From positions 1-64,000 of the forward strand of contig JAFIEY010000203.1 of assembly GCA_020832345.1 (NCBI GenBank): DNA of 64,000 nt, read 5' to 3'. The position numbers were made by a program, and so were the translations under genes. This DNA comes from Cryomorphaceae bacterium. GTDB taxonomy: Bacteria > Bacteroidota > Bacteroidia > Flavobacteriales > Schleiferiaceae. Within the stretch, counting starts at the first letter, position 1; every line of letters starts with the position of its first letter. Below are positions 1 to 64,000 of this stretch, piece by piece. The notes under the pieces are model-generated. The model was not told where the DNA came from. It did no database searches and saw only the letters and a program-made list of their open reading frames with translations.

Positions 1-25
1 AACCTCTATGTGAAAATCTATGTGC

Positions 26-91
26 TCTATGTGTCTATGTGGTTGGGGAAACCACTTCCGGGTTTTTTCTTTTACCACATAGGCACATAGA
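26..91. repeat. Imperfect inverted repeat at left edge
   Basis: The arms at 26-43 and 74-91 pair over 18 bases with one mismatch around a loop of about 30 bases. They are built from the word CTATGTG, which also occurs in two more direct copies at 5-24. No gene is visible in 1-148. The structure could be a terminator or the debris of a mobile repeat. Confidence 0.6.
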
Positions 92-148
92 AAACATAAG
101 TTTTTTTTTTAGTTGAGGTAAAAAGCATCACCACCAAAAAATATAACC

Positions 149-274
149 GAGTCCACTCCAAAAAGGATGATTTCAATCAAAATCGAGGGGATTTTTGAAC
201 CGGAGCAAGTGAGGATTCAAAAGTCTATCGACAAGGAAGATTTTGGCAGAAAGGTACTTTTTAGTGCAGACTCA
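149..274 (+). repeat. MITE-like TGAGTC repeat, copy A (126 bp)
   Basis: This copy begins GAGTCCACTCC and ends GCAGACTCA, matching the inverted ends of the family. It lacks the central CTAAC..GTTAG hairpin found in the 144-bp copies. Its right end supplies the stop codon (272-274, minus strand) of the broken lipase-like gene. No target duplication is visible, so it may be old. Confidence 0.85.
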
Positions 275-2748
275 AGTTTGACTATTGAAATCTCCCCAAA
301 GCATAAAACCATCGTGTTTGTCGTTTGCTCCGGCGCCCGGCGGTAAATCTACATCGAGGTGGTGGAGATGGGCTGCACCGGGAATACTGATGTGTTTCCC
401 TGGGTGTATCAAAATCTTGCAACCCCAAAGTTTTACATTTTCAAAAGTGTGATGGTTGTAGATGCTGCTCATTTTGGGCGAAAAATTGCGCTTCACCTCC
501 AGCATGACCTGATCGTATGGGAAAGATCCCTCTATTTCAAATTTAGCATTCTGCCCGATGTCCCAAAAATCATCGAATACCGCCGGGTAAATCCCTTGAT
601 CCATAATAATTCTGCCGTTTCCGGAAAAGGTAAAAGTAGCGTTGTCGCCTATGGTGACTTTGCCGCGGATTTCGAGGATGGAGTTGGGGCCGACTAGTTC
701 AATTTGAGCGCCTTCTAAAAACTTAATGTCACCTCCATCTTCAATTATTAATTTTGAATCGTTATTTACTATAATTTTACCTCCATTTGCGATTATTAGT
801 GTGGCACCTTTATCCACTGTTAATTGTGAGTTTGGATTTATTTCTAATGTACCGCCTAAATTTATGCTTACAAAAGACAACTCCCTTATAGTAACAATTC
901 CAGTTTTATTGTCATCATGTCCTACTATTAATTTACCATACTCATCTAGCACAACTCCTCCTAATCCATTACAACCATGTGTAATATCCATCTGAAAATT
1001 TTCTGTATTGGCTTGCGGGTTTGCAACATCTGAAACATCACCAATTCGATCGTCGCAGTTTACACAAATAACTCCATCAGTACTTGAGCTTCCTGAAACT
1101 TCAATTAAACGTGTAATTCTATCTGTAGTTGTAGTTTTTAACCCGTTATTTTCATTCACTCCAAAGTTAAATTTTTGACTAATAATACTTGGTGTGTTAT
1201 TAATATCGCTTAAATGAGAAGAAAAAATTTCCTCAAAAACCTGCATATTACTAGGACTAAAATCATGATGCAATTCATTATCAGGTGCTTCTTGAGGATC
1301 TTGATATAGACTTGGGTCTGCTGCTTTTACCCTATGAAAGGGGGTAATGCTGTTTTGAACCACTAAGGACTCATCAAATGAATTATATGGTGTGTCATAC
1401 AAAGAAGTTAGGTTAAGAGCACTTACTGTTGGAATAAAACAAAAGCTTTTCACAAGATTAGGGGGACATGGAAATTGCGATTCGTCAATACCTTCTCCTG
1501 TAAATACATCTATATCATATACTCCACCAGGTGCTGCATCAAATGATGGTGAAACATTTCCAAAAGCCCTATATGAAGTTATTGTTACTCTTGCCGCACC
1601 CCACAAAACAGTAGTATAAAGTCTTCCATAATAAATATCATTATTTCCAGAAGACGCCGTAGCCTTAACCTGAAAGGTTGCTCCATTCTTAACGCCTATA
1701 CTTGTTTTTATACTTATATATCCTGCAACATAACTCCAAAAGTTACTCTCAATATCATTCCAAATATAATCCTCGCAATTTTTGATATTTAATAGAAAAT
1801 CGCCTGGATTAAATCCTTCTTGACCCACACCAGTTCTAGATCCACTAGCGATCGCCACATTTTTATAGGTATTCTGAGGTAATCCTAAATTGTGATATTC
1901 TTGCTGAAAACTTTCATAATCATTATGATGATATATAACCATTTGTCTGGTAGCCGGCTTATTCAATACTTCTATAGCATCAGACAGTTCTTCAATTTCG
2001 TCTCTAAATATATATTGGCCACCTACTGTCATATTCCATAAATGATTTAAAAAAAGCCTGAAGCCCCATGGAATATTAGCTCCGAGATGGGGGCTATCAA
2101 AGCTTATGTAATGTTCTACATCGTGTACTTTTTCTTCTACTTCCATGGTGCGTAGAGCATAGCGCCCTACCAAGCCTCCCATGCTTATACCAAGCAACTG
2201 ATTAGGAAAACTGCTATTGTTCTTTGCTTTTTCCTCGTTTATCCATTCTATAGCTGCCATTACTGCATACGCATTCTCGCGCATGTCTCCTGCCCCTTGG
2301 TCAAAATCTAAATATACAATGTCATAACCCTGCTCCCTCAGCTCATCCATTAATTGGTAATAAAAAGGTGGCTCAAAATCCCGTTGATAAATTCTAAGGT
2401 CTTCTCTAAAATCGCGATACCATAAATCACCAAATTCGTCGGGGTTAAAGCCTTCTATGACTATCAATGGTTTTACGAGTTTATGATTGCCGCAGCCGTA
2501 GCCTATTTGAATGGAAAGCCCTAGATCTAAGCTACGGCCTGATGTTACGTATGTATTAAAATCAGGATTAAAAGAGTAGTATCCTCCAAAAGTTGAAATT
2601 TGCTGACCTGATTTAAGTGTCATTCGTGAAGTGGATACTCTTACTATACTGTTATCATAAGTGCACCGTACTTGTACATACTTACTGCCGTAGTTATTCC
2701 AAGTTATCGGTATAACTTCGTTTAAGCTTACTGTTCTATACCCTAACC
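272..2748 (-). pseudogene. Exported lipase-like protein, 3' part (interrupted)
   Basis: This is the downstream part of a gene split by the element at 2749-4343. Reading upstream of the first ATG (2623), the frame stays open and protein-like up to the insertion junction. The segment contains an alpha/beta-hydrolase nucleophile elbow (GISMGG) followed by a conserved FDSPHLGA stretch, as in bacterial lipases and PGAP1-like esterases. The last third is a glycine/isoleucine-rich repetitive stretch with the look of a beta-solenoid. Joined to 4344-4989 with one copy of the 6-bp duplication it makes an uninterrupted frame of 1039 codons. The protein ends within repeat copy A, so a C-terminal sorting domain, usual for such Bacteroidetes exported proteins, is absent and was probably cut off. 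An internal start at 2623 could in principle give a 783-residue product, but it would lack a signal peptide. Confidence 0.85.
2743..2748. repeat. Target site duplication, left copy
   Basis: CTAACC lies directly left of the element and is repeated directly right of it. The bases before and after differ between the two copies, so the duplication is exactly 6 bp. Confidence 0.85.
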
Positions 2749-4343
2749 TGGACGAGCCAGAACCAAACAGGTTTCAGATGATTTATTAGTTTTGCATCAT
2801 GGACTTACTAACGACAACACACAGCAAAAAAATATCTGGTGTAATAAGTTGTTACGACCGGATTGTAGTTACAGGAACCCTTCCCACAATTTGTTTTAGT
2901 CAAGGCATGACCAGCTTTCTTTATCAAAAAGGAATTCGGATTTTTGACTATCCACAATTTGCTCAACCGTTGAAGGAAGAGATTCGTCAGAATGCAGAAA
3001 GAATTGCCTCTGAAAATGGTATTGAGATTGAGTTTGTTTCCAAATCCCATATTCGCAAGGAAGATTTGGTATCTAAAGTGTTAAAGAAGCGCGGAGACCA
3101 TACAGGCATTGTGCATATACTCTCAGCCATGGAGTCATGTCCGAGTTACACGCCTTGGCACGATAAGAAAACTGGTAAAACCTTTTTAAAAGGCAGCCAG
3201 AGTAAGTGCTTACACTATTACTTTTATTTCATCGATGAGTATTTGGGTTTTGGCTATGTACGCGTACCCACTTGGTGTCCATTCCGTTTACAGGTATATT
3301 TTAACGGTCATAATCTACTGAAAAACCGCCTAAACGAATTAGGTGTCGGCTATACGATGATTGATAATGCCTTTGACAGTATAGAGGATTGGGAAAAAGC
3401 TCAGGAATTGGCCGACGACATTAATGTAAAAAAAATACATCAGCATCTAAATAAATACGCTAAACTATTTTGTCCAGCACACCAACATTTTGGACAAGTC
3501 TATCATTGGAGTATTATGCAGGCAGAATACGCTACAGACATTGTGTTCAAAAAGCAGGAACACCTACAGGAATTATATCAGGAACTCGTCTCTACGGCTA
3601 TACACGTAGTAAAACCGGAAAACATTGCCACCTTTCTGGGGAAAAAACTCGATCCAAGGTATAAAGGCGAGGTAGGGAACAATTATAATATCCGAATAGA
3701 AGGGAGTAGAATAAAGCATTCCATGGGGAAGAATTCCATAAAGATGTATGATAAGTTCAGTAAAATTTTAAGAATAGAAACCACGACAAATAATGTGAGT
3801 TTTTTTAAACACTACAGAGAGGTAGAACATCGAAATGGCACCAGATCTAAAAAAGTAACTGCGATGAAAAAAAACATCTATAGTCTCATGCCGCTAAAGG
3901 ATAGCCTCAAAGCTTCCAACCGGAGGTATCTTGAGTTTATCTCTGGCATAGATAACAAATTTCTAGGCCGCAAGAGACTTGAAAAGGTGACTCAATCTAA
4001 AGAGAATAACAATCGCAATTACAAAGGTTTTAACTTCTTTAATAAAAAGGATACAGAGCTTTTATTAGTCCTGTTAAGCGGTGAGTTTAATATCTCAGGC
4101 TTTCAAAACAAGGACATCCGAAAAAAACTCAAGTATCTCAACAGTGGGCAAATATCACGCTTACTCAAACGTCTAAGAGTGCATGGCCTGATTAAGAAGG
4201 TGGGAAACACCTACAAGTATTATCTAACTAAGCTTGGAAAACAAGTCTTGTTGACCACTGAGAAAGTAAAGGAAATGGTATGGATTCCAGCTTTGAACTA
4301 TTAATTTCCTGCCAAAAAATGACAGGATTTGAATGATAAGGTA
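2749..4343 (+). mobile_element. 1595-bp insertion element with one ORF and 6-bp TSD
   Basis: The element is defined by what it interrupts: removing 2749-4343 and one CTAACC restores one open frame across the lipase-like gene (local protein DDGLGYRTV, 3117 nt, a multiple of three). It starts TGGACGAGCC and ends GATAAGGTA, with no obvious terminal inverted repeats. Each end has a small hairpin (CTGG/CCAG at 2748-2760; CCTGCCA/TGACAGG at about 4308-4326). Each also has a weakly similar direct motif beginning ACAGG about 20 bases from the end. It carries one gene. Confidence 0.85.
2799..4304 (+). CDS. Putative transposase of an unnamed family with C-terminal winged helix
   Basis: The 501-residue protein fills the insertion element. 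From memory it belongs to a widespread family of about 450-500 residue proteins usually annotated as hypothetical or MarR-like; conserved stretches include SCYDRIVVTGTLP, RVPTWCPFRLQ, YATDIVFK and RIKHSMGKNSIKMYDK. Residues about 425-490 form a winged helix-turn-helix (SGQISRLLKRLRVHGLIKK then YKYYLTKLGKQV), which explains the MarR label. I cannot place a DDE triad, a Y1 HUH motif or a serine-recombinase motif. The role in transposition is inferred from its being the only gene in an element with a clean target duplication. It reads opposite to the gene it disrupts. Confidence 0.75.
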   Translation: MDLLTTTHSKKISGVISCYDRIVVTGTLPTICFSQGMTSFLYQKGIRIFDYPQFAQPLKEEIRQNAERIASENGIEIEFVSKSHIRKEDLVSKVLKKRGDHTGIVHILSAMESCPSYTPWHDKKTGKTFLKGSQSKCLHYYFYFIDEYLGFGYVRVPTWCPFRLQVYFNGHNLLKNRLNELGVGYTMIDNAFDSIEDWEKAQELADDINVKKIHQHLNKYAKLFCPAHQHFGQVYHWSIMQAEYATDIVFKKQEHLQELYQELVSTAIHVVKPENIATFLGKKLDPRYKGEVGNNYNIRIEGSRIKHSMGKNSIKMYDKFSKILRIETTTNNVSFFKHYREVEHRNGTRSKKVTAMKKNIYSLMPLKDSLKASNRRYLEFISGIDNKFLGRKRLEKVTQSKENNNRNYKGFNFFNKKDTELLLVLLSGEFNISGFQNKDIRKKLKYLNSGQISRLLKRLRVHGLIKKVGNTYKYYLTKLGKQVLLTTEKVKEMVWIPALNY

Positions 4344-4349
4344 CTAACC
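4344..4349. repeat. Target site duplication, right copy
   Basis: CTAACC directly follows the element end and matches 2743-2748. Confidence 0.85.
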
Positions 4350-4989
4350 CATCGTCAAAATTAATTTCGATTTCGGTGAGCTCTTCTCCTGTATTTGTAA
4401 ACATCAAAGTGCTATCTACCATGAATGATAAAGAAAATGAGGGTGTTTCAGCCGTATCGGAAAACTCAGTAATCACAGGGCATGCAACAAATGCAATAGA
4501 AGAGGTGTATGGGCTTTCGCTTTGATTAGCCTGATCGTATAGTTTACCTCCACTTTCATATATTAGCGATGTTACTAAGGCGCTGTCAGGCTTAAAATGA
4601 TGATAGCTGTAGTTCATAATACCGATTGGTATGTTTGTGTCAGGGCTTATATCCTGAACATTTTCTTTCCACAGCTCTTTATTTGGCAGACTATAGACTG
4701 AAGAAATAGCGGCACGATTAAGCGTGCCGTATGAGGCCATGAAGTTTTCCCATCTGTGCAGGGTGTCGTGCTGACCAGTACCATCAAACAAGGAGATATC
4801 GATGGTAGGGAAACTTCTGTTTAACAATAAACCTGTAGTAACATCGGATAAATCGAGATGCTTAAAAAGACTATCCATTTGTTGCTCAAAAGGAATGTCA
4901 ACAGAATCTACTATGGTAAGCTTGGGCATCTGTGCTTGTACTGATAGGCTTGCCAAGACAAGAGTGATCAATGTAATAAATTGTTTCAT
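4344..4989 (-). pseudogene. Exported lipase-like protein, 5' part (interrupted)
   Basis: This is the N-terminal part of the gene continued at 272-2748. It begins with a signal peptide (MKQFITLITLVLASLSVQAQ). About 195 residues of an uncharacterised exported region follow, ending in INFDDGL, where the insertion falls. After the junction the frame runs a few codons into the element and stops at 4228, so the product would be about 253 residues without the hydrolase domain. It lies 12 bp downstream of the lipoprotein gene at 5002-5571 and is probably cotranscribed with it. Confidence 0.85.
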
Positions 4990-5001
4990 GATTGTGATGT
5001 A

Positions 5002-5571
5002 TTAAGGGTTAGGTAATTTCATTCCAAACTTTCCACTGCTTACACGTGCAGTATCTCCATCTCCGTTGTGTAAAACAAATTCAAATGTTCCTTTAATCAA
5101 CCCCACTCTTTCACCAGGTACATGAGGCACTAATTTTTCAATATGCAATTGGCCGGAAACTATTTTATCATAAAGAATTCTATGATCAATAAGGCTATCA
5201 TAAACACCTCTCACATAGATGTTTTGCACTCTTAGATCTGTTTGAAGTTCAATCGTTTCAGGCTCAAGTATTTTCCTCATTACAATTCCAACAGTACTAA
5301 TATCCAATATATCAGCATGGCAGTTTAGGCCATTTACAATAAGAAACCCAGCTTCAGAGTTATAATAGTCTTGTAAATAATAAGTCACCCTGTTTCCAAA
5401 ACAACTGTGCATGCTTCTGCTTTCAAAATACTCCCCATTAATGTAGCAGTTAAAATAGCTACTGAATGTAGCATATGGGTTATCGTTTTCCGGTTCTTCT
5501 TCTTTTTTACAGCCAATAAAGCTAATCAAAACAAGAAATGTGCAAAGTGTTTTTAAAAAAGTGTTTTTCAT
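5002..5571 (-). CDS. Hypothetical lipoprotein
   Basis: The 189-residue protein has a type II signal peptide with lipobox LISFIGC followed by KKEEEPENDN, the acidic linker common in surface lipoproteins of this phylum. The rest is soluble and probably beta-rich. The end (IKGTFEFVLHNGDGDTARVSSGKFGMKL) resembles the last strands of small Bacteroidetes lipoproteins seen near large exported proteins, but I know no function. It precedes the split lipase-like gene by 12 bp. A TACGTTTG promoter box lies about 77 bases upstream of the start. Confidence 0.85.
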   Translation of the reverse strand: MKNTFLKTLCTFLVLISFIGCKKEEEPENDNPYATFSSYFNCYINGEYFESRSMHSCFGNRVTYYLQDYYNSEAGFLIVNGLNCHADILDISTVGIVMRKILEPETIELQTDLRVQNIYVRGVYDSLIDHRILYDKIVSGQLHIEKLVPHVPGERVGLIKGTFEFVLHNGDGDTARVSSGKFGMKLPNP

Positions 5572-5647
5572 AATTTACAAATTAGTAACAACCATGTATA
5601 AAACTAAAAAACAACACGTTAAGATTTTTGAAATTATTTTCGTTTAA

Positions 5648-5655
5648 CAAACGTA
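5648..5655 (-). promoter_or_regulatory. Putative -7 box (TACGTTTG)
   Basis: On the minus strand this fits the Bacteroidetes -7 consensus TAnnTTTG, upstream of the lipoprotein start at 5571. A convincing -33 element was not seen. Confidence 0.4.
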
Positions 5656-5806
5656 CGAAAAAACTTATTGGTAAAAAAATATTTAACGCTCGTGTTAGTT
5701 TATTAACTCATATTTAGTTTTTTATTTTTGCGTATTAAAATGTTATGATTATAGGGGGGGGTTAAAAGAAGATAGGCAAAATGCTGTCAATTTCATTGTA
5801 AGTTTT

Positions 5807-6023
5807 TCAGAGGTTTGCGCCTCGTATTTTCAATAGCAACTGCCTAAATTCAGAGGCATTTAATGGCAACAATTCGGCATTTTCTCCATCGATTAGCGTT
5901 AAATCTACATTCCAAACGATGTGATCAAAAATGAATCCCGAAGTACTATGCTGCACCAAAGGCGCAAAAACGGAATCAAAACTTGAGACATTTACCGTGT
6001 CGGTCTGCTGTGCTTTTGATATG
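5807..6023 (-). pseudogene. 3' fragment of an unknown gene cut by repeat copy B
   Basis: An open frame of about 70 codons, ending LLPLNASEFRQLLLKIRGANL, reads out of repeat copy B. Its first residues come from the repeat, so the gene's 5' part has been replaced. The composition looks protein-like (SSFDSVFAPLVQHSTSGFIF) but I do not recognise the family. The rest of 5572-6306 holds an AT-rich upstream region, a run of eight or nine G at about 5753-5761, the repeat, and the efp leader. Confidence 0.4.
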
Positions 6024-6150
6024 TGAGTCTGCTCCAAAAAGCCCCTTTCTGCCAAAATCTTCCTTGTCGATAGACTTTTGAAACCTCACTTGCTCCGGTT
6101 CAAAAATTCCCTCGATTTTGATTGAAATCATCCTTTTTAGAGTGGACTCA
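6024..6150 (-). repeat. MITE-like TGAGTC repeat, copy B (127 bp)
   Basis: It starts TGAGTCTGCTCC and ends AGTGGACTCA and is in reverse orientation to copy A. Like A it lacks the central hairpin, so A and B look like one short subfamily. It truncates the gene fragment at 5807-6023. The flanks show no 4-bp duplication. Confidence 0.85.
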
Positions 6151-6306
6151 AACCTCAATTACCATTTTAAAGGATATATTCGAAAAACATCCGCAAACGA
6201 AACCTGAATTTCGTCAGTAATTATGTGGGTGCGGAAAAATTTAAACGAAGGTCTTCATTAATCCGTTAACCACTACTTTTGACATTTACAATTTAAATTT
6301 TTAAAA

Positions 6307-6873
6307 ATGGCAACGACTTCTGAAATAAAAAATGGTTTGTGTTTGGAACACAATGGAGAACCATATCAGGTAATTGAATTTCTTCATGTGAAGCCCGGTA
6401 AGGGAAATGCTTTTGTGCGGACGAAGTTGCGCAATTTGGATACCGGTCGGGTGCTCGAACATACTTTTCCCGCCGGAAATAAAATCAATACCATCAATGT
6501 GGAATACCGCAATTATCAATTTCTGTACAAGGATGCCGAAGGGTTTCACTTTATGAATATGGATGATTTTAACCAAATCATTTTGCAAGAGGGTTTTATT
6601 GATGGTTCTCAGTTTATGATTGACGGTATGGAGGTGATTATTTTATTCCATGCTGATGAAGAACGCCCCCTTTCCTGCCAAATTCCGCCTACTGTAGCGT
6701 TGGAAGTAACCTATACAGAACCCGGTGTGAAGGGTAATACTGCCACCAATGCTACTAAAGAAGCTACTTTGGAAACCGGTGCCGTTGTTCGCGTTCCATT
6801 GTTTATCGAACAAAATGAAAAAATCGTAATCGATACCGCTACCGGTGCCTATAAAGAACGAGCTAAAGCCTAA
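6307..6873 (+). CDS. efp: Elongation factor P
   Basis: This 188-residue protein is a full-length EF-P, which binds ribosomes stalled at polyproline and stimulates peptide bond formation. It shows the N-terminal KOW-like domain with the tip loop KPGKGNAFVRTKLRN. Lys32 sits at the position that is post-translationally modified in many bacteria (Lys34 in E. coli); no modification enzyme is encoded here. The OB domains follow and end ETGAVVRVPLFIEQNEKIVIDTATGAYKER, typical of the family. An lpxD-like gene follows after 31 bp, an arrangement familiar from Bacteroidetes. Confidence 0.97.
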   Translation: MATTSEIKNGLCLEHNGEPYQVIEFLHVKPGKGNAFVRTKLRNLDTGRVLEHTFPAGNKINTINVEYRNYQFLYKDAEGFHFMNMDDFNQIILQEGFIDGSQFMIDGMEVIILFHADEERPLSCQIPPTVALEVTYTEPGVKGNTATNATKEATLETGAVVRVPLFIEQNEKIVIDTATGAYKERAKA

Positions 6874-6904
6874 CTGTTTTTTCCACTAATTCCCAACCAT
6901 TGCC

Positions 6905-7840
6905 ATGAAGTTCTCCCGACCCTACGATGTATCTGAATTGGCAGAAATGCTAAATTGCGATTTTAAAGGTGCTGCAAAAGCCGACGGCATGAACGAGATT
7001 CATCGCGTTGTGCCCGGCGATATTGTTTTTACAGATCACCCGAAATACTTTCAAAAAGCGCTGCGATCAGAAGCAACTGTTGTTATTATCAATGATGATT
7101 CGGTAGAAATTCCCGAGGGCAAGGCGATCTTAATCACCGATGAACCTTTTACGGCGTTCAATAAACTCATCGATTTTTTCTCTCCCATGCAAGTTCCATC
7201 CGAGCAAATTGCCACTTCGGCGAGGATTGGAAAAAACACGCTTGTTATGCCGGGCGTGTTTATAGGAAACGATGTGGAAATTGGCGATGATTGTCGTATT
7301 TATCCCGGTGCAGTGATTTTATCCGGATCAAAAATTGGCAATCGGGTAATCATTCAATCCAATGCCATTATCGGAAGTCTGGCGTTTTATTATAAAAAAC
7401 GTGAAAGTCGGTTTGAACGGCTTTTTAGCGGCGGCGGTGTCATCCTTGAAGATGATGTGGAAATCGGTGCCGCCTGCACCATCGATCGCGGGGTGACGGA
7501 TTTTACCCGGATTGGTGCGGGGACCGTAATTGATAATCAAGTGCAAATAGGTCACGATACCCACATAGGTAAAATGTGTCTTTTTGCCTCACAGGTGGGC
7601 ATTGCCGGTTGTGTAAACATCGAGGATGGCGTTACACTTTGGGGTCAGGTAGGTATTACTAGTGGCGCCACCATCGGCAAAGGAGCGGTGGTGCTCGCAC
7701 AATCGGGTATTTCTAAATCCCTGGAAGGCGGCAAAACTTATTTTGGCTATCCGGCTGAAGAAGCGCGGAAAAAGTACAGGGAAATGGCGTCCCTTAGGGT
7801 TTTGCCGGATATTATTGAGCAGTTGAAATTGGAAGAGTGA
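6905..7840 (+). CDS. lpxD: LpxD-like UDP-3-O-acylglucosamine N-acyltransferase
   Basis: This 311-residue protein is a left-handed beta-helix acyltransferase of the LpxD type, which adds the N-linked hydroxyacyl chain in lipid A synthesis. An N-terminal uridine-binding domain (about 1-100) with HPKYFQKAL precedes hexapeptide repeats (about 105-270: IGNDVEIGDDCRIYPG and IGAACTIDRGVTDFTRIG). The catalytic-type histidine is in QIGHDTHIGK. A helical C-terminus ends the protein (EEARKKYREMASLRVLPDIIEQL). In this phylum a second LpxD homologue often lies next to efp apart from the lpxD-lpxC/fabZ-lpxA cluster. I infer that this is that second copy, so its exact acyl substrate is uncertain. Confidence 0.9.
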   Translation: MKFSRPYDVSELAEMLNCDFKGAAKADGMNEIHRVVPGDIVFTDHPKYFQKALRSEATVVIINDDSVEIPEGKAILITDEPFTAFNKLIDFFSPMQVPSEQIATSARIGKNTLVMPGVFIGNDVEIGDDCRIYPGAVILSGSKIGNRVIIQSNAIIGSLAFYYKKRESRFERLFSGGGVILEDDVEIGAACTIDRGVTDFTRIGAGTVIDNQVQIGHDTHIGKMCLFASQVGIAGCVNIEDGVTLWGQVGITSGATIGKGAVVLAQSGISKSLEGGKTYFGYPAEEARKKYREMASLRVLPDIIEQLKLEE

Positions 7841-7854
7841 TCTATTTGCAAAGA

Positions 7855-8835
7855 CTATTTTGTGGAAATTCGTTTATAAAATTGATACCCCGCCGGCCAA
7901 AACCGCTGTAACTGCTGCCCCGCCAACCAACTCACATGCCCCAAATACAACGGAATCATTCTTAGTCCGCGATCAATCATTCGCCAAATGTCCGTCCATC
8001 GTGATGGATTTTCTCCAATTTGCGCACATTTTGGAAATTCATCGGCGTTATTTTGTCGCTCAGTCCATAAATCGTGAAAATAATTGTCGGTATGCCAGGG
8101 TTTGTTGAGTCCTATAAAGTGCAGGATTTTGGATTGCCTCTTTTTCCGTTGTAAATGGGGCGCCTTTTCCACATCGCGGGTAAAAAAGTAGAAAGTGTAA
8201 TCGTTGTAAACAGGGGGTAAAGCCTTCCATTCTTTGTAGAATAAAAAGTTGAACAAAGCTTGTTCGGGAAATCGCAACACCGATTCGTAGCGGTATAATA
8301 TATCTTTGGCGTGATTGAATCGTTCGGTGGAGTTGTGTTTTGTTTCAAAAACCATCACCCCGACATTGAGGGCAACTTTGCTGAGTTTATAATTCTTTTT
8401 CAGTTGATGTAATACGGCATTTCCCTTTTCATCGAGGTCTTCATCCAGCAATAATTGTCCGCGAATGTCGAGATTTCCGTTTTCTTTTCGTGCGGCAAAA
8501 CCGGAAAAATTCGCCAACTTGTTGATGTCTCTCATGATGATAACATCGGTGTCCATATATACAACTTTGTCCCAGCGCTTCATCATGGGATGAACGAGGT
8601 AACATTTGTGGAAGACAATAGGCGGCCAACCATTGACATCTCTGTGAATGAGTGGTTCGGGATTAAAAATATGAATGCCCCGATCGCGAAACCATTTTAA
8701 TTTTTCTTCGGGAATATTGTGTACGAATAAACCGTATTCACCCTGCCAATTTCCGTATCGGTGTGCGCTGTAAAAAACTTGCTTGGTGTATTCCAAATAC
8801 CAATCGTCCGATACGAGAACGAGTATGTTTGCCAT
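7855..8835 (-). CDS. Glycosyltransferase family 8 protein
   Basis: The 326-residue protein is a soluble GT-A fold glycosyltransferase of the GT8 (glycogenin/LgtC-like) type. It has the metal-binding DxD in KVVYMDTDVIIM (about residue 95), a conserved middle section with FPEQALFNFLF, and the C-terminal HFIGLNKPW, the usual GT8 HxGxxKPW motif. The donor and acceptor cannot be told from sequence. It is convergent with the lpxD-like gene (15 bp gap), which fits a role in lipopolysaccharide or surface glycan synthesis. Confidence 0.85.
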   Translation of the reverse strand: MANILVLVSDDWYLEYTKQVFYSAHRYGNWQGEYGLFVHNIPEEKLKWFRDRGIHIFNPEPLIHRDVNGWPPIVFHKCYLVHPMMKRWDKVVYMDTDVIIMRDINKLANFSGFAARKENGNLDIRGQLLLDEDLDEKGNAVLHQLKKNYKLSKVALNVGVMVFETKHNSTERFNHAKDILYRYESVLRFPEQALFNFLFYKEWKALPPVYNDYTFYFFTRDVEKAPHLQRKKRQSKILHFIGLNKPWHTDNYFHDLWTERQNNADEFPKCAQIGENPSRWTDIWRMIDRGLRMIPLYLGHVSWLAGQQLQRFWPAGYQFYKRISTK

Positions 8836-8967
8836 TTTGTGTTTAGTTTCTCATCTGGATTTCTACAACAAATATACAATGTCCTATCAAGAATATCCCA
8901 AATACTGGGTTATTTCAGGTTTTTATATTTTATGTGTGAGGTTCTTCTAAATTCAAAGTTTCAGTGT

Positions 8968-9105
8968 TGAGTCTGCTCTAAAAAGTCCCTTTCTGCCAAA
9001 ATCTTCCTTGTCGGTATATTTTTGAATCGTCACTAACAGCTGGTTAGCTCCGGCTCAAAAATCCCCTCGATTTCGATTGAAATCATCCTTTTTAGAGTGG
9101 ACTCA
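8968..9105 (-). repeat. MITE-like TGAGTC repeat, copy C (138 bp)
   Basis: It starts TGAGTCTGCTCTAAAAAG and ends CTTTTTAGAGTGGACTCA, and carries the central CTAACAGCTGGTTAG hairpin. GTGT flanks it on both sides (8964-8967 and 9106-9109), a perfect 4-bp target duplication. It lies in the 420-bp gap between the divergent GT8 and FkbM genes. Confidence 0.92.
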
Positions 9106-9143
9106 GTGTTTTTTTTGGAAAAACCACGTTTGGGCGTTGGACG

Positions 9144-9151
9144 TATATTTG
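9144..9151 (+). promoter_or_regulatory. Putative -7 box (TATATTTG) for the FkbM gene
   Basis: Exact match to TAnnTTTG about 105 bases upstream of the methyltransferase start and 38 bases after repeat copy C. No well-spaced -33 element was found, so the assignment is tentative. Confidence 0.4.
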
Positions 9152-9255
9152 ACCTGATTTAATCTTCTGGAGAATCTGATTTTTAATTGTGATTCGGTCA
9201 ATATTGATTTTCACCAGTGGTAATGCAGGTGGTTAGATTTTAGAAAAAATAAAGG

Positions 9256-9948
9256 ATGAATTTTCGAAATTTTTTGCGCAAATATTCCGATCCGGTGGTA
9301 AGCGTAAATGAGGTAAATTTAGAACAAGCCTTACACGACTGGGTGCCGGACACACCCGGTTACGTGGTGCAAATTGGGTCCTACGACGGAAAAACCCATG
9401 ATCCACTGCATCGTATCGTTTTGTCTCGCCACAATTGGGCGGTCGTTTTGGTGGAGCCGGTGCCGCAAATCTTCCAACGTTTAAAGCGCAACTATCCGAC
9501 AGAGGACCGTTTCCATTTTGAGCAAGTCGCCATAAACGACGGTAAGTCGGCGCCATTCTATTATGTGGATGAAAGTGAATTACACAAATCTGGAATCTTT
9601 CCCGATTGGGCGGGAATGCTCAGCTCTTTTGATCGCAACCATATTCTCAAACACCTCGACGGGGCTTTGGCGCCTTTTATCCGTACCGTTGAACTACCCG
9701 GGATGACCCTACCAGACGTATTTAAAAAGCACAATGTCAACACGCTTCACCTCTTGCACATTGACGCGGAGGGCTACGATTGGCGCATTCTAAAGCAATT
9801 AAATCTGCGCAAATACCAGCCCGCCGTGATTTTATTCGAGTATGCCCACCTGGCCCCAAACGAAATAGAATCTGCCAAGCGTTTTTTAGCGCCTAAATAT
9901 GAAATCCATGTGGTGGAAATGGATTTTTTGTGTCGGAGGAGAAAATGA
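9256..9948 (+). CDS. FkbM family methyltransferase
   Basis: The 230-residue protein is a Rossmann-fold, SAM-dependent methyltransferase of the FkbM type. Visible motifs are the SAM loop GYVVQIGSYDGKTHD (about residue 35), the acidic strand end VVLVEPVPQIFQRL, and the C-terminal HLLHIDAEGYDWRILKQLNL with its conserved IDxEGxD. FkbM proteins commonly O-methylate sugars in surface glycans; the substrate here is unknown. It stands alone, divergent from the GT8 gene, with which it may share a polysaccharide context. Confidence 0.85.
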   Translation: MNFRNFLRKYSDPVVSVNEVNLEQALHDWVPDTPGYVVQIGSYDGKTHDPLHRIVLSRHNWAVVLVEPVPQIFQRLKRNYPTEDRFHFEQVAINDGKSAPFYYVDESELHKSGIFPDWAGMLSSFDRNHILKHLDGALAPFIRTVELPGMTLPDVFKKHNVNTLHLLHIDAEGYDWRILKQLNLRKYQPAVILFEYAHLAPNEIESAKRFLAPKYEIHVVEMDFLCRRRK

Positions 9949-9965
9949 AAGTCAATACAAGATAA

Positions 9966-9997
9966 TTTTGTCTTTAATTTAAATTGTTGTATATTTG
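9966..9997 (+). promoter_or_regulatory. Consensus promoter with long leader
   Basis: TTTTG at 9966-9970, 19 nt, then TATATTTG at 9990-9997 matches the Bacteroidetes -33/-7 promoter closely. Transcription would start near 10004, over 300 nt before the next gene at 10321. The region 9949-10320 has no ORF I can support, so the transcript would have a long leader or be a separate small RNA. Confidence 0.5.
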
Positions 9998-10165
9998 CCT
10001 TCGCGAAAGATGAGTGCTTTGTCCTGTCTCCGATTGCTGGGGTGGAGTTGTGAATTTTTCGCAAAAAATTTTAAATGATAAGTATATTTTGTCTATGATG
10101 CAAATACCACATTTGTGCTTGAAAGAATTCGTCTGCCACAAGAAACACCAAATCCATTAGATTAA

Positions 10166-10179
10166 TTGACAAAAATCAA
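10166..10179 (+). promoter_or_regulatory. FNR/CRP-type binding box upstream of the globin cluster
   Basis: TTGACAAAAATCAA differs from the FNR consensus TTGATnnnnATCAA at one base. It lies about 155 bases before the first gene of the haemoglobin cluster. Crp/Fnr-family regulators respond to low oxygen or nitric oxide, which fits a truncated globin. Confidence 0.5.
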
Positions 10180-10320
10180 CTGTTGACGTGGTAGAAAAAA
10201 ATCAAATAAAAAGACAAAACTATCCTTTAAGTAGGTAGAATATCCGAATTGATTTGGCAAAATATTTCCAATTCTTGAAGTGTGCACATCAGAGAAAATT
10301 CAAACAAAAACACCTCCAAA

Positions 10321-10611
10321 ATGAAAGAGCAAACAGAAAGAAATCTAACGTGGTTTGACAAGCAGGCCATCGGTTTTGATAAATCCCGTTTTGGATTAAT
10401 GACCATATTTCTAACTGCGCAAAGTTGTTTTGGCTCCATAGCAGCCATGTTCGCATTACAAGCTGGACATCCTATTTTGCTCGGGGTTTGTGTTGCCGTA
10501 ACGATGTCATCAAACGCGGCATTTTTAGCCCAATCTCCTGCAAAATGGTGTTTGGGCTTGTTTTATACCAGCATTATTACAAATTTTCTTATTCTCATTT
10601 TAACAATTTAA
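10321..10611 (+). CDS. Small two-helix membrane protein
   Basis: Starting at the ATG at 10321, the product is 96 residues. After a charged N-terminus (MKEQTERNLTWFDKQAIGFD) come two hydrophobic segments (FGLMTIFLTAQSCFGSIAAMF; LGLFYTSIITNFLILILTI) with a shorter one between them. An upstream in-frame ATG at 10282 would add 13 residues and is less likely. I do not recognise the family. Its stop lies 2 bp before the globin start, so the two are surely cotranscribed, suggesting a membrane partner for respiration or nitrosative-stress defence. Confidence 0.75.
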   Translation: MKEQTERNLTWFDKQAIGFDKSRFGLMTIFLTAQSCFGSIAAMFALQAGHPILLGVCVAVTMSSNAAFLAQSPAKWCLGLFYTSIITNFLILILTI

Positions 10612-10613
10612 AA

Positions 10614-11000
10614 ATGAACGATATTCAAGGAATAGATGATGTTAAACTTTTGGTGGACGCCTTTTATGGGAAAGTTCGGAAGGATAAAATACTGAAGGAT
10701 ATCTTTGAAAATGTTATTCAGGATCGATGGCCGGATCATCTTGAAAAAATGTATAAATTTTGGCAGACTGTACTTTTAGAGGAGCACACATATTATGGAA
10801 GTCCCTTTCTACCTCATGCAAAGCTTCCTGTTGAAAAAGAACATTTTAATAGGTGGTTGGAGTTATTTTCCAAAACCATTGATGCACATTTTTCTGGCCC
10901 ACGTGCAGAAAAGGCAAAATGGCAAGGCGAAAAAATGGCCGAAATGTTTCATTTTAAAATTTCCTATTACAGTGAAAACAATTCAAAACCGCTTTTCTGA
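10614..11000 (+). CDS. Group III truncated haemoglobin
   Basis: This 128-residue protein is a 2-on-2 globin of group III. Diagnostic stretches are the B helix AFYGKVRKDKILKDIF, W39 with DHLEKMYKFWQTVLL, YYGSPFLPHAKLP, and EKEHFNRWLELFSKTID. His77 in the last is the likely proximal haem ligand. The Phe17-Tyr18 pair supplies a candidate distal tyrosine. The start at 10614 was chosen because homology begins there; the frame is open further upstream over the preceding gene. The role is probably binding or detoxifying O2 or NO, but group III globins are poorly characterised. Confidence 0.93.
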   Translation: MNDIQGIDDVKLLVDAFYGKVRKDKILKDIFENVIQDRWPDHLEKMYKFWQTVLLEEHTYYGSPFLPHAKLPVEKEHFNRWLELFSKTIDAHFSGPRAEKAKWQGEKMAEMFHFKISYYSENNSKPLF

Positions 11001-11065
11001 TAGGGATGATTTTTTTAATCAGAAAAGGAACAACAATTAACTTTTAAGCCACAACAACAGCTGAA

Positions 11066-11479
11066 ATGATAATAAATAAGAACATATTCCGCGGCTTGGT
11101 AATTTTGACAATTTTGCTCATCAGTTCGTGCGCCGAAAACGCAAAGGAGACAAAACCAACTGACGTTAAAATAGAACAACGCACGAGTATCAACCCGGAA
11201 ATGTGGCCACATATTATGTATGGGGTAGAATTTTTCGAAAAATGGAAAGCCAATGACGGTGTAAACTTCAACATCCTTTACGATGGATTAAACAAGCACA
11301 ACCGAGCGTTTATTGAAAGTTGTACCATGCGTGGAGAGGCGCACGATTTACTCCATGCCTGGCTTGATCCGCACTTAAAACTAATAAATGAACTAAAAAG
11401 TGATAGTGCGGATGATGCAATACATAAAATTCAAGCGTCATTCGATGATTTTTTTCAACGGTTTGATATAAATGATTAA
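11066..11479 (+). CDS. Lipoprotein with His/Cys-rich C-terminal motif
   Basis: The 137-residue protein has a type II signal peptide (lipobox LLISSC, Cys22). The mature part contains HNRAFIESCTMRGEAHDLLHAWLDPHLKLI, with one Cys, one Met and four His in about 30 residues; its spacing suggests a metal or haem site. I do not recognise a named domain. It lies 65 bp after the globin gene and just before the 594-residue protein, so it may be the envelope component of the same function. Confidence 0.75.
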   Translation: MIINKNIFRGLVILTILLISSCAENAKETKPTDVKIEQRTSINPEMWPHIMYGVEFFEKWKANDGVNFNILYDGLNKHNRAFIESCTMRGEAHDLLHAWLDPHLKLINELKSDSADDAIHKIQASFDDFFQRFDIND

Positions 11480-11549
11480 TAGGTTAAATTGCTCTTCTGC
11501 AAAGCAATCAACCGCCGAGGTTCTTACAGCTCACCAATACATAATTTTA

Positions 11550-13334
11550 ATGCATACATTTCATATTCCCGTCATGGGCACCGGATATACCATTACCAGT
11601 CCAATTAAGGTTGGGAAATTCGGCATCAATTCTGTGGTTTCACTAGGTGACGACCAATTGATGGAATCTATCAGACCAAAGCTCTGTGACGAATTCGGCA
11701 TTAAATTTCAGAATATTGACCAAAATGATCCTGACAAACGAGCTAAGCGAATTACAGCTTATTTAAATGTTCTTCAGGATATTATCGACTTGCAAATACA
11801 AGAAATTTATGCTAAACCCATTGATCATGTGGATATCAAAAAGTATTTTTCATTATTGCCGGAGGGGCACAGGGCAAAATTGATTTATCAGGGAGAAGTT
11901 GAATCGAGTAAATCCGGTGCGCCGTTATCTAGTTTGCTTAAATCTGAAATACGTCCCGGTCAAATCGATGTCAATATAATGACCAAATTAGATAAGGTTA
12001 ATTACGATGATAATAAGCAACAATTGCCGCAAGAATACAACGACGCACATGCAGCACTTCGGGGTTTTGCGGTGAGTAAAGTCAATGGTTCTGTAGTGTT
12101 TAGCGCCGGATTAAACCCTGCACTTTACAGTTATATTCAAAACTTCTCAAACTTTTTCCCCAACTCAAATGGGACAATAGAAAAGACCGTAACCATAAAA
12201 GTAAGCGATTACCGTTCAGCATTAATTCAAGGAAAGTTTCTGGCCAAAAAAGGTGTGTGGGTCAGTGAGTTTAGAATTGAATCGGGATTGAATTGCGGGG
12301 GACATGCCTTCGCAACGGACGGGCAACTCATGGGTGAAATTCTTCATGAATTTCGTGAACTAAGAGATGAATTGCGTAAAGAGCTTTTCAGTATTTTTTC
12401 CAAATCAATTAAAGACTTGGGTTATGCTGTGCCTAAAAATCCCCCCACAATAAAATATTCTGCTCAAGGCGGTTTGGGCACACCCGAAGAGCACACCTTT
12501 CTTCTAAATGAATATAACCTTGATTCTATAGGCTGGGGAACTCCATTTTTATTTGTGCCGGAAGCGGTTGAAATTGATCAACCAACCCTTGAGTTAATTT
12601 GCAAAGCAGTTGAAAATCAGTATTATACCAGCAAGACATCTCCGTTTGGCATTCCATTTAACTCCGTAAAAGGGAATACCCAAGACGATATTAAACATCA
12701 GTTGATTTTGAAAAATCGTCCTGGAAGTGCTTGTCCTAAAAAATACCTTTCCTTAAATACCGAATTTACCGAAAAACCTATCTGTACGGCCTCGCGAGAA
12801 TACCAACATAAAAAAATATTGCAATTGGAATCCATGGATCTGCCGGAAGGTAAGCGTAAGGCAGCTATCAATGAAGTGAAGGAGCGCGCCTGTATTTGTG
12901 TGGGGTTAAGCAATTCGGCTATGAAGAATTATGGCGTTATTTCAAAAAAGGATGGAACAGGAGTTACCATTTGTGCCGGCCCCAATGGCGCGTATTTTAA
13001 TCGTATTATGACTTTAAACGAAATAGTTGATCATATTTATAATCGGAAGACGGTTATTTTATCGGCTAACAGGCCAGGCATGTTTCTAAAAGAAGCGTCA
13101 ATGTATCTGGAGAATTTTTCAAAACAATTGTTGAATTTTGACAAGGAAAATAGAAGGGAGGTAAAACACATGCAATCCGTGCGGAACAACCTAATCAAGA
13201 GTTTAAAATACTATAAAAGTCAATTTGAAAATCATCAATCACAAGGTGCAAATGCCATTCGTGATATGATTGTTCAGGCAAATGCTTATATTGCTTCGGT
13301 TAATGCATTGGCGCATAATTACGGTGTGTTGTAG
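11550..13334 (+). CDS. Conserved uncharacterised protein, 2-nitropropane-dioxygenase-like, Cys-containing
   Basis: From the ATG at 11550 the product is 594 residues; homology to a conserved family begins at MHTFHIPVMGTGYTI, so the longer frame from 11472 is rejected. Conserved stretches include NIMTKLDK, LRGFAVSK, RIESGLNCGGHAFATDG, QGGLGTPEEHTFLLNEY and GWGTPFLFVPE. The glycine- and His-containing GGHA and QGGLGTPEE segments recall the flavin barrel of nitronate monooxygenases. A Cys set (CPKKYL, PICTAS, ERACICVGL, ICAGPNG) could bind an iron-sulfur cluster or metal. A helical tail closes the protein. Function unknown. Its position in the globin cluster suggests a redox enzyme. Confidence 0.8.
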   Translation: MHTFHIPVMGTGYTITSPIKVGKFGINSVVSLGDDQLMESIRPKLCDEFGIKFQNIDQNDPDKRAKRITAYLNVLQDIIDLQIQEIYAKPIDHVDIKKYFSLLPEGHRAKLIYQGEVESSKSGAPLSSLLKSEIRPGQIDVNIMTKLDKVNYDDNKQQLPQEYNDAHAALRGFAVSKVNGSVVFSAGLNPALYSYIQNFSNFFPNSNGTIEKTVTIKVSDYRSALIQGKFLAKKGVWVSEFRIESGLNCGGHAFATDGQLMGEILHEFRELRDELRKELFSIFSKSIKDLGYAVPKNPPTIKYSAQGGLGTPEEHTFLLNEYNLDSIGWGTPFLFVPEAVEIDQPTLELICKAVENQYYTSKTSPFGIPFNSVKGNTQDDIKHQLILKNRPGSACPKKYLSLNTEFTEKPICTASREYQHKKILQLESMDLPEGKRKAAINEVKERACICVGLSNSAMKNYGVISKKDGTGVTICAGPNGAYFNRIMTLNEIVDHIYNRKTVILSANRPGMFLKEASMYLENFSKQLLNFDKENRREVKHMQSVRNNLIKSLKYYKSQFENHQSQGANAIRDMIVQANAYIASVNALAHNYGVL

Positions 13335-13478
13335 TCTATGCTGTGATTTCAAAAAGTTTAAAAAATTCAATTGACTTATTCAAAAATACAGCGTAACTAC
13401 CCGTATATTAATTTCATATAAATTTTATTTGGGTTCTGTCCATCACTCAGTTATCGGATACTTTATAGACAAACAATA

Positions 13479-13503
13479 AAAAGGACTTTTAGGAGCAGAC
13501 TCA
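13479..13503 (+). repeat. Fragment of TGAGTC repeat (right end only)
   Basis: About 25 bases (AAAAAGGACTTTTAGGAGCAGACTCA-like) match the right end of the family. The rest is absent. Apart from this fragment, the gap 13335-13681 shows nothing I can name. Confidence 0.5.
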
Positions 13504-13681
13504 ATAATGGAAAGGTCTATTCGACTCCAAGTTTTAGGGTTAAATATCGGCAGCCAATAAATTTCGATTCGCCTACCCAAGCCATTTGGTATGGGTTATT
13601 GATAGTGACTATATACAAGCAATAAACACCATTCGCCCCCCGCCAGAGATTGCAGCAGGTAACTCCCAGCACTGGTTACGT

Positions 13682-14926
13682 TTACCCTTCCAGCATCCAC
13701 TGCCAAGCAGGAATTGCCTCTATATGTCCTTCTTCGACTTGGATGGTGCGTAATTCATTAAAGGTGACGATGTAACCGGTTTGTATATCAAACATTTTCA
13801 TAGCCTGGCGCAGGGCGCTGACTTCCCTTTGAAATGTCTCTGAATGTTCCAGACTATAGCAAACTTGAAAAAGCAAATTTTGGTCGGGAACGTAAAAATC
13901 AACTTCGGTTTTGCGTTTCAGGAAAAAGGGTTGAAGCCCCTTTCGGCGAAGGTGTATATAGACTTGATTTTCTAAGAGTTTGGTATCTTGATCGTGAATA
14001 AATAGCCCAAGCAAACCAGTATCTAAAAAGTAGTATTTTTTATTGGTTTGTTTTTCGGCAAACTTGCTGTGAAAGTTGGAAATCGAAGCAATTAAGAATG
14101 AAGATTCTAAATACGTCAAATAATCAAACAGGGTGTTGTTTCCGATCGACACTCCGGTAGATTTAATGAGGTTTTTAATACGATTAACGGAGGTTTCATT
14201 ATTTACACTTTGGGCTATTTTCTTAACCAAGAGCTTTATTGTGTGGGCATTAGACACATTGTAGCGTGCGATTAAATCGCCATAAAACAGTTTTTGATAC
14301 ACACTGGAAAGGAAGTCGCGTTTGTTTTCAAACTTCAACAATTCGGGAAACCCTCCAAATTTGAGATATTGCTCATAGGCACGGATGATGGCAAATCGGG
14401 TTTTACCGTGGATGGCATTCTTTCCAAATTCAATATGTTCAAAGCGCAAATACTCACGAAAGGATAGCGGAAGCACTTCTTTATCGACAAACCGTCCGCC
14501 CAGCGTAGAGGCTATTTCAGAACTCAACATTTCTGCATTACTGCCGGTTATGTAAACGCGGTGTCCTTCATCGGAAAGTCGGCGTGCAAATTTTTGCCAA
14601 TTGGGAATGTTTTGAATTTCGTCTAAAAAGACAATAGGCTGCAAATCGTATAGCTCGTGGTAAGCTTCCATAATGATATGTAAATCGGCACTCGTTACCT
14701 CCAACAATCGCTCATCTTCAAAGTTGATCATTAATACACGTTCCAAGGCATTATCATCAGCCATTGCTTTGATGATCTGGTATAGAAAATACGATTTACC
14801 AGCCCTTCGCAAACCAGTAAATACATAATTTGCCTCATTTTCAACATGTAAATCCCTTTGATTTACATGTACGGTTTTCAGCCATTCTTGCTTTTCAATG
14901 ATGATTTGTTTGAATAATGACTTCAT
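13682..14926 (-). CDS. AAA ATPase with DUF4143 domain (copy 1)
   Basis: The 414-residue protein is of the AAA_14/DUF4143 type. It has a Walker A GLRRAGKS at about 38-45, a Walker B PIVFLDEIQN at about 97-106, a sensor-like YITGSNAEML, and the FGGFPELL segment. The C-terminal DUF4143 part carries a nuclease-like KTEVDFYV and ends WQWMLEG. These proteins are abundant in Bacteroidetes accessory DNA; no general function is established. This one differs from the other two copies in lacking the N-terminal GPRQxGKTT form. Its promoter at 14941-14969 contains a dyad. Confidence 0.88.
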   Translation of the reverse strand: MKSLFKQIIIEKQEWLKTVHVNQRDLHVENEANYVFTGLRRAGKSYFLYQIIKAMADDNALERVLMINFEDERLLEVTSADLHIIMEAYHELYDLQPIVFLDEIQNIPNWQKFARRLSDEGHRVYITGSNAEMLSSEIASTLGGRFVDKEVLPLSFREYLRFEHIEFGKNAIHGKTRFAIIRAYEQYLKFGGFPELLKFENKRDFLSSVYQKLFYGDLIARYNVSNAHTIKLLVKKIAQSVNNETSVNRIKNLIKSTGVSIGNNTLFDYLTYLESSFLIASISNFHSKFAEKQTNKKYYFLDTGLLGLFIHDQDTKLLENQVYIHLRRKGLQPFFLKRKTEVDFYVPDQNLLFQVCYSLEHSETFQREVSALRQAMKMFDIQTGYIVTFNELRTIQVEEGHIEAIPAWQWMLEG

Positions 14927-14940
14927 ATATCTTTTTAATA

Positions 14941-14969
14941 AGACAAATATACGTAAATTTTTCTTGTCT
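14941..14969 (-). promoter_or_regulatory. Promoter box inside a 6-bp dyad for ATPase copy 1
   Basis: On the minus strand TATATTTG (plus 14944-14951) fits the -7 box, 18 nt before the ATG. It is enclosed by AGACAA (14941-14946) and TTGTCT (14964-14969), an inverted repeat that could be an operator. Confidence 0.45.
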
Positions 14970-15062
14970 AAGAGATAAAATAATTGTTTTCAAATTGAAA
15001 ATATATATTTTGCCATTTAGACGTTTGTTTTTTAGTAGTAATTCCCCATACACCATTTGCAT

Positions 15063-15507
15063 TCAAACATGCAGAGCAAATTTTGATGTTGGATACAACT
15101 TATCAGAAAAATGGATGCTCCTTAGCGGTTGCGGAATGCAAACATTAACTTTACGGTTTAATTATGATGACAATTCATATCGTTACAATGGATACCGCAG
15201 CACTATTCCCTTTGGTTTTCGACGATATTACGACCCAATTTCTCTCCCCGCCAGAGTCTTTATGGGACTTGGTGGGTATTATACCTTCGACCATGATGCG
15301 CCCCTAATTTCAGATGCGTTAGGATTTGAAGCTGAAAATGTCATTAATGGGTTTGGGCTATTGTCAAATTTAGGGATTACGTATTCAACCCCTGATGATA
15401 ATTCGGGGTTTACACTTTCTTACAATGTACTTGGTGATTTGTCTGGAAATACCCTGCGTATGACCTCGGGCTATTTTTTGTTTGGGTTGTATTTTAATCC
15501 TTTTTGA
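15063..15507 (+). pseudogene. 3' fragment of an outer-membrane beta-barrel protein
   Basis: About 147 codons of protein-like sequence (ANFDVGYNLSEKWMLLSGCGMQTLTLRF, then PARVFMGLGGYYTFDH, then a final strand GYFLFGLYFNPF) resemble small porin-like proteins, whose last residue is usually aromatic. No signal peptide is present in frame, and the frame upstream of about 15063 reads through AT-rich non-coding sequence, so the 5' end has been lost. A translation start inside (ATG 15111) is possible but would give an unexported product. Confidence 0.55.
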
Positions 15508-15523
15508 TCGCACACAAAACAAT

Positions 15524-15561
15524 TGAGTCCACTCCGGATGATTTCAAACAAAATCGACGCG
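15524..15561 (+). repeat. Fragment of TGAGTC repeat (left end only)
   Basis: TGAGTCCACTC and the following GGATGATTTCAAACAAAATCGACGC match the left part of the family. It stops abruptly where the ATPase remnant at 15567 begins. Confidence 0.7.
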
Positions 15562-15566
15562 AAGGC

Positions 15567-15650
15567 TTAAAACTCCACTTCCAGCAATTCCCGCTCCACC
15601 AAGATAAAACCTAGGGAGATTCCGGTCGCTCCTATGGAGTTTAAAGGGAT
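15567..15650 (-). pseudogene. Deletion scar of a DUF4143-type ATPase cassette
   Basis: On the minus strand 15567-15602 encodes LVERELLEVEF then stop, close to the GLEELLEMAF end of the ATPase at 17840. Directly next to it, 15605-15650 resembles the sequence found upstream of that ATPase (about 19055-19100: AAAAC..GAGGAGATT..CGGTCGC..CCTA). The gene body is missing, as if deleted between its two ends. The remainder of 15651-15781 shows nothing I can name. Confidence 0.45.
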
Positions 15651-15811
15651 AATATTAAAAGGATTCTGGACGCGAATTAGAATATCACTAAATGAATGGT
15701 ATGTTTGAGGCTTTTAAAATTGGAGAAAGCAATAACGAATATTTAAAAGCGTTTTACACTGGTTCCTAAAAAAAGCAATCAGTGTTTAATATTCAATCAT
15801 CATTTACATAC

Positions 15812-16705
15812 ATGAAAACATTATTCTCATTTCTCTATTTGACATTATTTCTTTTCAGTGCCAATGCGCAACTTTTCACTCTTGTTGATAAGGATAAAAC
15901 ACCCATTGAATTTGCCAATGTGTTGTTTTATAATAATGATTCATTGGTTGATGGAACATATTCAGCCACTAAAGGGGAGGTGCATGTAAGTTCTCGATTG
16001 AATTTTGATAGGGTTGTTATTTCACACCTTTCGTTCAATGATACAGTGATTGACAAAAATGTCTTAACAAAAACAGTTGTGTTGAGCCGGGATAAAACAA
16101 TGCTTGAAGCAGTAACCGTAACTTCTGGAAATAAACAGTCTTTCAGTTATACTGGCGAAGTGCTAATGAAAAGGTCTAATACAAGTATGTTGGTTGAAAA
16201 AAGCCTTTCTTTACGAGTTCTTATGCTATTTAATCCTGAGTATAATGCGGAAAAAAGATTAAAATCATTTGTTTTTCACGCTAATCGAAAGAATGCACAT
16301 GAGCCCTTTTATGTAAAAGTGGTGTTTTTTGAAAACAATGAAGGAACCCCCGGAAAACAGATTCCAGTCGAGGTGATTACACCAGTAGTTAAGCAGAAAA
16401 ACAACCGAATTTTAGTAAATCTTGAAAATGAGAACCTCAGGTTGCCAATTACCGGTTTCTTTATTGGTATTGAATTTATTGGAACGGAAGAAGATCTTTT
16501 GCAGGCAGATGTAGATTTTAATGATAGCGAAAGCTTTCTGGATTTAATGGTTAACATAGTAGATTTTAATCAAACAAATGCTACTCTATTTCAGTCATCA
16601 CTTTCTACGGAATCGAACGGATGGATTTCTGATGGTGATTTCTTTGATGGGTTTAATGAGGGAGAAGTTTTAGTCCCGATATTTGGGATTGAGGTGTTTG
16701 ATTGA
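15812..16705 (+). CDS. Exported protein with carboxypeptidase-like regulatory domain
   Basis: From the ATG at 15812 the 297-residue protein has a signal peptide (MKTLFSFLYLTLFLFSANAQ). A short beta-sandwich of the carboxypeptidase D regulatory type follows (LVDKDKTPIEFANVLFYNND..DGTYSATKGEVHVSS, ending in the LEAVTVTS segment that in TonB receptors leads into the plug). Here no plug or barrel follows; instead there is a soluble domain of about 170 residues (KSFVFHANRKNAHEPFYVKVVFFENNEGTPG), seen from memory in other Bacteroidetes exported proteins of unknown function. An in-frame ATG at 15782 would precede the signal peptide and is less likely. Confidence 0.75.
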   Translation: MKTLFSFLYLTLFLFSANAQLFTLVDKDKTPIEFANVLFYNNDSLVDGTYSATKGEVHVSSRLNFDRVVISHLSFNDTVIDKNVLTKTVVLSRDKTMLEAVTVTSGNKQSFSYTGEVLMKRSNTSMLVEKSLSLRVLMLFNPEYNAEKRLKSFVFHANRKNAHEPFYVKVVFFENNEGTPGKQIPVEVITPVVKQKNNRILVNLENENLRLPITGFFIGIEFIGTEEDLLQADVDFNDSESFLDLMVNIVDFNQTNATLFQSSLSTESNGWISDGDFFDGFNEGEVLVPIFGIEVFD

Positions 16706-16824
16706 GTTAATGCACTTGTATTAACAGGTAAAAAATAGATGTTGGCCAATAGATTTGATGCAGCAAACTATGTCTTTTAAGTACAGGATTTTGGTTGAAA
16801 TATTTAAGTATAAAAACGAAACCA

Positions 16825-16856
16825 TTTTCAAGTGATGCAAAATTGGTGTATATTTG
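16825..16856 (+). promoter_or_regulatory. parDE promoter
   Basis: TTTTC (16825-16829), 19 nt, then TATATTTG (16849-16856) fits the -33/-7 layout. Transcription would begin near 16863, about 11 nt before the antitoxin ATG. Confidence 0.5.
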
Positions 16857-16873
16857 CACCAAATATATTTAAC

Positions 16874-17113
16874 ATGGCACGTCAAAGTATAACACTCACA
16901 AAGCCCAACGACGAGTGGCTTAAAAGTCAGGTGGATAATAACGAATATTCCAGTAAAAGCGAGTTGGTCAATGATTTGATCAGGCAAGCCCGAAAGCAAC
17001 AAATGCACATCGATTGGATAAATACCAAATTGGAGTTGGCAGAGCAAAGTGGATTTACCAGTGCAGACAAAGAGGAGATTTTGAAGGAGTCAAAATCAAT
17101 GCTCGATGGCTAA
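16874..17113 (+). CDS. parD: ParD-type antitoxin (ribbon-helix-helix)
   Basis: From the ATG at 16874, the product is 79 residues. It begins MARQSITLTKPNDEWLKSQV, the DNA-binding ribbon-helix-helix, with NEYSSKSELVNDLIRQAR as the helices. The C-terminal part (about 45-79) would wrap the toxin. The start at 16832 lies within the promoter and is rejected. It overlaps the toxin gene by 8 bp, the usual coupling, and probably represses its own promoter. Confidence 0.9.
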   Translation: MARQSITLTKPNDEWLKSQVDNNEYSSKSELVNDLIRQARKQQMHIDWINTKLELAEQSGFTSADKEEILKESKSMLDG

Positions 17114-17399
17114 ATTCCGTTTGAGTATTATCGCTAAACAAGATTTGATTCGAATCCATCAGTATTGTGTTAAGCAATTTGGATCAGCCCAAGCAGATAA
17201 ATACTTCGACACCCTTTTTGATTATTTTGAGGTCATTTCTCAACGTCCATATTCTTTTGAATCTGTCGATTATATAAGAAAGGGATATAGGCGCTGTGTG
17301 TGTGGTTCGGACAGTATTTTCTATCGCATTGCTGAGGATACAATGGTTGAGATTATGGCCATTGTTGGCATGCAGGATATCAATAGCATTTTTGAGTAG
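17106..17399 (+). CDS. parE: ParE-type toxin (RelE/ParE superfamily)
   Basis: The 97-residue protein has the RelE/ParE fold signature: LSIIAKQDLIRIHQYCVKQFG, helix QADKYFDTLFDYFEVISQRP, then YIRKGYRRCVCGSDSIFYRI and a terminal VEIMAIVGMQDI. ParE toxins of this type generally poison DNA gyrase. Length and key hydrophobic positions look intact. It overlaps parD, forming a complete type II toxin-antitoxin pair. Confidence 0.9.
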   Translation: MAKFRLSIIAKQDLIRIHQYCVKQFGSAQADKYFDTLFDYFEVISQRPYSFESVDYIRKGYRRCVCGSDSIFYRIAEDTMVEIMAIVGMQDINSIFE

Positions 17400-17520
17400 A
17401 TTGTAAAAATATCTATCTGGTGTACTATGAAGTCGCTATTTTAAACGGTTCGATTTGCCACCAATAGTTTTGATGCGACCACCAATAGGTACGGTATATT
17501 GGTAGAGCCAAACGCCCAAT

Positions 17521-17650
17521 ACTTGTCACGCCCCTCCCGCCAAGGATTCCCGAAAGCGTTCGGCACCTCGTACCGCGGAAAGCCCGGTCCCGCCCAAATG
17601 AATGCTGATTTGTTACGGGGAGGTAGTGGCGGGAGGAGGCTAAATGATTC
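17521..17650 (+). repeat. Degenerate direct repeat, left of ATPase copy 2
   Basis: By eye this resembles 19111-19240 in the same orientation. Shared words are AAGGATTC, GCACT/GCACC, AAGCCCGGnCCCGCCCAAA and GCTGA.TTG. It is more GC-rich than the surroundings and flanks the ATPase gene. Short ORFs in it are not supported. Apart from it, the gap 17400-17839 shows nothing I can name. Confidence 0.45.
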
Positions 17651-17839
17651 ATAATCTATTGATGATATGCATGTACCGCTACTCACAAGTTGATGATATA
17701 AGTGTGCCTCGGTATAGCCCTCAGGGACAAAACATACGGAATTACACTCCACCTGCATATTTAAAAATTGCAGTGATTTTCAAGCCGATTTAAAGCAAAA
17801 ATAGATGCAAGGTGGATTGAACGATTTACATGAAAAGAC

Positions 17840-18994
17840 TTAAAACGCCATTTCCAGCAATTCCTCTAATCCACAAACCTGTATGTTGTCGGCAAGGGGG
17901 TAATTACCTTTTAATGGTGTGATTACAAAAAGTTTTTGAGGGTTCAAATCATCCAAAGCATACTTCATACTCTTACTGATAGTCGGGGTTCCGCTCATTT
18001 TCACCTCAAAGGCATACACAACGGTATTTGCTTTTACTGCCAATAGGTCCACTTCTGTACCATCTTGTGTTCGGTAAAAGTAAAATGAATAACCACTTCC
18101 AAGATGTTCGATGATTTGTTCGATGCAATAGCCTTCAAAACTAAATCCTGAAATGGGGTTGGCAAGGAGTACATTCAAATTATCAATATTGAGCAGAGAA
18201 TGTAATACGCCACTGTCGCGATAATAGATTTTAGCTGATTTAACAAGGCGCTTTTTTACATTAGTAAACCAGGGTGGTAATCGCCTTATCAGGAATGCGC
18301 GCTCAAAATAGTCAAGGGCATTTTTTACGGTAGGCATACTCACTCCCAAAGAACGGGCGATTGCACTGCTATTTTCTGTTTGGCCGTGTTGGTGTGCAAG
18401 CAATTGAGCCAAACGTCTAAGGTCTAAGCTGTTTGAGTTAAGTCCCAACATCGGCAGATCACGCTCAAGATAGGTTTGAATAAAGCTTTGATACCAAAGC
18501 CTTTTAGCGTTCACCTCATCGTAAAGAAACGGTACCGGAAAACCACCAAATGTCCAGTGAAGCATGACCGTTGCGCGGTCTTTTACCTCTTTGTACAAAA
18601 AAGGAGTGAGTTCTTCATAATAAATGCGGCCGGCTAAAGATTCAGAGCTTTGGCGCATCAGGTTTGGACTGGCAGAGCCTAGCAGAATAAACCTTGCTGG
18701 AACGCGGTGTTCATCTACCATACTGCGAATAATGGGAAACAACTCCGGCATGCGTTGCACTTCATCAATCACAATCAATTTTTCGTGGTTTTGAGAAAAG
18801 AAAAGTTCAGGATTACTGAGCTTTTGCGAATCTGAAGGTCTTTCTAGATCAACAATCTCTGCTGGTTTGTCTAGATTCGAAATGAGCATGTTAGCCATTG
18901 TTGTTTTCCCCACCTGTCGTGGACCAATGATGCCAACAACAGGAAAAACCTGAAGCAGCTTTTGTATTTTATCGTGTTTTATTCGGGTAATCAT
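17840..18994 (-). CDS. AAA ATPase with DUF4143 domain (copy 2)
   Basis: The 384-residue protein has Walker A GIIGPRQVGKTT at about 22-33, Walker B KLIVIDEVQRMPELF at about 71-85, and a sensor region LLGSASPNLM. A central winged-helix part follows (SAIARSLGVSMPTVKNALDYFERAFLIRRL). The C-terminal DUF4143 domain has YYRDSGVLHSLL, FEGYCIEQI and a PD-(D/E)xK-like TEVDLLAV..YAFEVKMS. It is probably intact. Its ATG abuts an 18-bp perfect inverted repeat, and degenerate repeats flank the gene on both sides, so it looks like a mobile accessory cassette. No function is established. Confidence 0.9.
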   Translation of the reverse strand: MITRIKHDKIQKLLQVFPVVGIIGPRQVGKTTMANMLISNLDKPAEIVDLERPSDSQKLSNPELFFSQNHEKLIVIDEVQRMPELFPIIRSMVDEHRVPARFILLGSASPNLMRQSSESLAGRIYYEELTPFLYKEVKDRATVMLHWTFGGFPVPFLYDEVNAKRLWYQSFIQTYLERDLPMLGLNSNSLDLRRLAQLLAHQHGQTENSSAIARSLGVSMPTVKNALDYFERAFLIRRLPPWFTNVKKRLVKSAKIYYRDSGVLHSLLNIDNLNVLLANPISGFSFEGYCIEQIIEHLGSGYSFYFYRTQDGTEVDLLAVKANTVVYAFEVKMSGTPTISKSMKYALDDLNPQKLFVITPLKGNYPLADNIQVCGLEELLEMAF

Positions 18995-19033
18995 CCCTGC
19001 AAATTTAAAACAAAATTTTAAATTTGCAGGGAT
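18993..19033. promoter_or_regulatory. Perfect 18-bp inverted repeat at the ATPase copy 2 start
   Basis: Arms ATCCCTGCAAATTTAAAA (18993-19010) and its complement (19016-19033) pair perfectly around CAAAA. The arm includes part of the ATG of the ATPase. On the minus strand TAAATTTG, a -7 box, ends 5 bases before the ATG, so the mRNA would be nearly leaderless. Being palindromic, it also offers the same box in the plus direction. Candidate operator or terminus. Confidence 0.7.
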
Positions 19034-19110
19034 TAATGATTTTGATTGTCCCCCAGGTTAAAACTGAGGAGATTATTTCGGTCGCACCTACGTAGCTTTT
19101 ATGGGGCGGC

Positions 19111-19240
19111 TCATTCTGATGTGGAGTGTGACAGGAGACTAAGGATTCATGTAATGGTTCAGGGCACTCACTGTATCTGAGAAAAGCCCGGGCCCGCCCA
19201 AACAAAAGCTGACTTGGTGCGGGTTAGTAGAGGTGGCACT
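19111..19240 (+). repeat. Degenerate direct repeat, right of ATPase copy 2
   Basis: Partner of 17521-17650 (shared AAGGATTC and AAGCCCGGGCCCGCCCAAA). Apart from it and the inverted repeat at 18993-19033, the gap 18995-19453 shows only AT-rich sequence and a small dyad AAGTTG/CAACTT at 19423-19440. Confidence 0.45.
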
Positions 19241-19453
19241 CGGCTTTGAAATTACGTAAAATCTCATGCAATACTATGATCATATAAATGCTTAGTAATT
19301 TTTTTGAAAAAAACATCAAATAAATTTGGTCATGTCGTGTTTTTTTTGCTTTGTCGCGTTAAATGTTATTTAGTGGCCACAGTGATGTTTAACCATCTGG
19401 CAACTTGATGGGCAAAGTGCTAAAGTTGCGCAAACAACTTAAATTTAATTAAA

Positions 19454-19906
19454 ATGAAAAAGTTACTATTTAGTTCTTTGATAGGATGCATTATGTTTGC
19501 ATCTTGTAGCAAAGAAGACAATTTGTCGCTTGATCCAAACGATTCATCTAATATGGAAATGTCATTACAAATTCCAAGCGTTTATGATGTTTTTGGAGAA
19601 GTTGGCGAAATTGAATTAGCGGATCAAGCATACATCGATAATTCAGCAAGATTTCCGGGCATGGCTAACAGCGATTTCTTTACCCTGTACCTTTTGCATG
19701 AAGCTGCAACAGGTGAAATTATAGAGGTTTATGATGAAGATGAAGAATGGGATGATGAACCTGGGATTGAATTCCAGTACAAGTGGAAAAAAGTCAAAGG
19801 TGATTCATTTACAACTGTAGCATGTCCAAAGTCTGGGAAAAATTGTGCAACTGCTACTACTACAAATGGCGCTTGTGCCTTGATTAAAAAGAATTATATT
19901 TTTTAG
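19454..19906 (+). CDS. Small lipoprotein with Cys-containing tail
   Basis: The 150-residue protein has a type II signal peptide (lipobox MFASC, Cys19) and an acidic middle (DEDEEWDDEP). Its C-terminus has four cysteines (VACPKSGKNCATATTTNGACALIKK). I do not recognise a named family; the arrangement of a small secreted Cys peptide before a larger lipoprotein recalls the NVEALA-type pairs of this phylum, but the NVEALA motif itself is not visible. The gene is followed by a hairpin at 19914-19942 and then the larger lipoprotein. Confidence 0.75.
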   Translation: MKKLLFSSLIGCIMFASCSKEDNLSLDPNDSSNMEMSLQIPSVYDVFGEVGEIELADQAYIDNSARFPGMANSDFFTLYLLHEAATGEIIEVYDEDEEWDDEPGIEFQYKWKKVKGDSFTTVACPKSGKNCATATTTNGACALIKKNYIF

Positions 19907-19913
19907 TTTTCAT

Positions 19914-19942
19914 ATTAACGCGCTCTAAATGAGCGCGTTAAT
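19914..19942 (+). terminator. Hairpin terminator or attenuator
   Basis: ATTAACGCGCTC, loop TAAAT, GAGCGCGTTAAT: a perfect 12-bp stem followed by TTTT. It sits between the small lipoprotein and the next gene (ATG 19958), so it probably reduces read-through between them. Confidence 0.75.
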
Positions 19943-19957
19943 TTTAAAATAATTTTT

Positions 19958-21625
19958 ATGAATGGATTTAGGAAGTTTAAGATCATTTTTATTGTCTTCA
20001 TTGTTGCAGCATGTAATTCGCATGAAGCTAATCAAATGATTTTGGAATCCTTTTTTGACATTAAGGATAGCGCATACATTGACATTAATATGCCGTACAA
20101 TTTTGCAGCTTCAAATTTACAGGTAATTGAAAAGTCTGACGGCAAAGAGTATTTATTAATTAATGATATGCAGTATTTTAAAATTTTTGAAATAGACCTT
20201 GATCAAAGAAAATTAAACAGGATTATCGATTTAAGCGCAATAGAAAACTTAACATACCGAAGTTTTCAATTTTATTATATTAATGATGACAGTATCCTTT
20301 TGTTTCGGGATCCTATATTTGATCGGCATTACATGGATAATGCCTTTGTTTTTAGTAATTCAGATGGCGAACTGTTTGGGGAGGTTGATTTATCGGGCTC
20401 TTCCTTTAGATTAAAAGGACAAAACAATGTGGATTCAGGTATCGGCATAATTGATAATTATGTACATCCATTTGCAATTTTTGAAAATAATATTGTTTTC
20501 GCTATTTCTCCATTTAAATCAAATAATCTATCTTTCTCAGAAAGGAAAAAATTTAGAATTCCATTATTTGCTGGCTTGTTGAAAAGCAAAAAAGCTTATA
20601 ATTATTTTGAATTGCCTCATCCACCTAAAGAGGACATTCTAGTTAACTATACTGATGAGCAGCAGTGTTTCTCATACACTTTTTCTCCAAACGGAAAATT
20701 GTATTTTTCTTATGGATTTGAAAGTGCCCCGAGTTTTTTTGACTTAAGGACTAATACATATTTCAATTCGAAAGGTGTTAAATCAAGTTTTAATTTAACA
20801 ACACCGCCTATTCCTTTAGATGAGGATTTAGATGAGGATGATTTTCCATTTGGGAATCACACAACTAATTATTTTCAAATGTTTTATGATAATAATAATG
20901 AAGCTGTTATTCGTTTAGCGTATCTGCCATTTGAAACTAATGATTTATCTGAGAATAGTTTATTTGAATTGCGGAATAGGCTAAGGGGCTTTTCCGTGTT
21001 TTCAGATGACTTAAGGCTTCAGGCTGAGGGAGTAGTTCCCTTGTGGTTTGCCGCATCATTCTCTAATCCTGTTAATACTAAACAAGGGTTGGTTACGCTA
21101 ATGAGGGATTCAACATGTGCCACCTGTATTCCATTAGCCTTTTTTGAAGTAAAAACCAAACCCGCTACTACAGAGAAATGGCAAGCCTTAAAAGATAGTT
21201 TGAATAATTTTACAGATGAATTCGTGCAAATGAAACAAAACGAAGATGACCAAAGGTTAGCAGATCTTTTTGGAGATGACCCAACCGTTGTATTAATGCT
21301 CCCTGCCTATGGTTGTCCGGCTTGTATCATGGGTTACTTACATAACTTGAATGAAAACATAGATAAATTAATTGATCAAGATTTACTGATCATCATTGGC
21401 AATTACGACTATGGTGATACGGAAGAAGTAATTGCAAACTTAGAATCGAACCTCTCAAATTTAATCGTCATGGATTTGGATGACCTAAGTGATATTTTTC
21501 CAATTGGTGAGCAAACCCCTATTTTGTTTAAATGGGATGGTACGATGAAACTGCATAAAGTTACCTTGGGAAATTCACCTAAGAGTTTATTTTCTGAAAT
21601 CGATTCATTAAGGTTGGCTAATTAG
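19958..21625 (+). CDS. Large lipoprotein with propeller-like region and CxxC motifs
   Basis: The 555-residue protein has a lipobox (FIVAAC, Cys19). The first 350 residues read like the beta-propeller lipoproteins of Bacteroidetes (DUF4221 or 6-bladed type: YLLINDMQYFKIFEIDLDQRKLNRIIDL, FSPNGKLYFSYG). Two CxxC motifs follow: CATC at about 388 and CPAC at about 450, the latter in VVLMLPAYGCPACIMGYLHNL. The section from CPAC to LFKWDGTMKL resembles a thioredoxin-like fold. I infer an envelope redox or binding role, possibly acting on the Cys-rich small lipoprotein upstream. Confidence 0.7.
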   Translation: MNGFRKFKIIFIVFIVAACNSHEANQMILESFFDIKDSAYIDINMPYNFAASNLQVIEKSDGKEYLLINDMQYFKIFEIDLDQRKLNRIIDLSAIENLTYRSFQFYYINDDSILLFRDPIFDRHYMDNAFVFSNSDGELFGEVDLSGSSFRLKGQNNVDSGIGIIDNYVHPFAIFENNIVFAISPFKSNNLSFSERKKFRIPLFAGLLKSKKAYNYFELPHPPKEDILVNYTDEQQCFSYTFSPNGKLYFSYGFESAPSFFDLRTNTYFNSKGVKSSFNLTTPPIPLDEDLDEDDFPFGNHTTNYFQMFYDNNNEAVIRLAYLPFETNDLSENSLFELRNRLRGFSVFSDDLRLQAEGVVPLWFAASFSNPVNTKQGLVTLMRDSTCATCIPLAFFEVKTKPATTEKWQALKDSLNNFTDEFVQMKQNEDDQRLADLFGDDPTVVLMLPAYGCPACIMGYLHNLNENIDKLIDQDLLIIIGNYDYGDTEEVIANLESNLSNLIVMDLDDLSDIFPIGEQTPILFKWDGTMKLHKVTLGNSPKSLFSEIDSLRLAN

Positions 21626-21920
21626 TGCTTGTCAATAAACTCAAAGTGGCTAGGCTAGTAAGTTCAAGAGCAATGTTGGCGATAGTTGAATATCAAATCA
21701 TTTTAGATAGTAAATTAGCTAAATTTTCTTAATATTAGGGGGCTAGCTAGCCATTATAAAGATTTACTTTTCAATTAATTCAAATTTGATTCTACCGAAA
21801 AATTATCTACTTTTGTTTTTGAATTTATAGCTACTCGTAATAGTTCTTTAAGTGAGATTAATAATCCTGCCAATAATAGGGGGCTTACCACTTACCAATA
21901 TAAAAACCCTTTTTGATCAT

Positions 21921-22697
21921 ATGAACCATTTACTCTTTTTCAATAATTCAAAATGGTTTTTCAGAGGTCTAATGGAATTCACTTTTGTTTATTCTCGCGT
22001 GTATAAAGCTTTTTTAAATGTGGCTTTCATTACCATTATTCTATTTGGCCATTCATTATTGGCGCAAGAGAAAATGAATAATTTGTCTGTTCTATTTGAC
22101 GGGCTTGAGCATCAAATTGGCATAAATTATCACCGGAATTTGAATCCTTGGTTTGGGTTTTCCGTTACTTCCAGATTAATGCCTTATTCCTATGTTGCTG
22201 ATGGTGGACATTCAGTGGGAAATGATTATCTGGATGGTAAATACAACATTACGCATTTTAACGGAACAAACTATACCCTCGCAACACCACGAAATGAACT
22301 CTTTTATCCCGGTGAACATTATTATGGAATTGCGGAAGGCGGCACAAATTTCAGTGTTGGTTGTGGGTTATTTGTGGAAAAGAGAGCATTGTTTGTCCCT
22401 AAACTAAATGTTAGACTGACATCCTACCTTAACATTCTAAGGCAAAATAGTTTAGTCAATACGGGTAGTACAACAGGGCTATTTAAAGACCAAAATGATG
22501 TTGAATACATGATAAATTATTATCACTTTCAATATGAACGGTTTTGGACAAGACCTTATTTCTCCTTCGAATTTCAGATTGATTACACGGTTTATAGAAA
22601 TCTTTATACCGGGATTTCGCTTATTTACAACGCGACTGATATTCGTTCTTTCCTAATTGAGTCATTTGGCTACTTTGTCGTTGGTGTTCGTTTTTAG
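21921..22697 (+). CDS. Outer-membrane beta-barrel protein
   Basis: From the ATG at 21921 the product is 258 residues; a second candidate start is 21972. The signal peptide is VYKAFLNVAFITIILFGHSLLAQ. The mature part is rich in alternating aromatic strands (IGINYHRNLNPWFGFSVTSRL; RPYFSFEFQIDYTVYRNLYTGISL) and ends FVVGVRF, a terminal aromatic as expected for barrel proteins. The function is unknown. Part of its signal region is duplicated at 27701-27841. The gap 21626-21920 shows no gene. Confidence 0.7.
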   Translation: MNHLLFFNNSKWFFRGLMEFTFVYSRVYKAFLNVAFITIILFGHSLLAQEKMNNLSVLFDGLEHQIGINYHRNLNPWFGFSVTSRLMPYSYVADGGHSVGNDYLDGKYNITHFNGTNYTLATPRNELFYPGEHYYGIAEGGTNFSVGCGLFVEKRALFVPKLNVRLTSYLNILRQNSLVNTGSTTGLFKDQNDVEYMINYYHFQYERFWTRPYFSFEFQIDYTVYRNLYTGISLIYNATDIRSFLIESFGYFVVGVRF

Positions 22698-22734
22698 TTT
22701 AATCTTTTTACCAAAACATATAAAATATTTTTTT

Positions 22735-23532
22735 ATGGCTGTTGTCACTCGCAACCATTTCACTTTAAGTAATTCGAATTATTTTTCCATATCTCTTTTG
22801 AAAAGTGCATTTGGATGGAAAGGTGTACATATTATGGCTTTTTGGGTTTCAGTACTTTTTGGATTATCATCACCCGACGTTTTTGCCCAAAAACACGGTG
22901 CAATTTCATTTGGTTTTGGTGGGGGCAAATTTGTTGATGATCAAATGAATGGCATGGGAATGAATATTTCAATCCAAAGTCCGTATTTGCTAAAACCTGA
23001 AAAAATATTTTTAAAAATAGGAAGAAGCAATTATGCTGCCGAGGGAAACAGAAATTTTAATTATGACCCCTCTAGACTTTATCCATTTTCGACAAATGAA
23101 TTTCAGGATTTCTTAGAGTTTAATAATGGTTTTCAGAATCCGGACAGCTGGAAGCCAATTGGCTACAGAACTTCGCAGTCTTCTCATACCTCATTTGAAC
23201 TCACGGTGAACAAAGCCATGGATTTTGGCAATAAACATCGTATTGTATTAGGTTTAGGCGTTTTCCGCGCCCGTATTCTGCAACACTTTGTTGTGGAAAG
23301 CATAGATTTGGAATTATTGTATTCGAATCCTTTTAATCCAGACAATAAAGATTTGATTTACCATATTCCATTTACACAAAATTATCGATATTACCACATT
23401 ATTGGAAATCTTCAATATCATTTCCAAGTTTCAGATTCCGTTTTTTTACTTGTAGATGCGCAATATTTTCATAAAGAATCACCATTTTCCGGAAATCTGT
23501 TTTTTAGTTTAGGCATGGGTGTTAGCCTATAA
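22735..23532 (+). CDS. Outer-membrane beta-barrel protein
   Basis: From the ATG at 22735 the product is 265 residues; a shorter start at 22834 (MAFWVSVLFGLSSPDVFAQ) gives a cleaner signal peptide and may be the true one. The mature part begins KHGAISFGFGGGKF and ends GNLFFSLGMGVSL, with the strand pattern of porin-like proteins. It follows the preceding barrel gene by 37 bp and is probably in the same operon. The function is unknown. Repeat copy F lies 30 bp downstream. Confidence 0.7.
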   Translation: MAVVTRNHFTLSNSNYFSISLLKSAFGWKGVHIMAFWVSVLFGLSSPDVFAQKHGAISFGFGGGKFVDDQMNGMGMNISIQSPYLLKPEKIFLKIGRSNYAAEGNRNFNYDPSRLYPFSTNEFQDFLEFNNGFQNPDSWKPIGYRTSQSSHTSFELTVNKAMDFGNKHRIVLGLGVFRARILQHFVVESIDLELLYSNPFNPDNKDLIYHIPFTQNYRYYHIIGNLQYHFQVSDSVFLLVDAQYFHKESPFSGNLFFSLGMGVSL

Positions 23533-23562
23533 GATGATTGTTAATGTATAGATATTAAGTAT

Positions 23563-23706
23563 TGAGTCTGCTCTAAAAAGTCCCTTTCTGCCAAAATCTT
23601 CCTTGTCGGTAGATTTTTGAATCCTCACTAACAGCTGGTTAGCTCCGGTCCAAAAATCCCCTCCGCGTCGATTTTGATTGAAATCATCCTTTTTAGAGTG
23701 GACTCA
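23563..23706 (-). repeat. MITE-like TGAGTC repeat, copy F (144 bp)
   Basis: A full-length copy, nearly identical to copies G and I. GTAT flanks it on both sides (23559-23562 and 23707-23710), a perfect 4-bp target duplication. Confidence 0.93.
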
Positions 23707-23710
23707 GTAT

Positions 23711-23897
23711 TTGTTGTCCTGAAGAACAACAAAATTTCAAATTTGGTCTGACTTAGGTTCGTTTCTCTTTCCAAACAACTCAGGACTTCGTTTTTTTCTT
23801 TAACGTTTCTGATTTTTTTAATGTCTGAAACTTCAATACCCCCTGCTCCATCTTGAATTGAAGTAAAATGCGCAGGTCGGATATTGGGAAATTTCAA
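23711..23897 (-). pseudogene. Possible gene fragment ending in repeat copy F
   Basis: A frame of about 62 codons with protein-like composition (IRPAHFTSIQDGAGGIEVSDIKKIRNVKEKNEVLSC, shown to its middle only in part here) runs into the repeat. I do not recognise it. It may be chance. The region 23898-24005 shows nothing. Confidence 0.25.
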
Positions 23898-24005
23898 AGT
23901 AGTTGATGTGAGCTATAGACGTCAAGCAAGCTACCCAAGTTTTGACTTTTATCTGGGTACCTAATTGCGCTTTTGGTGGCAGTCACAATTCGAACCCCCC
24001 AGTAT

Positions 24006-24656
24006 TTAAATACCTTTTAATTTTGATTTTGGGTGAATACCATTGTTGATCATTTGGCGCATTTTAGTGCGCTCGATAATTTGCATGGCAACTGAATCTG
24101 CTGATATTTGTATGTGAAATGTGTCGGTTGAAAAATGTTCGCTATGTTCCCACTTGTCTCCAATACCAAGTTCAATGGATTCATTATCATGAACAAAATG
24201 AACAGATCCATCACTGGAAATTTTATCTATCTGCGGTGCTTCAAAATCACTGTGAACGTTAAAAGAATTACAACCATTTTTCCCGCCTTGTGAGCCAAAA
24301 ACCGTCATAAACTTTGATAAAACCACCATTTTAACATCATCAATCCGGGGCAGTGGATTCAGAACATGGTCATTATTGAGTTGGAGATCTTTACTTTCCC
24401 GATCGTATTCATAGTGTTGAAGGCAAGAAACCGTTGGTGGTGGAGGCATTGGCGGACCTTCCAGCAATTTCAAAATGAAGAACTCATGAGACTCGATCAG
24501 AAAATAGGCATTGTCAGATAACTGCAATTCATCTCCTTTAGACTTGGAGCATGCCATTGCAATCATTAGATACAACATTGCGGATACAAAACTCAAAGTT
24601 TTTCGCTTCGCACTTCCTTGGTCGCCGTACTTGAATTGCTTAAAAAAGGTTTTCAT
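24006..24656 (-). CDS. Hypothetical lipoprotein
   Basis: The 216-residue protein has a long basic N-terminus (MKTFFKQFKYGDQGSAKRK), then a hydrophobic segment ending in lipobox MIAMAC (Cys36). The mature part is soluble, with a proline run (GPPMPPPP) and a GGKNGCNSFNVHSDF segment reminiscent of META/HslJ-like small lipoproteins (GCN), but I cannot assign it firmly. It stands alone between broken genes. Confidence 0.65.
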   Translation of the reverse strand: MKTFFKQFKYGDQGSAKRKTLSFVSAMLYLMIAMACSKSKGDELQLSDNAYFLIESHEFFILKLLEGPPMPPPPTVSCLQHYEYDRESKDLQLNNDHVLNPLPRIDDVKMVVLSKFMTVFGSQGGKNGCNSFNVHSDFEAPQIDKISSDGSVHFVHDNESIELGIGDKWEHSEHFSTDTFHIQISADSVAMQIIERTKMRQMINNGIHPKSKLKGI

Positions 24657-24938
24657 GGTTATAAAATTTAATTTTTGCTGTCAGTTAACTTATCCCGATT
24701 TATTGGAAGCCTGTCCAGCCCAAGCGAGAGAATCCACTTTTGAACGTTTTTACGGCGTGAGATCACTTTTCTCGTCTGGGTTTCAAAATTACCTAGAAAT
24801 TGAACATTTCTGCAAATATAAAATTAAATTTTATGTTTTCAGAGATGGTATTGCTGAATATAGAATCAAGGCAAGTTAGACTTAATCAAAGCATATTGAC
24901 TTTATTTACAGCCACTAAATAACATGATATTTCAAAGA

Positions 24939-25082
24939 TGAGTCTGCTCTAAAAAGTCCCTTTCTGCCAAAATCTTCCTTGTCGGTAGATTTTTGAATCC
25001 TCACTAACAGCTGGTTAGCTCCGGCCCAAAAATCCCCTCCGCGTCGATTTTGATTGAAATCATCCTTTTTAGAGTGGACTCA
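24939..25082 (-). repeat. MITE-like TGAGTC repeat, copy G (144 bp)
   Basis: Full length; it differs from F and I by only a few bases. The flanks AAGA and AAGG agree at three of four positions. The region 24657-24938 before it shows no supported gene. Confidence 0.92.
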
Positions 25083-25440
25083 AAGGTTAATCGCAATTTT
25101 AATCTTTTTGTTCTCTTTGCTATTGATTTTTACATCGTTGGATATATATGGACAAAGCAAAACCGAAAAGGACATTCAAACCTCCAGGAATATTGGATTG
25201 GGATTTGGCGCGATGGGGAATTACACTATTGACAATGATCATCCAAACATTTACTTTATCAGAACCCATGTGCGCTCATACTTCGAGTATTCTATAACAA
25301 ATCGCCATGAAATAGGTGTTGTGGTTGATGCTCGCTTTCTACGCACAAATATTGGTTACGAAGAGAACGTAAATGGTTTAGGAGGCGGATATTATTATCG
25401 CTATAGTTTTACTAAGCTTGATCCATTAAAGGCAATTTAA
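25083..25440 (+). pseudogene. Outer-membrane protein fragment whose 5' end is replaced by repeat G
   Basis: A frame open from a TTG at 25054 inside the repeat gives a hydrophobic segment (LIAILIFLFSLLLIFTSLDIYGQ), then NIGLGFGAMGNYTIDNDH and YFEYSITNRHEIGVVVDARF, the style of the barrel proteins nearby. It stops at 25440 after about 119 codons, far too short for a barrel. The first residues would be encoded by the repeat (MKSSFLEWT), so the original start is gone. Confidence 0.6.
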
Positions 25441-25448
25441 AAAAATCT

Positions 25449-25660
25449 TAAGTTTTCTTCTATTCTTTTCATTGAATGGATGCCAACATCCAAAAAAATT
25501 AATCGATTTCACCTGGGTGTAAATTTCGGTACAGGACACGCCCTTCCCTTTAGTTTTATGGGGCAAAGAAAGTGATTATTTGCGATTACCCATTGTTGGT
25601 TAGGTCTTTCAAAACAACATCATTCATTGCAATGCCAGCTACAGCAATATTGGTTGGGAC
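25449..25660 (+). pseudogene. Degenerate outer-membrane protein remnant
   Basis: Translated pieces in more than one frame resemble barrel genes nearby: FHLGVNFGTGHALPF (compare LGLNLGTGHGRAMYF in the fragment at 27240), then SDYLRLPIVG and NASYSNIGWD. Frameshifts and stops break it up. Confidence 0.45.
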
Positions 25661-25664
25661 AAAT

Positions 25665-25730
25665 CATGTATTTTCAAAGTTGAAGCCATGTAATTTCAAA
25701 GTTGAGGTCGTGTAATTTCAAAGTTGATTT
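25665..25730 (+). repeat. Three tandem 22-bp repeats upstream of ATPase copy 3
   Basis: Units at 25665-25686, 25687-25708 and 25709-25730 share GTAATTTCAAAGTTGA with small changes. The last unit touches the -33 element of the ATPase promoter, so they look like operator iterons. Confidence 0.8.
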
Positions 25731-25760
25731 TTGTAATACAAACAAAAACAGTATATTTGC
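25728..25760 (+). promoter_or_regulatory. Promoter of ATPase copy 3
   Basis: TTTTTG (25728-25733), 19 nt, then TATATTTG (25753-25760): a close match to the Bacteroidetes promoter, about 18 nt before the ATG. Confidence 0.6.
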
Positions 25761-25778
25761 GTCAAAATAAAAATTATT

Positions 25779-26942
25779 ATGAGTGCCAATAGAAATGTTA
25801 TTCAACAAATGGAGTTTTTTGCTAAAAAATATCCCGTATTAGCGCTCACCGGTCCTCGTCAATCCGGCAAAACCACCCTCTTGAAAAATCAATTTTCTGA
25901 CTACACGTATGTGAGTTTGGAAAACCTCGATAATAGAAACTTTGCGCAAAAAGATCCCAATGGTTTTTTAAAACAGTACAATAAATATGTGATTTTGGAT
26001 GAGGTTCAACGTGTGCCTCATCTTTTCTCGTACCTGCAAACCAAGGTAGATGAAGACATGATTATGGGGCAATATATTTTATCGGGCTCCCAAAACTTTC
26101 ATTTAATGCATAATATCACCCAAAGTTTGGCCGGTAGGGTGGCTTTGTTTAAGCTGCTGCCCTTTGATTGTGAAGAAATGGAAGCCGCCGGATGGCTTGA
26201 TGATGATTATGCAGTTAATGTTCAACGAGGGAGTTACCCGGCAATTTATGATCGCAATATTCCAGTCAATACTTTCTTTTCCAATTACGTGCAAACCTAT
26301 GTTGAGCGCGATTTGTCCGAAATCATCAACGTAAAAGACCTCAAGCAGTTTAGAAATTTTATTTTCCTGTGTGCAGGTCGAGCAGGACAACTCCTCAATT
26401 TAAATGCTTTGGCAAATGCCTGTGGTGTGTCCCAGCCAACGGCCAAGTCATGGATATCGGTGTTGGAAGCCAGCTATGTGATTTATCTCTTGCAACCTTA
26501 TCATGGCAACTTCAACAAGCGAATTACCAAAAGGCCAAAGCTCTATTTCTACGATACTGGGTTGCTTTGTTATTTGCTCAAAATTCGTGATGCCGAATCG
26601 CTAAAAACCAGTCAGCACAAAGGTAGTTGTTTTGAAAACTACGTCATCAACGAGTATATGAAGCAAAACCATCACCACAACCTCCATTGTGATTTTTGGT
26701 TTTGGAGAGACGCTGCCGGTCACGAGGTGGATTTAATATGGCAGCATACCGAGAAGATCAACATAGTAGAAATCAAAGCCTCGGAAACCATCATGCCCGA
26801 TATGTTTAAGGGCTTAAACTATTTCGAAGCGCTAAAACCAGATTTGATAAACAGCAAAACGCTCGTTCACACTGGGAATTTTAATCAAGAAAGATCCGAT
26901 GCTTCGGTGAAGAGTTGGCGGGCAATAAAAGAGGAGGTTTAG
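25779..26942 (+). CDS. AAA ATPase with DUF4143 domain (copy 3)
   Basis: The 387-residue protein has Walker A LTGPRQSGKTTLL at about 24-36, Walker B KYVILDEVQRVPHLF at about 70-84, and a sensor YILSGSQNFHLM. A helix-turn-helix-like ANACGVSQPTAKSWISVLEASYVIYLL follows. The DUF4143 part contains FYDTGLLCYLL, FENYVINEY and a PD-(D/E)xK-like GHEVDLIW..NIVEIKAS. It looks intact. Tandem 22-bp repeats abut its promoter. It is related to copy 2 and more distantly to copy 1. Confidence 0.9.
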   Translation: MSANRNVIQQMEFFAKKYPVLALTGPRQSGKTTLLKNQFSDYTYVSLENLDNRNFAQKDPNGFLKQYNKYVILDEVQRVPHLFSYLQTKVDEDMIMGQYILSGSQNFHLMHNITQSLAGRVALFKLLPFDCEEMEAAGWLDDDYAVNVQRGSYPAIYDRNIPVNTFFSNYVQTYVERDLSEIINVKDLKQFRNFIFLCAGRAGQLLNLNALANACGVSQPTAKSWISVLEASYVIYLLQPYHGNFNKRITKRPKLYFYDTGLLCYLLKIRDAESLKTSQHKGSCFENYVINEYMKQNHHHNLHCDFWFWRDAAGHEVDLIWQHTEKINIVEIKASETIMPDMFKGLNYFEALKPDLINSKTLVHTGNFNQERSDASVKSWRAIKEEV

Positions 26943-26972
26943 CTAAATAAACAACAACATAGCTATCGGGAG

Positions 26973-27076
26973 GAACCCACATTTTGATCATTCTCCTGTG
27001 TGAGAAACTCTGTTTTCATGTGGGGTTCGTATGAATTATGTGGTGTAAATTTATTTGTCCAAAAGATTCACACCAC
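26973..27076. other. Two hairpins downstream of ATPase copy 3
   Basis: Arms GAACCCACAT (26973-26982) and ATGTGGGGTTC (27018-27028) form one long hairpin; GTGGTGT (27040-27046) and ACACCAC (27070-27076) form a second. Neither has a strong T-run, so termination is possible but unproven. The gap 26943-27239 otherwise holds an A-tract near 27140. Confidence 0.45.
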
Positions 27077-27239
27077 TTTAGTTCGAATAGGTCACTTGTA
27101 AATGGCGTCATTTTTGATAGCAGGTTTTGTTATTATAAAAAAAAAAATCAGCGAATACCAATTAGGAAAAATGAGGTGCTACCGAAGTAATTTGATAACC
27201 AGAAAGTAATCTAAGATTATTTTCGCAAAAATTTATCCT

Positions 27240-27479
27240 ATGAACAAAACATACTTGATGCTTTCGCTTATTATTTGCACTTGTGCACATGGTCTGTTTG
27301 CACAAGAAACTGAACAATCACCTTCAGACCTTAAACGTTTTTCGTTGGGCTTAAACTTGGGAACAGGGCACGGACGAGCAATGTATTTCAACAATCAAGC
27401 AATAAATGACTTTGGATATGCTTCCTTGTCTTCTTCGGGTGAACAAGGAGCGCCTTTATATCCATTGGCACGAATATGA
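27240..27479 (+). pseudogene. 5' fragment of an outer-membrane protein
   Basis: It begins with a clean signal peptide (MNKTYLMLSLIICTCAHGLFAQ) and a first barrel-like strand (FSLGLNLGTGHGRAMYFNNQ), then stops at codon 80. Repeat copy H lies 26 bp downstream. The related remnant at 25449 suggests a former family of paralogues. Confidence 0.6.
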
Positions 27480-27505
27480 AATTCTAGAAATCAACGAATA
27501 TTTGT

Positions 27506-27643
27506 TGGGTCCACTCCAAAAAGGATGATTTCAATCAAAATCGAGGGGATTTTCGGATCGGAGTTTACTATTGGTTAATGAGGATTCGAAAATCTACCGA
27601 CGTGGAAGATTTTGGCAGAAAGGGACTTTTTGGAGCAGACACA
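27506..27643 (+). repeat. MITE-like TGAGTC repeat, copy H (138 bp)
   Basis: Begins TGGGTCCACTCC and ends GCAGACACA, so both ends have changed slightly; the central hairpin is present in altered form. No target duplication is visible. It follows the truncated barrel gene. Confidence 0.85.
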
Positions 27644-27700
27644 CGGCTTGGTTTTTTATAATTGCCTAGTCCTCCACCAACTCAAAAGTTTTAACTCCAC

Positions 27701-27841
27701 ATGATAAAAAATTTTACAAGCACTAAAAGGTTATTTCACACTTTAAAAAGCCCATTACATCCGTTAAAAATATTTTCATTTTATACATCCATTATTCTAT
27801 TTGGTCATTCATTATGGGCGCAAGAGAAAATGAATATTTAA
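27701..27841 (+). pseudogene. Duplicated signal-peptide fragment of the 21921 gene
   Basis: A 46-codon frame ends IILFGHSLWAQEKMNI then stop. At DNA level it matches 22033-22080 almost base for base over about 45 bases (IILFGHSLLAQEKMN in the intact gene). It is therefore a partial copy of that gene's signal region. The rest of 27644-27966 shows nothing else. Confidence 0.65.
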
Positions 27842-27966
27842 AGTAAATGACGGAATTTTCAACCGTGCCCTAAAACCTTCGGTAAGGGCAGGCATAGCGA
27901 AGCTATCGGAATACTTTTTAAACAGGCACAATTTAAGATTATCAAAATGAATCCTCCAGTAATGGC

Positions 27967-29010
27967 CTACCACAAAAACTGTTTCGCCCAATCTGAAACC
28001 GCCTTTTGGGGATATTCAGCCGGATTGTCGAGATGATTTTTGACGGCTTGGGCTAAAGCATCTGCTGAGGTGAAGAGCGGGACAACACCTCCGGTTACTT
28101 CTCGCATCACCGGGTGGTCGTTGGCAATGACTGCTGTTCCCGAAAGCATGGCTTCCACCACCGCCATCCCAAAGGTGTCGCCCAGAGTGGCATAAACAAA
28201 TAAATCACACTGCGATAAATATCCCGGCGCATTGGGCAAAACACCCGGAAAATGCACACGATCTAAAATTTCTGCGCTTCGACAAATACGCATGCACGCC
28301 TCGTAACTCTCAGATTTTGGGGTGTATCGGTTGGTGATTCCGCCGGCAAAGACGATATGAACATCGGGGTAAACTGGCAGCACCTCTGCCATGGCTTTGC
28401 AAATGGTTTCCTGGTCGCGGGTGGTGTTGTAAAAATTGCCTGTACTCAGCAGCAATCTCGTGTTTTTGGGGATGCCGAGTTTCTGCCTGAGATTATCTCC
28501 ATTGGGATTCAAACGACGCGAATGTACTTTGTTGTGTACCACGGCTATTTTTTTCGTGGAATACCCCGCCTGTGTTAGGGCTTCGCGTTGCGCCCGGGTG
28601 GGTGAAATTCCAGCATCTGCAAGTTTGGCCAGCATTTTTAAGGCAAGATTGTCTTGTCGGTTGCACACGTTGGGATGCACGTGAAAGTACTGAATGTATT
28701 TGATGCCGGTTCCACGGGTTGCCAACCAGGCCGTAACGCCTTCGGAAGTGTGGTGGGCGTGGACTTCGGTTGGGTTAATACGAAGTAAATGTTGTCTCAA
28801 TTTCCATACGGCAAAGGGATCTAGCCATGGCAATTTTTTTGGTAAAAAGGTGGTGTTGAAGGCGTCAAAATCCTTTTTCATGGCACCGCTGCCCAAGCAG
28901 ACTAATGATTCATCTTGTTGGTTTTCCGCTGCGTGTTGCAATCGGTCGAGCAATACGGTTTGAATGCCGCCCACGTCGAGGTCTTTTAAGATGTGGACTA
29001 TTCGGCTCAT
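27967..29010 (-). CDS. Glycosyltransferase family 4 protein (last gene of operon)
   Basis: The 347-residue protein is a GT-B glycosyltransferase. The N-terminal domain has DVGGIQTVLLDRL and VHAHHTSEGVTAWL. The C-terminal GT1-type domain has LLLSTGNFYNTTRDQETICKAM, FAGGI, VHFPGVLPNAPGYLSQCDLFVYATLGDTFGMAVVEAML (the donor-binding ExxxxxxxE region is FGMAVVEAM) and AVIANDHPVMREV. It overlaps the preceding GT4 gene by 4 bp. It probably adds a sugar to a surface glycan or glycolipid. Confidence 0.88.
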   Translation of the reverse strand: MSRIVHILKDLDVGGIQTVLLDRLQHAAENQQDESLVCLGSGAMKKDFDAFNTTFLPKKLPWLDPFAVWKLRQHLLRINPTEVHAHHTSEGVTAWLATRGTGIKYIQYFHVHPNVCNRQDNLALKMLAKLADAGISPTRAQREALTQAGYSTKKIAVVHNKVHSRRLNPNGDNLRQKLGIPKNTRLLLSTGNFYNTTRDQETICKAMAEVLPVYPDVHIVFAGGITNRYTPKSESYEACMRICRSAEILDRVHFPGVLPNAPGYLSQCDLFVYATLGDTFGMAVVEAMLSGTAVIANDHPVMREVTGGVVPLFTSADALAQAVKNHLDNPAEYPQKAVSDWAKQFLW

Positions 29011-30056
29011 ATTTGATAATGTGGTAAAAGGTTTTTGAGAAACTGATCCGCTAAATACGGTTTGGTCATTTGATGGGCATTAGCAACCAGATCCGTTCTG
29101 GTTTTTGTATCCATCAGGTTCTCAATGGCTGTGGCCAATTGACCGGGGGATTTTGGCGGAACAAGCATGGCATTTTTGCCCTGCACCAAAACTTCGTTCA
29201 TGCCGGGTACGTCGGTGGCGATGATGGCTGCGCCGCACAACATGCCTTCCAGATGCACCATGCCCACTGGTTCGCGATGTGAAGGCACGATTAAGATGTG
29301 TAGCCGATGGTAAAAATTCGCCATTTCGTATATCATGCCGTGGTAGTTTGAGCGAATGTTTTTTGGCAAAATCTGCAACGCTTTAGTTAGTTTGGATTCA
29401 TCCGGACCGACACCGGCAATATGCAATTGGAATTTGGTGTCTGGGAATTTTGTGGCAACGAGGGATATCGCCGACAATAAATCCCGCCATCCTTTGTGTT
29501 TGGTAATCCGTCCGGCGAACCCAATTTGCAATGGCGAATCGGGTAATTCAGGTTTTTCTCCGGGGATGATGGCCGGGGGATTGTAAATGACTGCGATTTT
29601 TTCGGATTTAAGGGGGGTCTTTTTTTCAACGGCATTTTTTACCGCTTTCGAGCAGCAGATAACCTTATCGATTTGTGATTTGCCCAACCAGTATGCCGGA
29701 AGATTATTGGGCTTGGCATCCATGATGTCGCCCTGTTCGTGAAAAATGAGGTGGAGGTTGGGAAATCGTTTTTTTGTAAATATCCCTAATGTTTGACTCT
29801 TCGGTAAATGACAATGCAGGATTTTGATGTTTTCCCTTTGAATGCATTCCCGAATGCCCTTCCAGGCTGCGGGAAAGTCCCATTTTCCTCCGGTATTGAT
29901 CAGGTAAATGTTGGGATGCTCTATATTGATCATTTCCGGGGTACGTCGCAAAACCAATACATGATGGTGATCGCCTGATTTTTCTGCAATCAGTCGTACG
30001 ACTTGTTGTGCGCCTCCCAGCCACAAAGTATCTATGATGTGGAGAATGTTAGTCAT
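29007..30056 (-). CDS. Glycosyltransferase family 4 protein
   Basis: Starting at the ATG at 30056 (MTNILHIIDTLWLGGAQQVV), 12 bp inside an alternative start at 30068, the product is 349 residues. It shows HCHLPKSQTLGIF, the hinge QIGFAGRITKHKGWRDLL, YHGMIYEMANFYHRLHILIVPSHREPVGMVHLEGML and AAIIATDVPGMNEV, all GT4 landmarks. It overlaps both neighbours (8 bp upstream, 4 bp downstream), so translation is coupled. Confidence 0.88.
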   Translation of the reverse strand: MTNILHIIDTLWLGGAQQVVRLIAEKSGDHHHVLVLRRTPEMINIEHPNIYLINTGGKWDFPAAWKGIRECIQRENIKILHCHLPKSQTLGIFTKKRFPNLHLIFHEQGDIMDAKPNNLPAYWLGKSQIDKVICCSKAVKNAVEKKTPLKSEKIAVIYNPPAIIPGEKPELPDSPLQIGFAGRITKHKGWRDLLSAISLVATKFPDTKFQLHIAGVGPDESKLTKALQILPKNIRSNYHGMIYEMANFYHRLHILIVPSHREPVGMVHLEGMLCGAAIIATDVPGMNEVLVQGKNAMLVPPKSPGQLATAIENLMDTKTRTDLVANAHQMTKPYLADQFLKNLLPHYQI

Positions 30057-31164
30057 TAAACATGGCACTTTCGTATTGGGGCATGATGTTGTCCCAATTG
30101 TATTTGTAGATAAAATCCCGGTGTGCTTGTCGGCGCAATTCCAAATCGGGTGGATTGCTAATAAACGTCATTACGGTTTTTGCAAGGGCTTCCGGGTTGA
30201 CTTCGCAAATGGATCCCAATGGGGAGTTTTGCAACAAATCGGGGTTTCCACTGGCGGGTGATGCAATGATATATAAGCCGCGAAAGACAGCTTCCAATAC
30301 GCTGATAGACATGCCTTCGGCTTCGCTGGGTGCTAGGAGGACATGATGTTTTTCGTAGCATTTGGGCATTTGTTCTCGGCTGACCAAACCCGCGAATGTC
30401 ACATAATCTTTGAGATCACGGGCACTATTTTCGAGACGGGATTTTAAGGGGCCGTCACCGGCGATGGTGAGTTTTGCTGGGATGTTGTTGTTCTTTAAAA
30501 TGCGCATCGCTTCCAGTAAAATGTCCGGTCGTTTTTGCGCCACCAGTCTGCCCGCAAACAATATGTTTAGTCTGCCCGACTCCAAGGTTCTAATTTTTCC
30601 GATAAAGCTGTCCGAACATCCGTTGGGGATTTTAATGACAGATGCATTGGGCAGCAATTTTTTTGCGTTGGCTTCCATTTGAATGGATTGCACCCAAATG
30701 GTTTTTGCTTTTTTTAAAATGGTTATAATTTGCGGAAAGAGCAAAAGGTGGTAAAAAAACATTTGGCGGGGGTAAAACCAAGGTATGTCGTGGCCGTGGG
30801 AAACAATGCCAAAAGGATAGGGTAGGTGTTTGGCCACCCATCCACCGGGCATGGAAAAATGCGCCATGCAAAAGTCAAAAGCATCAGTCGGATATTTTTT
30901 GCAATGGTTTTTGGCCTTAAACATCCAGTCCAGTTTTTCCCGAAAACCCGATTGAAAGGGATGTTTGCGTTTTGAGGGCAAATGAATGAGTTGGAGGTTT
31001 GGGAAATTCGAATCTTCAAAATAGCTGTTTGTGGCAGATGTAGTGATGACGGTAATTCGATGTCCGCGTTTTGCGAGGCCTTCTGCGTGTGCTTTGCTAA
31101 TGGCACCTGCACCGCCTCCCAGGGGCGGGTATTCGTAGTTGAGAATGAGGATTGATTTTCCCAT
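30049..31164 (-). CDS. Glycosyltransferase family 4 protein
   Basis: The 371-residue protein begins MGKSILILNYEYPPLGGGAG, the glycine-rich acceptor-side loop of GT4 enzymes. It continues with HGHDIPWFYPRQMFF, LFAGRLVAQKRPDILLEAM, LTIAGDGPLKSRLE, YVTFAGLVSREQMPKCYEKHHVLLAPSEAEGMSISVLEAVFRG and YIIASPASGNPDLL. The donor-binding glutamates are in EAEGMSISVLEA. It lies 2 bp after the GT2 gene and overlaps the next GT4 gene. Confidence 0.9.
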   Translation of the reverse strand: MGKSILILNYEYPPLGGGAGAISKAHAEGLAKRGHRITVITTSATNSYFEDSNFPNLQLIHLPSKRKHPFQSGFREKLDWMFKAKNHCKKYPTDAFDFCMAHFSMPGGWVAKHLPYPFGIVSHGHDIPWFYPRQMFFYHLLLFPQIITILKKAKTIWVQSIQMEANAKKLLPNASVIKIPNGCSDSFIGKIRTLESGRLNILFAGRLVAQKRPDILLEAMRILKNNNIPAKLTIAGDGPLKSRLENSARDLKDYVTFAGLVSREQMPKCYEKHHVLLAPSEAEGMSISVLEAVFRGLYIIASPASGNPDLLQNSPLGSICEVNPEALAKTVMTFISNPPDLELRRQAHRDFIYKYNWDNIMPQYESAMFND

Positions 31165-31166
31165 TA

Positions 31167-32093
31167 TTATGGTTCGGCTTCAAAGGTTTTCTCAATGACG
31201 TAAAGCGGTTTTTGCTGATTTTGTCGATAAGTACGGCTCACGTATTCCGCCAAAATCCAGATGAGAATAAACAACAGCCCGGTGAACATAAACAGAACCA
31301 CTACCAGCCATTTGTACAGCGGATATACTTCATTGTTGAAGAGTGTGTCCCAAATGATATAGAACAGAAAAAACATACCTGTGCCTATGGATAGGATGCC
31401 CAAAAGCAGTCCAATTTTGAGCGGCATCATCGAATAGCTGAGCAGTCCGTCCAGTGCGAGAGAGAACATTTTGCTCACGGAATATTTGGTTTCACCGTGT
31501 TGGCGCTTTGGCCGGTCGTAATCGATAAAGGATTGACCGAAGCCAAGATAGGCAATCATGCCGCGTACAAAGGGTTCCTTTCGGGGCAATTGGTTGAGGC
31601 AATCCACCACTTGTCGGTCGATTAGCCTGAAATCGCCTACGTTTTCAGGGATTGAGACATTAGAAGAAACGGTGAGTAATCGGTAGTATGCCCGAGCCGA
31701 AATTCGTTTAAACCAGCTATCGTTTTCTCGTTTTATTCTTCTGCCATACACGACTTTGTTGCCGGCTTTCCACGCTTCGATAAATTTGGGAATGCATTCG
31801 GGCGGATCTTGTAGGTCGGCGTCCATGGTGATGACAGCATTTCCCCGGGCCATTTCCAGTCCGGCATAAATGGCAGCCTGATGTCCAAAATTCCGCGAAA
31901 GCGCAACCACTTTAATCTCAGGAATATTTTTGGCTAATTCAATTAAAATATCTCTGCTGTTGTCGGTTGAGCCGTCATCCACAAAAACGATTTCCAAATC
32001 CAAATCCGAGGGAACCTGCCGGCGAAGTTCTTCGATCAATTGGCGGAGGTTATCAGCTTCATTGTGGATGGGGATGACGATGGAGAGTAGCAT
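31167..32093 (-). CDS. Glycosyltransferase family 2 protein, membrane-anchored (GtrB/DPM-like)
   Basis: The 308-residue protein has a GT-A domain with VIPIHNEADNLRQLI, FVDDGSTDNSRDIL, the DxD in VITMDADLQDPPE and the RLIDRQVVDCLNQL region. Two C-terminal membrane helices follow (IGLLLGILSIGTGMFFLFYIIW; WLVVVLFMFTGLLFILIWIL). This layout is that of polyprenyl-phosphate glucosyl- or mannosyltransferases such as GtrB, which charge the lipid carrier. It is the first gene of the four-gene glycosyltransferase operon running to 27967. Confidence 0.9.
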   Translation of the reverse strand: MLLSIVIPIHNEADNLRQLIEELRRQVPSDLDLEIVFVDDGSTDNSRDILIELAKNIPEIKVVALSRNFGHQAAIYAGLEMARGNAVITMDADLQDPPECIPKFIEAWKAGNKVVYGRRIKRENDSWFKRISARAYYRLLTVSSNVSIPENVGDFRLIDRQVVDCLNQLPRKEPFVRGMIAYLGFGQSFIDYDRPKRQHGETKYSVSKMFSLALDGLLSYSMMPLKIGLLLGILSIGTGMFFLFYIIWDTLFNNEVYPLYKWLVVVLFMFTGLLFILIWILAEYVSRTYRQNQQKPLYVIEKTFEAEP

Positions 32094-32177
32094 CCGTTTT
32101 TTGCGTTTGGTTTAAAATGACTTTAGGTAGGTGAGCAAAGGTATTGGTTATTTTCCTCATGTCAAATATAAAAAGAT

Positions 32178-32321
32178 TGAGTCTGCTCTAAAAAGTCCCT
32201 TTCTGCCAAAATCTTCCTTGTCGGTAGATTTTAGAATCCTCACTAACAGCTGGTTAGCTCCGGTTCAAAAATCCCCTCCGCGTCGATTTTGATTGAAATC
32301 ATCCTTTTTAGAGTGGACTCA
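32178..32321 (-). repeat. MITE-like TGAGTC repeat, copy I (144 bp)
   Basis: Full length. AGAT flanks it on both sides (32174-32177 and 32322-32325), a perfect 4-bp target duplication. It lies 4 bp beyond the stop codon of the response regulator gene and could act as its terminator. Confidence 0.93.
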
Positions 32322-32325
32322 AGAT

Positions 32326-32751
32326 TTAAATTGGAAAAACCACCTGTAAGCCCCAGAAATCCCGTATGGCTCGTCCCATTTTTTCCATGTCCACAGCGTT
32401 ATCCGGTTTGATGAGGTAGGCGTTTGCGCAATGTTGATAGGCAAGGCGTACATTTTTCGGTTCATTGTTGGTGGTGAGCAGAATGACTGGGATATGCCGC
32501 AGATCCGGATCAGATTTTATGGCGGCAAGGGTTTCTTGTCCGTCCATAATCGGCATATTGAGGTCCATAATGATTAAATTGGGCAGGGCACTTTTTTTGT
32601 TTTTTGCCATTTGTTGAAGGTGAATAAAAGCGGCACTGCCATTTGGTTTATGATCAATATTTTCAGCCAAATCGAGCTGAGATAAAACCTCTTTAAAAAG
32701 TGTAGCTTCCATTTCATTATCTTCCACCAGAAGAATGTTTAATTTTCGCAC
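32326..32751 (-). CDS. Single-domain response regulator (Rcp1-like)
   Basis: The 141-residue protein is a lone receiver domain: acidic pair in ILLVEDNEMEA, phosphoacceptor Asp in NLIIMDLNMPIMDG, Thr in VILLTTNNE, Lys in NAYLIKPDN. It has no output domain, and the insertion between strands (KNKKSALPN) is typical of receivers paired with bacteriophytochromes or hybrid kinases. No kinase gene is nearby. The stop codon lies next to repeat copy I, but the C-terminus looks natural. Confidence 0.92.
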   Translation of the reverse strand: MRKLNILLVEDNEMEATLFKEVLSQLDLAENIDHKPNGSAAFIHLQQMAKNKKSALPNLIIMDLNMPIMDGQETLAAIKSDPDLRHIPVILLTTNNEPKNVRLAYQHCANAYLIKPDNAVDMEKMGRAIRDFWGLQVVFPI

Positions 32752-32946
32752 TATTAATTGTTTTAGAAAAAAATTTAATTTAACTAGTGTCAGGGGTGTA
32801 TCATTAAACTTTTTACCGGGCTAAGTTACATTAGAGGTGCTATGGAAATTGATGTAAATTTTATAGAATTTATGCGATGCAATATGGGTTTTTAATTTGG
32901 TTTCTCTCCTGTCAAATCGGATGTTTTTTTTGGGACTATTAAAAAC

Positions 32947-32986
32947 GAAAACGCCCGCCAGACCACCACGTTCAGCGAGCGTTTTC
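32947..32986 (-). terminator. Terminator of the TonB receptor operon
   Basis: Arms GAAAACGC and GCGTTTTC enclose a GC-rich loop, followed on the minus strand by GTTTTTA. It lies 21 bp after the stop codon at 33008. The rest of 32752-33007 shows no gene. Confidence 0.65.
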
Positions 32987-33007
32987 TCAACCACCTGAGT
33001 TGTACGT

Positions 33008-33976
33008 TTATCTTTTGTAATGATATAAAATTGGTTCAGCGTCTATTTTTTCGGTCTCTGTTATGGTGAAGTAGCCATCGCCGCGCCATGTCCACCCCAC
33101 AGACTCTCCTTGCACTTCCGGTACATACGCCACCGAAGTTGGAGCATTCTCAAACATGGAAGCAATTGGGTTGGAAGCAACACCCGTCCAGTGATACACT
33201 GCCCCGTAGTCTTTGATCAATATTTCGTTCCCGTCTGGAGAAATGTCTCCACCCACGATGGTTCGAAAAGGCAGTTGCCCGCGAAAAAATATGGTCGCAT
33301 TTTCGCCGTTGGTCTTCTGGGGATATGGCAATTGATATACATGAACGTTTACCTCCCGTTTGGTAATCACGATGAGATCTTTGGTTTGGGGGTGAATCAT
33401 CAGTGTTTCTGCATCACGGGCACCATCGGGGTATTGGTATTTGATGGTTTCAAAATCGGTAATTTCCATTTTAAAGGGTCCGTGTTCATTGTACTCAAAG
33501 TCGGGTTCTTCAAAACGGTGAATAAACAAATGTGGTCTTCCTCCACGGTTGTCACCGATATCGCCTACATAGATATAATTGATGCCTTCTTTTGGGCCGG
33601 GTCCTATGGCGATGTCTTCCCAATCGCGGTTTTGAACACCAACCAAAACCAGCTCTCCTATGAAAACACCGGTGGTGTCAAATACAAATACCACATTTCT
33701 ATTTCCGGAATCCTCGTGCATATATACCACACCGTTATTCTTCCTTCCCGAAACTATCCCCGAAATTTCGATGAGGTTTTTTGTGATGAGGTTTTCATTA
33801 AAAAGTGAAAAATCATAACTTTCAATGGGATCAAAGCGCGTGTACTGGGGCTCAAAAATTGGGGGCGCAGGAACATCCAATGTTTCATTTTCATCGGATT
33901 TGGCACACGAAGTAGCCATCGCTGCTGCACACCAAAACCTGGCAATTAGAAAAAAATATTTTGTGTAGTGAAGCAT
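33008..33976 (-). CDS. Propeller-like surface lipoprotein
   Basis: From the ATG at 33976 (MLHYTKYFFLIARFWCAAAMATSCAKS) the product is 322 residues with a lipobox at TSC; the longer frame from 34057 starts in non-coding sequence. Repeated WD-like strands (IEISGIVSGRKNNGVVYMHEDSGN; DWEDIAIGPGP..NYIYVGDIGDNR; ARDAETLMIHPQTKDLIVITKRE; GGDISPDGNEILIKDYGAVYHW) suggest a beta-propeller. The esterase-like activity of phytase domain has a similar feel, but I cannot confirm it. Last gene of the TonB receptor operon. Confidence 0.75.
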   Translation of the reverse strand: MLHYTKYFFLIARFWCAAAMATSCAKSDENETLDVPAPPIFEPQYTRFDPIESYDFSLFNENLITKNLIEISGIVSGRKNNGVVYMHEDSGNRNVVFVFDTTGVFIGELVLVGVQNRDWEDIAIGPGPKEGINYIYVGDIGDNRGGRPHLFIHRFEEPDFEYNEHGPFKMEITDFETIKYQYPDGARDAETLMIHPQTKDLIVITKREVNVHVYQLPYPQKTNGENATIFFRGQLPFRTIVGGDISPDGNEILIKDYGAVYHWTGVASNPIASMFENAPTSVAYVPEVQGESVGWTWRGDGYFTITETEKIDAEPILYHYKR

Positions 33977-34066
33977 GCGTATAGGGAAATAAATTTCGAA
34001 TCTTGTTTTATGATAATTGTTAAGAAAGCCCCCTCCATACAAAGAGGGGGCTTGCAATTTTGCTAT

Positions 34067-35332
34067 TTAGTTGGTGCCAAAGGCGCCAATGAAGCTAGAT
34101 GGACCAGGTACGGTTACGGTTACACCACCGGCGCTAAGGCTGCTGCGGTATGGTGAAAATCCGGTATATCCAGCATTGGCTCCGGGTGCATTGGACTGCA
34201 AGCGGAAGTCAGCTCCGGAAGGAGGAACACCTTGCGTTTTGTTTGTAGAAACGCTGTAGTTTACAAACATAGGATCAACTTGAATGATGTCGTTTGGTTT
34301 CTCACGGGTCAAGCGATTGCCATTGGCATCAACATCTGTAGAAGGCCAGAAGTTATCTTCGTCAACGGGGTCGTTGGCGTAGTAGTGCTGGTAATCGTAA
34401 GGGATGTTAAGGGTATCGGGCAAACGGTCACCGCGTAAACGAAGACCAAAGCGGCAGTTTACGATAAGGTTGTTATATACTTTACCTTTTGCACCCTGCT
34501 CGTAGTTGATGGAACCACCACGACCAGCCTGAACACGACGGAAACCGCAGTTGATGAAGGTGTTGTTGTAGGTGTTGATTTCGGTTTGTGGCACACCGTC
34601 TCCTTCACCTGCGGGCTTGGAACCATTGGTGGCAACACCGTAGAACAAGTTGTAAGCAATATCTCCGGTGGTACCGTCTTTGGCGTTAAGGCCTTCTCCG
34701 CCGGTTTCGCCACAGTTGTAAAATGTACTGTGTACAATGGCAATACGCGCACCTCCATCAGGACGAATTCCATCGTCGGCGATGTTGCGAAGTGTACTGT
34801 GGTCGAAGATGAACACAGTAGAAGGACTGGACGTTAAGATCGCATAACGTGGATCGCCGGCATCGTAGCTGTCAGATTGACGGGCAGGAGCACCGGTGTA
34901 TTCAACAATGGTGTGGCGAAGAACAATCGCTTCGGCCGTAGCCATTCCCTGAATACCACCCCAAAATCCTTCAAATGCATTCGATACATCGCGGCGATCT
35001 TCAGGTACGGTAAACATAACCGGATTGGCTTCTGTTCCTTCAGAGATCAGGCTACCAAACACAGTGATTTCAGGACTGGTTTCGGGGGATAAACCGTCAC
35101 CGTCAAAGGCGAGAATCACACCGGGCTGAAGACGTAACTCCTGCCCTTCGGGGACAATAATGTCGGATGTAATTAGATAGGTCCCTGCTTCAAGTGTTCC
35201 AGACACCTCTCCGGAGAGATCGCCTCCACCATTTCCACCTGGCCCATTGTCCTCGTCGTCTTTACCACAAGAGGTAAAGGAAATCGCAGCGCCCAAAAAC
35301 AGAGCGGATGCTAAAAAAGTCAACTTTTTCAT
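34067..35332 (-). CDS. Surface lipoprotein with right-handed parallel beta-helix
   Basis: The 421-residue protein has a lipobox (SFTSC, Cys22), an acidic and glycine-rich linker (KDDEDNGPGGNGGGD), and then repeated coils typical of pectate-lyase-like beta-helices (IVLRHTIVEYTG; VFIFDHSTLRNIADDGIRPDGGARIAIVHSTFYNCG; TYNNTFINCGFRRV; KVYNNLIVNCRFGLRLRG). No catalytic site is evident. It lies 30 bp after the TonB receptor gene, so it may capture a ligand at the surface for it. Confidence 0.8.
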   Translation of the reverse strand: MKKLTFLASALFLGAAISFTSCGKDDEDNGPGGNGGGDLSGEVSGTLEAGTYLITSDIIVPEGQELRLQPGVILAFDGDGLSPETSPEITVFGSLISEGTEANPVMFTVPEDRRDVSNAFEGFWGGIQGMATAEAIVLRHTIVEYTGAPARQSDSYDAGDPRYAILTSSPSTVFIFDHSTLRNIADDGIRPDGGARIAIVHSTFYNCGETGGEGLNAKDGTTGDIAYNLFYGVATNGSKPAGEGDGVPQTEINTYNNTFINCGFRRVQAGRGGSINYEQGAKGKVYNNLIVNCRFGLRLRGDRLPDTLNIPYDYQHYYANDPVDEDNFWPSTDVDANGNRLTREKPNDIIQVDPMFVNYSVSTNKTQGVPPSGADFRLQSNAPGANAGYTGFSPYRSSLSAGGVTVTVPGPSSFIGAFGTN

Positions 35333-35362
35333 TTTGATTGATTTTAAGTGATTACTAGTTGA

Positions 35363-38272
35363 TTATTGATTAAAATTATAGCGTACCCCAAACAAAATGT
35401 TTCGATGGTAAAAGTCCCGTCGAACAAGTGTTTCTGTAGCGCTATTGGGTTGAAGTTCATTGATGCCCACCTGCGGCATGTGTGGCCGCTTGATGTATAG
35501 CTCATAAGGCGTGTCGAGTAAATTGGCTATTTTTACAAAGGCCACGAAATTTTTGGCAAAAGTCTTTTCGATTGAAAGGTCAAGTTGAATCATTTCTCTC
35601 ATCCACCAATCGGTGTCGAGACCCGCAGAGACCACGGCAATACGAGAACCGGTATAAACCATGGAGACTTGTGCGTTAAATCCCTTTTTCTTGTTTCTAT
35701 AAAAAAGTGACAAGTTTCCTATGTGTCGCGACTGACCTTGGAGAGGGCGGCTTTGCATTACATTTAGCAAAGTGGTGTCTCCAATTCCCAGCGTTTCGCG
35801 CTGAAGTGGCGTGAGCTGGTCATAATTATCTTCCGTGATTTCGGTACGCGTACGTTTGATGCTCTCAATTCGGGAATCGGTAAATGTGTAATTGGCTCGA
35901 ATTCCGAAATTCTTAAAATAGCCTTGGGTAAATCGCTTCATGTAATCTACCTCAATCCCTTGATTAATTGCAGTTTCCAAATTAACCGGGATAATGGTTG
36001 TGGATGGTGGCAAAAATTGCGGAAATTGCGGATCTGTTGGCGCCAATATGGCCTGCTCAATAGGGTTGTTGATGATTTTATAAAAACCTCCAATAAGAAT
36101 TTGATCGGTGGAGGTGGGGAAATATTCAAAACGCGCATCGAAGTTGTGGGCATCTACAGGTCGTAAATTTGGATTACCACCTTCCGGGCGAATTTCCTCT
36201 GTTCCAGGCCTGCGATAAGGAATAATCTCTAAAAAGCTCGGACGGGAAATGGAGCGGAAATACGATGAGCGTATGTTGGTTTTTCCGGTAGGCATGTGCT
36301 TGATGTGCAAACTTGGCAATATTGACCAATACTTTTGTTCGCCACCTGGGATGTTATCATTTTTAGTTATATACCCTTGGTTGGTGTGTTCGGCACGTAC
36401 ACCACCAATAAACTGGGTTTTATTTTTGCGAAACTGGAATTCTCCATAGTTGGCGATAATATCTTCGTACGACTGGTAATTCAATACGTGCGACGGCGTA
36501 CCACCACCATTGGTTATTCTCCATGAAAGATCTTCATAATTGGTTTCATAAGGTATGTATTCCTGAGAACCGGGATTAGGTCTAAATGAATATAAATCGA
36601 AGAAATTTTCTCTGCGTTTAATCCGTACTAACCCCCCCGCTTTAAGTTTTAAATCTAATTTTTTATACGTCGTTGGTGTCCATGTAAAATTGTAGTAACT
36701 TGCATAATCCTGATCGGAATTTTTTTCCCAGATTCGCACGATGTTTTCGTGTACCAACCAACGCAATTCACGTCCGGGGGTATCGTAATTTGAAACAGTA
36801 ATGATTTGTGAATTGTCTGGCATGTCTTGGGTGGCCAGGGAGTATACCAACGACCAATCAATGGTAAGTTCATCGCTCATTACATGCTCCCCCTGGAGGG
36901 TGGAATTGTAAATGCGCTGGCGATTGACTTGCGCGCGCCAGTTGTTTTCAAGTGTTCTTTCTAAATTCGCATCGCGCAATCCATCCTCCCAAATCACTCG
37001 GGTTTCATTGTTTTCAAGGTGAACCATGGCGTTGTACCAGCGGATTTTGTTTCGCTTGTTGATTTGATAATCCATCATTGAGTGGATACCGGCGCGTTCC
37101 TGCTCCACGGAGTATCTGCGGTCTTGAAATCGAGACACACGGGGATTCGGACTTCCAAACTCATTGTCGGAAATGCCAAATTCAATTCGATTGGCACCTC
37201 GAAATGTGTTCTGATAACTCGCGGCAACGATTACGCCGAGTTTCCCGTCCTTAAATCGATCACCGTAAGTAAATGACCCCAATGAGTTGGGACGTAAAGT
37301 ACCAGCAGCAAATGGATTGGGATTCAGATTGCGCTGCTCGAAGTTGAGGTTTTCCGTGCTGTAGTATTCTAAAGTTGCGACCCGGGCATCAGAAGGTGAG
37401 CGTTGCATGGGTGACTGAAAATCTACTGCGGAAGTGTTAAAATAGTCGTATGGTCGGTCAATAAATAAGGTGTTGAAACCAGAACTCATACTGGCGGTAA
37501 GGATTTTCTTTTTTGGTGCTTCCTTCATTCTAAGGTCAACAACGCCACCAATGGCATCCCCTTCCATTGATGGTGTCAATGATTTGGAAACGGCCAGTTG
37601 ATCCAGCAATTCAGCCGGGAAAATATCTAAGGGAATATAGCGGTTTTCGTTGTCGGGAGATGGGATTTTTATACCATTTACCAGGGTGTAATTGTACCTT
37701 TTATTCATGCCCCTTACAATGGCGTATTGACCATCTCCATTGGCATTCCGTTCTACGGTAAGTCCCGAAACGCGTTGGATTACGTTGGCTACCGTAATAT
37801 CAGGAGAGGCTTCTATGGTTTCTGCTGAAACGGCATTGAGAACTACTGCAGAATTCCTTTCGGCAGCACGCGCGCCTGCCTCGCTTGTGCCTTCATAACT
37901 TGTGGTAATGACAACTTCTCCCAAAAGTGACGGATCTTCCTTAAGCTTGATAACCTGAAAGACCACATCATTTTCGCCTTTTACCGTAATTTCAACCTCC
38001 TGCTTTAGAAAACCAATATAGGATATATAAGCTTTGTGAGTTCCTTTGGGTAAAGTCCCTAGGGAAAAGGTTCCGTCAATGTTGGTTGTGATATGAAGGT
38101 TTAAATCTAAAATTGAAACTGTGGCTCCAATTAGTGGTTCGTTGTCTTCTGAAACGACCTTTCCTTCAAATTTTGCAGGAAAAACGTAATGGCTCAAGAG
38201 TAGTAAACCCGAGATAAACCAAGATTTTTTTGCGCGGGGAAATTGTTTTTTTGATCCGTGGTGGTGGAACAT
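35363..38272 (-). CDS. TonB-dependent receptor with carboxypeptidase-like domain
   Basis: From the ATG at 38272 the product is 969 residues. After a signal peptide come a carboxypeptidase-like domain (FEGKVVSEDNEPLIGATVSILDLN, about 30-115) and a plug (VANVIQRVSGLTVERNANGDGQYAIVRGMNKRYNYTLVNG, about 150-260). The plug is followed by a 22-strand-type barrel ending ILFGVRYNFNQ. The plug with PLDIFPAELLDQLAVSKSLTPSMEGDAIGGVVDL is typical of non-SusC receptors. There is no SusD gene; instead two lipoprotein genes follow in the same operon. The transported ligand is unknown. Confidence 0.92.
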   Translation of the reverse strand: MFHHHGSKKQFPRAKKSWFISGLLLLSHYVFPAKFEGKVVSEDNEPLIGATVSILDLNLHITTNIDGTFSLGTLPKGTHKAYISYIGFLKQEVEITVKGENDVVFQVIKLKEDPSLLGEVVITTSYEGTSEAGARAAERNSAVVLNAVSAETIEASPDITVANVIQRVSGLTVERNANGDGQYAIVRGMNKRYNYTLVNGIKIPSPDNENRYIPLDIFPAELLDQLAVSKSLTPSMEGDAIGGVVDLRMKEAPKKKILTASMSSGFNTLFIDRPYDYFNTSAVDFQSPMQRSPSDARVATLEYYSTENLNFEQRNLNPNPFAAGTLRPNSLGSFTYGDRFKDGKLGVIVAASYQNTFRGANRIEFGISDNEFGSPNPRVSRFQDRRYSVEQERAGIHSMMDYQINKRNKIRWYNAMVHLENNETRVIWEDGLRDANLERTLENNWRAQVNRQRIYNSTLQGEHVMSDELTIDWSLVYSLATQDMPDNSQIITVSNYDTPGRELRWLVHENIVRIWEKNSDQDYASYYNFTWTPTTYKKLDLKLKAGGLVRIKRRENFFDLYSFRPNPGSQEYIPYETNYEDLSWRITNGGGTPSHVLNYQSYEDIIANYGEFQFRKNKTQFIGGVRAEHTNQGYITKNDNIPGGEQKYWSILPSLHIKHMPTGKTNIRSSYFRSISRPSFLEIIPYRRPGTEEIRPEGGNPNLRPVDAHNFDARFEYFPTSTDQILIGGFYKIINNPIEQAILAPTDPQFPQFLPPSTTIIPVNLETAINQGIEVDYMKRFTQGYFKNFGIRANYTFTDSRIESIKRTRTEITEDNYDQLTPLQRETLGIGDTTLLNVMQSRPLQGQSRHIGNLSLFYRNKKKGFNAQVSMVYTGSRIAVVSAGLDTDWWMREMIQLDLSIEKTFAKNFVAFVKIANLLDTPYELYIKRPHMPQVGINELQPNSATETLVRRDFYHRNILFGVRYNFNQ

Positions 38273-38378
38273 TGGCTTGTGTTTACAGGTGTTAATTATC
38301 ACGCTGCAAACCTACCCCTTTGGTATTACCCCAATGTAAATGAGTGTTATCTATGGGTTAACAAACCCCACACTTATG

Positions 38379-39701
38379 TTATGGCAATGTTACCGATTTG
38401 GCGCCATTCCGCTTGGCTACTCTGTCAAATAAAACGCTGGCTGTCATATCTCCTGCAACATTTACCGCTGCCCGACACATGCCCAAGAAACTGTCAACCC
38501 CAATGATCATGGCGATACCTTCTAATGGTATGCCTACCCCCGAAAGGACTGTGCCCAGTATAACGATGCCCGCACCCGGACTGGATGGGGTTCCGATACT
38601 GGCCGCTACGGTGGTGGTAACAATAAGTAATATGTGGGCTGTGGTCAATTCAATTCCATAGACCTGCGCAATAAAAATCGTCGCTACTGCCTGATAAAGG
38701 GCCGTTCCGTTCATGTTTACCGTAGCGCCAATGGGAATGATAAATCGACTGATGCTCGGCTCTACGTCCAATCGCTCCTCCAGTGTTTTCATGCTCATGG
38801 GCATGACCGCAGCAGAACTGGCTACGGAAAATGCCAATAACAATAGATCCTTGGTTTCACGTAAAAACATTCGCGGCGCCATGCCGGCAAAGAATTTTAA
38901 TATGATTAGGTATAGGGCCAGCAATATCAGCAAACCGACAATGACGGTTAATACGTAAACCCCGAGACTGAGCAATGCGCCGAATCCCACGCGGGCAATG
39001 ATTTGTGAAATAAGACCAAATACCGCAAAAGGCGCTATTTTCATCGCCCACTTGATAACGGTCATACAAACTTCTTGCGTGGCGAATAATACCCCAACCA
39101 ATGGATTCGCAGCTTCTTGTCTTATATTGGTTAAGGCAATTCCAATAACAATGGAAAAAATTACGATACTCAACATTTCCCCACCCAATATAGCCTGAAG
39201 GGGATTGGACGGCAGGAGGTTGGTAATGCGAGAAGGCAAACTCCTTTCCGATGCAAGTTGATCGGCAACCATGGCGCTGGTTTGTGCCCCTACATCATCT
39301 GTTACCATGGAAGCAAAGTTTCCGGGCTTTACCACCAATGCAATTAGAACGCCAATGGCGATGGCCACCGCAGTGGTCACCAAAAAGTAAATACCGATTC
39401 TGGCACCCACGGTTTTTAATTGTTCTGCATTGTCACCACCGGCAATACCCTGTATAATGGAACTCACCACCAAGGGAATCATGATCATCTGTACAAGTCG
39501 CAAAAAAACATTTCCTGGAAGAGCCGTCCACGAGGTAATCAACTCCACTTTATCTTGCGAAATAAGGCCGACATCAGGACCGAGTAATACACCAAATCCG
39601 ATTCCTAAAAACATGCCTGTAAGCACTTTAACCCAAAGTTTGGATTCTACTAAACTTTGAAGATAGTGGTTGAGTAGCTTGATGGGGCGAAATTGAACCA
39701 T
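38379..39701 (-). CDS. Dicarboxylate/amino acid:cation symporter (DAACS)
   Basis: The 440-residue inner-membrane protein belongs to the GltP/DctA family. Hallmarks are MIMIPLVVSSIIQGIA in the first half, the serine-rich hairpin LAFSVASSAAVMPMSMK, the NMNGTALYQ motif (NMDGT in many members), the second hairpin tip ASIGTPSSPGAG, and GVDSFLGMCRAAVNVAGD. These bind sodium or protons and the acidic substrate. The Asn in NMNGT and the Asp in GVDSF are in place. It is divergent from the SLC13 permease gene, and a single-gene unit. Confidence 0.93.
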   Translation of the reverse strand: MVQFRPIKLLNHYLQSLVESKLWVKVLTGMFLGIGFGVLLGPDVGLISQDKVELITSWTALPGNVFLRLVQMIMIPLVVSSIIQGIAGGDNAEQLKTVGARIGIYFLVTTAVAIAIGVLIALVVKPGNFASMVTDDVGAQTSAMVADQLASERSLPSRITNLLPSNPLQAILGGEMLSIVIFSIVIGIALTNIRQEAANPLVGVLFATQEVCMTVIKWAMKIAPFAVFGLISQIIARVGFGALLSLGVYVLTVIVGLLILLALYLIILKFFAGMAPRMFLRETKDLLLLAFSVASSAAVMPMSMKTLEERLDVEPSISRFIIPIGATVNMNGTALYQAVATIFIAQVYGIELTTAHILLIVTTTVAASIGTPSSPGAGIVILGTVLSGVGIPLEGIAMIIGVDSFLGMCRAAVNVAGDMTASVLFDRVAKRNGAKSVTLP

Positions 39702-39743
39702 GATGGGGTGTTTTTATCCAGCAAAAATAAAGGCAAATCAGTA

Positions 39744-39774
39744 TTGGTAAAGAATTTTGATTGCGCTACCTTTA
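39744..39774 (+). promoter_or_regulatory. Putative promoter of the SLC13 permease gene
   Basis: TTG (39744-39746), 20 nt, then TACCTTTA (39767-39774), one base off TAnnTTTG, 25 nt before the ATG. Confidence 0.4.
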
Positions 39775-39799
39775 CGACTAAATCCAACCGATTTTAAAA

Positions 39800-41578
39800 A
39801 TGGATCACTATATCGTTTTTGCCACGCTGGCATTGGTGTTCTCACTTTTTATTTGGGGCAAAATTCGCCACGATTTTGTGGCCATGATCGGTCTGTTTGT
39901 TCTTCTCGTTGCCGGCGTTGTTCCTTCAGAAACGGCGTTTAGTGGATTTGGTCACCCCGCAGTGATTACCGTTGCGGCCATCCTTATTATAGGTAAAGCG
40001 CTCGAAAATTCAGGTTTGATTGATGTGGTGGGAAATGCGCTTTCCGGCATGGGCAACAACCTGCTTCTTCACATTGCCGTACTTTGTGTTTTGGTGGCTA
40101 CCGCCTCCGCATTTATGAATAATGTGGGCGCTCTTGCACTGATGATGCCGGTGGCCATTCACCTCGCCAATGAAAGTGGTTACTCCCCTTCTAAAATACT
40201 TATGCCCATCGCATTTTCTTCGCTGCTGGGTGGTATGGTTACTTTGTTTGGTACCCCGCCAAATATCATTATCGCTACTTTTCGGGCAGATGTAGTGGGC
40301 CAACCTTTTGGAATGTTTGATTTCTCTCCGGTTGGTTTGGTGGTGGCGTTGGTCGGACTGGTATTTATTATCCTCATTGGCTGGCGGTTTATTCCCCATA
40401 GAAAGTCCAGAAACAGGGATAATCAACTTTTTGAAATTGAAGACTATATTACCGAAGTGCTGGTTTCCAAAGAATCCATTCTAAAAGGGAAAACCATAAA
40501 GGAGGTAGCGGATATGATAAATGACGAAGTTCATATTCTCGGTTTGGTGCGGTTGGGACAAAGGATTAACCTTCCCTCCGAAAATGAAACCCTCGATGTT
40601 GACGATATCATCATTCTTGAAACTGAAGCCGATGAATTGCAAAACTTTTTGTCCAATACGGGAACGACTTTGGTTGGTGGGAAAAAGTTTCGTGCGGATG
40701 CAGAGGGTGCAGATAAAATCAAGGTTGCCGAGGCGGTGATAATGTCAGACTCTCCGTTAATTGGTAGAACTGCGGCCAATCTGCGGATGCGAAGCAGATA
40801 TGGAGTAAACCTTATCGCTATTGCACGCAGGGAAAGAAAAATAAGAAAGCGGATTGATCATGCCGTTTTTCAAGGTGGCGATGTGTTGTTGCTTCAGGGT
40901 AGGGAACATTTTCTCGAAGAATCTATTGCCCAAATGGGTTGTCTGCCACTGGCAAAACGCGAAATTAGATTCGGTTATAGGACGAAAATTCCCCTCGCTT
41001 TAGGCATTTTCTTTACCGCCATTGTTTTGGTGGTTACGGGTTTGCTTCCGGTTGAGGTTTCTTTTTCCATGGCAGCGGTAACCATGATATTGGCAGGTGT
41101 GCTTCCCATTAGGAAGTTTTACACCAGCGTAAATTGGCCGGTCATCGTGCTTTTGGGCGCTATGATTCCGGTTGGAGAGGCTTTGGAAACCAGCGGAGGC
41201 GCTGCCCTTATCGCTGAAAAAATACAACTGTTGGGCGATTATTTACCTGTTTGGGGTGTACTCGCCGTACTTATGGCCACCACAATGATTTTAAGTGATG
41301 TGGTAAATAATGCGGCAACGGTGGTGCTTATGGCGCCGGTAGCCATGGGCATCGCAGAGGGTTTTGGCCATTCTGTTGATCCCTACCTTATGGCCGTTGC
41401 CATCGGTGCTTCCAGTGCATTTTTAACCCCAATTGGTCATCAATCCAATACCCTCGTCATGGGGCCGGGGGGCTACCGTTTTACCGATTATTGGCGCATG
41501 GGACTGCCATTGGATATTTTAATAATCGCCGTCGCCATTCCTATGATTTTAACCATTTGGCCGATTGTTTCACCATGA
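39800..41578 (+). CDS. SLC13-family permease with two TrkA-C domains
   Basis: The 592-residue protein is a sodium/anion-type permease split by a soluble insert. The first membrane half contains ASAFMNNVGALALMMPVAIHLA and GGMVTLFGTPPNIIIA. Residues about 210-380 hold two RCK-C domains (ILKGKTIKEVADMINDEVHILGLVR; SPLIGRTAANLRMRSRYGVNLIAIARR). The second half has SDVVNNAATVVLMAPVAMGIA and SSAFLTPIGHQSNTLVMGPGGYRFTDYWRMG. Such proteins carry sulfate or dicarboxylates; the substrate is not clear here. It overlaps the next gene by 4 bp (ATGA). Confidence 0.92.
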   Translation: MDHYIVFATLALVFSLFIWGKIRHDFVAMIGLFVLLVAGVVPSETAFSGFGHPAVITVAAILIIGKALENSGLIDVVGNALSGMGNNLLLHIAVLCVLVATASAFMNNVGALALMMPVAIHLANESGYSPSKILMPIAFSSLLGGMVTLFGTPPNIIIATFRADVVGQPFGMFDFSPVGLVVALVGLVFIILIGWRFIPHRKSRNRDNQLFEIEDYITEVLVSKESILKGKTIKEVADMINDEVHILGLVRLGQRINLPSENETLDVDDIIILETEADELQNFLSNTGTTLVGGKKFRADAEGADKIKVAEAVIMSDSPLIGRTAANLRMRSRYGVNLIAIARRERKIRKRIDHAVFQGGDVLLLQGREHFLEESIAQMGCLPLAKREIRFGYRTKIPLALGIFFTAIVLVVTGLLPVEVSFSMAAVTMILAGVLPIRKFYTSVNWPVIVLLGAMIPVGEALETSGGAALIAEKIQLLGDYLPVWGVLAVLMATTMILSDVVNNAATVVLMAPVAMGIAEGFGHSVDPYLMAVAIGASSAFLTPIGHQSNTLVMGPGGYRFTDYWRMGLPLDILIIAVAIPMILTIWPIVSP

Positions 41579-42948
41579 GAAATCTACTCATCGCGCTTTT
41601 TTTAACTTTTTCGTCCTTAGGCGCTAATTTGTTTAAAGGGGACTGGACGCATGCGCCTTTGATAGAATGGGATGTTATAAATTATTACGGCTATGTACCC
41701 TATATCAATTTACACAAGAATCCTAACATTAAAGTTTGGAACTCGCATAGGGTACCCACCTTTTTGTATTATTACGAAAATTCATCGCCGGAAAAAATGA
41801 CCATGGGAATGGCCGTCATATATACGCCGGGGTTTTGGGTTGCCCATGCTTTGGCAAATTCTTTAGGACATGAATCCAACGGTTTGACAAGACCATACCA
41901 AATAGCCGTACACTTTTCACTTTACTTGTATTTGTTTTTGGGTTGGTGGGCACTTTTGGCATTTTGGAAAAAACTCCGGTATCCCACTTGGTCGGTTATT
42001 GTTGCAGCCTGTTTGCTGCTGTTCGGAACCAATCTCGCCTTCTATTCCGTGGATCAACCCGCCATGACCCACGGTTTCACCTTTTCTCTTGTTTCTATCT
42101 TGCTCTATGTGAGTGCGCTGTGGTGGGATAAGAAAAAATTATTTCACTTGCTGTCATTGGCGGCTTTGTTGGGTCTCATTGTTTTGATTCGCCCGGTAAA
42201 TGCCATGTTTATTTTATTACCACTGCTAATCGGATTGGCTTTTTATCCCCCCAAAAAGGTCTTTGCCGTGGTTTGGGAAAATAAATGGGGCATGCTGTTG
42301 GGCATCGTCGTTGGTTTGGCCGTAATCTTTCCGCAGTTGTGGTATTGGAAAAGTGGTTTTGACAAATGGTTCATTTATTCCTACGGTGATGAGCGGTTTT
42401 TTTGGCGATCACCAAATATCCTAAATGGATTATTTTCATATAGAAAGGGTTGGTTTCTCTATACGCCATTGGGAATGGCCATGCTGTTGGGATTTATTCC
42501 ACTTTTTAAGAAAAATAAATGGATGGCCACGGGAATGCTCTCATTCTTATTGCTGTTTATTTATGTGGCATTTTCGTGGTGGTGTTGGTGGTATGGGGGT
42601 TCTTTTAGTCAGCGGGTGATGATTGATATTTACCCGCTGTTGAGTGTGCCGCTCATTCACCTCATTATGATGTTTAAGCCAAAATCATTATCCTTGATTT
42701 TTGGTGGATTATTGTTTGTCGGTTTTATTTCCTATAACTTGGTTTCAATAGCTCAATTTCGGAAAAAGTTAATCCACCACGATGCCAATAGCAAGTGCAG
42801 CTTTCACCTCAATTTTATGAAAATAAATACGCCAAAACACGATTGGTGGGATTTATTATACCAGCCTGATTACGATGCGGCCATGAAAAATGAGGAGGTA
42901 TATCCTCCGCAAGAAGGTTGGAAAGATTATTGTCATTCTCGAAAATAA
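41575..42948 (+). CDS. Polytopic membrane protein, GT-C-like
   Basis: From the ATG at 41575, overlapping the permease stop as ATGA, the product is 457 residues with about ten membrane helices. The first periplasmic loop holds a DWTHAPLIEWDVINYYGYVPYINLHKN segment, and a later loop has WWCWWYGGSFSQRVMIDIYPLL. This layout resembles the membrane glycosyltransferases and mannosyltransferases of the GT-C group, though no catalytic DxD is certain. Its 3' end overlaps the convergent murF-alr gene by 16 bp. The role is probably lipid-linked sugar transfer, but this is inferred. Confidence 0.75.
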   Translation: MRNLLIALFLTFSSLGANLFKGDWTHAPLIEWDVINYYGYVPYINLHKNPNIKVWNSHRVPTFLYYYENSSPEKMTMGMAVIYTPGFWVAHALANSLGHESNGLTRPYQIAVHFSLYLYLFLGWWALLAFWKKLRYPTWSVIVAACLLLFGTNLAFYSVDQPAMTHGFTFSLVSILLYVSALWWDKKKLFHLLSLAALLGLIVLIRPVNAMFILLPLLIGLAFYPPKKVFAVVWENKWGMLLGIVVGLAVIFPQLWYWKSGFDKWFIYSYGDERFFWRSPNILNGLFSYRKGWFLYTPLGMAMLLGFIPLFKKNKWMATGMLSFLLLFIYVAFSWWCWWYGGSFSQRVMIDIYPLLSVPLIHLIMMFKPKSLSLIFGGLLFVGFISYNLVSIAQFRKKLIHHDANSKCSFHLNFMKINTPKHDWWDLLYQPDYDAAMKNEEVYPPQEGWKDYCHSRK

Positions 42949-45353
42949 ACCCGCTGTACCCGTGGGGAAATACCAGTTAATACTTCATAGGGAATGGTTT
43001 GCATGGCCTTGGCAACTTCCGATACGGATTGGTGAAATCCAAATATTTCCACTTCATCGCCTTTCGTACATTTAATCCCCGATACATCGACCATGGTCAT
43101 GTCCATACATACTTTTCCAACCACCGGACAAGGTTTGCCATGGATATAAACCACACCTACACCATCGCTGAGTGAACGGCGGAATCCATCGGCATATCCC
43201 ACAGAAATAACGGCTATGGTTCCGTCCCGGGGCATTTCGTAAGCACATTCATAACCGATAAATTCCCCCTTATTTAAATGGCGAATTTGGGAAATATACG
43301 CCCGCCACTTCAGGGTAGAGTTTTCTTTTTTAGCTTCAATATTGTACAAGCCTATTCCCAAACGAACCATATCAAAAACAGCTTGGGGATAATGCTGAAT
43401 GCCCTGGCTATTGAGTATGTGTCGCATGGGCTTTTCTTCCAAATTTTGAATGATTTTCCCAGATAATCGGGTGAATAATGCAATTTGATATTGGGTAAAT
43501 TCTCTTTTTTCTGGATCATTACTGGCGGCCAAATGGCTCATAATGGAGGCAACTTGTACGTTTTTGAGCAGGGGAATGATTTCCGTTATTTCATCTTCGG
43601 AAAAACCCAGACGGTGCATTCCCGTATCTAATTTGATGTGAATGCCCACTTTTTCCGTTCCCCATTTTTCTAAAGAATCACGCCATGCCACAAGGTCATT
43701 TTTGTGGTAGATTTCGGGTTCGAGTTGGTATTCGTGCATGAGGCTAAAACCTCGCGCATCCGGGTTTAGAACCAATATGGGTAAATTGATACCGGCTTTG
43801 CGCAATTCTATGCCTTCGTCAATATAAGCGACGGCAAGGTAATCTACTTTTTGGTATTCCATAAATCGCGCAATTTCGGTGGAGCCTACCCCATACGAAA
43901 AAGCCTTGACCATGGCCATTATTTTCACCCCTTTCGGCAAAGCATTTCTGTATGCCCCCATCGTTCGCTCCATTGCGGATAAATTGATTTCCAAAAAGGT
44001 GCGGTGGCTTTGAACGGCCAGTCTGAATACCACGCGCTCAAGGGCAAATTTTCGAGCGCCCTTAACCAAAATGGTAGCATCTTGAAATGAGTAGGCACCT
44101 AATTTCTGAAGAAGTTCTTCTGTGGTTTGAAAGAAGTTGGTTTTTTCAGGAAAATATTGTTGGTGCGCAATGCATTTTGGCCCCACGGCAAAACACTGAT
44201 CAATGCCGTACTGTTTTAGCCATTTTCCCAATCGACTATATACTCGACTTGAATTGGAATCGCTCTGGACAAAATCGCTGAAAATCAGAATTTTTGGAGA
44301 CTTTTCCCTGTAGGATTGCAAAAACTCCAATGCCATTTTCAACGATTGTGGGTCGGAGTTATAGGCATCGTTGACAATCACTTGCTGACCCGGCCCCTGC
44401 ACAAATTCCATGCGCATCTCCACAGGTTCCCAAAATTCTATCTGACGGTCAATTTCCTCCCAACTACAACCCAGAATTCTTGCCGTCACCACTGCATATA
44501 TGCCGTTTTCTATGGAAGCTCCGTCAACAAAGGGAAAGTGAAGGGTGTGTTTGCCTTCAGGGCCTGAAAGTGAAATACGATGGCCATTTCGCTGCCATTG
44601 CCATACGGCATTCTGACTTTGACCTACGGTAATGAGGTGGGGTTGGTTTGGCAGTGATTTTAATGCCTCAAGAATTTCCGGGTATTTTTCTCCGGTGACA
44701 ACAGTTTTACAGTTTTTAAACAATTTGGCCTTTTCCCGGGCTTTTGAGGGTAAATCGGTAAAATTCTGCTGATGGGCCTCGCCTATGTTGGTAAAAATTC
44801 CCAGTGTGGGTTGAATGATTTTTTCTAATTTTTCCATTTCTCTCGGCAGCGAAATTCCAGCCTCGAAAATGGCGCAATTGTGTGATGCCTGCAATTGTAA
44901 AACGGACAATGGTACACCAACTTGACTGTTGTATGACCGGGGCGATTTTACCACCGAAAAGTGATTTTCCAATAATTTGCCCAACCACTCTTTGACGATG
45001 GTTTTTCCGTTTGAACCCGAAACACCCACCACCTGAAGGGCAAATTTATTACGGTGGTAAGTTGCCCAAAGCTGAAGAGCGGCCAATGTATCCCTAACTT
45101 GTAAAAATGTGGCTTCGGGACAACCTTTAGGAATTTCGCCATTCAACATAAAAAATCGAAATCCACGTTTATACAATTCCGGGATGTAGTCTTTGCCTTT
45201 GTGCGCTTTGCCGTTTAGGGCGATAAAAATCCGATTGTCGGAGTGTCGCGCACTTCTGCTGTCGGTAAATAAACCGATTATTTCCGTATCCGTGGGTGCT
45301 TTTCCGATTAATTCGGCTCGACAAACTTCTGCCAGTTTTTTAAGCCCAATCAT
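42933..45353 (-). CDS. murF-alr: Bifunctional MurF ligase / alanine racemase
   Basis: The 806-residue protein fuses two cell-wall enzymes, as is usual in Bacteroidetes. Residues about 1-445 are MurF, which adds D-Ala-D-Ala to UDP-MurNAc-tripeptide: P-loop GVSGSNGKT at about 110, GIFTNIGEAHQQNF and NDAYNSDPQSLKMALEFL. Residues about 455-806 are alanine racemase: PLP lysine in IMAMVKAFSYGVG at about 483, HIKLDTGMHRLGF, and the catalytic-type tyrosine in YECAYEMPRDGTIAVISVGYADGF. Thus the D-Ala maker and user are joined. It overlaps tdk by 4 bp. Confidence 0.97.
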   Translation of the reverse strand: MIGLKKLAEVCRAELIGKAPTDTEIIGLFTDSRSARHSDNRIFIALNGKAHKGKDYIPELYKRGFRFFMLNGEIPKGCPEATFLQVRDTLAALQLWATYHRNKFALQVVGVSGSNGKTIVKEWLGKLLENHFSVVKSPRSYNSQVGVPLSVLQLQASHNCAIFEAGISLPREMEKLEKIIQPTLGIFTNIGEAHQQNFTDLPSKAREKAKLFKNCKTVVTGEKYPEILEALKSLPNQPHLITVGQSQNAVWQWQRNGHRISLSGPEGKHTLHFPFVDGASIENGIYAVVTARILGCSWEEIDRQIEFWEPVEMRMEFVQGPGQQVIVNDAYNSDPQSLKMALEFLQSYREKSPKILIFSDFVQSDSNSSRVYSRLGKWLKQYGIDQCFAVGPKCIAHQQYFPEKTNFFQTTEELLQKLGAYSFQDATILVKGARKFALERVVFRLAVQSHRTFLEINLSAMERTMGAYRNALPKGVKIMAMVKAFSYGVGSTEIARFMEYQKVDYLAVAYIDEGIELRKAGINLPILVLNPDARGFSLMHEYQLEPEIYHKNDLVAWRDSLEKWGTEKVGIHIKLDTGMHRLGFSEDEITEIIPLLKNVQVASIMSHLAASNDPEKREFTQYQIALFTRLSGKIIQNLEEKPMRHILNSQGIQHYPQAVFDMVRLGIGLYNIEAKKENSTLKWRAYISQIRHLNKGEFIGYECAYEMPRDGTIAVISVGYADGFRRSLSDGVGVVYIHGKPCPVVGKVCMDMTMVDVSGIKCTKGDEVEIFGFHQSVSEVAKAMQTIPYEVLTGISPRVQRVYFRE

Positions 45354-45937
45354 GTTTTCTTTTTTTGTTGAAGCGCATTAAAAACTTCCCGGCTCACCGG
45401 CTCGTAATGATCTTTTTCTCCCAATAAAAACTGGGAATCCTTCTCGGCTTTTCGATAGGAATAATGGGCCAATTCTCCGGTTCGGGAACAAATGGCGTGT
45501 ACCTTGGTCACGTATTCCGCAATGGCCATAAGATTGGGCATGGGGCCAAAGGGACGCCCCTGAAAATCCATGTCTAAACCGGCAATAATTACCCTTGTCC
45601 CCTGATTGGCGAGTTCATTTACCACATCCACAATTTCCGCATCAAAAAATTGCGCTTCGTCAATTCCAACCACATCTACGCCTTCCGAAAGTAAGAGGAT
45701 GGCCGAGCTGCTGTCAACCGGTGTTGAGGTGATGCTGCGTTTGTCGTGACTGATAATTTCTGCTTCACCGTAACGAATATCCGAAGAAGGTTTGAAGATT
45801 TCGACGTTTAACTTGGCGATTTGGGCACGCCGTAACCTGCGGATTAGTTCTTCCGTTTTACCGGAAAACATTGATCCACAGACGACCTCGATCCAGCCTG
45901 TGCGTTTTTTATGATTTGCTTTGTGTTCTAAAAACAT
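45350..45937 (-). CDS. tdk: Thymidine kinase
   Basis: The 195-residue protein is a type II thymidine kinase, phosphorylating thymidine with ATP in the salvage pathway. Motifs are the P-loop GSMFSGKTEELIRR, Walker B VDVVGIDEAQFFD, AGLDMDFQGRPFGPM and the lid region EYVTKVHAICSRTGELAHYSYRK. The usual zinc ligands (CxxC and a second Cys/His pair) are reduced to one Cys, and the second pair is absent (FLLGEKDHYEPVSR). It is the first gene of the unit with murF-alr, with a 4-bp overlap. Confidence 0.95.
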   Translation of the reverse strand: MFLEHKANHKKRTGWIEVVCGSMFSGKTEELIRRLRRAQIAKLNVEIFKPSSDIRYGEAEIISHDKRSITSTPVDSSSAILLLSEGVDVVGIDEAQFFDAEIVDVVNELANQGTRVIIAGLDMDFQGRPFGPMPNLMAIAEYVTKVHAICSRTGELAHYSYRKAEKDSQFLLGEKDHYEPVSREVFNALQQKKKT

Positions 45938-46029
45938 TTTGTACTTTCAGTCCGCAAAAATGCATCATAAAATTACAACGAATATCCCGATTGACAACAT
46001 TTGTTTGTCGGGAAAAAATAACTAATAAA

Positions 46030-46770
46030 ATGGGTGATTCACTTCAGAGGGACTTGGAAGAACTATGCCTTAATATTCTTCGCGATCGCGGGGAAAACAC
46101 TGCAATATTGCTGGAAAATGCCAGGTCATTATACGAAAAACTCGTTATTATTCAACACGAACAATTGAATAGTAACGCGAACAAATCATCACAACAAGAT
46201 GCGACACCTAAAGCCCAGCCTGTTCCCAAAGAAACGAAATCCACCAAACCGCCTATAGAAATTGAAGAAGAAAAAATTGAAAAAGCCAAACCAGTAGAGG
46301 ATACCAAGCTGGCGGTTGAAGCAAAAACAACCGGAAAAGTTTCTGAGCAAACCGAAAAGAGCCCTGAACCGGCCAATTCCGAAGTTCGCGAAAAAGAACC
46401 GGAGATTTTTGTAGAAGCCAAGGAATCGGACACCGAAAAAGCAGAGGAGAAAATAGTTTCCAAGCCTAAAAAAGCGAGGGATAACACCCCCCAAAGTAGC
46501 CATTTAAATCAACGACTTCAACCCGGCAGTGTAAGGGTTGGGCTCAACGATCGCATCGCTTTTGTCAAAAAATTATTTCACGGGGAAACAGATGATTTTA
46601 ACAGGGTGCTTTCGCAAATTAATTCTTTTGGCACCTACCATGAGGCGGAGGCTTTTTTGCAAAATCTCGTCGTGCCCGAGTACGGTTGGGATCTGGAGGA
46701 AGAATTTGCCAAGCGTTTTCTAAATCTGGTCAGAATGCGTTTTGGCCTCGACGAAATACCGGAAGAATAA
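46030..46770 (+). CDS. Conserved hypothetical protein with disordered middle
   Basis: From the ATG at 46030 the product is 246 residues; the longer frame from 45871 runs over tdk and is rejected. It has a short helical N-terminus (DLEELCLNILRDRGENTAILLENARSLYEKL), then about 110 residues rich in Glu, Lys and Pro that are probably disordered. The compact C-terminal domain (GLNDRIAFVKKLFHGETDDFNRVLSQINSFGTY..EYGWDLEEEFAKRFLNLVRMRF) I recall as conserved in Bacteroidetes without known function. The rsmI start follows the stop codon directly, so the two are an operon. Confidence 0.85.
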   Translation: MGDSLQRDLEELCLNILRDRGENTAILLENARSLYEKLVIIQHEQLNSNANKSSQQDATPKAQPVPKETKSTKPPIEIEEEKIEKAKPVEDTKLAVEAKTTGKVSEQTEKSPEPANSEVREKEPEIFVEAKESDTEKAEEKIVSKPKKARDNTPQSSHLNQRLQPGSVRVGLNDRIAFVKKLFHGETDDFNRVLSQINSFGTYHEAEAFLQNLVVPEYGWDLEEEFAKRFLNLVRMRFGLDEIPEE

Positions 46771-47439
46771 ATGGGGAAATTATTTGTCGTACCTACACCC
46801 ATTGGGAATCTGGAAGACATGAGCTTTCGGGCTGTTCGGATTTTACGCGAATCCAAATTGATTTTGGCGGAAGATACGCGAACCACCGGGGTGTTGTTGA
46901 AACACTACGACATAAAAACCCCACTCCGCAGTTATCACATGCATAACGAGCACAAAACTGTTCACGATTTGGTGCAACAATTGCGAACCACCGATACTAT
47001 GAGTTTGGTCAGCGACGCGGGGATGCCGGGTATTTCCGATCCGGGATTTTTGCTTATCCGCGCCGTGGTAGAAGATGGCCAAGAGGTTGAGGTTTTGCCG
47101 GGAGCCAACGCTGCACTTACCGGATTGGTAGAAAGCGGATTGCCCTGTGATCGATTTGTTTTTGAAGGATTTTTACCGGTAAAAAAAGGCCGTAAAACCA
47201 GATTGGAATTACTGCAAAACGAGACAAGAACCATGGTTTTTTATGAATCTCCACACCGGATATTGCGAACCCTAAAGGACTTTATTGAAGTTTTTGGGAT
47301 AGATAGAAAGGCCGCTTTGAGCAGGGAGTTGAGTAAAAAATTCCACGAAACCAGACGAGGTTCTCTCGCGGATTTATTGGAAGGTTGTCAATCGCATCCG
47401 CCTAAAGGTGAGCTGGTATTGACTGTTTCCGGCGTCTAA
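46771..47439 (+). CDS. rsmI: 16S rRNA (cytidine1402-2'-O)-methyltransferase
   Basis: The 222-residue protein is RsmI, a tetrapyrrole-methylase-fold enzyme that 2'-O-methylates C1402 in the 16S rRNA decoding centre using SAM. Motifs are LFVVPTPIGNLEDMSFRAVRIL, AEDTRTTGVLLKHY, LVSDAGMPGISDPGFLLIRA, LPGANAALTGLVESGLPCDRFVFEGFLP, FYESPHRILRTLKD and SRELSKKFHETRRGSLADLL. It is shorter than the E. coli enzyme at the C-terminus, as in related species. The end overlaps the convergent DUF3078 gene by 4 bp. Confidence 0.96.
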   Translation: MGKLFVVPTPIGNLEDMSFRAVRILRESKLILAEDTRTTGVLLKHYDIKTPLRSYHMHNEHKTVHDLVQQLRTTDTMSLVSDAGMPGISDPGFLLIRAVVEDGQEVEVLPGANAALTGLVESGLPCDRFVFEGFLPVKKGRKTRLELLQNETRTMVFYESPHRILRTLKDFIEVFGIDRKAALSRELSKKFHETRRGSLADLLEGCQSHPPKGELVLTVSGV

Positions 47440-48395
47440 AAAGTATAGGCAAAGCCGGCGCCCATAACAGATTTGAGCTGCAAACGGGGGCCACTTCCCA
47501 AACTTCCATCGGGACGTTCAACGGGGACATTGATGTTTTCATCGTAGATTAGGTTGAGCGCTGCATTAAAACTCAAAAATTTGGTGATTTTCCAAAAGAA
47601 TAAAACCTCAGCATTGACGTCCATATTTTGGGGTTTTTCTTCGTAGTTGGAAAATAAATCCAAACGGGTTTGGAAGTTTATTTTTTCATTGAGTTTTTCC
47701 CGATAAATGATGTTGATATAACCTCCACCTTCGGTTAACATATTTTTCCCATCTCTAACGCCATAATCTCCTCTGGCGTTAAAAACCGGGTCTCGAACGA
47801 ATGTTTGTTTTATGGTAAAAGGTGAAATATAAACAATGAGTTTTTGTTTTTCCTTAAAGGTTATCCCCAATCCGTAAACCGCATAACCGGGAGACATAAA
47901 ATCCGAAATCCGCTGTCGGGTTTCCGGATTCGGACTGTCAAATCCTTCGGCAAATTGTGTTCTAAAACTCGCCAGGGCTGAGTAGTTCCAGCGTTTGGCA
48001 AACTTGTAGTTGTAGTTGGTTTGAAAATCAATCCGGTCATCCATTTTAAAAACCACTCCTTCTTGACGGTTAAGACCGTAGGCCAGAACCAAATTGGTCA
48101 CCCAACTTGATCGTTCCTTTTCGTAAATGGGCGTGACATTTAATATGGAAGTTCCAGAAAGTACGTTGGCACCACCGGCTTGCCAGTTTTGCAACATAAT
48201 GGAGTTTGCCGTGATAGAAAATGAACCGTTTACGGCCCATACCTTATTTGAATCTTTTTTTAATTCTGCCGCTTTTTTGGCTGCGGCTTCGGCAGCTTCC
48301 CGCATTTTTTTTGCAGTTTCGGCTTCAGTTTGGGCATGCATTCCCGAGGTAAAAATAAAAATTAAAATGCCGGCAATGGTGAATTTTTGTGTCAT
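47436..48395 (-). CDS. DUF3078 outer-membrane protein
   Basis: The 319-residue protein has a signal peptide (MTQKFTIAGILIFIFTSGMHAQ), an Ala/Lys-rich helical linker, and a DUF3078 barrel-like domain: the conserved WQAGGANVLSGTSILN, KMDDRIDFQTNYNYK, the SDFMSPGYAVYGLGI segment and a final FAYTF. The family is common in Bacteroidetes, lies in the outer membrane by inference, and has no known function. Monocistronic, convergent with rsmI. Confidence 0.9.
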   Translation of the reverse strand: MTQKFTIAGILIFIFTSGMHAQTEAETAKKMREAAEAAAKKAAELKKDSNKVWAVNGSFSITANSIMLQNWQAGGANVLSGTSILNVTPIYEKERSSWVTNLVLAYGLNRQEGVVFKMDDRIDFQTNYNYKFAKRWNYSALASFRTQFAEGFDSPNPETRQRISDFMSPGYAVYGLGITFKEKQKLIVYISPFTIKQTFVRDPVFNARGDYGVRDGKNMLTEGGGYINIIYREKLNEKINFQTRLDLFSNYEEKPQNMDVNAEVLFFWKITKFLSFNAALNLIYDENINVPVERPDGSLGSGPRLQLKSVMGAGFAYTF

Positions 48396-48515
48396 GATAT
48401 TGGGTTTTTGAAATGGGTTTTTTCACCGAATATCTATAGCCGGATTAGTTGCACCCATTTTCAAATGCAAGATCAACCAGGTCATATTTGGTGAGGAGGA
48501 CAAAAAAATTGAGGT

Positions 48516-49274
48516 TTATTTCTTTTTAAATTGATTGATGGCATTTTTCGTAAAATCACTGAGAACCAACCTTCCACTAATCGCAGCGCGTTCTGCCAAA
48601 AGTTCGTTCCAGTCTTCAGTGCCTCGCCAAAAAATCTTTTTTAGTTCAGTCATGGCCTCGGGATTTGAGGTGGCCAATTTTGCGGCTAATTCATTTATAT
48701 GGGCATCCATTTCCTCAACGGTCTCGAATACCTCATTGTAAATACCTTTGGTTTTTGCCCAATCCGCATCTCGCCAGGCGGTCGCGTTTATGGCCAGTTC
48801 ACTCATTCCGCTTAATCCGGCTTTGCGTTCTACCGCGGGGCCAACCACAAAAGGGCCAATGCCTACGGCAAGTTCCGAAAGTTTTATGGATGCGTGTTCT
48901 GTGGCAAAACAGTAATCGAAGGACGAAGCGACACCCACACCACCGCCTACTGCTTTTCCTTGAACCCTGCCAATGATGAGTTTTGAAGCTTTCCTCATGG
49001 CATTTATTACCATGGCAAATCCACTAAAAAAAGTTAGACCATCGCGCGTATTGTCAATGGCCAAAAGTTCGTCAAAACTGGCGCCGGCGCAAAAGGCACG
49101 CTCGCCTGCTGAACGCACGAGAATCACCCGTACATCAGGATTTTGATCGGCTGCTGTGATGGTTTCTGCGAATTTTCGGAGAATTTCCCCGGGTAATGAA
49201 TTACTTGCCGGGTGAAAAAACTCAATGGTTCCAATGTGATTATCGACGGTTAGGTTTACGTATCCTTCACTCAT
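48516..49274 (-). CDS. Enoyl-CoA hydratase/isomerase family protein
   Basis: The 252-residue protein is a crotonase-fold enzyme acting on acyl-CoA thioesters. The oxyanion-hole segments are SAGERAFCAGASFDEL (about 55-70) and VQGKAVGGGVGVASSFDYCFATEHASI (about 100-130). The catalytic Glu of true hydratases is not clear; LAVGIGPFVVGPAVERKAG stands there, so it may be an isomerase or other family activity. The nearby paaZ suggests, but does not prove, phenylacetate catabolism. Confidence 0.88.
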   Translation of the reverse strand: MSEGYVNLTVDNHIGTIEFFHPASNSLPGEILRKFAETITAADQNPDVRVILVRSAGERAFCAGASFDELLAIDNTRDGLTFFSGFAMVINAMRKASKLIIGRVQGKAVGGGVGVASSFDYCFATEHASIKLSELAVGIGPFVVGPAVERKAGLSGMSELAINATAWRDADWAKTKGIYNEVFETVEEMDAHINELAAKLATSNPEAMTELKKIFWRGTEDWNELLAERAAISGRLVLSDFTKNAINQFKKK

Positions 49275-49327
49275 ATAAAAAAGTTTGCTGCAAAAGTAGG
49301 TGGTGGAGGATAAAATAAAAAATGTGA

Positions 49328-50458
49328 TTATTTGCCGGTGAAAAAGTCCAGAATTTCCCTCTGGATCAAAGGGTTAACCAGTATAGCAAGAATGATGGAA
49401 ATAATTAAGCCAATGGTGGCATTGGTCGCATCTTTGCGAATGAGTTTGAGGATTTTTTTGAGACTTCGCTTTGTTTTATATGCCGGTGCAAGTTTCATGG
49501 CCAATTCCCGTCCCGCCAGCAATCCCAAAAATACCCAGGTTGTACTCATGGGAATATTGCTGAGGTGATAAAAGAAAAGTAGAATCATGGCGTAAACCAA
49601 GTCGATGACAGTTGCACCTTTTATTTCTTTTACATCGGACTTTTCTTTAATGATGTTTTGAATGCGGCCACCCCGAAAATACAGGAGCAAGCCCAAGCCA
49701 AAGAAGATATACGAGGCAAAAGCAATAAATTGATACAGGGACAAACTTCTCGGTAGAAATACGGCTATATTGGCCGCATCCTGCATAAGCCAAACAGCCC
49801 ACAGAGCTCCGGAAATAATCCACTGCGCCAATCGCCAACCGGGGTGATAATTGCTTTTCACAAAACGCTTTATCGGTTTTGATAAGAGATACCAAACGCT
49901 AATGGCTGTAATAAAGGCAATGAAATATCCCAGTAAACTCTTGCCCAATACACTTGATATGCCTGCGGAGTTAGAGGAAAATGCACTGAGTAGTAAAAAC
50001 GTAGTGGAAACCGGCATGCGCAGCCGCGTGAGAAAAAGCAATACCAAAGGTGCTGCAACCTGAAGATATCGAAAACTTTCCGGCGCTTGGTCAAATCCTT
50101 TGGATTGAAGTCGGCCAAAGGAGACATCACCCGCATGGGTGTACCAACCCAAGGTCATTACACCGACAAATATCCCACCTAAAAACAACCACAATACCCA
50201 CCATTTCCTATCGGCGTTTGAGGATAAGAACGTACCAATGGTTTGAATGCTGTCGTTGGCAATTGCCGAATACCCAGCAAAGGCAAATCCCACCCACATG
50301 GCGATATAGGGGTATGGATAAAGAACTCCGGTAATGAGAAAGAGAAAAAAGAGCATCCGCAAAAACTTGCGCTCTTTAAACAGGAACATTCGAGTGACTC
50401 GCGACCGCTTTCCAATAAACGGTGAGTCGTACTTTTTATCCAGCTTTTTGAAATTCAT
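49328..50458 (-). CDS. PiT-like phosphate permease family protein
   Basis: From the ATG at 50458 (MNFKKLDKKYDSPFIGKRSRV) the product is 376 residues; the longer frame from 50578 includes upstream promoter sequence. It has about nine membrane helices. WVGFAFAGYSAIANDSIQTIGTFLSSN and the symmetric FYHLSNIPMSTTWVFLGLLAGREL match the repeat signature of inorganic phosphate transporters of the PiT family. It is shorter than typical PitA, and may be a subfamily with another anion. Divergent from paaZ. Confidence 0.8.
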   Translation of the reverse strand: MNFKKLDKKYDSPFIGKRSRVTRMFLFKERKFLRMLFFLFLITGVLYPYPYIAMWVGFAFAGYSAIANDSIQTIGTFLSSNADRKWWVLWLFLGGIFVGVMTLGWYTHAGDVSFGRLQSKGFDQAPESFRYLQVAAPLVLLFLTRLRMPVSTTFLLLSAFSSNSAGISSVLGKSLLGYFIAFITAISVWYLLSKPIKRFVKSNYHPGWRLAQWIISGALWAVWLMQDAANIAVFLPRSLSLYQFIAFASYIFFGLGLLLYFRGGRIQNIIKEKSDVKEIKGATVIDLVYAMILLFFYHLSNIPMSTTWVFLGLLAGRELAMKLAPAYKTKRSLKKILKLIRKDATNATIGLIISIILAILVNPLIQREILDFFTGK

Positions 50459-50559
50459 GGGCGGGCAAAATGCCTGGGTTATTTTCGACGGTGCAAAGAA
50501 AACATATAACCCACAACTTACACCATGGTAACAGTAATTTAATATTGGTTTTTTTCGCG

Positions 50560-50590
50560 TTGCACATATTTCTTTCAACCCGTACCTTTG
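50560..50590 (+). promoter_or_regulatory. Promoter of paaZ
   Basis: TTG (50560-50562), 20 nt, then TACCTTTG (50583-50590), an exact TAnnTTTG, 32 nt before the ATG. Confidence 0.55.
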
Positions 50591-50622
50591 GAAACTTATA
50601 CAATCAAAAAAACGATTAAATA

Positions 50623-52671
50623 ATGCATACGTATCAGAGTTATGTCATGGGGCAATGGATCTCCGGCGAAGGTGTTGAATTAGAATTAGCCAACGCGGTG
50701 ACGGGTGAAAATATGGGCGCCATCAGTGCCATCGGAATTGATTTTGGTGCTGTCCTGGATTATGGAAGGAAAAACAGCAAAACCCTCCGAAATATGACTT
50801 TCCTGCAAAGGGGAATTATGCTTAAAAAACTTGCTTTATTCTTGATGGAAAATAAAGCTAAATACTATAAACTCAGCTTTGCGACCGGCGCCACAAAAAT
50901 CGATTCATGGATCGATATCGAAGGGGGAATTGGAAATTTGTTTGCCAATGCATCCCTTCGACGCCAATTTCCAAACCTGCCCTATTACGTGGACGGACAA
51001 GCGGCAGCACTTTCCAAAAACGGCACTTTTATAGGTCATCATATCATGGTGCCAAAGCGTGGAGTTGCTGTGCATATCAATGCGTTTAATTTTCCCATTT
51101 GGGGCATGCTGGAGAAAATTGCGGTCAATTTACTCGCAGGGGTTCCTTGTGTAGTCAAACCATCGGAATACACCGGCTACCTCACGGAGATTATGGTGCG
51201 CGATATCATTGATTCTAAAATTCTTCCCGAAGGTGCCCTGCAATTAATTACGGGATTGGGCCATGGCATCCTCGATCATGTTACAAATCAAGATGTGGTA
51301 ACTTTTACGGGAAGTGCAGCCACCGGAAAAAAACTCAAAGCCCATCCGAGAATTTTGGAAGAATCTGTGCCTTTTAATATGGAAGCTGATTCCCTAAATG
51401 CCTCTGTTTTGGGTCCGGATGTAAAAGCCGGAGACGAGGAATTTGATATTTTTGTGAAGGAGGTGCATCGAGAAATGACGGTAAAGGCCGGTCAAAAATG
51501 TACTGCGATCAGGAGAATTCTCGTGCCTCACCACTTGGCTGATGACGTGCAGATAGCCCTTGGTCAACGTTTGGCTAAAACCACCATCGGCGACCCGCAG
51601 GCCGAAGGGGTGCGGATGGGTGCACTGGCAACTCGCTTGCAGGTTGAACGCGTAAAGGAAAGTGTTGAACAACTTATGCGCGATCAGGAAATTGTGTACG
51701 ATGGAGGAAAAGATATGCAACTCATTAATGCAGATCCGGCAAAAGGCGCGTTTATGGCGCCCATGCTCTTCCGCAATGATGATCCCTTCAACAAAACAGC
51801 CTGTCATAACATCGAAGCTTTTGGGCCGGTTTCCACACTAATTCCGTACAACAATATCGAAGAGGCTGTGAGCATAACCGCCATGGGTAAAGGATCTTTG
51901 GTAACTTCCATCATTACAAATGATGACCGAATTGCAACTGAGTTTGCCGTAGAGGCAGCACCATACAACGGCAGGGTGTTGGTACTTAACCGTCGCTGTG
52001 CCAAAGAAAGCACCGGTCACGGTTCGCCTATGCCGTTGCTTACCCACGGTGGTCCCGGTAGGGCAGGGGGTGGCGAAGAGATGGGTGGTATGCGCGGCGT
52101 TATGCATTATCTGCAACGTACTGCAATACAGGGTCACCCTGATACCATCACTGCCATTTCTGGCATTTATCAGCCAGGTGCAACTCGTCCGGAGGCCAAT
52201 CCGCACGTGTTCCGACAATACTTTGAAGACCTTGTGGTTGGCGATACGGTTTATACCGCCAAACATACTGTGAGCGATGCAGATATTGTCAATTTTGCCA
52301 ATGTAAGCGGTGATAATTTTTACGCCCACATGGATGCTACTTCTTTGGAAGGAACCATTTTTGAGCAGCGGGTGGCACACGGTTACTTCGTTTTGAGCAA
52401 AGCTGCCGGTTTATTCGTCGATGCAAAAAAGGGTCCCGTTTTGCTCAACTACGGTTTGGAAGAATGTCGGTTTACCAAACCTGTTTATCCCGGCGCAACC
52501 ATTGGGGTGAAGTTTACCGTGAAGGAAAAACTCGATCAGGAAAAGCGATCTGAGGAAGATATTGCCAAAGGCATTGTTAAGTTTTTGGTTGATGTATATG
52601 ACGAAACCGGTGAAACCGTTGCGTTGGCAACTATTTTAACGATGGTAAAGAAACGCGACCAATCTGAATAG
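50623..52671 (+). CDS. paaZ: Bifunctional oxepin-CoA hydrolase / semialdehyde dehydrogenase
   Basis: The 682-residue protein is PaaZ, which opens the oxepin-CoA ring and oxidises the resulting semialdehyde in phenylacetate degradation. Residues about 1-525 are an aldehyde dehydrogenase: NAFNFPIWGMLEKIAVNLLAGVPCVVKPS, VTFTGSAATGKKL, a glutamate in NMEADSLNA, and catalytic Cys in VKAGQKCTAIRRI. Residues about 540-682 are a MaoC-like hotdog hydratase: YFEDLVVGDTVYTAKHTVSDADIVNFANVSGDNFYAHMD..FEQRVAHGYFVLS. No other clear paa ring-oxidation gene is nearby, so the rest of the pathway must lie elsewhere or the enzyme has another role. Confidence 0.95.
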   Translation: MHTYQSYVMGQWISGEGVELELANAVTGENMGAISAIGIDFGAVLDYGRKNSKTLRNMTFLQRGIMLKKLALFLMENKAKYYKLSFATGATKIDSWIDIEGGIGNLFANASLRRQFPNLPYYVDGQAAALSKNGTFIGHHIMVPKRGVAVHINAFNFPIWGMLEKIAVNLLAGVPCVVKPSEYTGYLTEIMVRDIIDSKILPEGALQLITGLGHGILDHVTNQDVVTFTGSAATGKKLKAHPRILEESVPFNMEADSLNASVLGPDVKAGDEEFDIFVKEVHREMTVKAGQKCTAIRRILVPHHLADDVQIALGQRLAKTTIGDPQAEGVRMGALATRLQVERVKESVEQLMRDQEIVYDGGKDMQLINADPAKGAFMAPMLFRNDDPFNKTACHNIEAFGPVSTLIPYNNIEEAVSITAMGKGSLVTSIITNDDRIATEFAVEAAPYNGRVLVLNRRCAKESTGHGSPMPLLTHGGPGRAGGGEEMGGMRGVMHYLQRTAIQGHPDTITAISGIYQPGATRPEANPHVFRQYFEDLVVGDTVYTAKHTVSDADIVNFANVSGDNFYAHMDATSLEGTIFEQRVAHGYFVLSKAAGLFVDAKKGPVLLNYGLEECRFTKPVYPGATIGVKFTVKEKLDQEKRSEEDIAKGIVKFLVDVYDETGETVALATILTMVKKRDQSE

Positions 52672-52698
52672 TCCCGGTTATTTTTCTGAAAAGACTTT

Positions 52699-54144
52699 TT
52701 AAAGCATGGGAGACAACAGTCTTGCCAGTCGCTCACTCAGCAATTTTGTTTTTGGGCGTAGCTGCCATGCCTCAAAATCAACCTTTCGGGCATGGGCTAA
52801 ATCTTCCTGAAATACCAGCTTGTGTTCAGCGGCAAAAGCTCGGTCATAAATTACAGCGTTAAGTTCAAAATTTAAGTCGAAGCTTCGGGTATCCATATTG
52901 GCCGTTCCCACCACGGAGAGGTTGTCGTCTATAATCATGGTTTTGGCGTGTATGAATCCCTTTTGGTATAAATACACTTCAACCCCGATGGCCATTAAAT
53001 CGTTGTAATACGAGTATGCAGCTGCGTTCACCAATCGAGAATCGGATTTTTCTGGAACCAACAGTTTTACCTTTATCCCGCTAATTGCAGCGACTTTTAT
53101 GGCGTCTTTTACGCTTTCACCGGGTATGAAATAAGGCGTTGTGATACAAATTTCTCGTTGCGCAACCGATATGGCCTTGATCAAAGAAAGCATGATGGTA
53201 GGGGAGGGGCAGTCTGGTCCCCCCGCTGCAATTTGCACCAATGCATTGTGGCCCGGACATGGTTTTCCCGGAAAATACGTATCTTTCATTTGGAGGGACT
53301 GACTAGCGCAAAAGTTCCAATCGGCAAAAAATTGATATTGAAGAAAATATACACCGGGTCCTTGTAATCTTAGATGTGTGTCTCGCCAGAAATTTTCATT
53401 TCCCTGGTTGATATATCGGTCGCTTACATTGATGCCTCCGGTATAGGCAATTTCCCCGTCGATGATCACACTTTTACGATGGTTTCGGTAGTTGATTCTA
53501 TTGGCTAAAAATCCAAATCTAATTTTGTTGTACGGGAAAATTTGAACCCCACAACGACGCAGTTTTTCGGTGGCTTTTTTTCCAAAATCCCGACTGCCAA
53601 AGTCGTCGTATATAAAGCGGACTTCTACACCGGATTTGGCCTTTTCGGAAATGGCTTCAATGATTTCACCGCCAATCCCATCATTTTCAAAAATGTAATA
53701 TTGTAGGTGGATGTGGTGTTTAGCCCTGGCAATGTCTTCCAAAAGTCGGGGGAATTTCTCCTCTCCATTTATCAATAACTCCACTTTGTTGCCGTCGGTT
53801 AGCGGACTGGAATTTTCGTTGAAAAGTAATTCGACTAAACCCGAGGCAGCACCTATTTCTTTGGGATGATTATTTATCCGGTCTAGGGTTTTGCCTAAAA
53901 TGTTTTCCCCTAATCTTTTTCTTAGCAGTCCATCGGTTACCACTTTCTTTCGGTAAATCTTCCGTTTGCGGTAATTGATTCCGAAAATAAAATAGAAAAC
54001 CATTCCAAAAACCGGCAATAGTAAAGCAAATAGAATATACGCAATCGCTTTTACCGAATGATTGGTTTCATATACGATTTTCAGGCATACAAGGCCGAGA
54101 ATGATGTAGTATATGATGTTGAGAAACAGGAAATCTTCGAGCAT
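52699..54144 (-). CDS. cls: Cardiolipin synthase
   Basis: The 481-residue protein joins phosphatidylglycerol molecules into cardiolipin. Two N-terminal membrane helices (FLFLNIIYYIILGLVCLKIV; AIAYILFALLLPVFGMVFYFIF) precede two phospholipase D domains with HxKxxxxD motifs: HRKSVIIDGEIAYTGGINV (about 215) and HAKTMIIDDNLSVVGTANMDTRS (about 400). The end LSPML closes a conserved tail. It is a single-gene unit convergent with paaZ. Confidence 0.95.
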   Translation of the reverse strand: MLEDFLFLNIIYYIILGLVCLKIVYETNHSVKAIAYILFALLLPVFGMVFYFIFGINYRKRKIYRKKVVTDGLLRKRLGENILGKTLDRINNHPKEIGAASGLVELLFNENSSPLTDGNKVELLINGEEKFPRLLEDIARAKHHIHLQYYIFENDGIGGEIIEAISEKAKSGVEVRFIYDDFGSRDFGKKATEKLRRCGVQIFPYNKIRFGFLANRINYRNHRKSVIIDGEIAYTGGINVSDRYINQGNENFWRDTHLRLQGPGVYFLQYQFFADWNFCASQSLQMKDTYFPGKPCPGHNALVQIAAGGPDCPSPTIMLSLIKAISVAQREICITTPYFIPGESVKDAIKVAAISGIKVKLLVPEKSDSRLVNAAAYSYYNDLMAIGVEVYLYQKGFIHAKTMIIDDNLSVVGTANMDTRSFDLNFELNAVIYDRAFAAEHKLVFQEDLAHARKVDFEAWQLRPKTKLLSERLARLLSPML

Positions 54145-54191
54145 GGTGGTTGGTGGTGTTCAAAGACTCCAAAAGTACTACCAAAGACTAT

Positions 54192-54809
54192 TTAGGATTC
54201 GTTTTCTAACTCTTCAATCATAGTAGATATTTTTTGGAGATATTTCCCAAAAGCGATATGGTTGAGTTTTCGCGCCAGAAGGTAGCTCAGTGGTGTGAGT
54301 ACGACCAGACAAATGACCAATGCTATTTGCACAAAACCTATGGACAAAAACTCACCCACGGTACTGCCGGATCCCAATACGCCGCCGAGTAAAAAGCCTC
54401 CTGTAACGCCTACAGGATAAATGAAAACGGCTATCCTTTCACTGAGTTTTAACCAAGTCTGAAAGTTTTGGGTTAAAACCTTGAGCTGCTGAAGTAAACC
54501 TTGATCTTGTAGCTGGTACTGCTTTAGTTTTTGGCGGTAATTCCAACCAGAGTACAAAAACCAAACATTAAATGCGATCAAAATGGCCAGGGCAATTTGT
54601 ACTTGCCAAATGGGGTACATCACGATGATAACGGCATAGGCAATCGTCAGGATTACCCCATAGTATAGGTTGGCGTTTAGGTGTTTTTTCAAAACCTGTA
54701 GCGGCTGGTTCGATGTTTTATTGGCCAGCTTTTTCCAGTTGATTTTTGGCAGATTATTTTCTCCACGAATGGATTTTTGCCAGTAATCATTTAAGTCCAA
54801 TTCGCTCAT
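54192..54809 (-). CDS. Membrane protein partner of the ECF sigma factor
   Basis: The 205-residue protein has a cytoplasmic N-terminus (MSELDLNDYWQKSIRGENNLPKINWKKL) and two pairs of membrane helices (YYGVILTIAYAVIIVMYPIWQVQIALAILIAFNVWFLY; IAVFIYPVGVTGGFLLGG then FVQIALVICLVVLTPLSYLLA). No zinc anti-sigma motif is seen. It overlaps the sigma-factor gene by 23 bp, so translation is coupled. By position it may be an anti-sigma factor; by sequence it remains a hypothetical membrane protein. Confidence 0.75.
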   Translation of the reverse strand: MSELDLNDYWQKSIRGENNLPKINWKKLANKTSNQPLQVLKKHLNANLYYGVILTIAYAVIIVMYPIWQVQIALAILIAFNVWFLYSGWNYRQKLKQYQLQDQGLLQQLKVLTQNFQTWLKLSERIAVFIYPVGVTGGFLLGGVLGSGSTVGEFLSIGFVQIALVICLVVLTPLSYLLARKLNHIAFGKYLQKISTMIEELENES

Positions 54810-55323
54810 ATTGCTGTACTATTTCCGTAAGTTTAATTTTGATTCGATGGAGTTTGACACTGGTGTGATTTAAGGAAATTCCCAGAAATTCTGCAATTTC
54901 AGGATTTGAAAATCCGTCGAGGTGCATCATCACCAAAGTGCGCTCTATCTCACTCAATTGTTTTATGGCCTTTCTCAACACTTCGGAGCGTTCACGTGTT
55001 TCTGATTGATCTTCAAACGCAGTTTGCTCAGGAACAGCGTCCAGTGAGCTGTGTTTTCTTTTCTTTTCTTTGCGAATGGCTGTTAGCACGGTGTTGAGGC
55101 AAATTTTATACAACCATGTGCTGAATTTTGCATCTCCGCGAAATCGGTTTTTTGCGTGCCAAGTTTGAAGCAACACCTCCTGGTAGAGATCTTCCTTTTC
55201 CTCCGGCTCATCTACATACATGTGTAAAATCTTGTAGATGATGCCTTTGTTTTCCTCTATTTGCGCTAAAAATGCTTGTTCTGTCACAAAGTTATTGTCT
55301 TTGGCCATTGAATAAGTATTCAA
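54787..55323 (-). CDS. ECF-type RNA polymerase sigma-70 factor
   Basis: The 178-residue protein has region 2 (ENKGIIYKILHMYVDEPEEKEDLYQEVLLQTWHAKNRFRGDAKFSTWLYKICLNTVL, about 20-80) and region 4 (LSEIERTLVMMHLDGFSNPEIAEFLGISLNHTSVKLHRIKIKL, about 125-168). No extra domains are present. It is transcribed with the downstream membrane protein, the usual sigma/anti-sigma order. The start may be at MAKDNN (55308) rather than 55323. Confidence 0.92.
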   Translation of the reverse strand: MNTYSMAKDNNFVTEQAFLAQIEENKGIIYKILHMYVDEPEEKEDLYQEVLLQTWHAKNRFRGDAKFSTWLYKICLNTVLTAIRKEKKRKHSSLDAVPEQTAFEDQSETRERSEVLRKAIKQLSEIERTLVMMHLDGFSNPEIAEFLGISLNHTSVKLHRIKIKLTEIVQQYERIGLK

Positions 55324-55352
55324 ACTTACTTAAATATTACAACGGTTGAAGA

Positions 55353-56903
55353 TTAAATTTCTGTTTGGGTGGTATCTCCCGTATTCCTGTGCAAGGTTTG
55401 CCAGCCCGTTTGAATGGAATAATGGTTGTCTCCTGAAGTAATGAAGTTTTCCACATACTCATCCGTGTGCAAGACAACCCCATCGGGTAAATACACCAGT
55501 ATGTGAAGCATCATTTTCCTATCCACATGCGCTTCGCTGCTTTGGTAAAAACTCGGGAATATGAGTTTGTTTCCCTTTTTTGTAATGGCATAGTCAATAT
55601 CACCGGCAATTTTTCTCGCTTTATGGACTTCTGAAGCATAGGCTGTTTTGCGCACCCGTATTTTACCACTTTTGTCGGTGGACTGGGCTAAGGTGATTTT
55701 GATATTTGATCCGTACGCGAATTTCTTGTCGTTTTCGTCAAACTTCAAAATATTGCGATGGGTATTCCTTTCAGGGAATTCGCTGTACCTAAGGTCGTGA
55801 TTCATAACAATGTATAATGTATCTCCCGTCGAAATCGGATAGTCGATTACGGTTATGATTTCCCCCGTTTTCCTATCCTTCAAATTATTCTTTAGACTTA
55901 AATATCCAAACGCACCAATAGAAATAAACCACATCGCGAGTAAACTCAGGAATACAGGAAGCTGAAGTAGTTTTATATTATTTTTTATGAGCTGAAGACC
56001 CAGCGCAAATAGCATATACAATGGAATGCCGGCCACGAGTAACACCAAAAGCATGGAAAGCCATGCGGGAACTTGCGGTGCTAATTCTGCAATTGGGGGA
56101 AAATCAATAGCGATGTCGGAAACTCCGAATAGGCCGATGGCGCCCATGGTGATTACAAATATCATGATACTAATCAATGATAACCCACAAATAGAAACCA
56201 GGAGAAACCCCAAAATTCGAATGACTATTTTGATTAGGTTTCGCAGGACATCATCCAATACAGAAAATAAGTTTTGGATAAAATGCTTTAGGTTTTCTCT
56301 GGATCCTTCAAAAGGTTTGTTGTTTAATGCATTTTTCGCTTTTGAAAACTCCTCGCGAAACCGACCTTCGATGGTTCCCAAATTAATGGGCTCCCCGCGC
56401 ATGGCCAATTTTTCTGCCGTGGTTCTGGCTCTGGGAATGACTAAAACCAAAATGATATACAGAAAAAAGAAAAACCCCTGACTGACAAAGAGCAATATAA
56501 AATAAACGAGTCGCACCCAGAGGGCTTCAACGTTTAGATAATGTGCCAATCCCGCACAAACGCCGCCAATATATCCGTTTTCGGAATCTCGAAACAGTTG
56601 TTTTTTGGGTTTTTCTTCGGGTGGTGAAATAGAATCATCCTCCACGATATAGTCCTCTGGTTTGCCCATGATGGCAATGATTTCATAGATAATCTCCTTC
56701 GAGACGGCATGTCGTTCGGTAGGGATTCTTTCTAGGATTAATTCTCCGATTCGGTCTTCAATGTCACCCATGATTTCGTCTCGTCCTGCTTCCCCCTGTA
56801 GGGAAGTCTTGATGGAATTGAGATAGCCCTGAAGTTGGGCATAGGCATCTTCATCCACATGGAAGACGAGCTTTCCCAGATTTATGCTAATGGTCTTATT
56901 CAT
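55353..56903 (-). CDS. PspC-domain membrane protein
   Basis: The 516-residue protein has an N-terminal segment of about 95 residues (KTISINLGKLVFHVDEDAYAQLQGYL), then a PspC domain (KQLFRDSENGYIGGVCAGLAHYLNVEALWVRLVYFILLFV). Further membrane helices follow at about 235-345, then a C-terminal extracytoplasmic DUF-type region (ISTGDTLYIVMNHDLRYSEF). This layout is a Bacteroidetes form of envelope stress proteins. It overlaps padR by 4 bp, and PadR probably regulates the pair. Confidence 0.9.
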   Translation of the reverse strand: MNKTISINLGKLVFHVDEDAYAQLQGYLNSIKTSLQGEAGRDEIMGDIEDRIGELILERIPTERHAVSKEIIYEIIAIMGKPEDYIVEDDSISPPEEKPKKQLFRDSENGYIGGVCAGLAHYLNVEALWVRLVYFILLFVSQGFFFFLYIILVLVIPRARTTAEKLAMRGEPINLGTIEGRFREEFSKAKNALNNKPFEGSRENLKHFIQNLFSVLDDVLRNLIKIVIRILGFLLVSICGLSLISIMIFVITMGAIGLFGVSDIAIDFPPIAELAPQVPAWLSMLLVLLVAGIPLYMLFALGLQLIKNNIKLLQLPVFLSLLAMWFISIGAFGYLSLKNNLKDRKTGEIITVIDYPISTGDTLYIVMNHDLRYSEFPERNTHRNILKFDENDKKFAYGSNIKITLAQSTDKSGKIRVRKTAYASEVHKARKIAGDIDYAITKKGNKLIFPSFYQSSEAHVDRKMMLHILVYLPDGVVLHTDEYVENFITSGDNHYSIQTGWQTLHRNTGDTTQTEI

Positions 56904-57241
56904 GATGCAGTGTTTTTTGGTTTGGTAATGGATTCAACCGCGTACTGTAGATCTTTCCAGGTTGTTGATAGTTCAGAGATAAAGGCTTTTCCCGCTGTGG
57001 TAATTGCGTAGTATTTCCGCGGTGGGCCACCCGTGCTTTCCTCCCATCGGTACTGAAGTAGCCCGGCATTTTTCAGCCGGGTCAGCAGCGGATATATAGT
57101 TCCCTCTACCACGATGAGTTTCGCGTTTTTTAAGGTTTCGAGTATCTCCGCAGCATAGGCGTCGTTGTTCTGTAAAATTGACAAAATACAATACTCTAAA
57201 ATTCCTTTACGCATTTGCGCTTTTGTGTTTTCAATGTTCAT
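56900..57241 (-). CDS. PadR-family transcriptional regulator
   Basis: Starting at the ATG at 57241 (MNIENTKAQMRKGILEYCILSIL), the product is 113 residues; an ATG at 57271 adds ten less conserved residues. It shows the PadR winged helix: AYAAEILETLKNAKLIVVEGTIYPLLTRLKNAGLLQYRWEESTGGPPRKYYAITTAGKAFI. The short C-terminal helix (TTWKDLQYAVESI) serves dimerisation. It is translated just ahead of the PspC gene and probably represses the operon. Confidence 0.93.
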   Translation of the reverse strand: MNIENTKAQMRKGILEYCILSILQNNDAYAAEILETLKNAKLIVVEGTIYPLLTRLKNAGLLQYRWEESTGGPPRKYYAITTAGKAFISELSTTWKDLQYAVESITKPKNTAS

Positions 57242-57370
57242 GTTGACATTGTTGATTAATTGAGACGGCAAAGATATGTTTTAAAAACAGTACCTTGTAT
57301 AGCATAGTATATTGTTTTAGTAAAAAATTAAGAATTTTAGGTTGAGAAAAATTAGGAGAAACTTCTATTT

Positions 57371-57513
57371 TGGTTTTACTCCAAAAAGGATGATTTCAAT
57401 CAAAATCGACGCCGAGGGGATTTTTGAGCCGTAGCTAACCATTTGTTAGTGAGGATTCAAAATCTACCGACAAGGAGGATTTTCGCAGAAAGGTGCTTTT
57501 TGGAGCAGATACC
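57371..57513 (+). repeat. MITE-like TGAGTC repeat, copy J (about 143 bp)
   Basis: Full-length but diverged: the left end reads TGGTTTTACTCC and the right end GCAGATACC. The central hairpin is present. It is the only copy in the second half of the window and lies upstream of apt. The rest of 57242-57560 holds AT-rich leader sequence. Confidence 0.85.
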
Positions 57514-57560
57514 ATTCTTAAAGGTTTTTATTTTCTTATATTGCCAAAAAATTCATTGGA

Positions 57561-58079
57561 ATGGAAGCACTAGCAAAAGCCATAAGAGATATTCAGGACT
57601 TTCCCAAAAAGGGGATTGTATATAAAGATATTACCCCGGTTTTTCAGAATCCTGATTTGCTTGAGGCGGTCGTTCAGGCGTCCGTCAATCAGTTGGTATC
57701 TCTCAGACCCGAGGCCATCGTGGGGATAGAGGCCAGGGGATTTTTACTGGGCGTATTGTTGGCCAATCGACTGGGAATTCCTTTTGTGTTGTTGCGAAAA
57801 GAGGGGAAATTACCATATACGACCATCGTGGAAGCCTATAGTCTTGAATATGGAAATTCTGCGCTGGAAATGCACACTGACGCGCTAAAAAAGGACGCTC
57901 GGGTCGTTATTCATGATGATGTGCTTGCCACCGGCGGGACTGCGCATGCGGCAGTAAAACTTGTGGAAAGAGGTGGCGGAAAAGTTGTGGGCGTACATTG
58001 TATGCTGGAACTGGGGTTTTTAAAAGCGCGTGCATCCTTTTCCGAAGGCCTGCCCATCATGGCTTTACACACGGTATAA
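57561..58079 (+). CDS. apt: Adenine phosphoribosyltransferase
   Basis: The 172-residue protein makes AMP from adenine and PRPP in purine salvage. It starts ALAKAIRDIQDFPKKGIVYKDITPVFQNP, the family's N-terminal signature, followed by IVGIEARGFLLGVLLANRLGIPFVLLRKEGKLPY and the PRPP loop ARVVIHDDVLATGGTAHAA (about 114-132). The length is normal. It stands alone; the next gene has its own promoter box. Confidence 0.97.
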   Translation: MEALAKAIRDIQDFPKKGIVYKDITPVFQNPDLLEAVVQASVNQLVSLRPEAIVGIEARGFLLGVLLANRLGIPFVLLRKEGKLPYTTIVEAYSLEYGNSALEMHTDALKKDARVVIHDDVLATGGTAHAAVKLVERGGGKVVGVHCMLELGFLKARASFSEGLPIMALHTV

Positions 58080-58091
58080 ATGATTTGTATT

Positions 58092-58099
58092 TACCTTTG
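58092..58099 (+). promoter_or_regulatory. Putative -7 box of the dioxygenase gene
   Basis: TACCTTTG, an exact TAnnTTTG, 57 nt before the ATG at 58157. A -33 element is not clear. Confidence 0.4.
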
Positions 58100-58156
58100 T
58101 GACAATCTAAATTCCTCCCGTATTTTAGCCGCCATTAACCAAATATTCAGGCTGTC

Positions 58157-59119
58157 ATGCCCATAACACCCGAACTAGAAAAGCGCATTGAAAAGCTGGC
58201 CGAGAAATACGAGGCCAGTGGCCAGGATTTACTCGCCTTTCTCGATGGATTGCTTTACGCCAATTATATCACCTATTGGGATTATATACATCTCGATACA
58301 CTACTGAGTTTACAAAAGCCCCGTACGGATTTTCCCGATGAGGAGATTTTTATCATGTACCACCAAATAACGGAGCTTTATTTTAAGCTTTCATTGCATG
58401 AAATAAAACAAATTACGGCATGGAAAAAACCCGAAGCCGACGAGTTATTGGAAAAAATCGAACGCATCAATCGTTATTTTCTGGCCCTTACCACTTCCTT
58501 CGGTGTAATGGAAAAAGGCATGAAGAGGGAAGATTTTCTTAAATTTCGTATGGCTTTAATTCCCGCCTCGGGTTTTCAGTCTGGGCAATACCGGCAAATT
58601 GAAATTGGAGCAACGGATTTAATCAATTTGGTGGATAAAGACAAAAGGGAATCGCTGCGAAAAAGTAGCATAGAAAAACAATTCGCCTATATTTACTGGC
58701 GCAACGGGGCTACCATTCAGGAAACCGGCGAAAAAACGCTTACCCTAAAGCAATTTGAATCTAAGTATAATCGGCAGTTTTTGGAGGATGCCCAAAACAG
58801 TGTGGACAAAAACCTTTGGCAGCAATATCAGCGCTGCGAATGTGATGAGGTGATGCGAAAAAAGTTGACGGATGCCTTGAGAACACTTGATTTGAATGTA
58901 AATGTTACCTGGCCATTACAACATTATAAAACGGCGGTTGCCTATTTGGCAAAGCGAAGTGGAGATGTTGCAGCAACCGGGGGGACCAACTGGCAACAAT
59001 ATTTACCACCGCGATTTCAGAGGAGAATTTTTTATCCCGAACTTTGGTCGGATAAGGAAAAAGAGGAGTGGGGAAAGTTTTGGGTTGAATCCGTTTTGAA
59101 GGAAATGCACAATGACTAA
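58157..59119 (+). CDS. Tryptophan 2,3-dioxygenase family protein
   Basis: The 320-residue protein is a haem dioxygenase of the TDO family, which opens the indole ring of tryptophan to N-formylkynurenine. Signatures are YITYWDYIHLDTLLSLQ, FIMYHQITELYFKLSLHEI, FLKFRMALIPASGFQSGQYRQIEIG, and the C-terminal WPLQHYKTAVAYLAKRSGDVAATGGTNWQQYLPPRFQRRIFYPELW, whose His is the likely haem ligand. It is longer than classic bacterial KynA by a C-terminal extension. No other kynurenine gene is near. It overlaps the M23 peptidase gene by 8 bp. Confidence 0.88.
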   Translation: MPITPELEKRIEKLAEKYEASGQDLLAFLDGLLYANYITYWDYIHLDTLLSLQKPRTDFPDEEIFIMYHQITELYFKLSLHEIKQITAWKKPEADELLEKIERINRYFLALTTSFGVMEKGMKREDFLKFRMALIPASGFQSGQYRQIEIGATDLINLVDKDKRESLRKSSIEKQFAYIYWRNGATIQETGEKTLTLKQFESKYNRQFLEDAQNSVDKNLWQQYQRCECDEVMRKKLTDALRTLDLNVNVTWPLQHYKTAVAYLAKRSGDVAATGGTNWQQYLPPRFQRRIFYPELWSDKEKEEWGKFWVESVLKEMHND

Positions 59120-60431
59120 GAAGACCAAAGGTCGAAAAAAATACAAGGTATCCATTTGGTTTACCTCTATTGTCCTTGTAGTGGCTGTTCTTGCCACAGC
59201 CGGTTTGTTCTACTGGGAAAAGTTCAAGACCGTTCCCGAACCGATAGAATTTACCCCGCTACCCGATGAACCCGTGAAGATGTCATCGCCTTTTAAGCGA
59301 TTTGGCTTTGACACCGTCGCTTATCGATTTGATGACGCAGAATTGCGCAGCGGCGAAACTTTTGGAAATTTACTGATTAAAGCCGGATTTTCCAACCAGG
59401 CGGTATATGATATTGTGGAGGCGTCACTCGATGTTTTTGAAGTGAGACGGGTTATTCCAGGAGAAAAATACCATTTTGTTTTTGACAAAGCCGACACTTC
59501 AAATTTACCCAATTATCTTATTTACGAAAAAAATCCGTTGGTGTATTATCATTTTACTCTGCAGGGCAATGTGGGTGTTCGACGAATTGAAAGGGAAACT
59601 AAAACCCGCGTTGATACGGCTTCTGCTATTGTTACATCATCTCTTTATGAAGCACTTCGGGCCGAAGGTGTACCGGTAAAAACCATTATGACTTTGGCTG
59701 ATGTTTACGGTTGGGTCATTGATTTTTTTCGCATTCAAAAGGGCGATTATGTCAAGCTGCTCTACGAACTCGACGTGGTGGATGACTCCATAGTTGTGGG
59801 AATTGGCAAGATTCCCGCCGCCAGATTTTATCACGCCGGAAAGGATTGGAACGCCTTTTATTACGCATCGGAGGACGGCGCATACCGCGGATATTTTGAC
59901 GAAAACGGTGATGCCATGCGAAAGGCTTTTCTCAAAGCTCCTTTGGATTTCTTTCGCATAAGCAGTCGTTATAATCCACGGCGTTTTCATCCTGTTTTGA
60001 AGAAAATGAAACCTCATCTGGGCACCGATTATGCCGCGCCTACCGGAACACCGATTAGAACCACTTCCGATGGTGAAATTGAAAAAATGGGATATACGAG
60101 CGGAAATGGCAATTTCATAAAGGTGCGCCACAATAGCACCTATAGCACGCAGTATCTTCACATGAGCAGGTTTGCAGATGGAATGCGCATGGGTAAGGCC
60201 GTATCTCAGGGCGATGTCATTGGATATGTTGGGGCTACAGGGCTCGCCACTGGGCCGCATGTTTGCTATCGCTTTTGGAAAAATGGTGTACAGGTTGACC
60301 CGTTAAAAGAAGAATTGCCAGCTGCTGAACCAATTGAAGAGGCACATCGACAAAACTTTGAGGCGGAATTGCGTGTTAAAATGGGTGTATTGGATATTAT
60401 TCCACTTGACACATCCTCAAGTAGTAAATAG
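59112..60431 (+). CDS. M23-family peptidoglycan metallopeptidase
   Basis: The 439-residue protein has an N-terminal anchor helix (VSIWFTSIVLVVAVLATAGLFYW) and a long periplasmic part. A C-terminal LytM domain follows: FHPVLKKMKPHLGTDYAAPTGTPIRTTSDGEIE (zinc His and Asp), YSTQYLHMSRFADG (catalytic His), and GLATGPHVCYRFWKNG. The last motif is HxC rather than HxH; the missing His is a zinc ligand in LytM. From memory this HVC form is common in Bacteroidetes. Role: cutting or regulating peptidoglycan. The gene is coupled to both neighbours by overlaps. Confidence 0.88.
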   Translation: MTKKTKGRKKYKVSIWFTSIVLVVAVLATAGLFYWEKFKTVPEPIEFTPLPDEPVKMSSPFKRFGFDTVAYRFDDAELRSGETFGNLLIKAGFSNQAVYDIVEASLDVFEVRRVIPGEKYHFVFDKADTSNLPNYLIYEKNPLVYYHFTLQGNVGVRRIERETKTRVDTASAIVTSSLYEALRAEGVPVKTIMTLADVYGWVIDFFRIQKGDYVKLLYELDVVDDSIVVGIGKIPAARFYHAGKDWNAFYYASEDGAYRGYFDENGDAMRKAFLKAPLDFFRISSRYNPRRFHPVLKKMKPHLGTDYAAPTGTPIRTTSDGEIEKMGYTSGNGNFIKVRHNSTYSTQYLHMSRFADGMRMGKAVSQGDVIGYVGATGLATGPHVCYRFWKNGVQVDPLKEELPAAEPIEEAHRQNFEAELRVKMGVLDIIPLDTSSSSK

Positions 60432-61272
60432 CCTCTTCAAGAAACCTTTATTTAAAATCACAACATTGGAAAAAGATCACCGGGAATTATTGCATCACAT
60501 CATTTATCGCACCGACGATCCCAATGCGCCGTGGTTGGTTTTTGTACATGGCGCCGGCGGTAGCAGTACGGTATGGTTTAAGCAGCTCCGCGCATTCCGC
60601 GACAAGAAACACAATGTTTTGATGTTGGATCTTCGCGGCCACGGTGGATCTGTTTTTTTTCGGGATTGGATGAAAAAAGATGCCCACGATTTTACGGAAG
60701 TTTGTAAAGATGTTGTTGAAGTTTTGGAATATCACCATATTCCCCCGGCCCACATGATTGGCATATCTCTGGGTACTTTGGTTATTCGGAAAATAGCGGA
60801 AGATTATCCCGAAAGGGTAAAGAGTTTGATAATGGGCGGGGCAATTGTAAAGTTTAATATCCGCTCCCGATTATTGGTGTGGTTGGTTCATCGCATCAAA
60901 CGCCTACTTCCATTTATTTGGATTTATAAAATTTATGCATTTATACTGATGCCCAAAAAGCGACACAGAAAATCACGAAATCTATTTATTCGTCAGGCAA
61001 AAAAACTATACCACAAAGAATTTTTGCGATGGATTACGATAACCCGGCAGTTAAAACCCATTATGAAATTTTTTCGGGAAAACGATACTACACATCCTGT
61101 GCTCTATATTATGGGTGATGAAGATTATATGTTTTTACCTTCCGTAAAACTAGTGGCTTCCAAACATTCAAATGCCCGATTGGTGATTGTGCCCGATAGC
61201 GGTCATGTGGTTAATGTTGATCAACCGCGATATTTCAATAAGTTGGTGAAAGCTTTTGTGGCTGGACAGTAG
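60334..61272 (+). CDS. Alpha/beta hydrolase
   Basis: The frame of 312 residues is an alpha/beta-hydrolase: oxyanion segment VFVHGAGGSSTVWF, LDLRGHGGS, nucleophile elbow GISLGTLV, acid in YIMGDEDYMF and His in PDSGHVVNVDQP. The true start is unclear, because the ATG at 60334 overlaps the M23 gene by 98 bp; homologues, as far as I recall, start near NSLFKKPLFKI, so a TTG at 60406 is plausible. The substrate is unknown. It is followed by a terminator. Confidence 0.85.
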   Translation: MKRHIDKTLRRNCVLKWVYWILFHLTHPQVVNSLFKKPLFKITTLEKDHRELLHHIIYRTDDPNAPWLVFVHGAGGSSTVWFKQLRAFRDKKHNVLMLDLRGHGGSVFFRDWMKKDAHDFTEVCKDVVEVLEYHHIPPAHMIGISLGTLVIRKIAEDYPERVKSLIMGGAIVKFNIRSRLLVWLVHRIKRLLPFIWIYKIYAFILMPKKRHRKSRNLFIRQAKKLYHKEFLRWITITRQLKPIMKFFRENDTTHPVLYIMGDEDYMFLPSVKLVASKHSNARLVIVPDSGHVVNVDQPRYFNKLVKAFVAGQ

Positions 61273-61281
61273 CAAAAAAAA

Positions 61282-61309
61282 AAACGGCTACACAATTGCG
61301 CAGCCGTTT
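61282..61309. terminator. Bidirectional terminator
   Basis: AAACGGCT and AGCCGTTT form an 8-bp stem with an A-run before (61274-61284) and a T-run after (61313-61320). It can end transcription of the hydrolase gene and of the convergent lipoprotein gene. Confidence 0.8.
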
Positions 61310-61349
61310 CAGTTTTTTTTGGTTTATAATCCCAAAAGCAAATTATCGG

Positions 61350-61949
61350 TTATTTCGACAATTCGAGATACAACATACCGGTAGTGGGAACCATTGTTCC
61401 GGAAGGAATGATTGGAATTAAACCGGCGTAATCAACATCTTGATCAATTTCTCCACGCATTTTAAAGCTATTGCTAAGGCGCTCGGTAACATTCATGGTG
61501 ATGTCGTCAATTTCAGCTGTGCCCAATAAGGTAATAGGCTGATCATTAGTGCCATCCTGAACATAAAAGCGGATGCGATTTTGGTTGATAATTTCGAAAG
61601 ACATCAATCCGGTAACACTTCCTGATTCTTCATCAGTATTGGTTTGTCCGCCCACCTCTATAGAAATATCTAAATCCATTTGCAAATCAAACTCGACTTT
61701 TTTGTTGTCTGCATCAAAGGAGACCGTTCCAACAAAGTTTTTACCGTTAACTTTAAGATTTGCAGTAATTAGATAAGTCAATTCGAGGTCAACATCTAAA
61801 CGATCTGCTTGGTAATCTCCGTCAGCTGCCTCTTCCAAAGAAACTTCTTTTGGTTCGTTGTTTTTGCCCCCGTTATCTTCATCATCTTTTTTACATGATG
61901 TAGAAATGAATAGCCCGCAAAGGGCAAAAAGCATAAAGGTTTTTTTCAT
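61350..61949 (-). CDS. Small lipoprotein (paralogue 1)
   Basis: The 199-residue protein has a lipobox (ISTSC, Cys19) and an acidic linker (KKDDEDNGGKNN). The soluble domain (LDVDLELTYLITANLKVNGKNFVGTVSFDADNKKVEFDLQMDL, then NRIRFYVQDG and PTTGMLYLELSK) is similar in order to the gene at 61977. The function is unknown. The gene follows its paralogue by 27 bp, so they are an operon. Confidence 0.82.
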   Translation of the reverse strand: MKKTFMLFALCGLFISTSCKKDDEDNGGKNNEPKEVSLEEAADGDYQADRLDVDLELTYLITANLKVNGKNFVGTVSFDADNKKVEFDLQMDLDISIEVGGQTNTDEESGSVTGLMSFEIINQNRIRFYVQDGTNDQPITLLGTAEIDDITMNVTERLSNSFKMRGEIDQDVDYAGLIPIIPSGTMVPTTGMLYLELSK

Positions 61950-61976
61950 GGTGGTGAATTTGTTAAAAGGTTAAAA

Positions 61977-62585
61977 TTAATCGGTTACTTTGGTTAAACG
62001 CATGTACAAACGTCCAGTGGTAGGCAAGTCTCCAGAAGGAAGCTCAGGTATATCATCACCAAAATTGGTGAAGACATCTACATCACCACGCAAGTACAAG
62101 TCCGTTTCAGATTTTTCAATAGGGAAAAATGAAATGTCGTCAAAAGCAGCATATTGAAAGAGGTAAATCGGATCGTCAATAGAATCGTTTACATAAAAGC
62201 GAAATTCATTTTCGGTAACCACTTCATAACTAAGTCTCGAATCAATCAGCACATCATCTTCTCCCAGCGTATGTATTTTGGCTTGACCTAAATAAATATC
62301 AATCGTCATATCTGACATGATGTCAAATTCAGCTTTATAGACGTCCTTTTCAAATAGGATTCCGCCGCGCAAGTTCTTTGTTGAGATTTTGACATCTGCC
62401 TTTAGTGTTCCCCATACTTCAACCTCCAAATCGCCGCTAAGCTCTGTAGCAATCCATCGACCGGGAAGTTCCTCATCCATATTAATTTGGAGCGCGCTTT
62501 CATCGTCGTTGTCGGGCTTTCCACATCCAATGGCTGAAATAAGCAGCATGAAAAATGCGGAAGCCAATAGGAGTATTTTTTTCAT
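61977..62585 (-). CDS. Small lipoprotein (paralogue 2)
   Basis: From the ATG at 62585 (MKKILLLASAFFMLLISAIGCGKPDNDDES) the product is 202 residues with lipobox SAIGC; the longer frame to 62723 runs over the neighbour and is rejected. The domain (LSGDLEVEVWGTLKADVKI, KAEFDIMSDMTIDI, FRFYVNDSIDDPIYLF, LPTTGRLYMRLTKV) aligns in order with paralogue 1. It looks like a tandem duplication with divergence. Confidence 0.82.
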   Translation of the reverse strand: MKKILLLASAFFMLLISAIGCGKPDNDDESALQINMDEELPGRWIATELSGDLEVEVWGTLKADVKISTKNLRGGILFEKDVYKAEFDIMSDMTIDIYLGQAKIHTLGEDDVLIDSRLSYEVVTENEFRFYVNDSIDDPIYLFQYAAFDDISFFPIEKSETDLYLRGDVDVFTNFGDDIPELPSGDLPTTGRLYMRLTKVTD

Positions 62586-62712
62586 TCCAAAGGGTATTTT
62601 AAGTTCTAATTCGAGCCGTAAATATACGCAATTTATTTGACAATTTTGTATTTGCCAAACAAAGTTAAAAGTTTCCCTAATGATTAGTTTTAAAAAGGTG
62701 TGAAAAATTACA

Positions 62713-63207
62713 CTATAAATCAAAAAATCCGTTTGAAATACTAACGTTGTAAATGTTGTTTAAACCACTAAAGGAGAAACTGCCGCATGCCGTTTGGGTT
62801 TTGACATCGTAGTTGTGTAAAAGAAAAAAGGTGTTTTCCGAGCAATCAGAACTGTAAAAGCGTGTTCTGAAACCGCCATTTTCGGTGCGGAAAACTTCCA
62901 ACAAACTTCCGTCTCCGCGTTTCCCCTGACAAATTGCAGTGGTGTCATTTGTATAAAAAAGTAAATCCAATCTGTATTGCTTGTTACCTTCCATAAAAAA
63001 TGCTTGAAGCTGAACCACGGAATCAGAAACTAAAATATTATTTATTTCATGCTTGCCAGCAATGATTTTTCTTTTTCCATCAAAATTGAAAAGGGTTACT
63101 TCATTTATCCCACAATCGTATTTCATGGAGTAAGTTGAAGTTTCACTCTCCTCTAAAATACAAGAAGTTAGAAATCCACAAAATAATAGTATCAGTAGCC
63201 TGCGCAT
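62713..63207 (-). CDS. Small lipoprotein
   Basis: The 164-residue protein has a signal peptide with lipobox FLTSC (Cys16). The remaining sequence is soluble, with four further Cys (YDCGINEV, TAICQGKRG, SSDCSEN, QTACGSF) that could pair. It ends GLNNIYNVSISNGFFDL, a pattern seen in small exported domains of this phylum. The function is unknown. It may be the first gene of the lipoprotein run, 127 bp upstream of paralogue 2. Confidence 0.78.
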   Translation of the reverse strand: MRRLLILLFCGFLTSCILEESETSTYSMKYDCGINEVTLFNFDGKRKIIAGKHEINNILVSDSVVQLQAFFMEGNKQYRLDLLFYTNDTTAICQGKRGDGSLLEVFRTENGGFRTRFYSSDCSENTFFLLHNYDVKTQTACGSFSFSGLNNIYNVSISNGFFDL

Positions 63208-63373
63208 GAAAAAAAATATTTTCTTAGCATTCAGCCCAAAAATATTGGGGATGTTATAATCTACAAATGTACAAAAAATTGATTTGCAGAATAGAAAATC
63301 ATTTTAAAGTTTTTGATCTTCCCATTTAACTAGGATGTTGTTGGCAGATGCAAATCAAAAATATTTCCAATGG

Positions 63374-64000
63374 TTAAAATAAAAAAGGCAAAATGGCTAT
63401 TCCGGTAATCAGTAGTAATTTTAAAAATGATAAAAGCCATTTTGACTTTGTTGTGGTATTTTCGTCAAACCGAAGAAAAATAAAAATATAAAAATATGCG
63501 ATGGAAACGGTAGCTGCGAGAATTTTTGGCGTTTTTGAAAAGGGCAGCAACCATAAGCCCAAACAAATGATGATTCCGATGCCCGCATAGGTTTTTAGCA
63601 ATTTTCCAGCGCGGATAATTCCCAGAGCAACAGGGACTGTGGGGTAGTTCATAACCAAATCACCTTTATAATACCGAAAGTCTTTGACAGTTTCTTTGAG
63701 GAAAAGTAGCCAGGAAAAGAAAAAACCGTAATAGAATATTAGGAGGTTGGAAACATCGTAATACAGCAATAATCCAAAAAAGGGAATTACCACCAATAGC
63801 GTTGCAATGAGATTACCAAATAAGGTGATTTTTTTAAACTTATGAGAATACGCCCAAAGGAGAAATGCGTATCCACCAAAAAATAATAAGGCCCTGTAAC
63901 TTACCATAAACGCCAATAGGGAGCCTAGTAGGGTGAAGAAAAAGTATCCGTATAATACGGTGGATTTTTTGATGTTGGCCTCTATGGCGGTGCGAAGCGG
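63374..64000 (-). CDS. UbiA-type prenyltransferase, partial
   Basis: The 208 codons seen are the C-terminal part; the frame stays open through the window edge (reading from 64000: PLRTAIEANIKKSTVLYGYFFFTLLG, with a start at 63916 only internal). There are about six membrane helices. FLKETVKDFRYYKGDLVMNYPTVPVALG matches the second aspartate motif of UbiA prenyltransferases (KDxxDxxGD, with Tyr for one Asp here). These join polyprenyl groups to aromatic or glycerol-phosphate acceptors; the subclass cannot be told without the first motif. Confidence 0.82.
   Translation of the reverse strand, partial: PLRTAIEANIKKSTVLYGYFFFTLLGSLLAFMVSYRALLFFGGYAFLLWAYSHKFKKITLFGNLIATLLVVIPFFGLLLYYDVSNLLIFYYGFFFSWLLFLKETVKDFRYYKGDLVMNYPTVPVALGIIRAGKLLKTYAGIGIIICLGLWLLPFSKTPKILAATVSIAYFYIFIFLRFDENTTTKSKWLLSFLKLLLITGIAILPFLF

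What the first reader, a model, noticed from the sequence alone, without database searches (positions are those of the whole stretch)
2749..4343. Clean insertion element carried by a family not usually called a transposase
Seen: removing 2749-4343 and one copy of CTAACC rejoins the lipase-like gene in one frame of 3117 nt (1039 codons), with DDGLGYRTV across the join. The element holds only the 501-residue ORF with a C-terminal winged helix. Known: related proteins are, as far as I recall, labelled hypothetical or MarR. Inference: the family is a transposase or a recombinase of a new type, since I see no DDE, HUH or serine motif and no terminal inverted repeats.
Basis: partly seen in the sequence, partly recalled or inferred. 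Interest (0 to 1): 0.82.

Follow-up and report, generated by a model that had tools for sequence, protein, structure and literature searches.

The report
Jumping gene with unrecognised transposase family
A 1.6-kb jumping gene has cut a lipase-like gene in two; its enzyme, filed in databases as 'hypothetical' or 'regulator', belongs to a widespread unrecognised transposase family that probably moves single-stranded DNA using a plasmid-replication type of tyrosine enzyme rather than any known transposase chemistry.

Summary
Removing 2746-4346 (1601 nt) restores a 1039-codon gene that aligns without a gap across the join to a same-family homologue. The element holds one 501-aa ORF. It has no terminal inverted repeats, and no Pfam or NCBIfam family matches outside a weak C-terminal winged helix. 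A genome scan found 241 relatives; the 80 fetched span about ten phyla. Nearly all share ends: target CCTA, then a left end A(C/G)-stem-(5 nt)-stem-AACCAAA with covarying stem, and a right end TAAGRKACTA. Multi-copy genomes carry 100% identical copies at unrelated sites, with empty sites in related species and 83-140-nt derivatives carrying only the two ends. It is therefore a real insertion-sequence family. The 6-bp CTAACC 'duplication' is not a true one; only CTA is shared systematically. The AlphaFold model has a TBP-like crescent fold matching inovirus Rep_trans initiators, which a Rep_trans control also hits. Invariant residues match the Rep_trans active site: D20, QxE243xA, KxY317xK, RxE327. 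Profile-profile comparison with Rep_trans is not significant, so membership is not claimed. Best reading: a non-HUH tyrosine transposase working like IS200/IS605 (inserts 3' of a short target, one strand, circle intermediate). Mobility is shown; chemistry and strandedness are inferred.

The parts
2742..2745 (+). Target tetranucleotide CCTA in host DNA (left cleavage site)
   Evidence: CCTA in 47 of 53 distinct elements at this place (profile); present in empty alleles
2746..4346 (+).
   Evidence: End consensus of about 70 relatives; identical-copy comparison; join restores host gene
2748..2760 (+). Left-end hairpin CTGG-ACGAG-CCAG
   Evidence: Stem covaries in relatives: 99.2% of cells paired, 12 cells changed on both sides, 0/500 shuffles reach it; folds as ssDNA, z -2.05
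2761..2773 (+). Conserved AACCAAACAGGTT 3' of the hairpin; a possible second small hairpin in this copy
   Evidence: LE profile; fold
2799..4304 (+). Transposase ORF, 501 aa
   Evidence: Only long ORF; 241 relatives in genome scan; model pLDDT 86.8
2856..2858 (+). D20, proposed metal ligand (Rep_trans motif N')
   Evidence: 57/57 in A2
3525..3527 (+). E243 in Q241xE243xA245xD247, proposed metal ligand (motif I, RxDxAxD in Rep_trans)
   Evidence: E invariant in 57/57 and in 10/10 of the divergent set
3747..3749 (+). Y317 in K315xY317xK319, proposed nucleophile (motif III, RxYxK)
   Evidence: 56/57 (Cys in L098) and 10/10 of the divergent set
3777..3779 (+). E327 in R325xE327, proposed metal ligand (motif IV, RxE)
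   Evidence: 57/57 and 10/10
4044..4295 (+). C-terminal winged helix (about residues 416-499)
   Evidence: Weak HTH/MarR/HxlR Pfam matches across members; MarR folds in Foldseek
4307..4327 (+). Right-end stem TCCTG...CAGGA (this copy; not general in the family)
   Evidence: fold z -1.87; family mean z -0.16
4335..4346 (+). Right-end terminal motif GATAAGGTACTA; last four bases ACTA = right cleavage site
   Evidence: RE profile: CTA invariant (by the search pattern), TAAG positions 82-95%
4347..4989 (-). 5' part of the interrupted lipase-like gene
   Evidence: join and tblastn
272..2745 (-). 3' part of the interrupted lipase-like gene
   Evidence: Weak Palm_thioest/DUF676 matches; join

Best explanation
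The 501-aa protein is the transposase of a widespread, previously unrecognised insertion-sequence family. It most likely nicks one DNA strand with a tyrosine (Y317) and metal-bound acidic residues (D20, E243, E327) on a TBP-like, Rep_trans-type crescent beta-sheet, not an HUH or DDE fold, with the winged helix helping to bind DNA. It recognises the left-end hairpin and the right end, cuts after CCTA on the left and after ACTA on the right, joins the right end to the left end as a circle, reseals the donor, and inserts the circle 3' of a new CCTA, leaving no target duplication. Shown: mobility, exact ends, target specificity, no duplication beyond the shared CTA, small end-only derivatives. Inferred: fold class (fairly strong), catalytic residues (good), single-strand circular pathway (likely, not shown).
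For: Mobility: 100% identical copies at unrelated sites in several genomes (3, 5 and 5 copies); 30 and 23 matches, fragments included, in two genomes; empty sites in relatives at the exact predicted join, e.g. GTAGTATATACCTA|AAAAGT in L170 and L176; join restores the host gene. Ends: conserved in about 70 loci; covarying left hairpin; 53 left-end pattern hits against 1 for the reversed pattern in ten genomes; 83-nt and 140-nt derivatives with both ends and no ORF, one pair alike at two sites. Circle or tandem junction GGGACTA|ACCCGG in L058. Enzyme: model of pLDDT 86.8 hits inovirus proteins A0A345N421 and A0A345N1K7 and TBP folds; a Rep_trans control model hits the same two at E=4e-7 and 1.4e-7 and shares six further hits. 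Motif order and strand placement match published Rep_trans motifs RxDxAxD, RxYxK and RxE (PMC4797284, PMC5714925) with invariant residues. Mechanism analogue: IS608 inserts precisely 3' of TTAC, which stays in the left flank, uses subterminal hairpins and makes a circular junction (PMC5934647).
Against: Profile-profile comparison with Rep_trans alignments is not significant (probability 0.04% and 0.1%), and Foldseek E-values against PDB do not pass 0.001. Two other tyrosines (Y141, Y143) are as conserved as Y317. There is no general right-end hairpin, no consistent strand bias against GC skew (17 of 36), and no strict guide-target pairing (11 of 47 CCTA elements lack AGG). The L058 junction comes from a MAG contig whose 77-nt repeat may reflect assembly k-mer structure. 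A double-strand recombination with a CTA crossover would leave the same junctions.
Confidence: 0.66

Rival explanations
1. A double-strand site-specific recombinase (functionally like IS607 or IS110): a circle recombines with the target across a short CTA core, with no single-stranded intermediate.
For: CTA is shared by both junctions and by the RE-LE junction, as expected for a crossover core; no duplication; asymmetric ends without inverted repeats.
Against: No serine-recombinase, RuvC or tyrosine-recombinase family matches. The predicted fold is the TBP-like crescent of single-strand nickases. A covarying hairpin two bases from the cleavage point suggests extruded or single-stranded DNA. 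This copy has only 53 nt and 42 nt of non-coding DNA, too little for an IS110-type bridge RNA (size from general knowledge).
Confidence: 0.17
2. Replicative rolling-circle transposition, IS91/Helitron-like: the Rep_trans-like enzyme nicks one end, host replication displaces the strand, and the strand is cut at the other end.
For: Rep_trans enzymes are rolling-circle initiators; IS91 also lacks inverted repeats and target duplications (PMC5714925); high copy numbers.
Against: Ends are precise on both sides in the copies compared and I saw no one-ended products with captured flanking DNA. No IS91-type family match.
Confidence: 0.13
3. The ORF is a MarR/ArsR-type regulator carried as a passenger, moved by another element's transposase.
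For: C-terminal winged helix; one relative is annotated ArsR regulator.
Against: The ORF is the only gene of elements 1591-1925 nt long in many genomes. The conserved part is the 400-aa N-terminal region with an active-site pattern. No other transposase gene lies within the ends.
Confidence: 0.03
4. Not a mobile element: assembly chimera or an old domain insertion in the lipase gene.
For: Single copy in its own genome.
Against: Same ends and targets across phyla, identical multi-copies, empty sites.
Confidence: 0.01

Closest known systems
IS200/IS605 family (IS608, ISDra2; Y1 HUH TnpA)
   Same: Short element, no inverted repeats, no target duplication, insertion 3' of a short fixed target kept in the left flank (CCTA versus TTAC), a preferred base after the cut, left-end hairpin, RE-LE junction, small end-only derivatives.
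   Different: Transposase about 500 aa with winged helix, no Y1-TnpA family match and no evident HUH motif; hairpin only 2 nt from the cut; no general right-end hairpin; no strict guide pairing; no TnpB.
Rep_trans (PF02486) initiators, MOBT relaxases and inovirus Reps
   Same: Predicted TBP-like crescent sheet; motif order D, [RQ]x[DE]xA, [RK]xYxK, RxE on matching strands; shared Foldseek neighbours.
   Different: No sequence-profile similarity; metal ligand is E243 not D; no E three residues after K319; serves an insertion sequence rather than a plasmid, phage or ICE.
Rep-Arvir / DUF7845 archaeal initiators (RepSNJ2; PMC13107129)
   Same: Distant Rep_trans-like N-terminal domain followed by MarR-like winged helix; both hit A0A2N9QVX7 in Foldseek.
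   Different: RepSNJ2 replicates a virus genome and uses a KHYYM motif; no transposition reported in the paper sections read.
IS91 / ISCR / Helitron (Y2 HUH)
   Same: No inverted repeats, no target duplication, asymmetric ends, fixed target.
   Different: HUH-YY enzyme of another family; different ends.
IS110 and IS607
   Same: No inverted repeats (IS607 and some IS110); circle intermediates; short shared core (general knowledge).
   Different: DEDD/RuvC-serine or serine-recombinase enzymes; not matched here.

Membership tests
IS200/IS605 | Y1 HUH transposase TnpA | tested here: not met
   No Pfam or NCBIfam transposase match; fold hits are TBP/Rep_trans-like, not HUH
IS200/IS605 | Insertion 3' of a short fixed target, retained in left flank, no duplication | tested here: met
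   CCTA left flank; empty sites
IS200/IS605 | Subterminal hairpins at both ends | tested here: inconclusive
   Left end met; right end not general
IS200/IS605 | Guide sequences pair with cleavage sites | tested here: inconclusive
   AGG opposite CCT in 36 of 47 CCTA elements, but exceptions
IS200/IS605 | Single-stranded circular intermediate | not testable with these tools
   Only an RE-LE junction in one MAG contig
Rep_trans (PF02486) | Sequence match to the family profile | tested here: not met
   The window protein has no PF02486 match and it is not among the 25 most frequent families of the 57 members; hhalign not significant
Rep_trans (PF02486) | TBP-like crescent catalytic domain | tested here: met
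   Model and shared Foldseek neighbours with a Rep_trans control; individual E-values modest
Rep_trans (PF02486) | Three acidic ligands and catalytic Tyr in motifs N', I, III, IV | tested here: met
   D20, E243, Y317, E327 invariant or nearly so, in order and on matching strands; E replaces D in motif I; no 3D superposition could be made
Rep_trans (PF02486) | Nicks ssDNA/supercoiled origin forming 5'-phosphotyrosine | not testable with these tools
   needs biochemistry
IS91 | HUH-YY Rep-like transposase | tested here: not met
   no family match
IS110 | DEDD RuvC-like transposase plus non-coding bridge RNA region | tested here: not met
   no family match; 53 and 42 nt non-coding only
DDE insertion sequences | Terminal inverted repeats and target duplication | tested here: not met
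   no inverted repeat between the ends; empty sites show no duplication
MarR/ArsR regulators | Stand-alone winged-helix regulator | tested here: not met
   winged helix is only the last ~85 residues
Any ISfinder family (including ISNCY) | Match to a registered IS | not testable with these tools
   ISfinder not on hand; NCBIfam has no matching model

The most novel reading that the evidence does not exclude
A new catalytic class of transposase: a non-HUH, Rep_trans-like tyrosine nickase has independently evolved IS200/IS605-style single-strand transposition, and the family is spread over about ten bacterial phyla under names such as 'hypothetical' and 'ArsR regulator'.
Probability: 0.57. Interest if true: 0.88.

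Novelty: new variant of a known kind. Interest (0 to 1): 0.8.

Why it matters
Known transposases fall into few chemistries (DDE, DEDD, serine, tyrosine recombinase, HUH Y1/Y2). A Rep_trans-like one would add a class, show convergence on single-strand transposition, and link plasmid replication initiators to insertion sequences. Practically, hundreds of genomes carry this element unannotated, some with more than 20 copies or fragments, so repeat masking, pseudogene calls and 'regulator' annotations can be wrong there. The compact ends (about 30 nt and 45 nt) and fixed target make it easy to test.

Tried and rejected
Group II intron link: L006 has a domain-V match 95 nt after the ORF, but none of 12 other sources does; a neighbouring intron. 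Cargo inside copies L245/L234: interior is assembly N, not cargo. Right-end hairpin as a general feature: not supported. Guide-target pairing: suggestive, not strict. Strand bias against GC skew: none overall, although one genome (G488) is 9 of 9. Rep_trans homology by profile comparison: not significant. PDB profile search: only MarR winged helices. Phages: no match; IMG/VR: one partial match. My first left-end finder demanded a perfect stem, so covariation was recounted on sites found without that demand. Empty site for pOLGA1: none found. Papers: no report of a Rep_trans-type insertion sequence in the library held.

Full report
Observation. The window holds one intact ORF (2799-4304, 501 aa) inside a lipase-like gene read on the minus strand. 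In a script I removed 2746-4346. The host gene reads through as 1038 aa plus stop, and its translation aligns without a gap across the join to L013 (34% identity, E=2e-164); L014 of the same genus also spans it. The gene is a secreted-looking hydrolase (weak palmitoyl-thioesterase/DUF676 matches), not a toxin. The element is single copy in its genome.

Family. Pfam and NCBIfam give only sub-threshold hits, chiefly to the C-terminal winged helix, and PHROGs only winged-helix regulators and weak unnamed families. Six of 396 genomes of the window's own phylum have it, and 9 of 399 of the phylum of G489, a Rhodocyclaceae genome. A scan of 84,980 species genomes found 241 relatives; the 80 kept come from Bacteroidota, Ignavibacteria, Acidobacteria, Desulfobacterota/Deltaproteobacteria, Nitrospirota, Planctomycetota, Chloroflexota, Bacillota, Pseudomonadota and Aminicenantes by record title. 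Plasmids hold a close relative on pOLGA1, annotated 'ArsR family transcriptional regulator' and with the same ends, and distant ones at 22-25% identity in Rhodococcus, Mycobacterium, Caballeronia and Paraburkholderia.

Ends. Flanks of the relatives show one architecture: host ...CCTA | A(C/G)-stem(4)-NNNAG-stem(4)-AACCAAAcAGG ... ORF ... TAAG(A/G)(G/T)ACTA | host, with A as the first host base in 83%. Elements are 1591-1925 nt and hold one ORF. The left stem comes as CCGG/CCGG, CTGG/CCAG, GCGG/CCGC, GTGG/CCAC and TCGG/CCGA. On sites found without requiring pairing, 99.2% of cells pair and 12 cells are changed on both sides, against a mean of 2.3 in shuffles and at most 1 when the partner is slid. 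A right-end hairpin is present in some copies, including this one, but is not general. No inverted repeat joins the ends.

Mobility. Copies in one genome are identical over the full length while flanks differ: three in a Rhodocyclaceae genome, five in an Anaerolineales genome, five in Dorea sp. 5-2. Lachnospiraceae of different names share copies with 2-6 differences in 1641 nt. Joined flanks of Lachnospiraceae insertions were searched in 250 related genomes. The L111 and L108 sites are found unoccupied at the predicted join (for example GTAGTATATACCTA|AAAAGT in L170 and L176; CCTG|ATGC in L165 and L169), and the L104 site is found with small local differences. A paralogous repeat in G613 likewise has CCTA followed directly by host sequence. 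So CCTA belongs to the host, nothing is duplicated or lost, and the window's CTAACC repeat is CTA plus chance.

Minimal derivatives. A left-end pattern gave 53 hits in ten genomes against 1 for the reversed pattern. Some hits have no ORF: L225 and L233 are about 83 nt and consist of a left end directly followed by a right end; L240 and L244 are about 140 nt, alike, and lie at two different places. The ends therefore seem sufficient in cis. In L058 the right end runs straight into a left end (GGGACTA|ACCCGG), a circle or tandem junction; the 77-nt repeat there equals a common assembler k-mer, so I take it as a hint only.

Target changes. Subfamilies differ in step at both ends: G488-B has CATA on the left and CATA on the right; G490-B has CTA and GACTA; G303 inserts after CATA within AT-rich arrays. 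Each has its own left hairpin. This suits recognition of the cut sites by the element's own DNA or protein, but strict guide pairing as in IS608 is not supported.

Enzyme. AlphaFold2 on 57 family members gives mean pLDDT 86.8: two beta-rich halves, then helices and a winged helix. Foldseek finds TBP (1mp9) and MarR folds in PDB, none below E=0.001, and in viral models inovirus proteins and TBP-like proteins. A control, a Rep_trans domain predicted here from 12 viral-contig sequences, hits the same inovirus-type entries A0A345N1K7 and A0A345N421 at E=1.4e-7 and 4e-7, and also shares A0A2K9R7J5, A0A345MP47, A0A515MGR4, A0A3Q9NN21, Q8QNL4 and A0A481YQW8; the entries without a name in the tables are called inovirus-type by their rank beside named inovirus Reps and by PMC13107129. 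Published Rep_trans active sites have D46, R140xD142xA144xD146, R189xY191xK193 and R212xE214 on separate strands of one sheet (PMC4797284; motifs also in PMC5714925). Here D20, Q241xE243xA245xD247, K315xY317xK319 and R325xE327 lie in the same order on strands 12-27, 236-250, 312-319 and 323-330. E243, K315, Y317, K319, R325 and E327 survive in all ten members of a set reaching down to about 22% identity. The one A2 member without Y317 (Cys in L098) differs from its neighbour L074 at 53 positions and may be dead. Against this, hhalign finds no profile similarity, and Y141 and Y143 are equally conserved. I therefore claim 'works like and is folded like', not membership.

Mechanism. The anatomy matches IS608: insertion precisely 3' of a fixed short target that stays in the left flank, subterminal hairpin, RE-LE circle junction, a preferred base after the cut (PMC5934647). 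With a nickase fold this makes one-strand excision, circle formation and insertion the leading model. A double-strand CTA-core recombination and an IS91-like replicative route remain possible; strand-bias analysis did not decide.

Known or new. No library tested names this family, and the full-text searches found no Rep_trans-type insertion sequence. ISfinder could not be searched. I rate it a new variant of a known kind (a single-strand-type insertion sequence with a different enzyme), with a fair chance that the enzyme class is categorically new.

Noticed in passing
   Followed up: partly
L006 1647-1722: Group II intron domain V/VI (Rfam RF00029) 95 nt downstream of a divergent transposase relative; not seen near 12 other sources.
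   Followed up: partly
L208-L211, L213-L215, L177-L180: Subfamilies with different targets at both ends (CATA, CTA) and different left hairpins; good material for learning how the cut site is read.
   Followed up: partly
L126, L127 (Caballeronia, Mycobacterium riyadhense plasmids): Divergent relatives (about 23-26% identity) are followed by a second hypothetical gene; their ends were not defined.
   Followed up: no
L225 1501-1583; L233 1501-1583; L240, L244: 83-140-nt derivatives carrying only both ends, likely mobilised in trans.
   Followed up: partly
L203-L211 (genome G488): All nine full-length copies looked at, of two subfamilies, lie on the G-poor strand, while six copies in G486 are evenly split.
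   Followed up: no
own genome, e.g. G000:C173, C26, C162, C104: The interrupted hydrolase belongs to a paralogous family with a shared C-terminal region (up to 84% identity).
   Followed up: no
window 2780-2800 and L032-L039 upstream of ATG: In Bacteroidota copies the sequence just before the start codon (TAACTTTA..ATG) resembles the -7 box of that phylum, hinting at leaderless mRNA (motif from memory).
   Followed up: no
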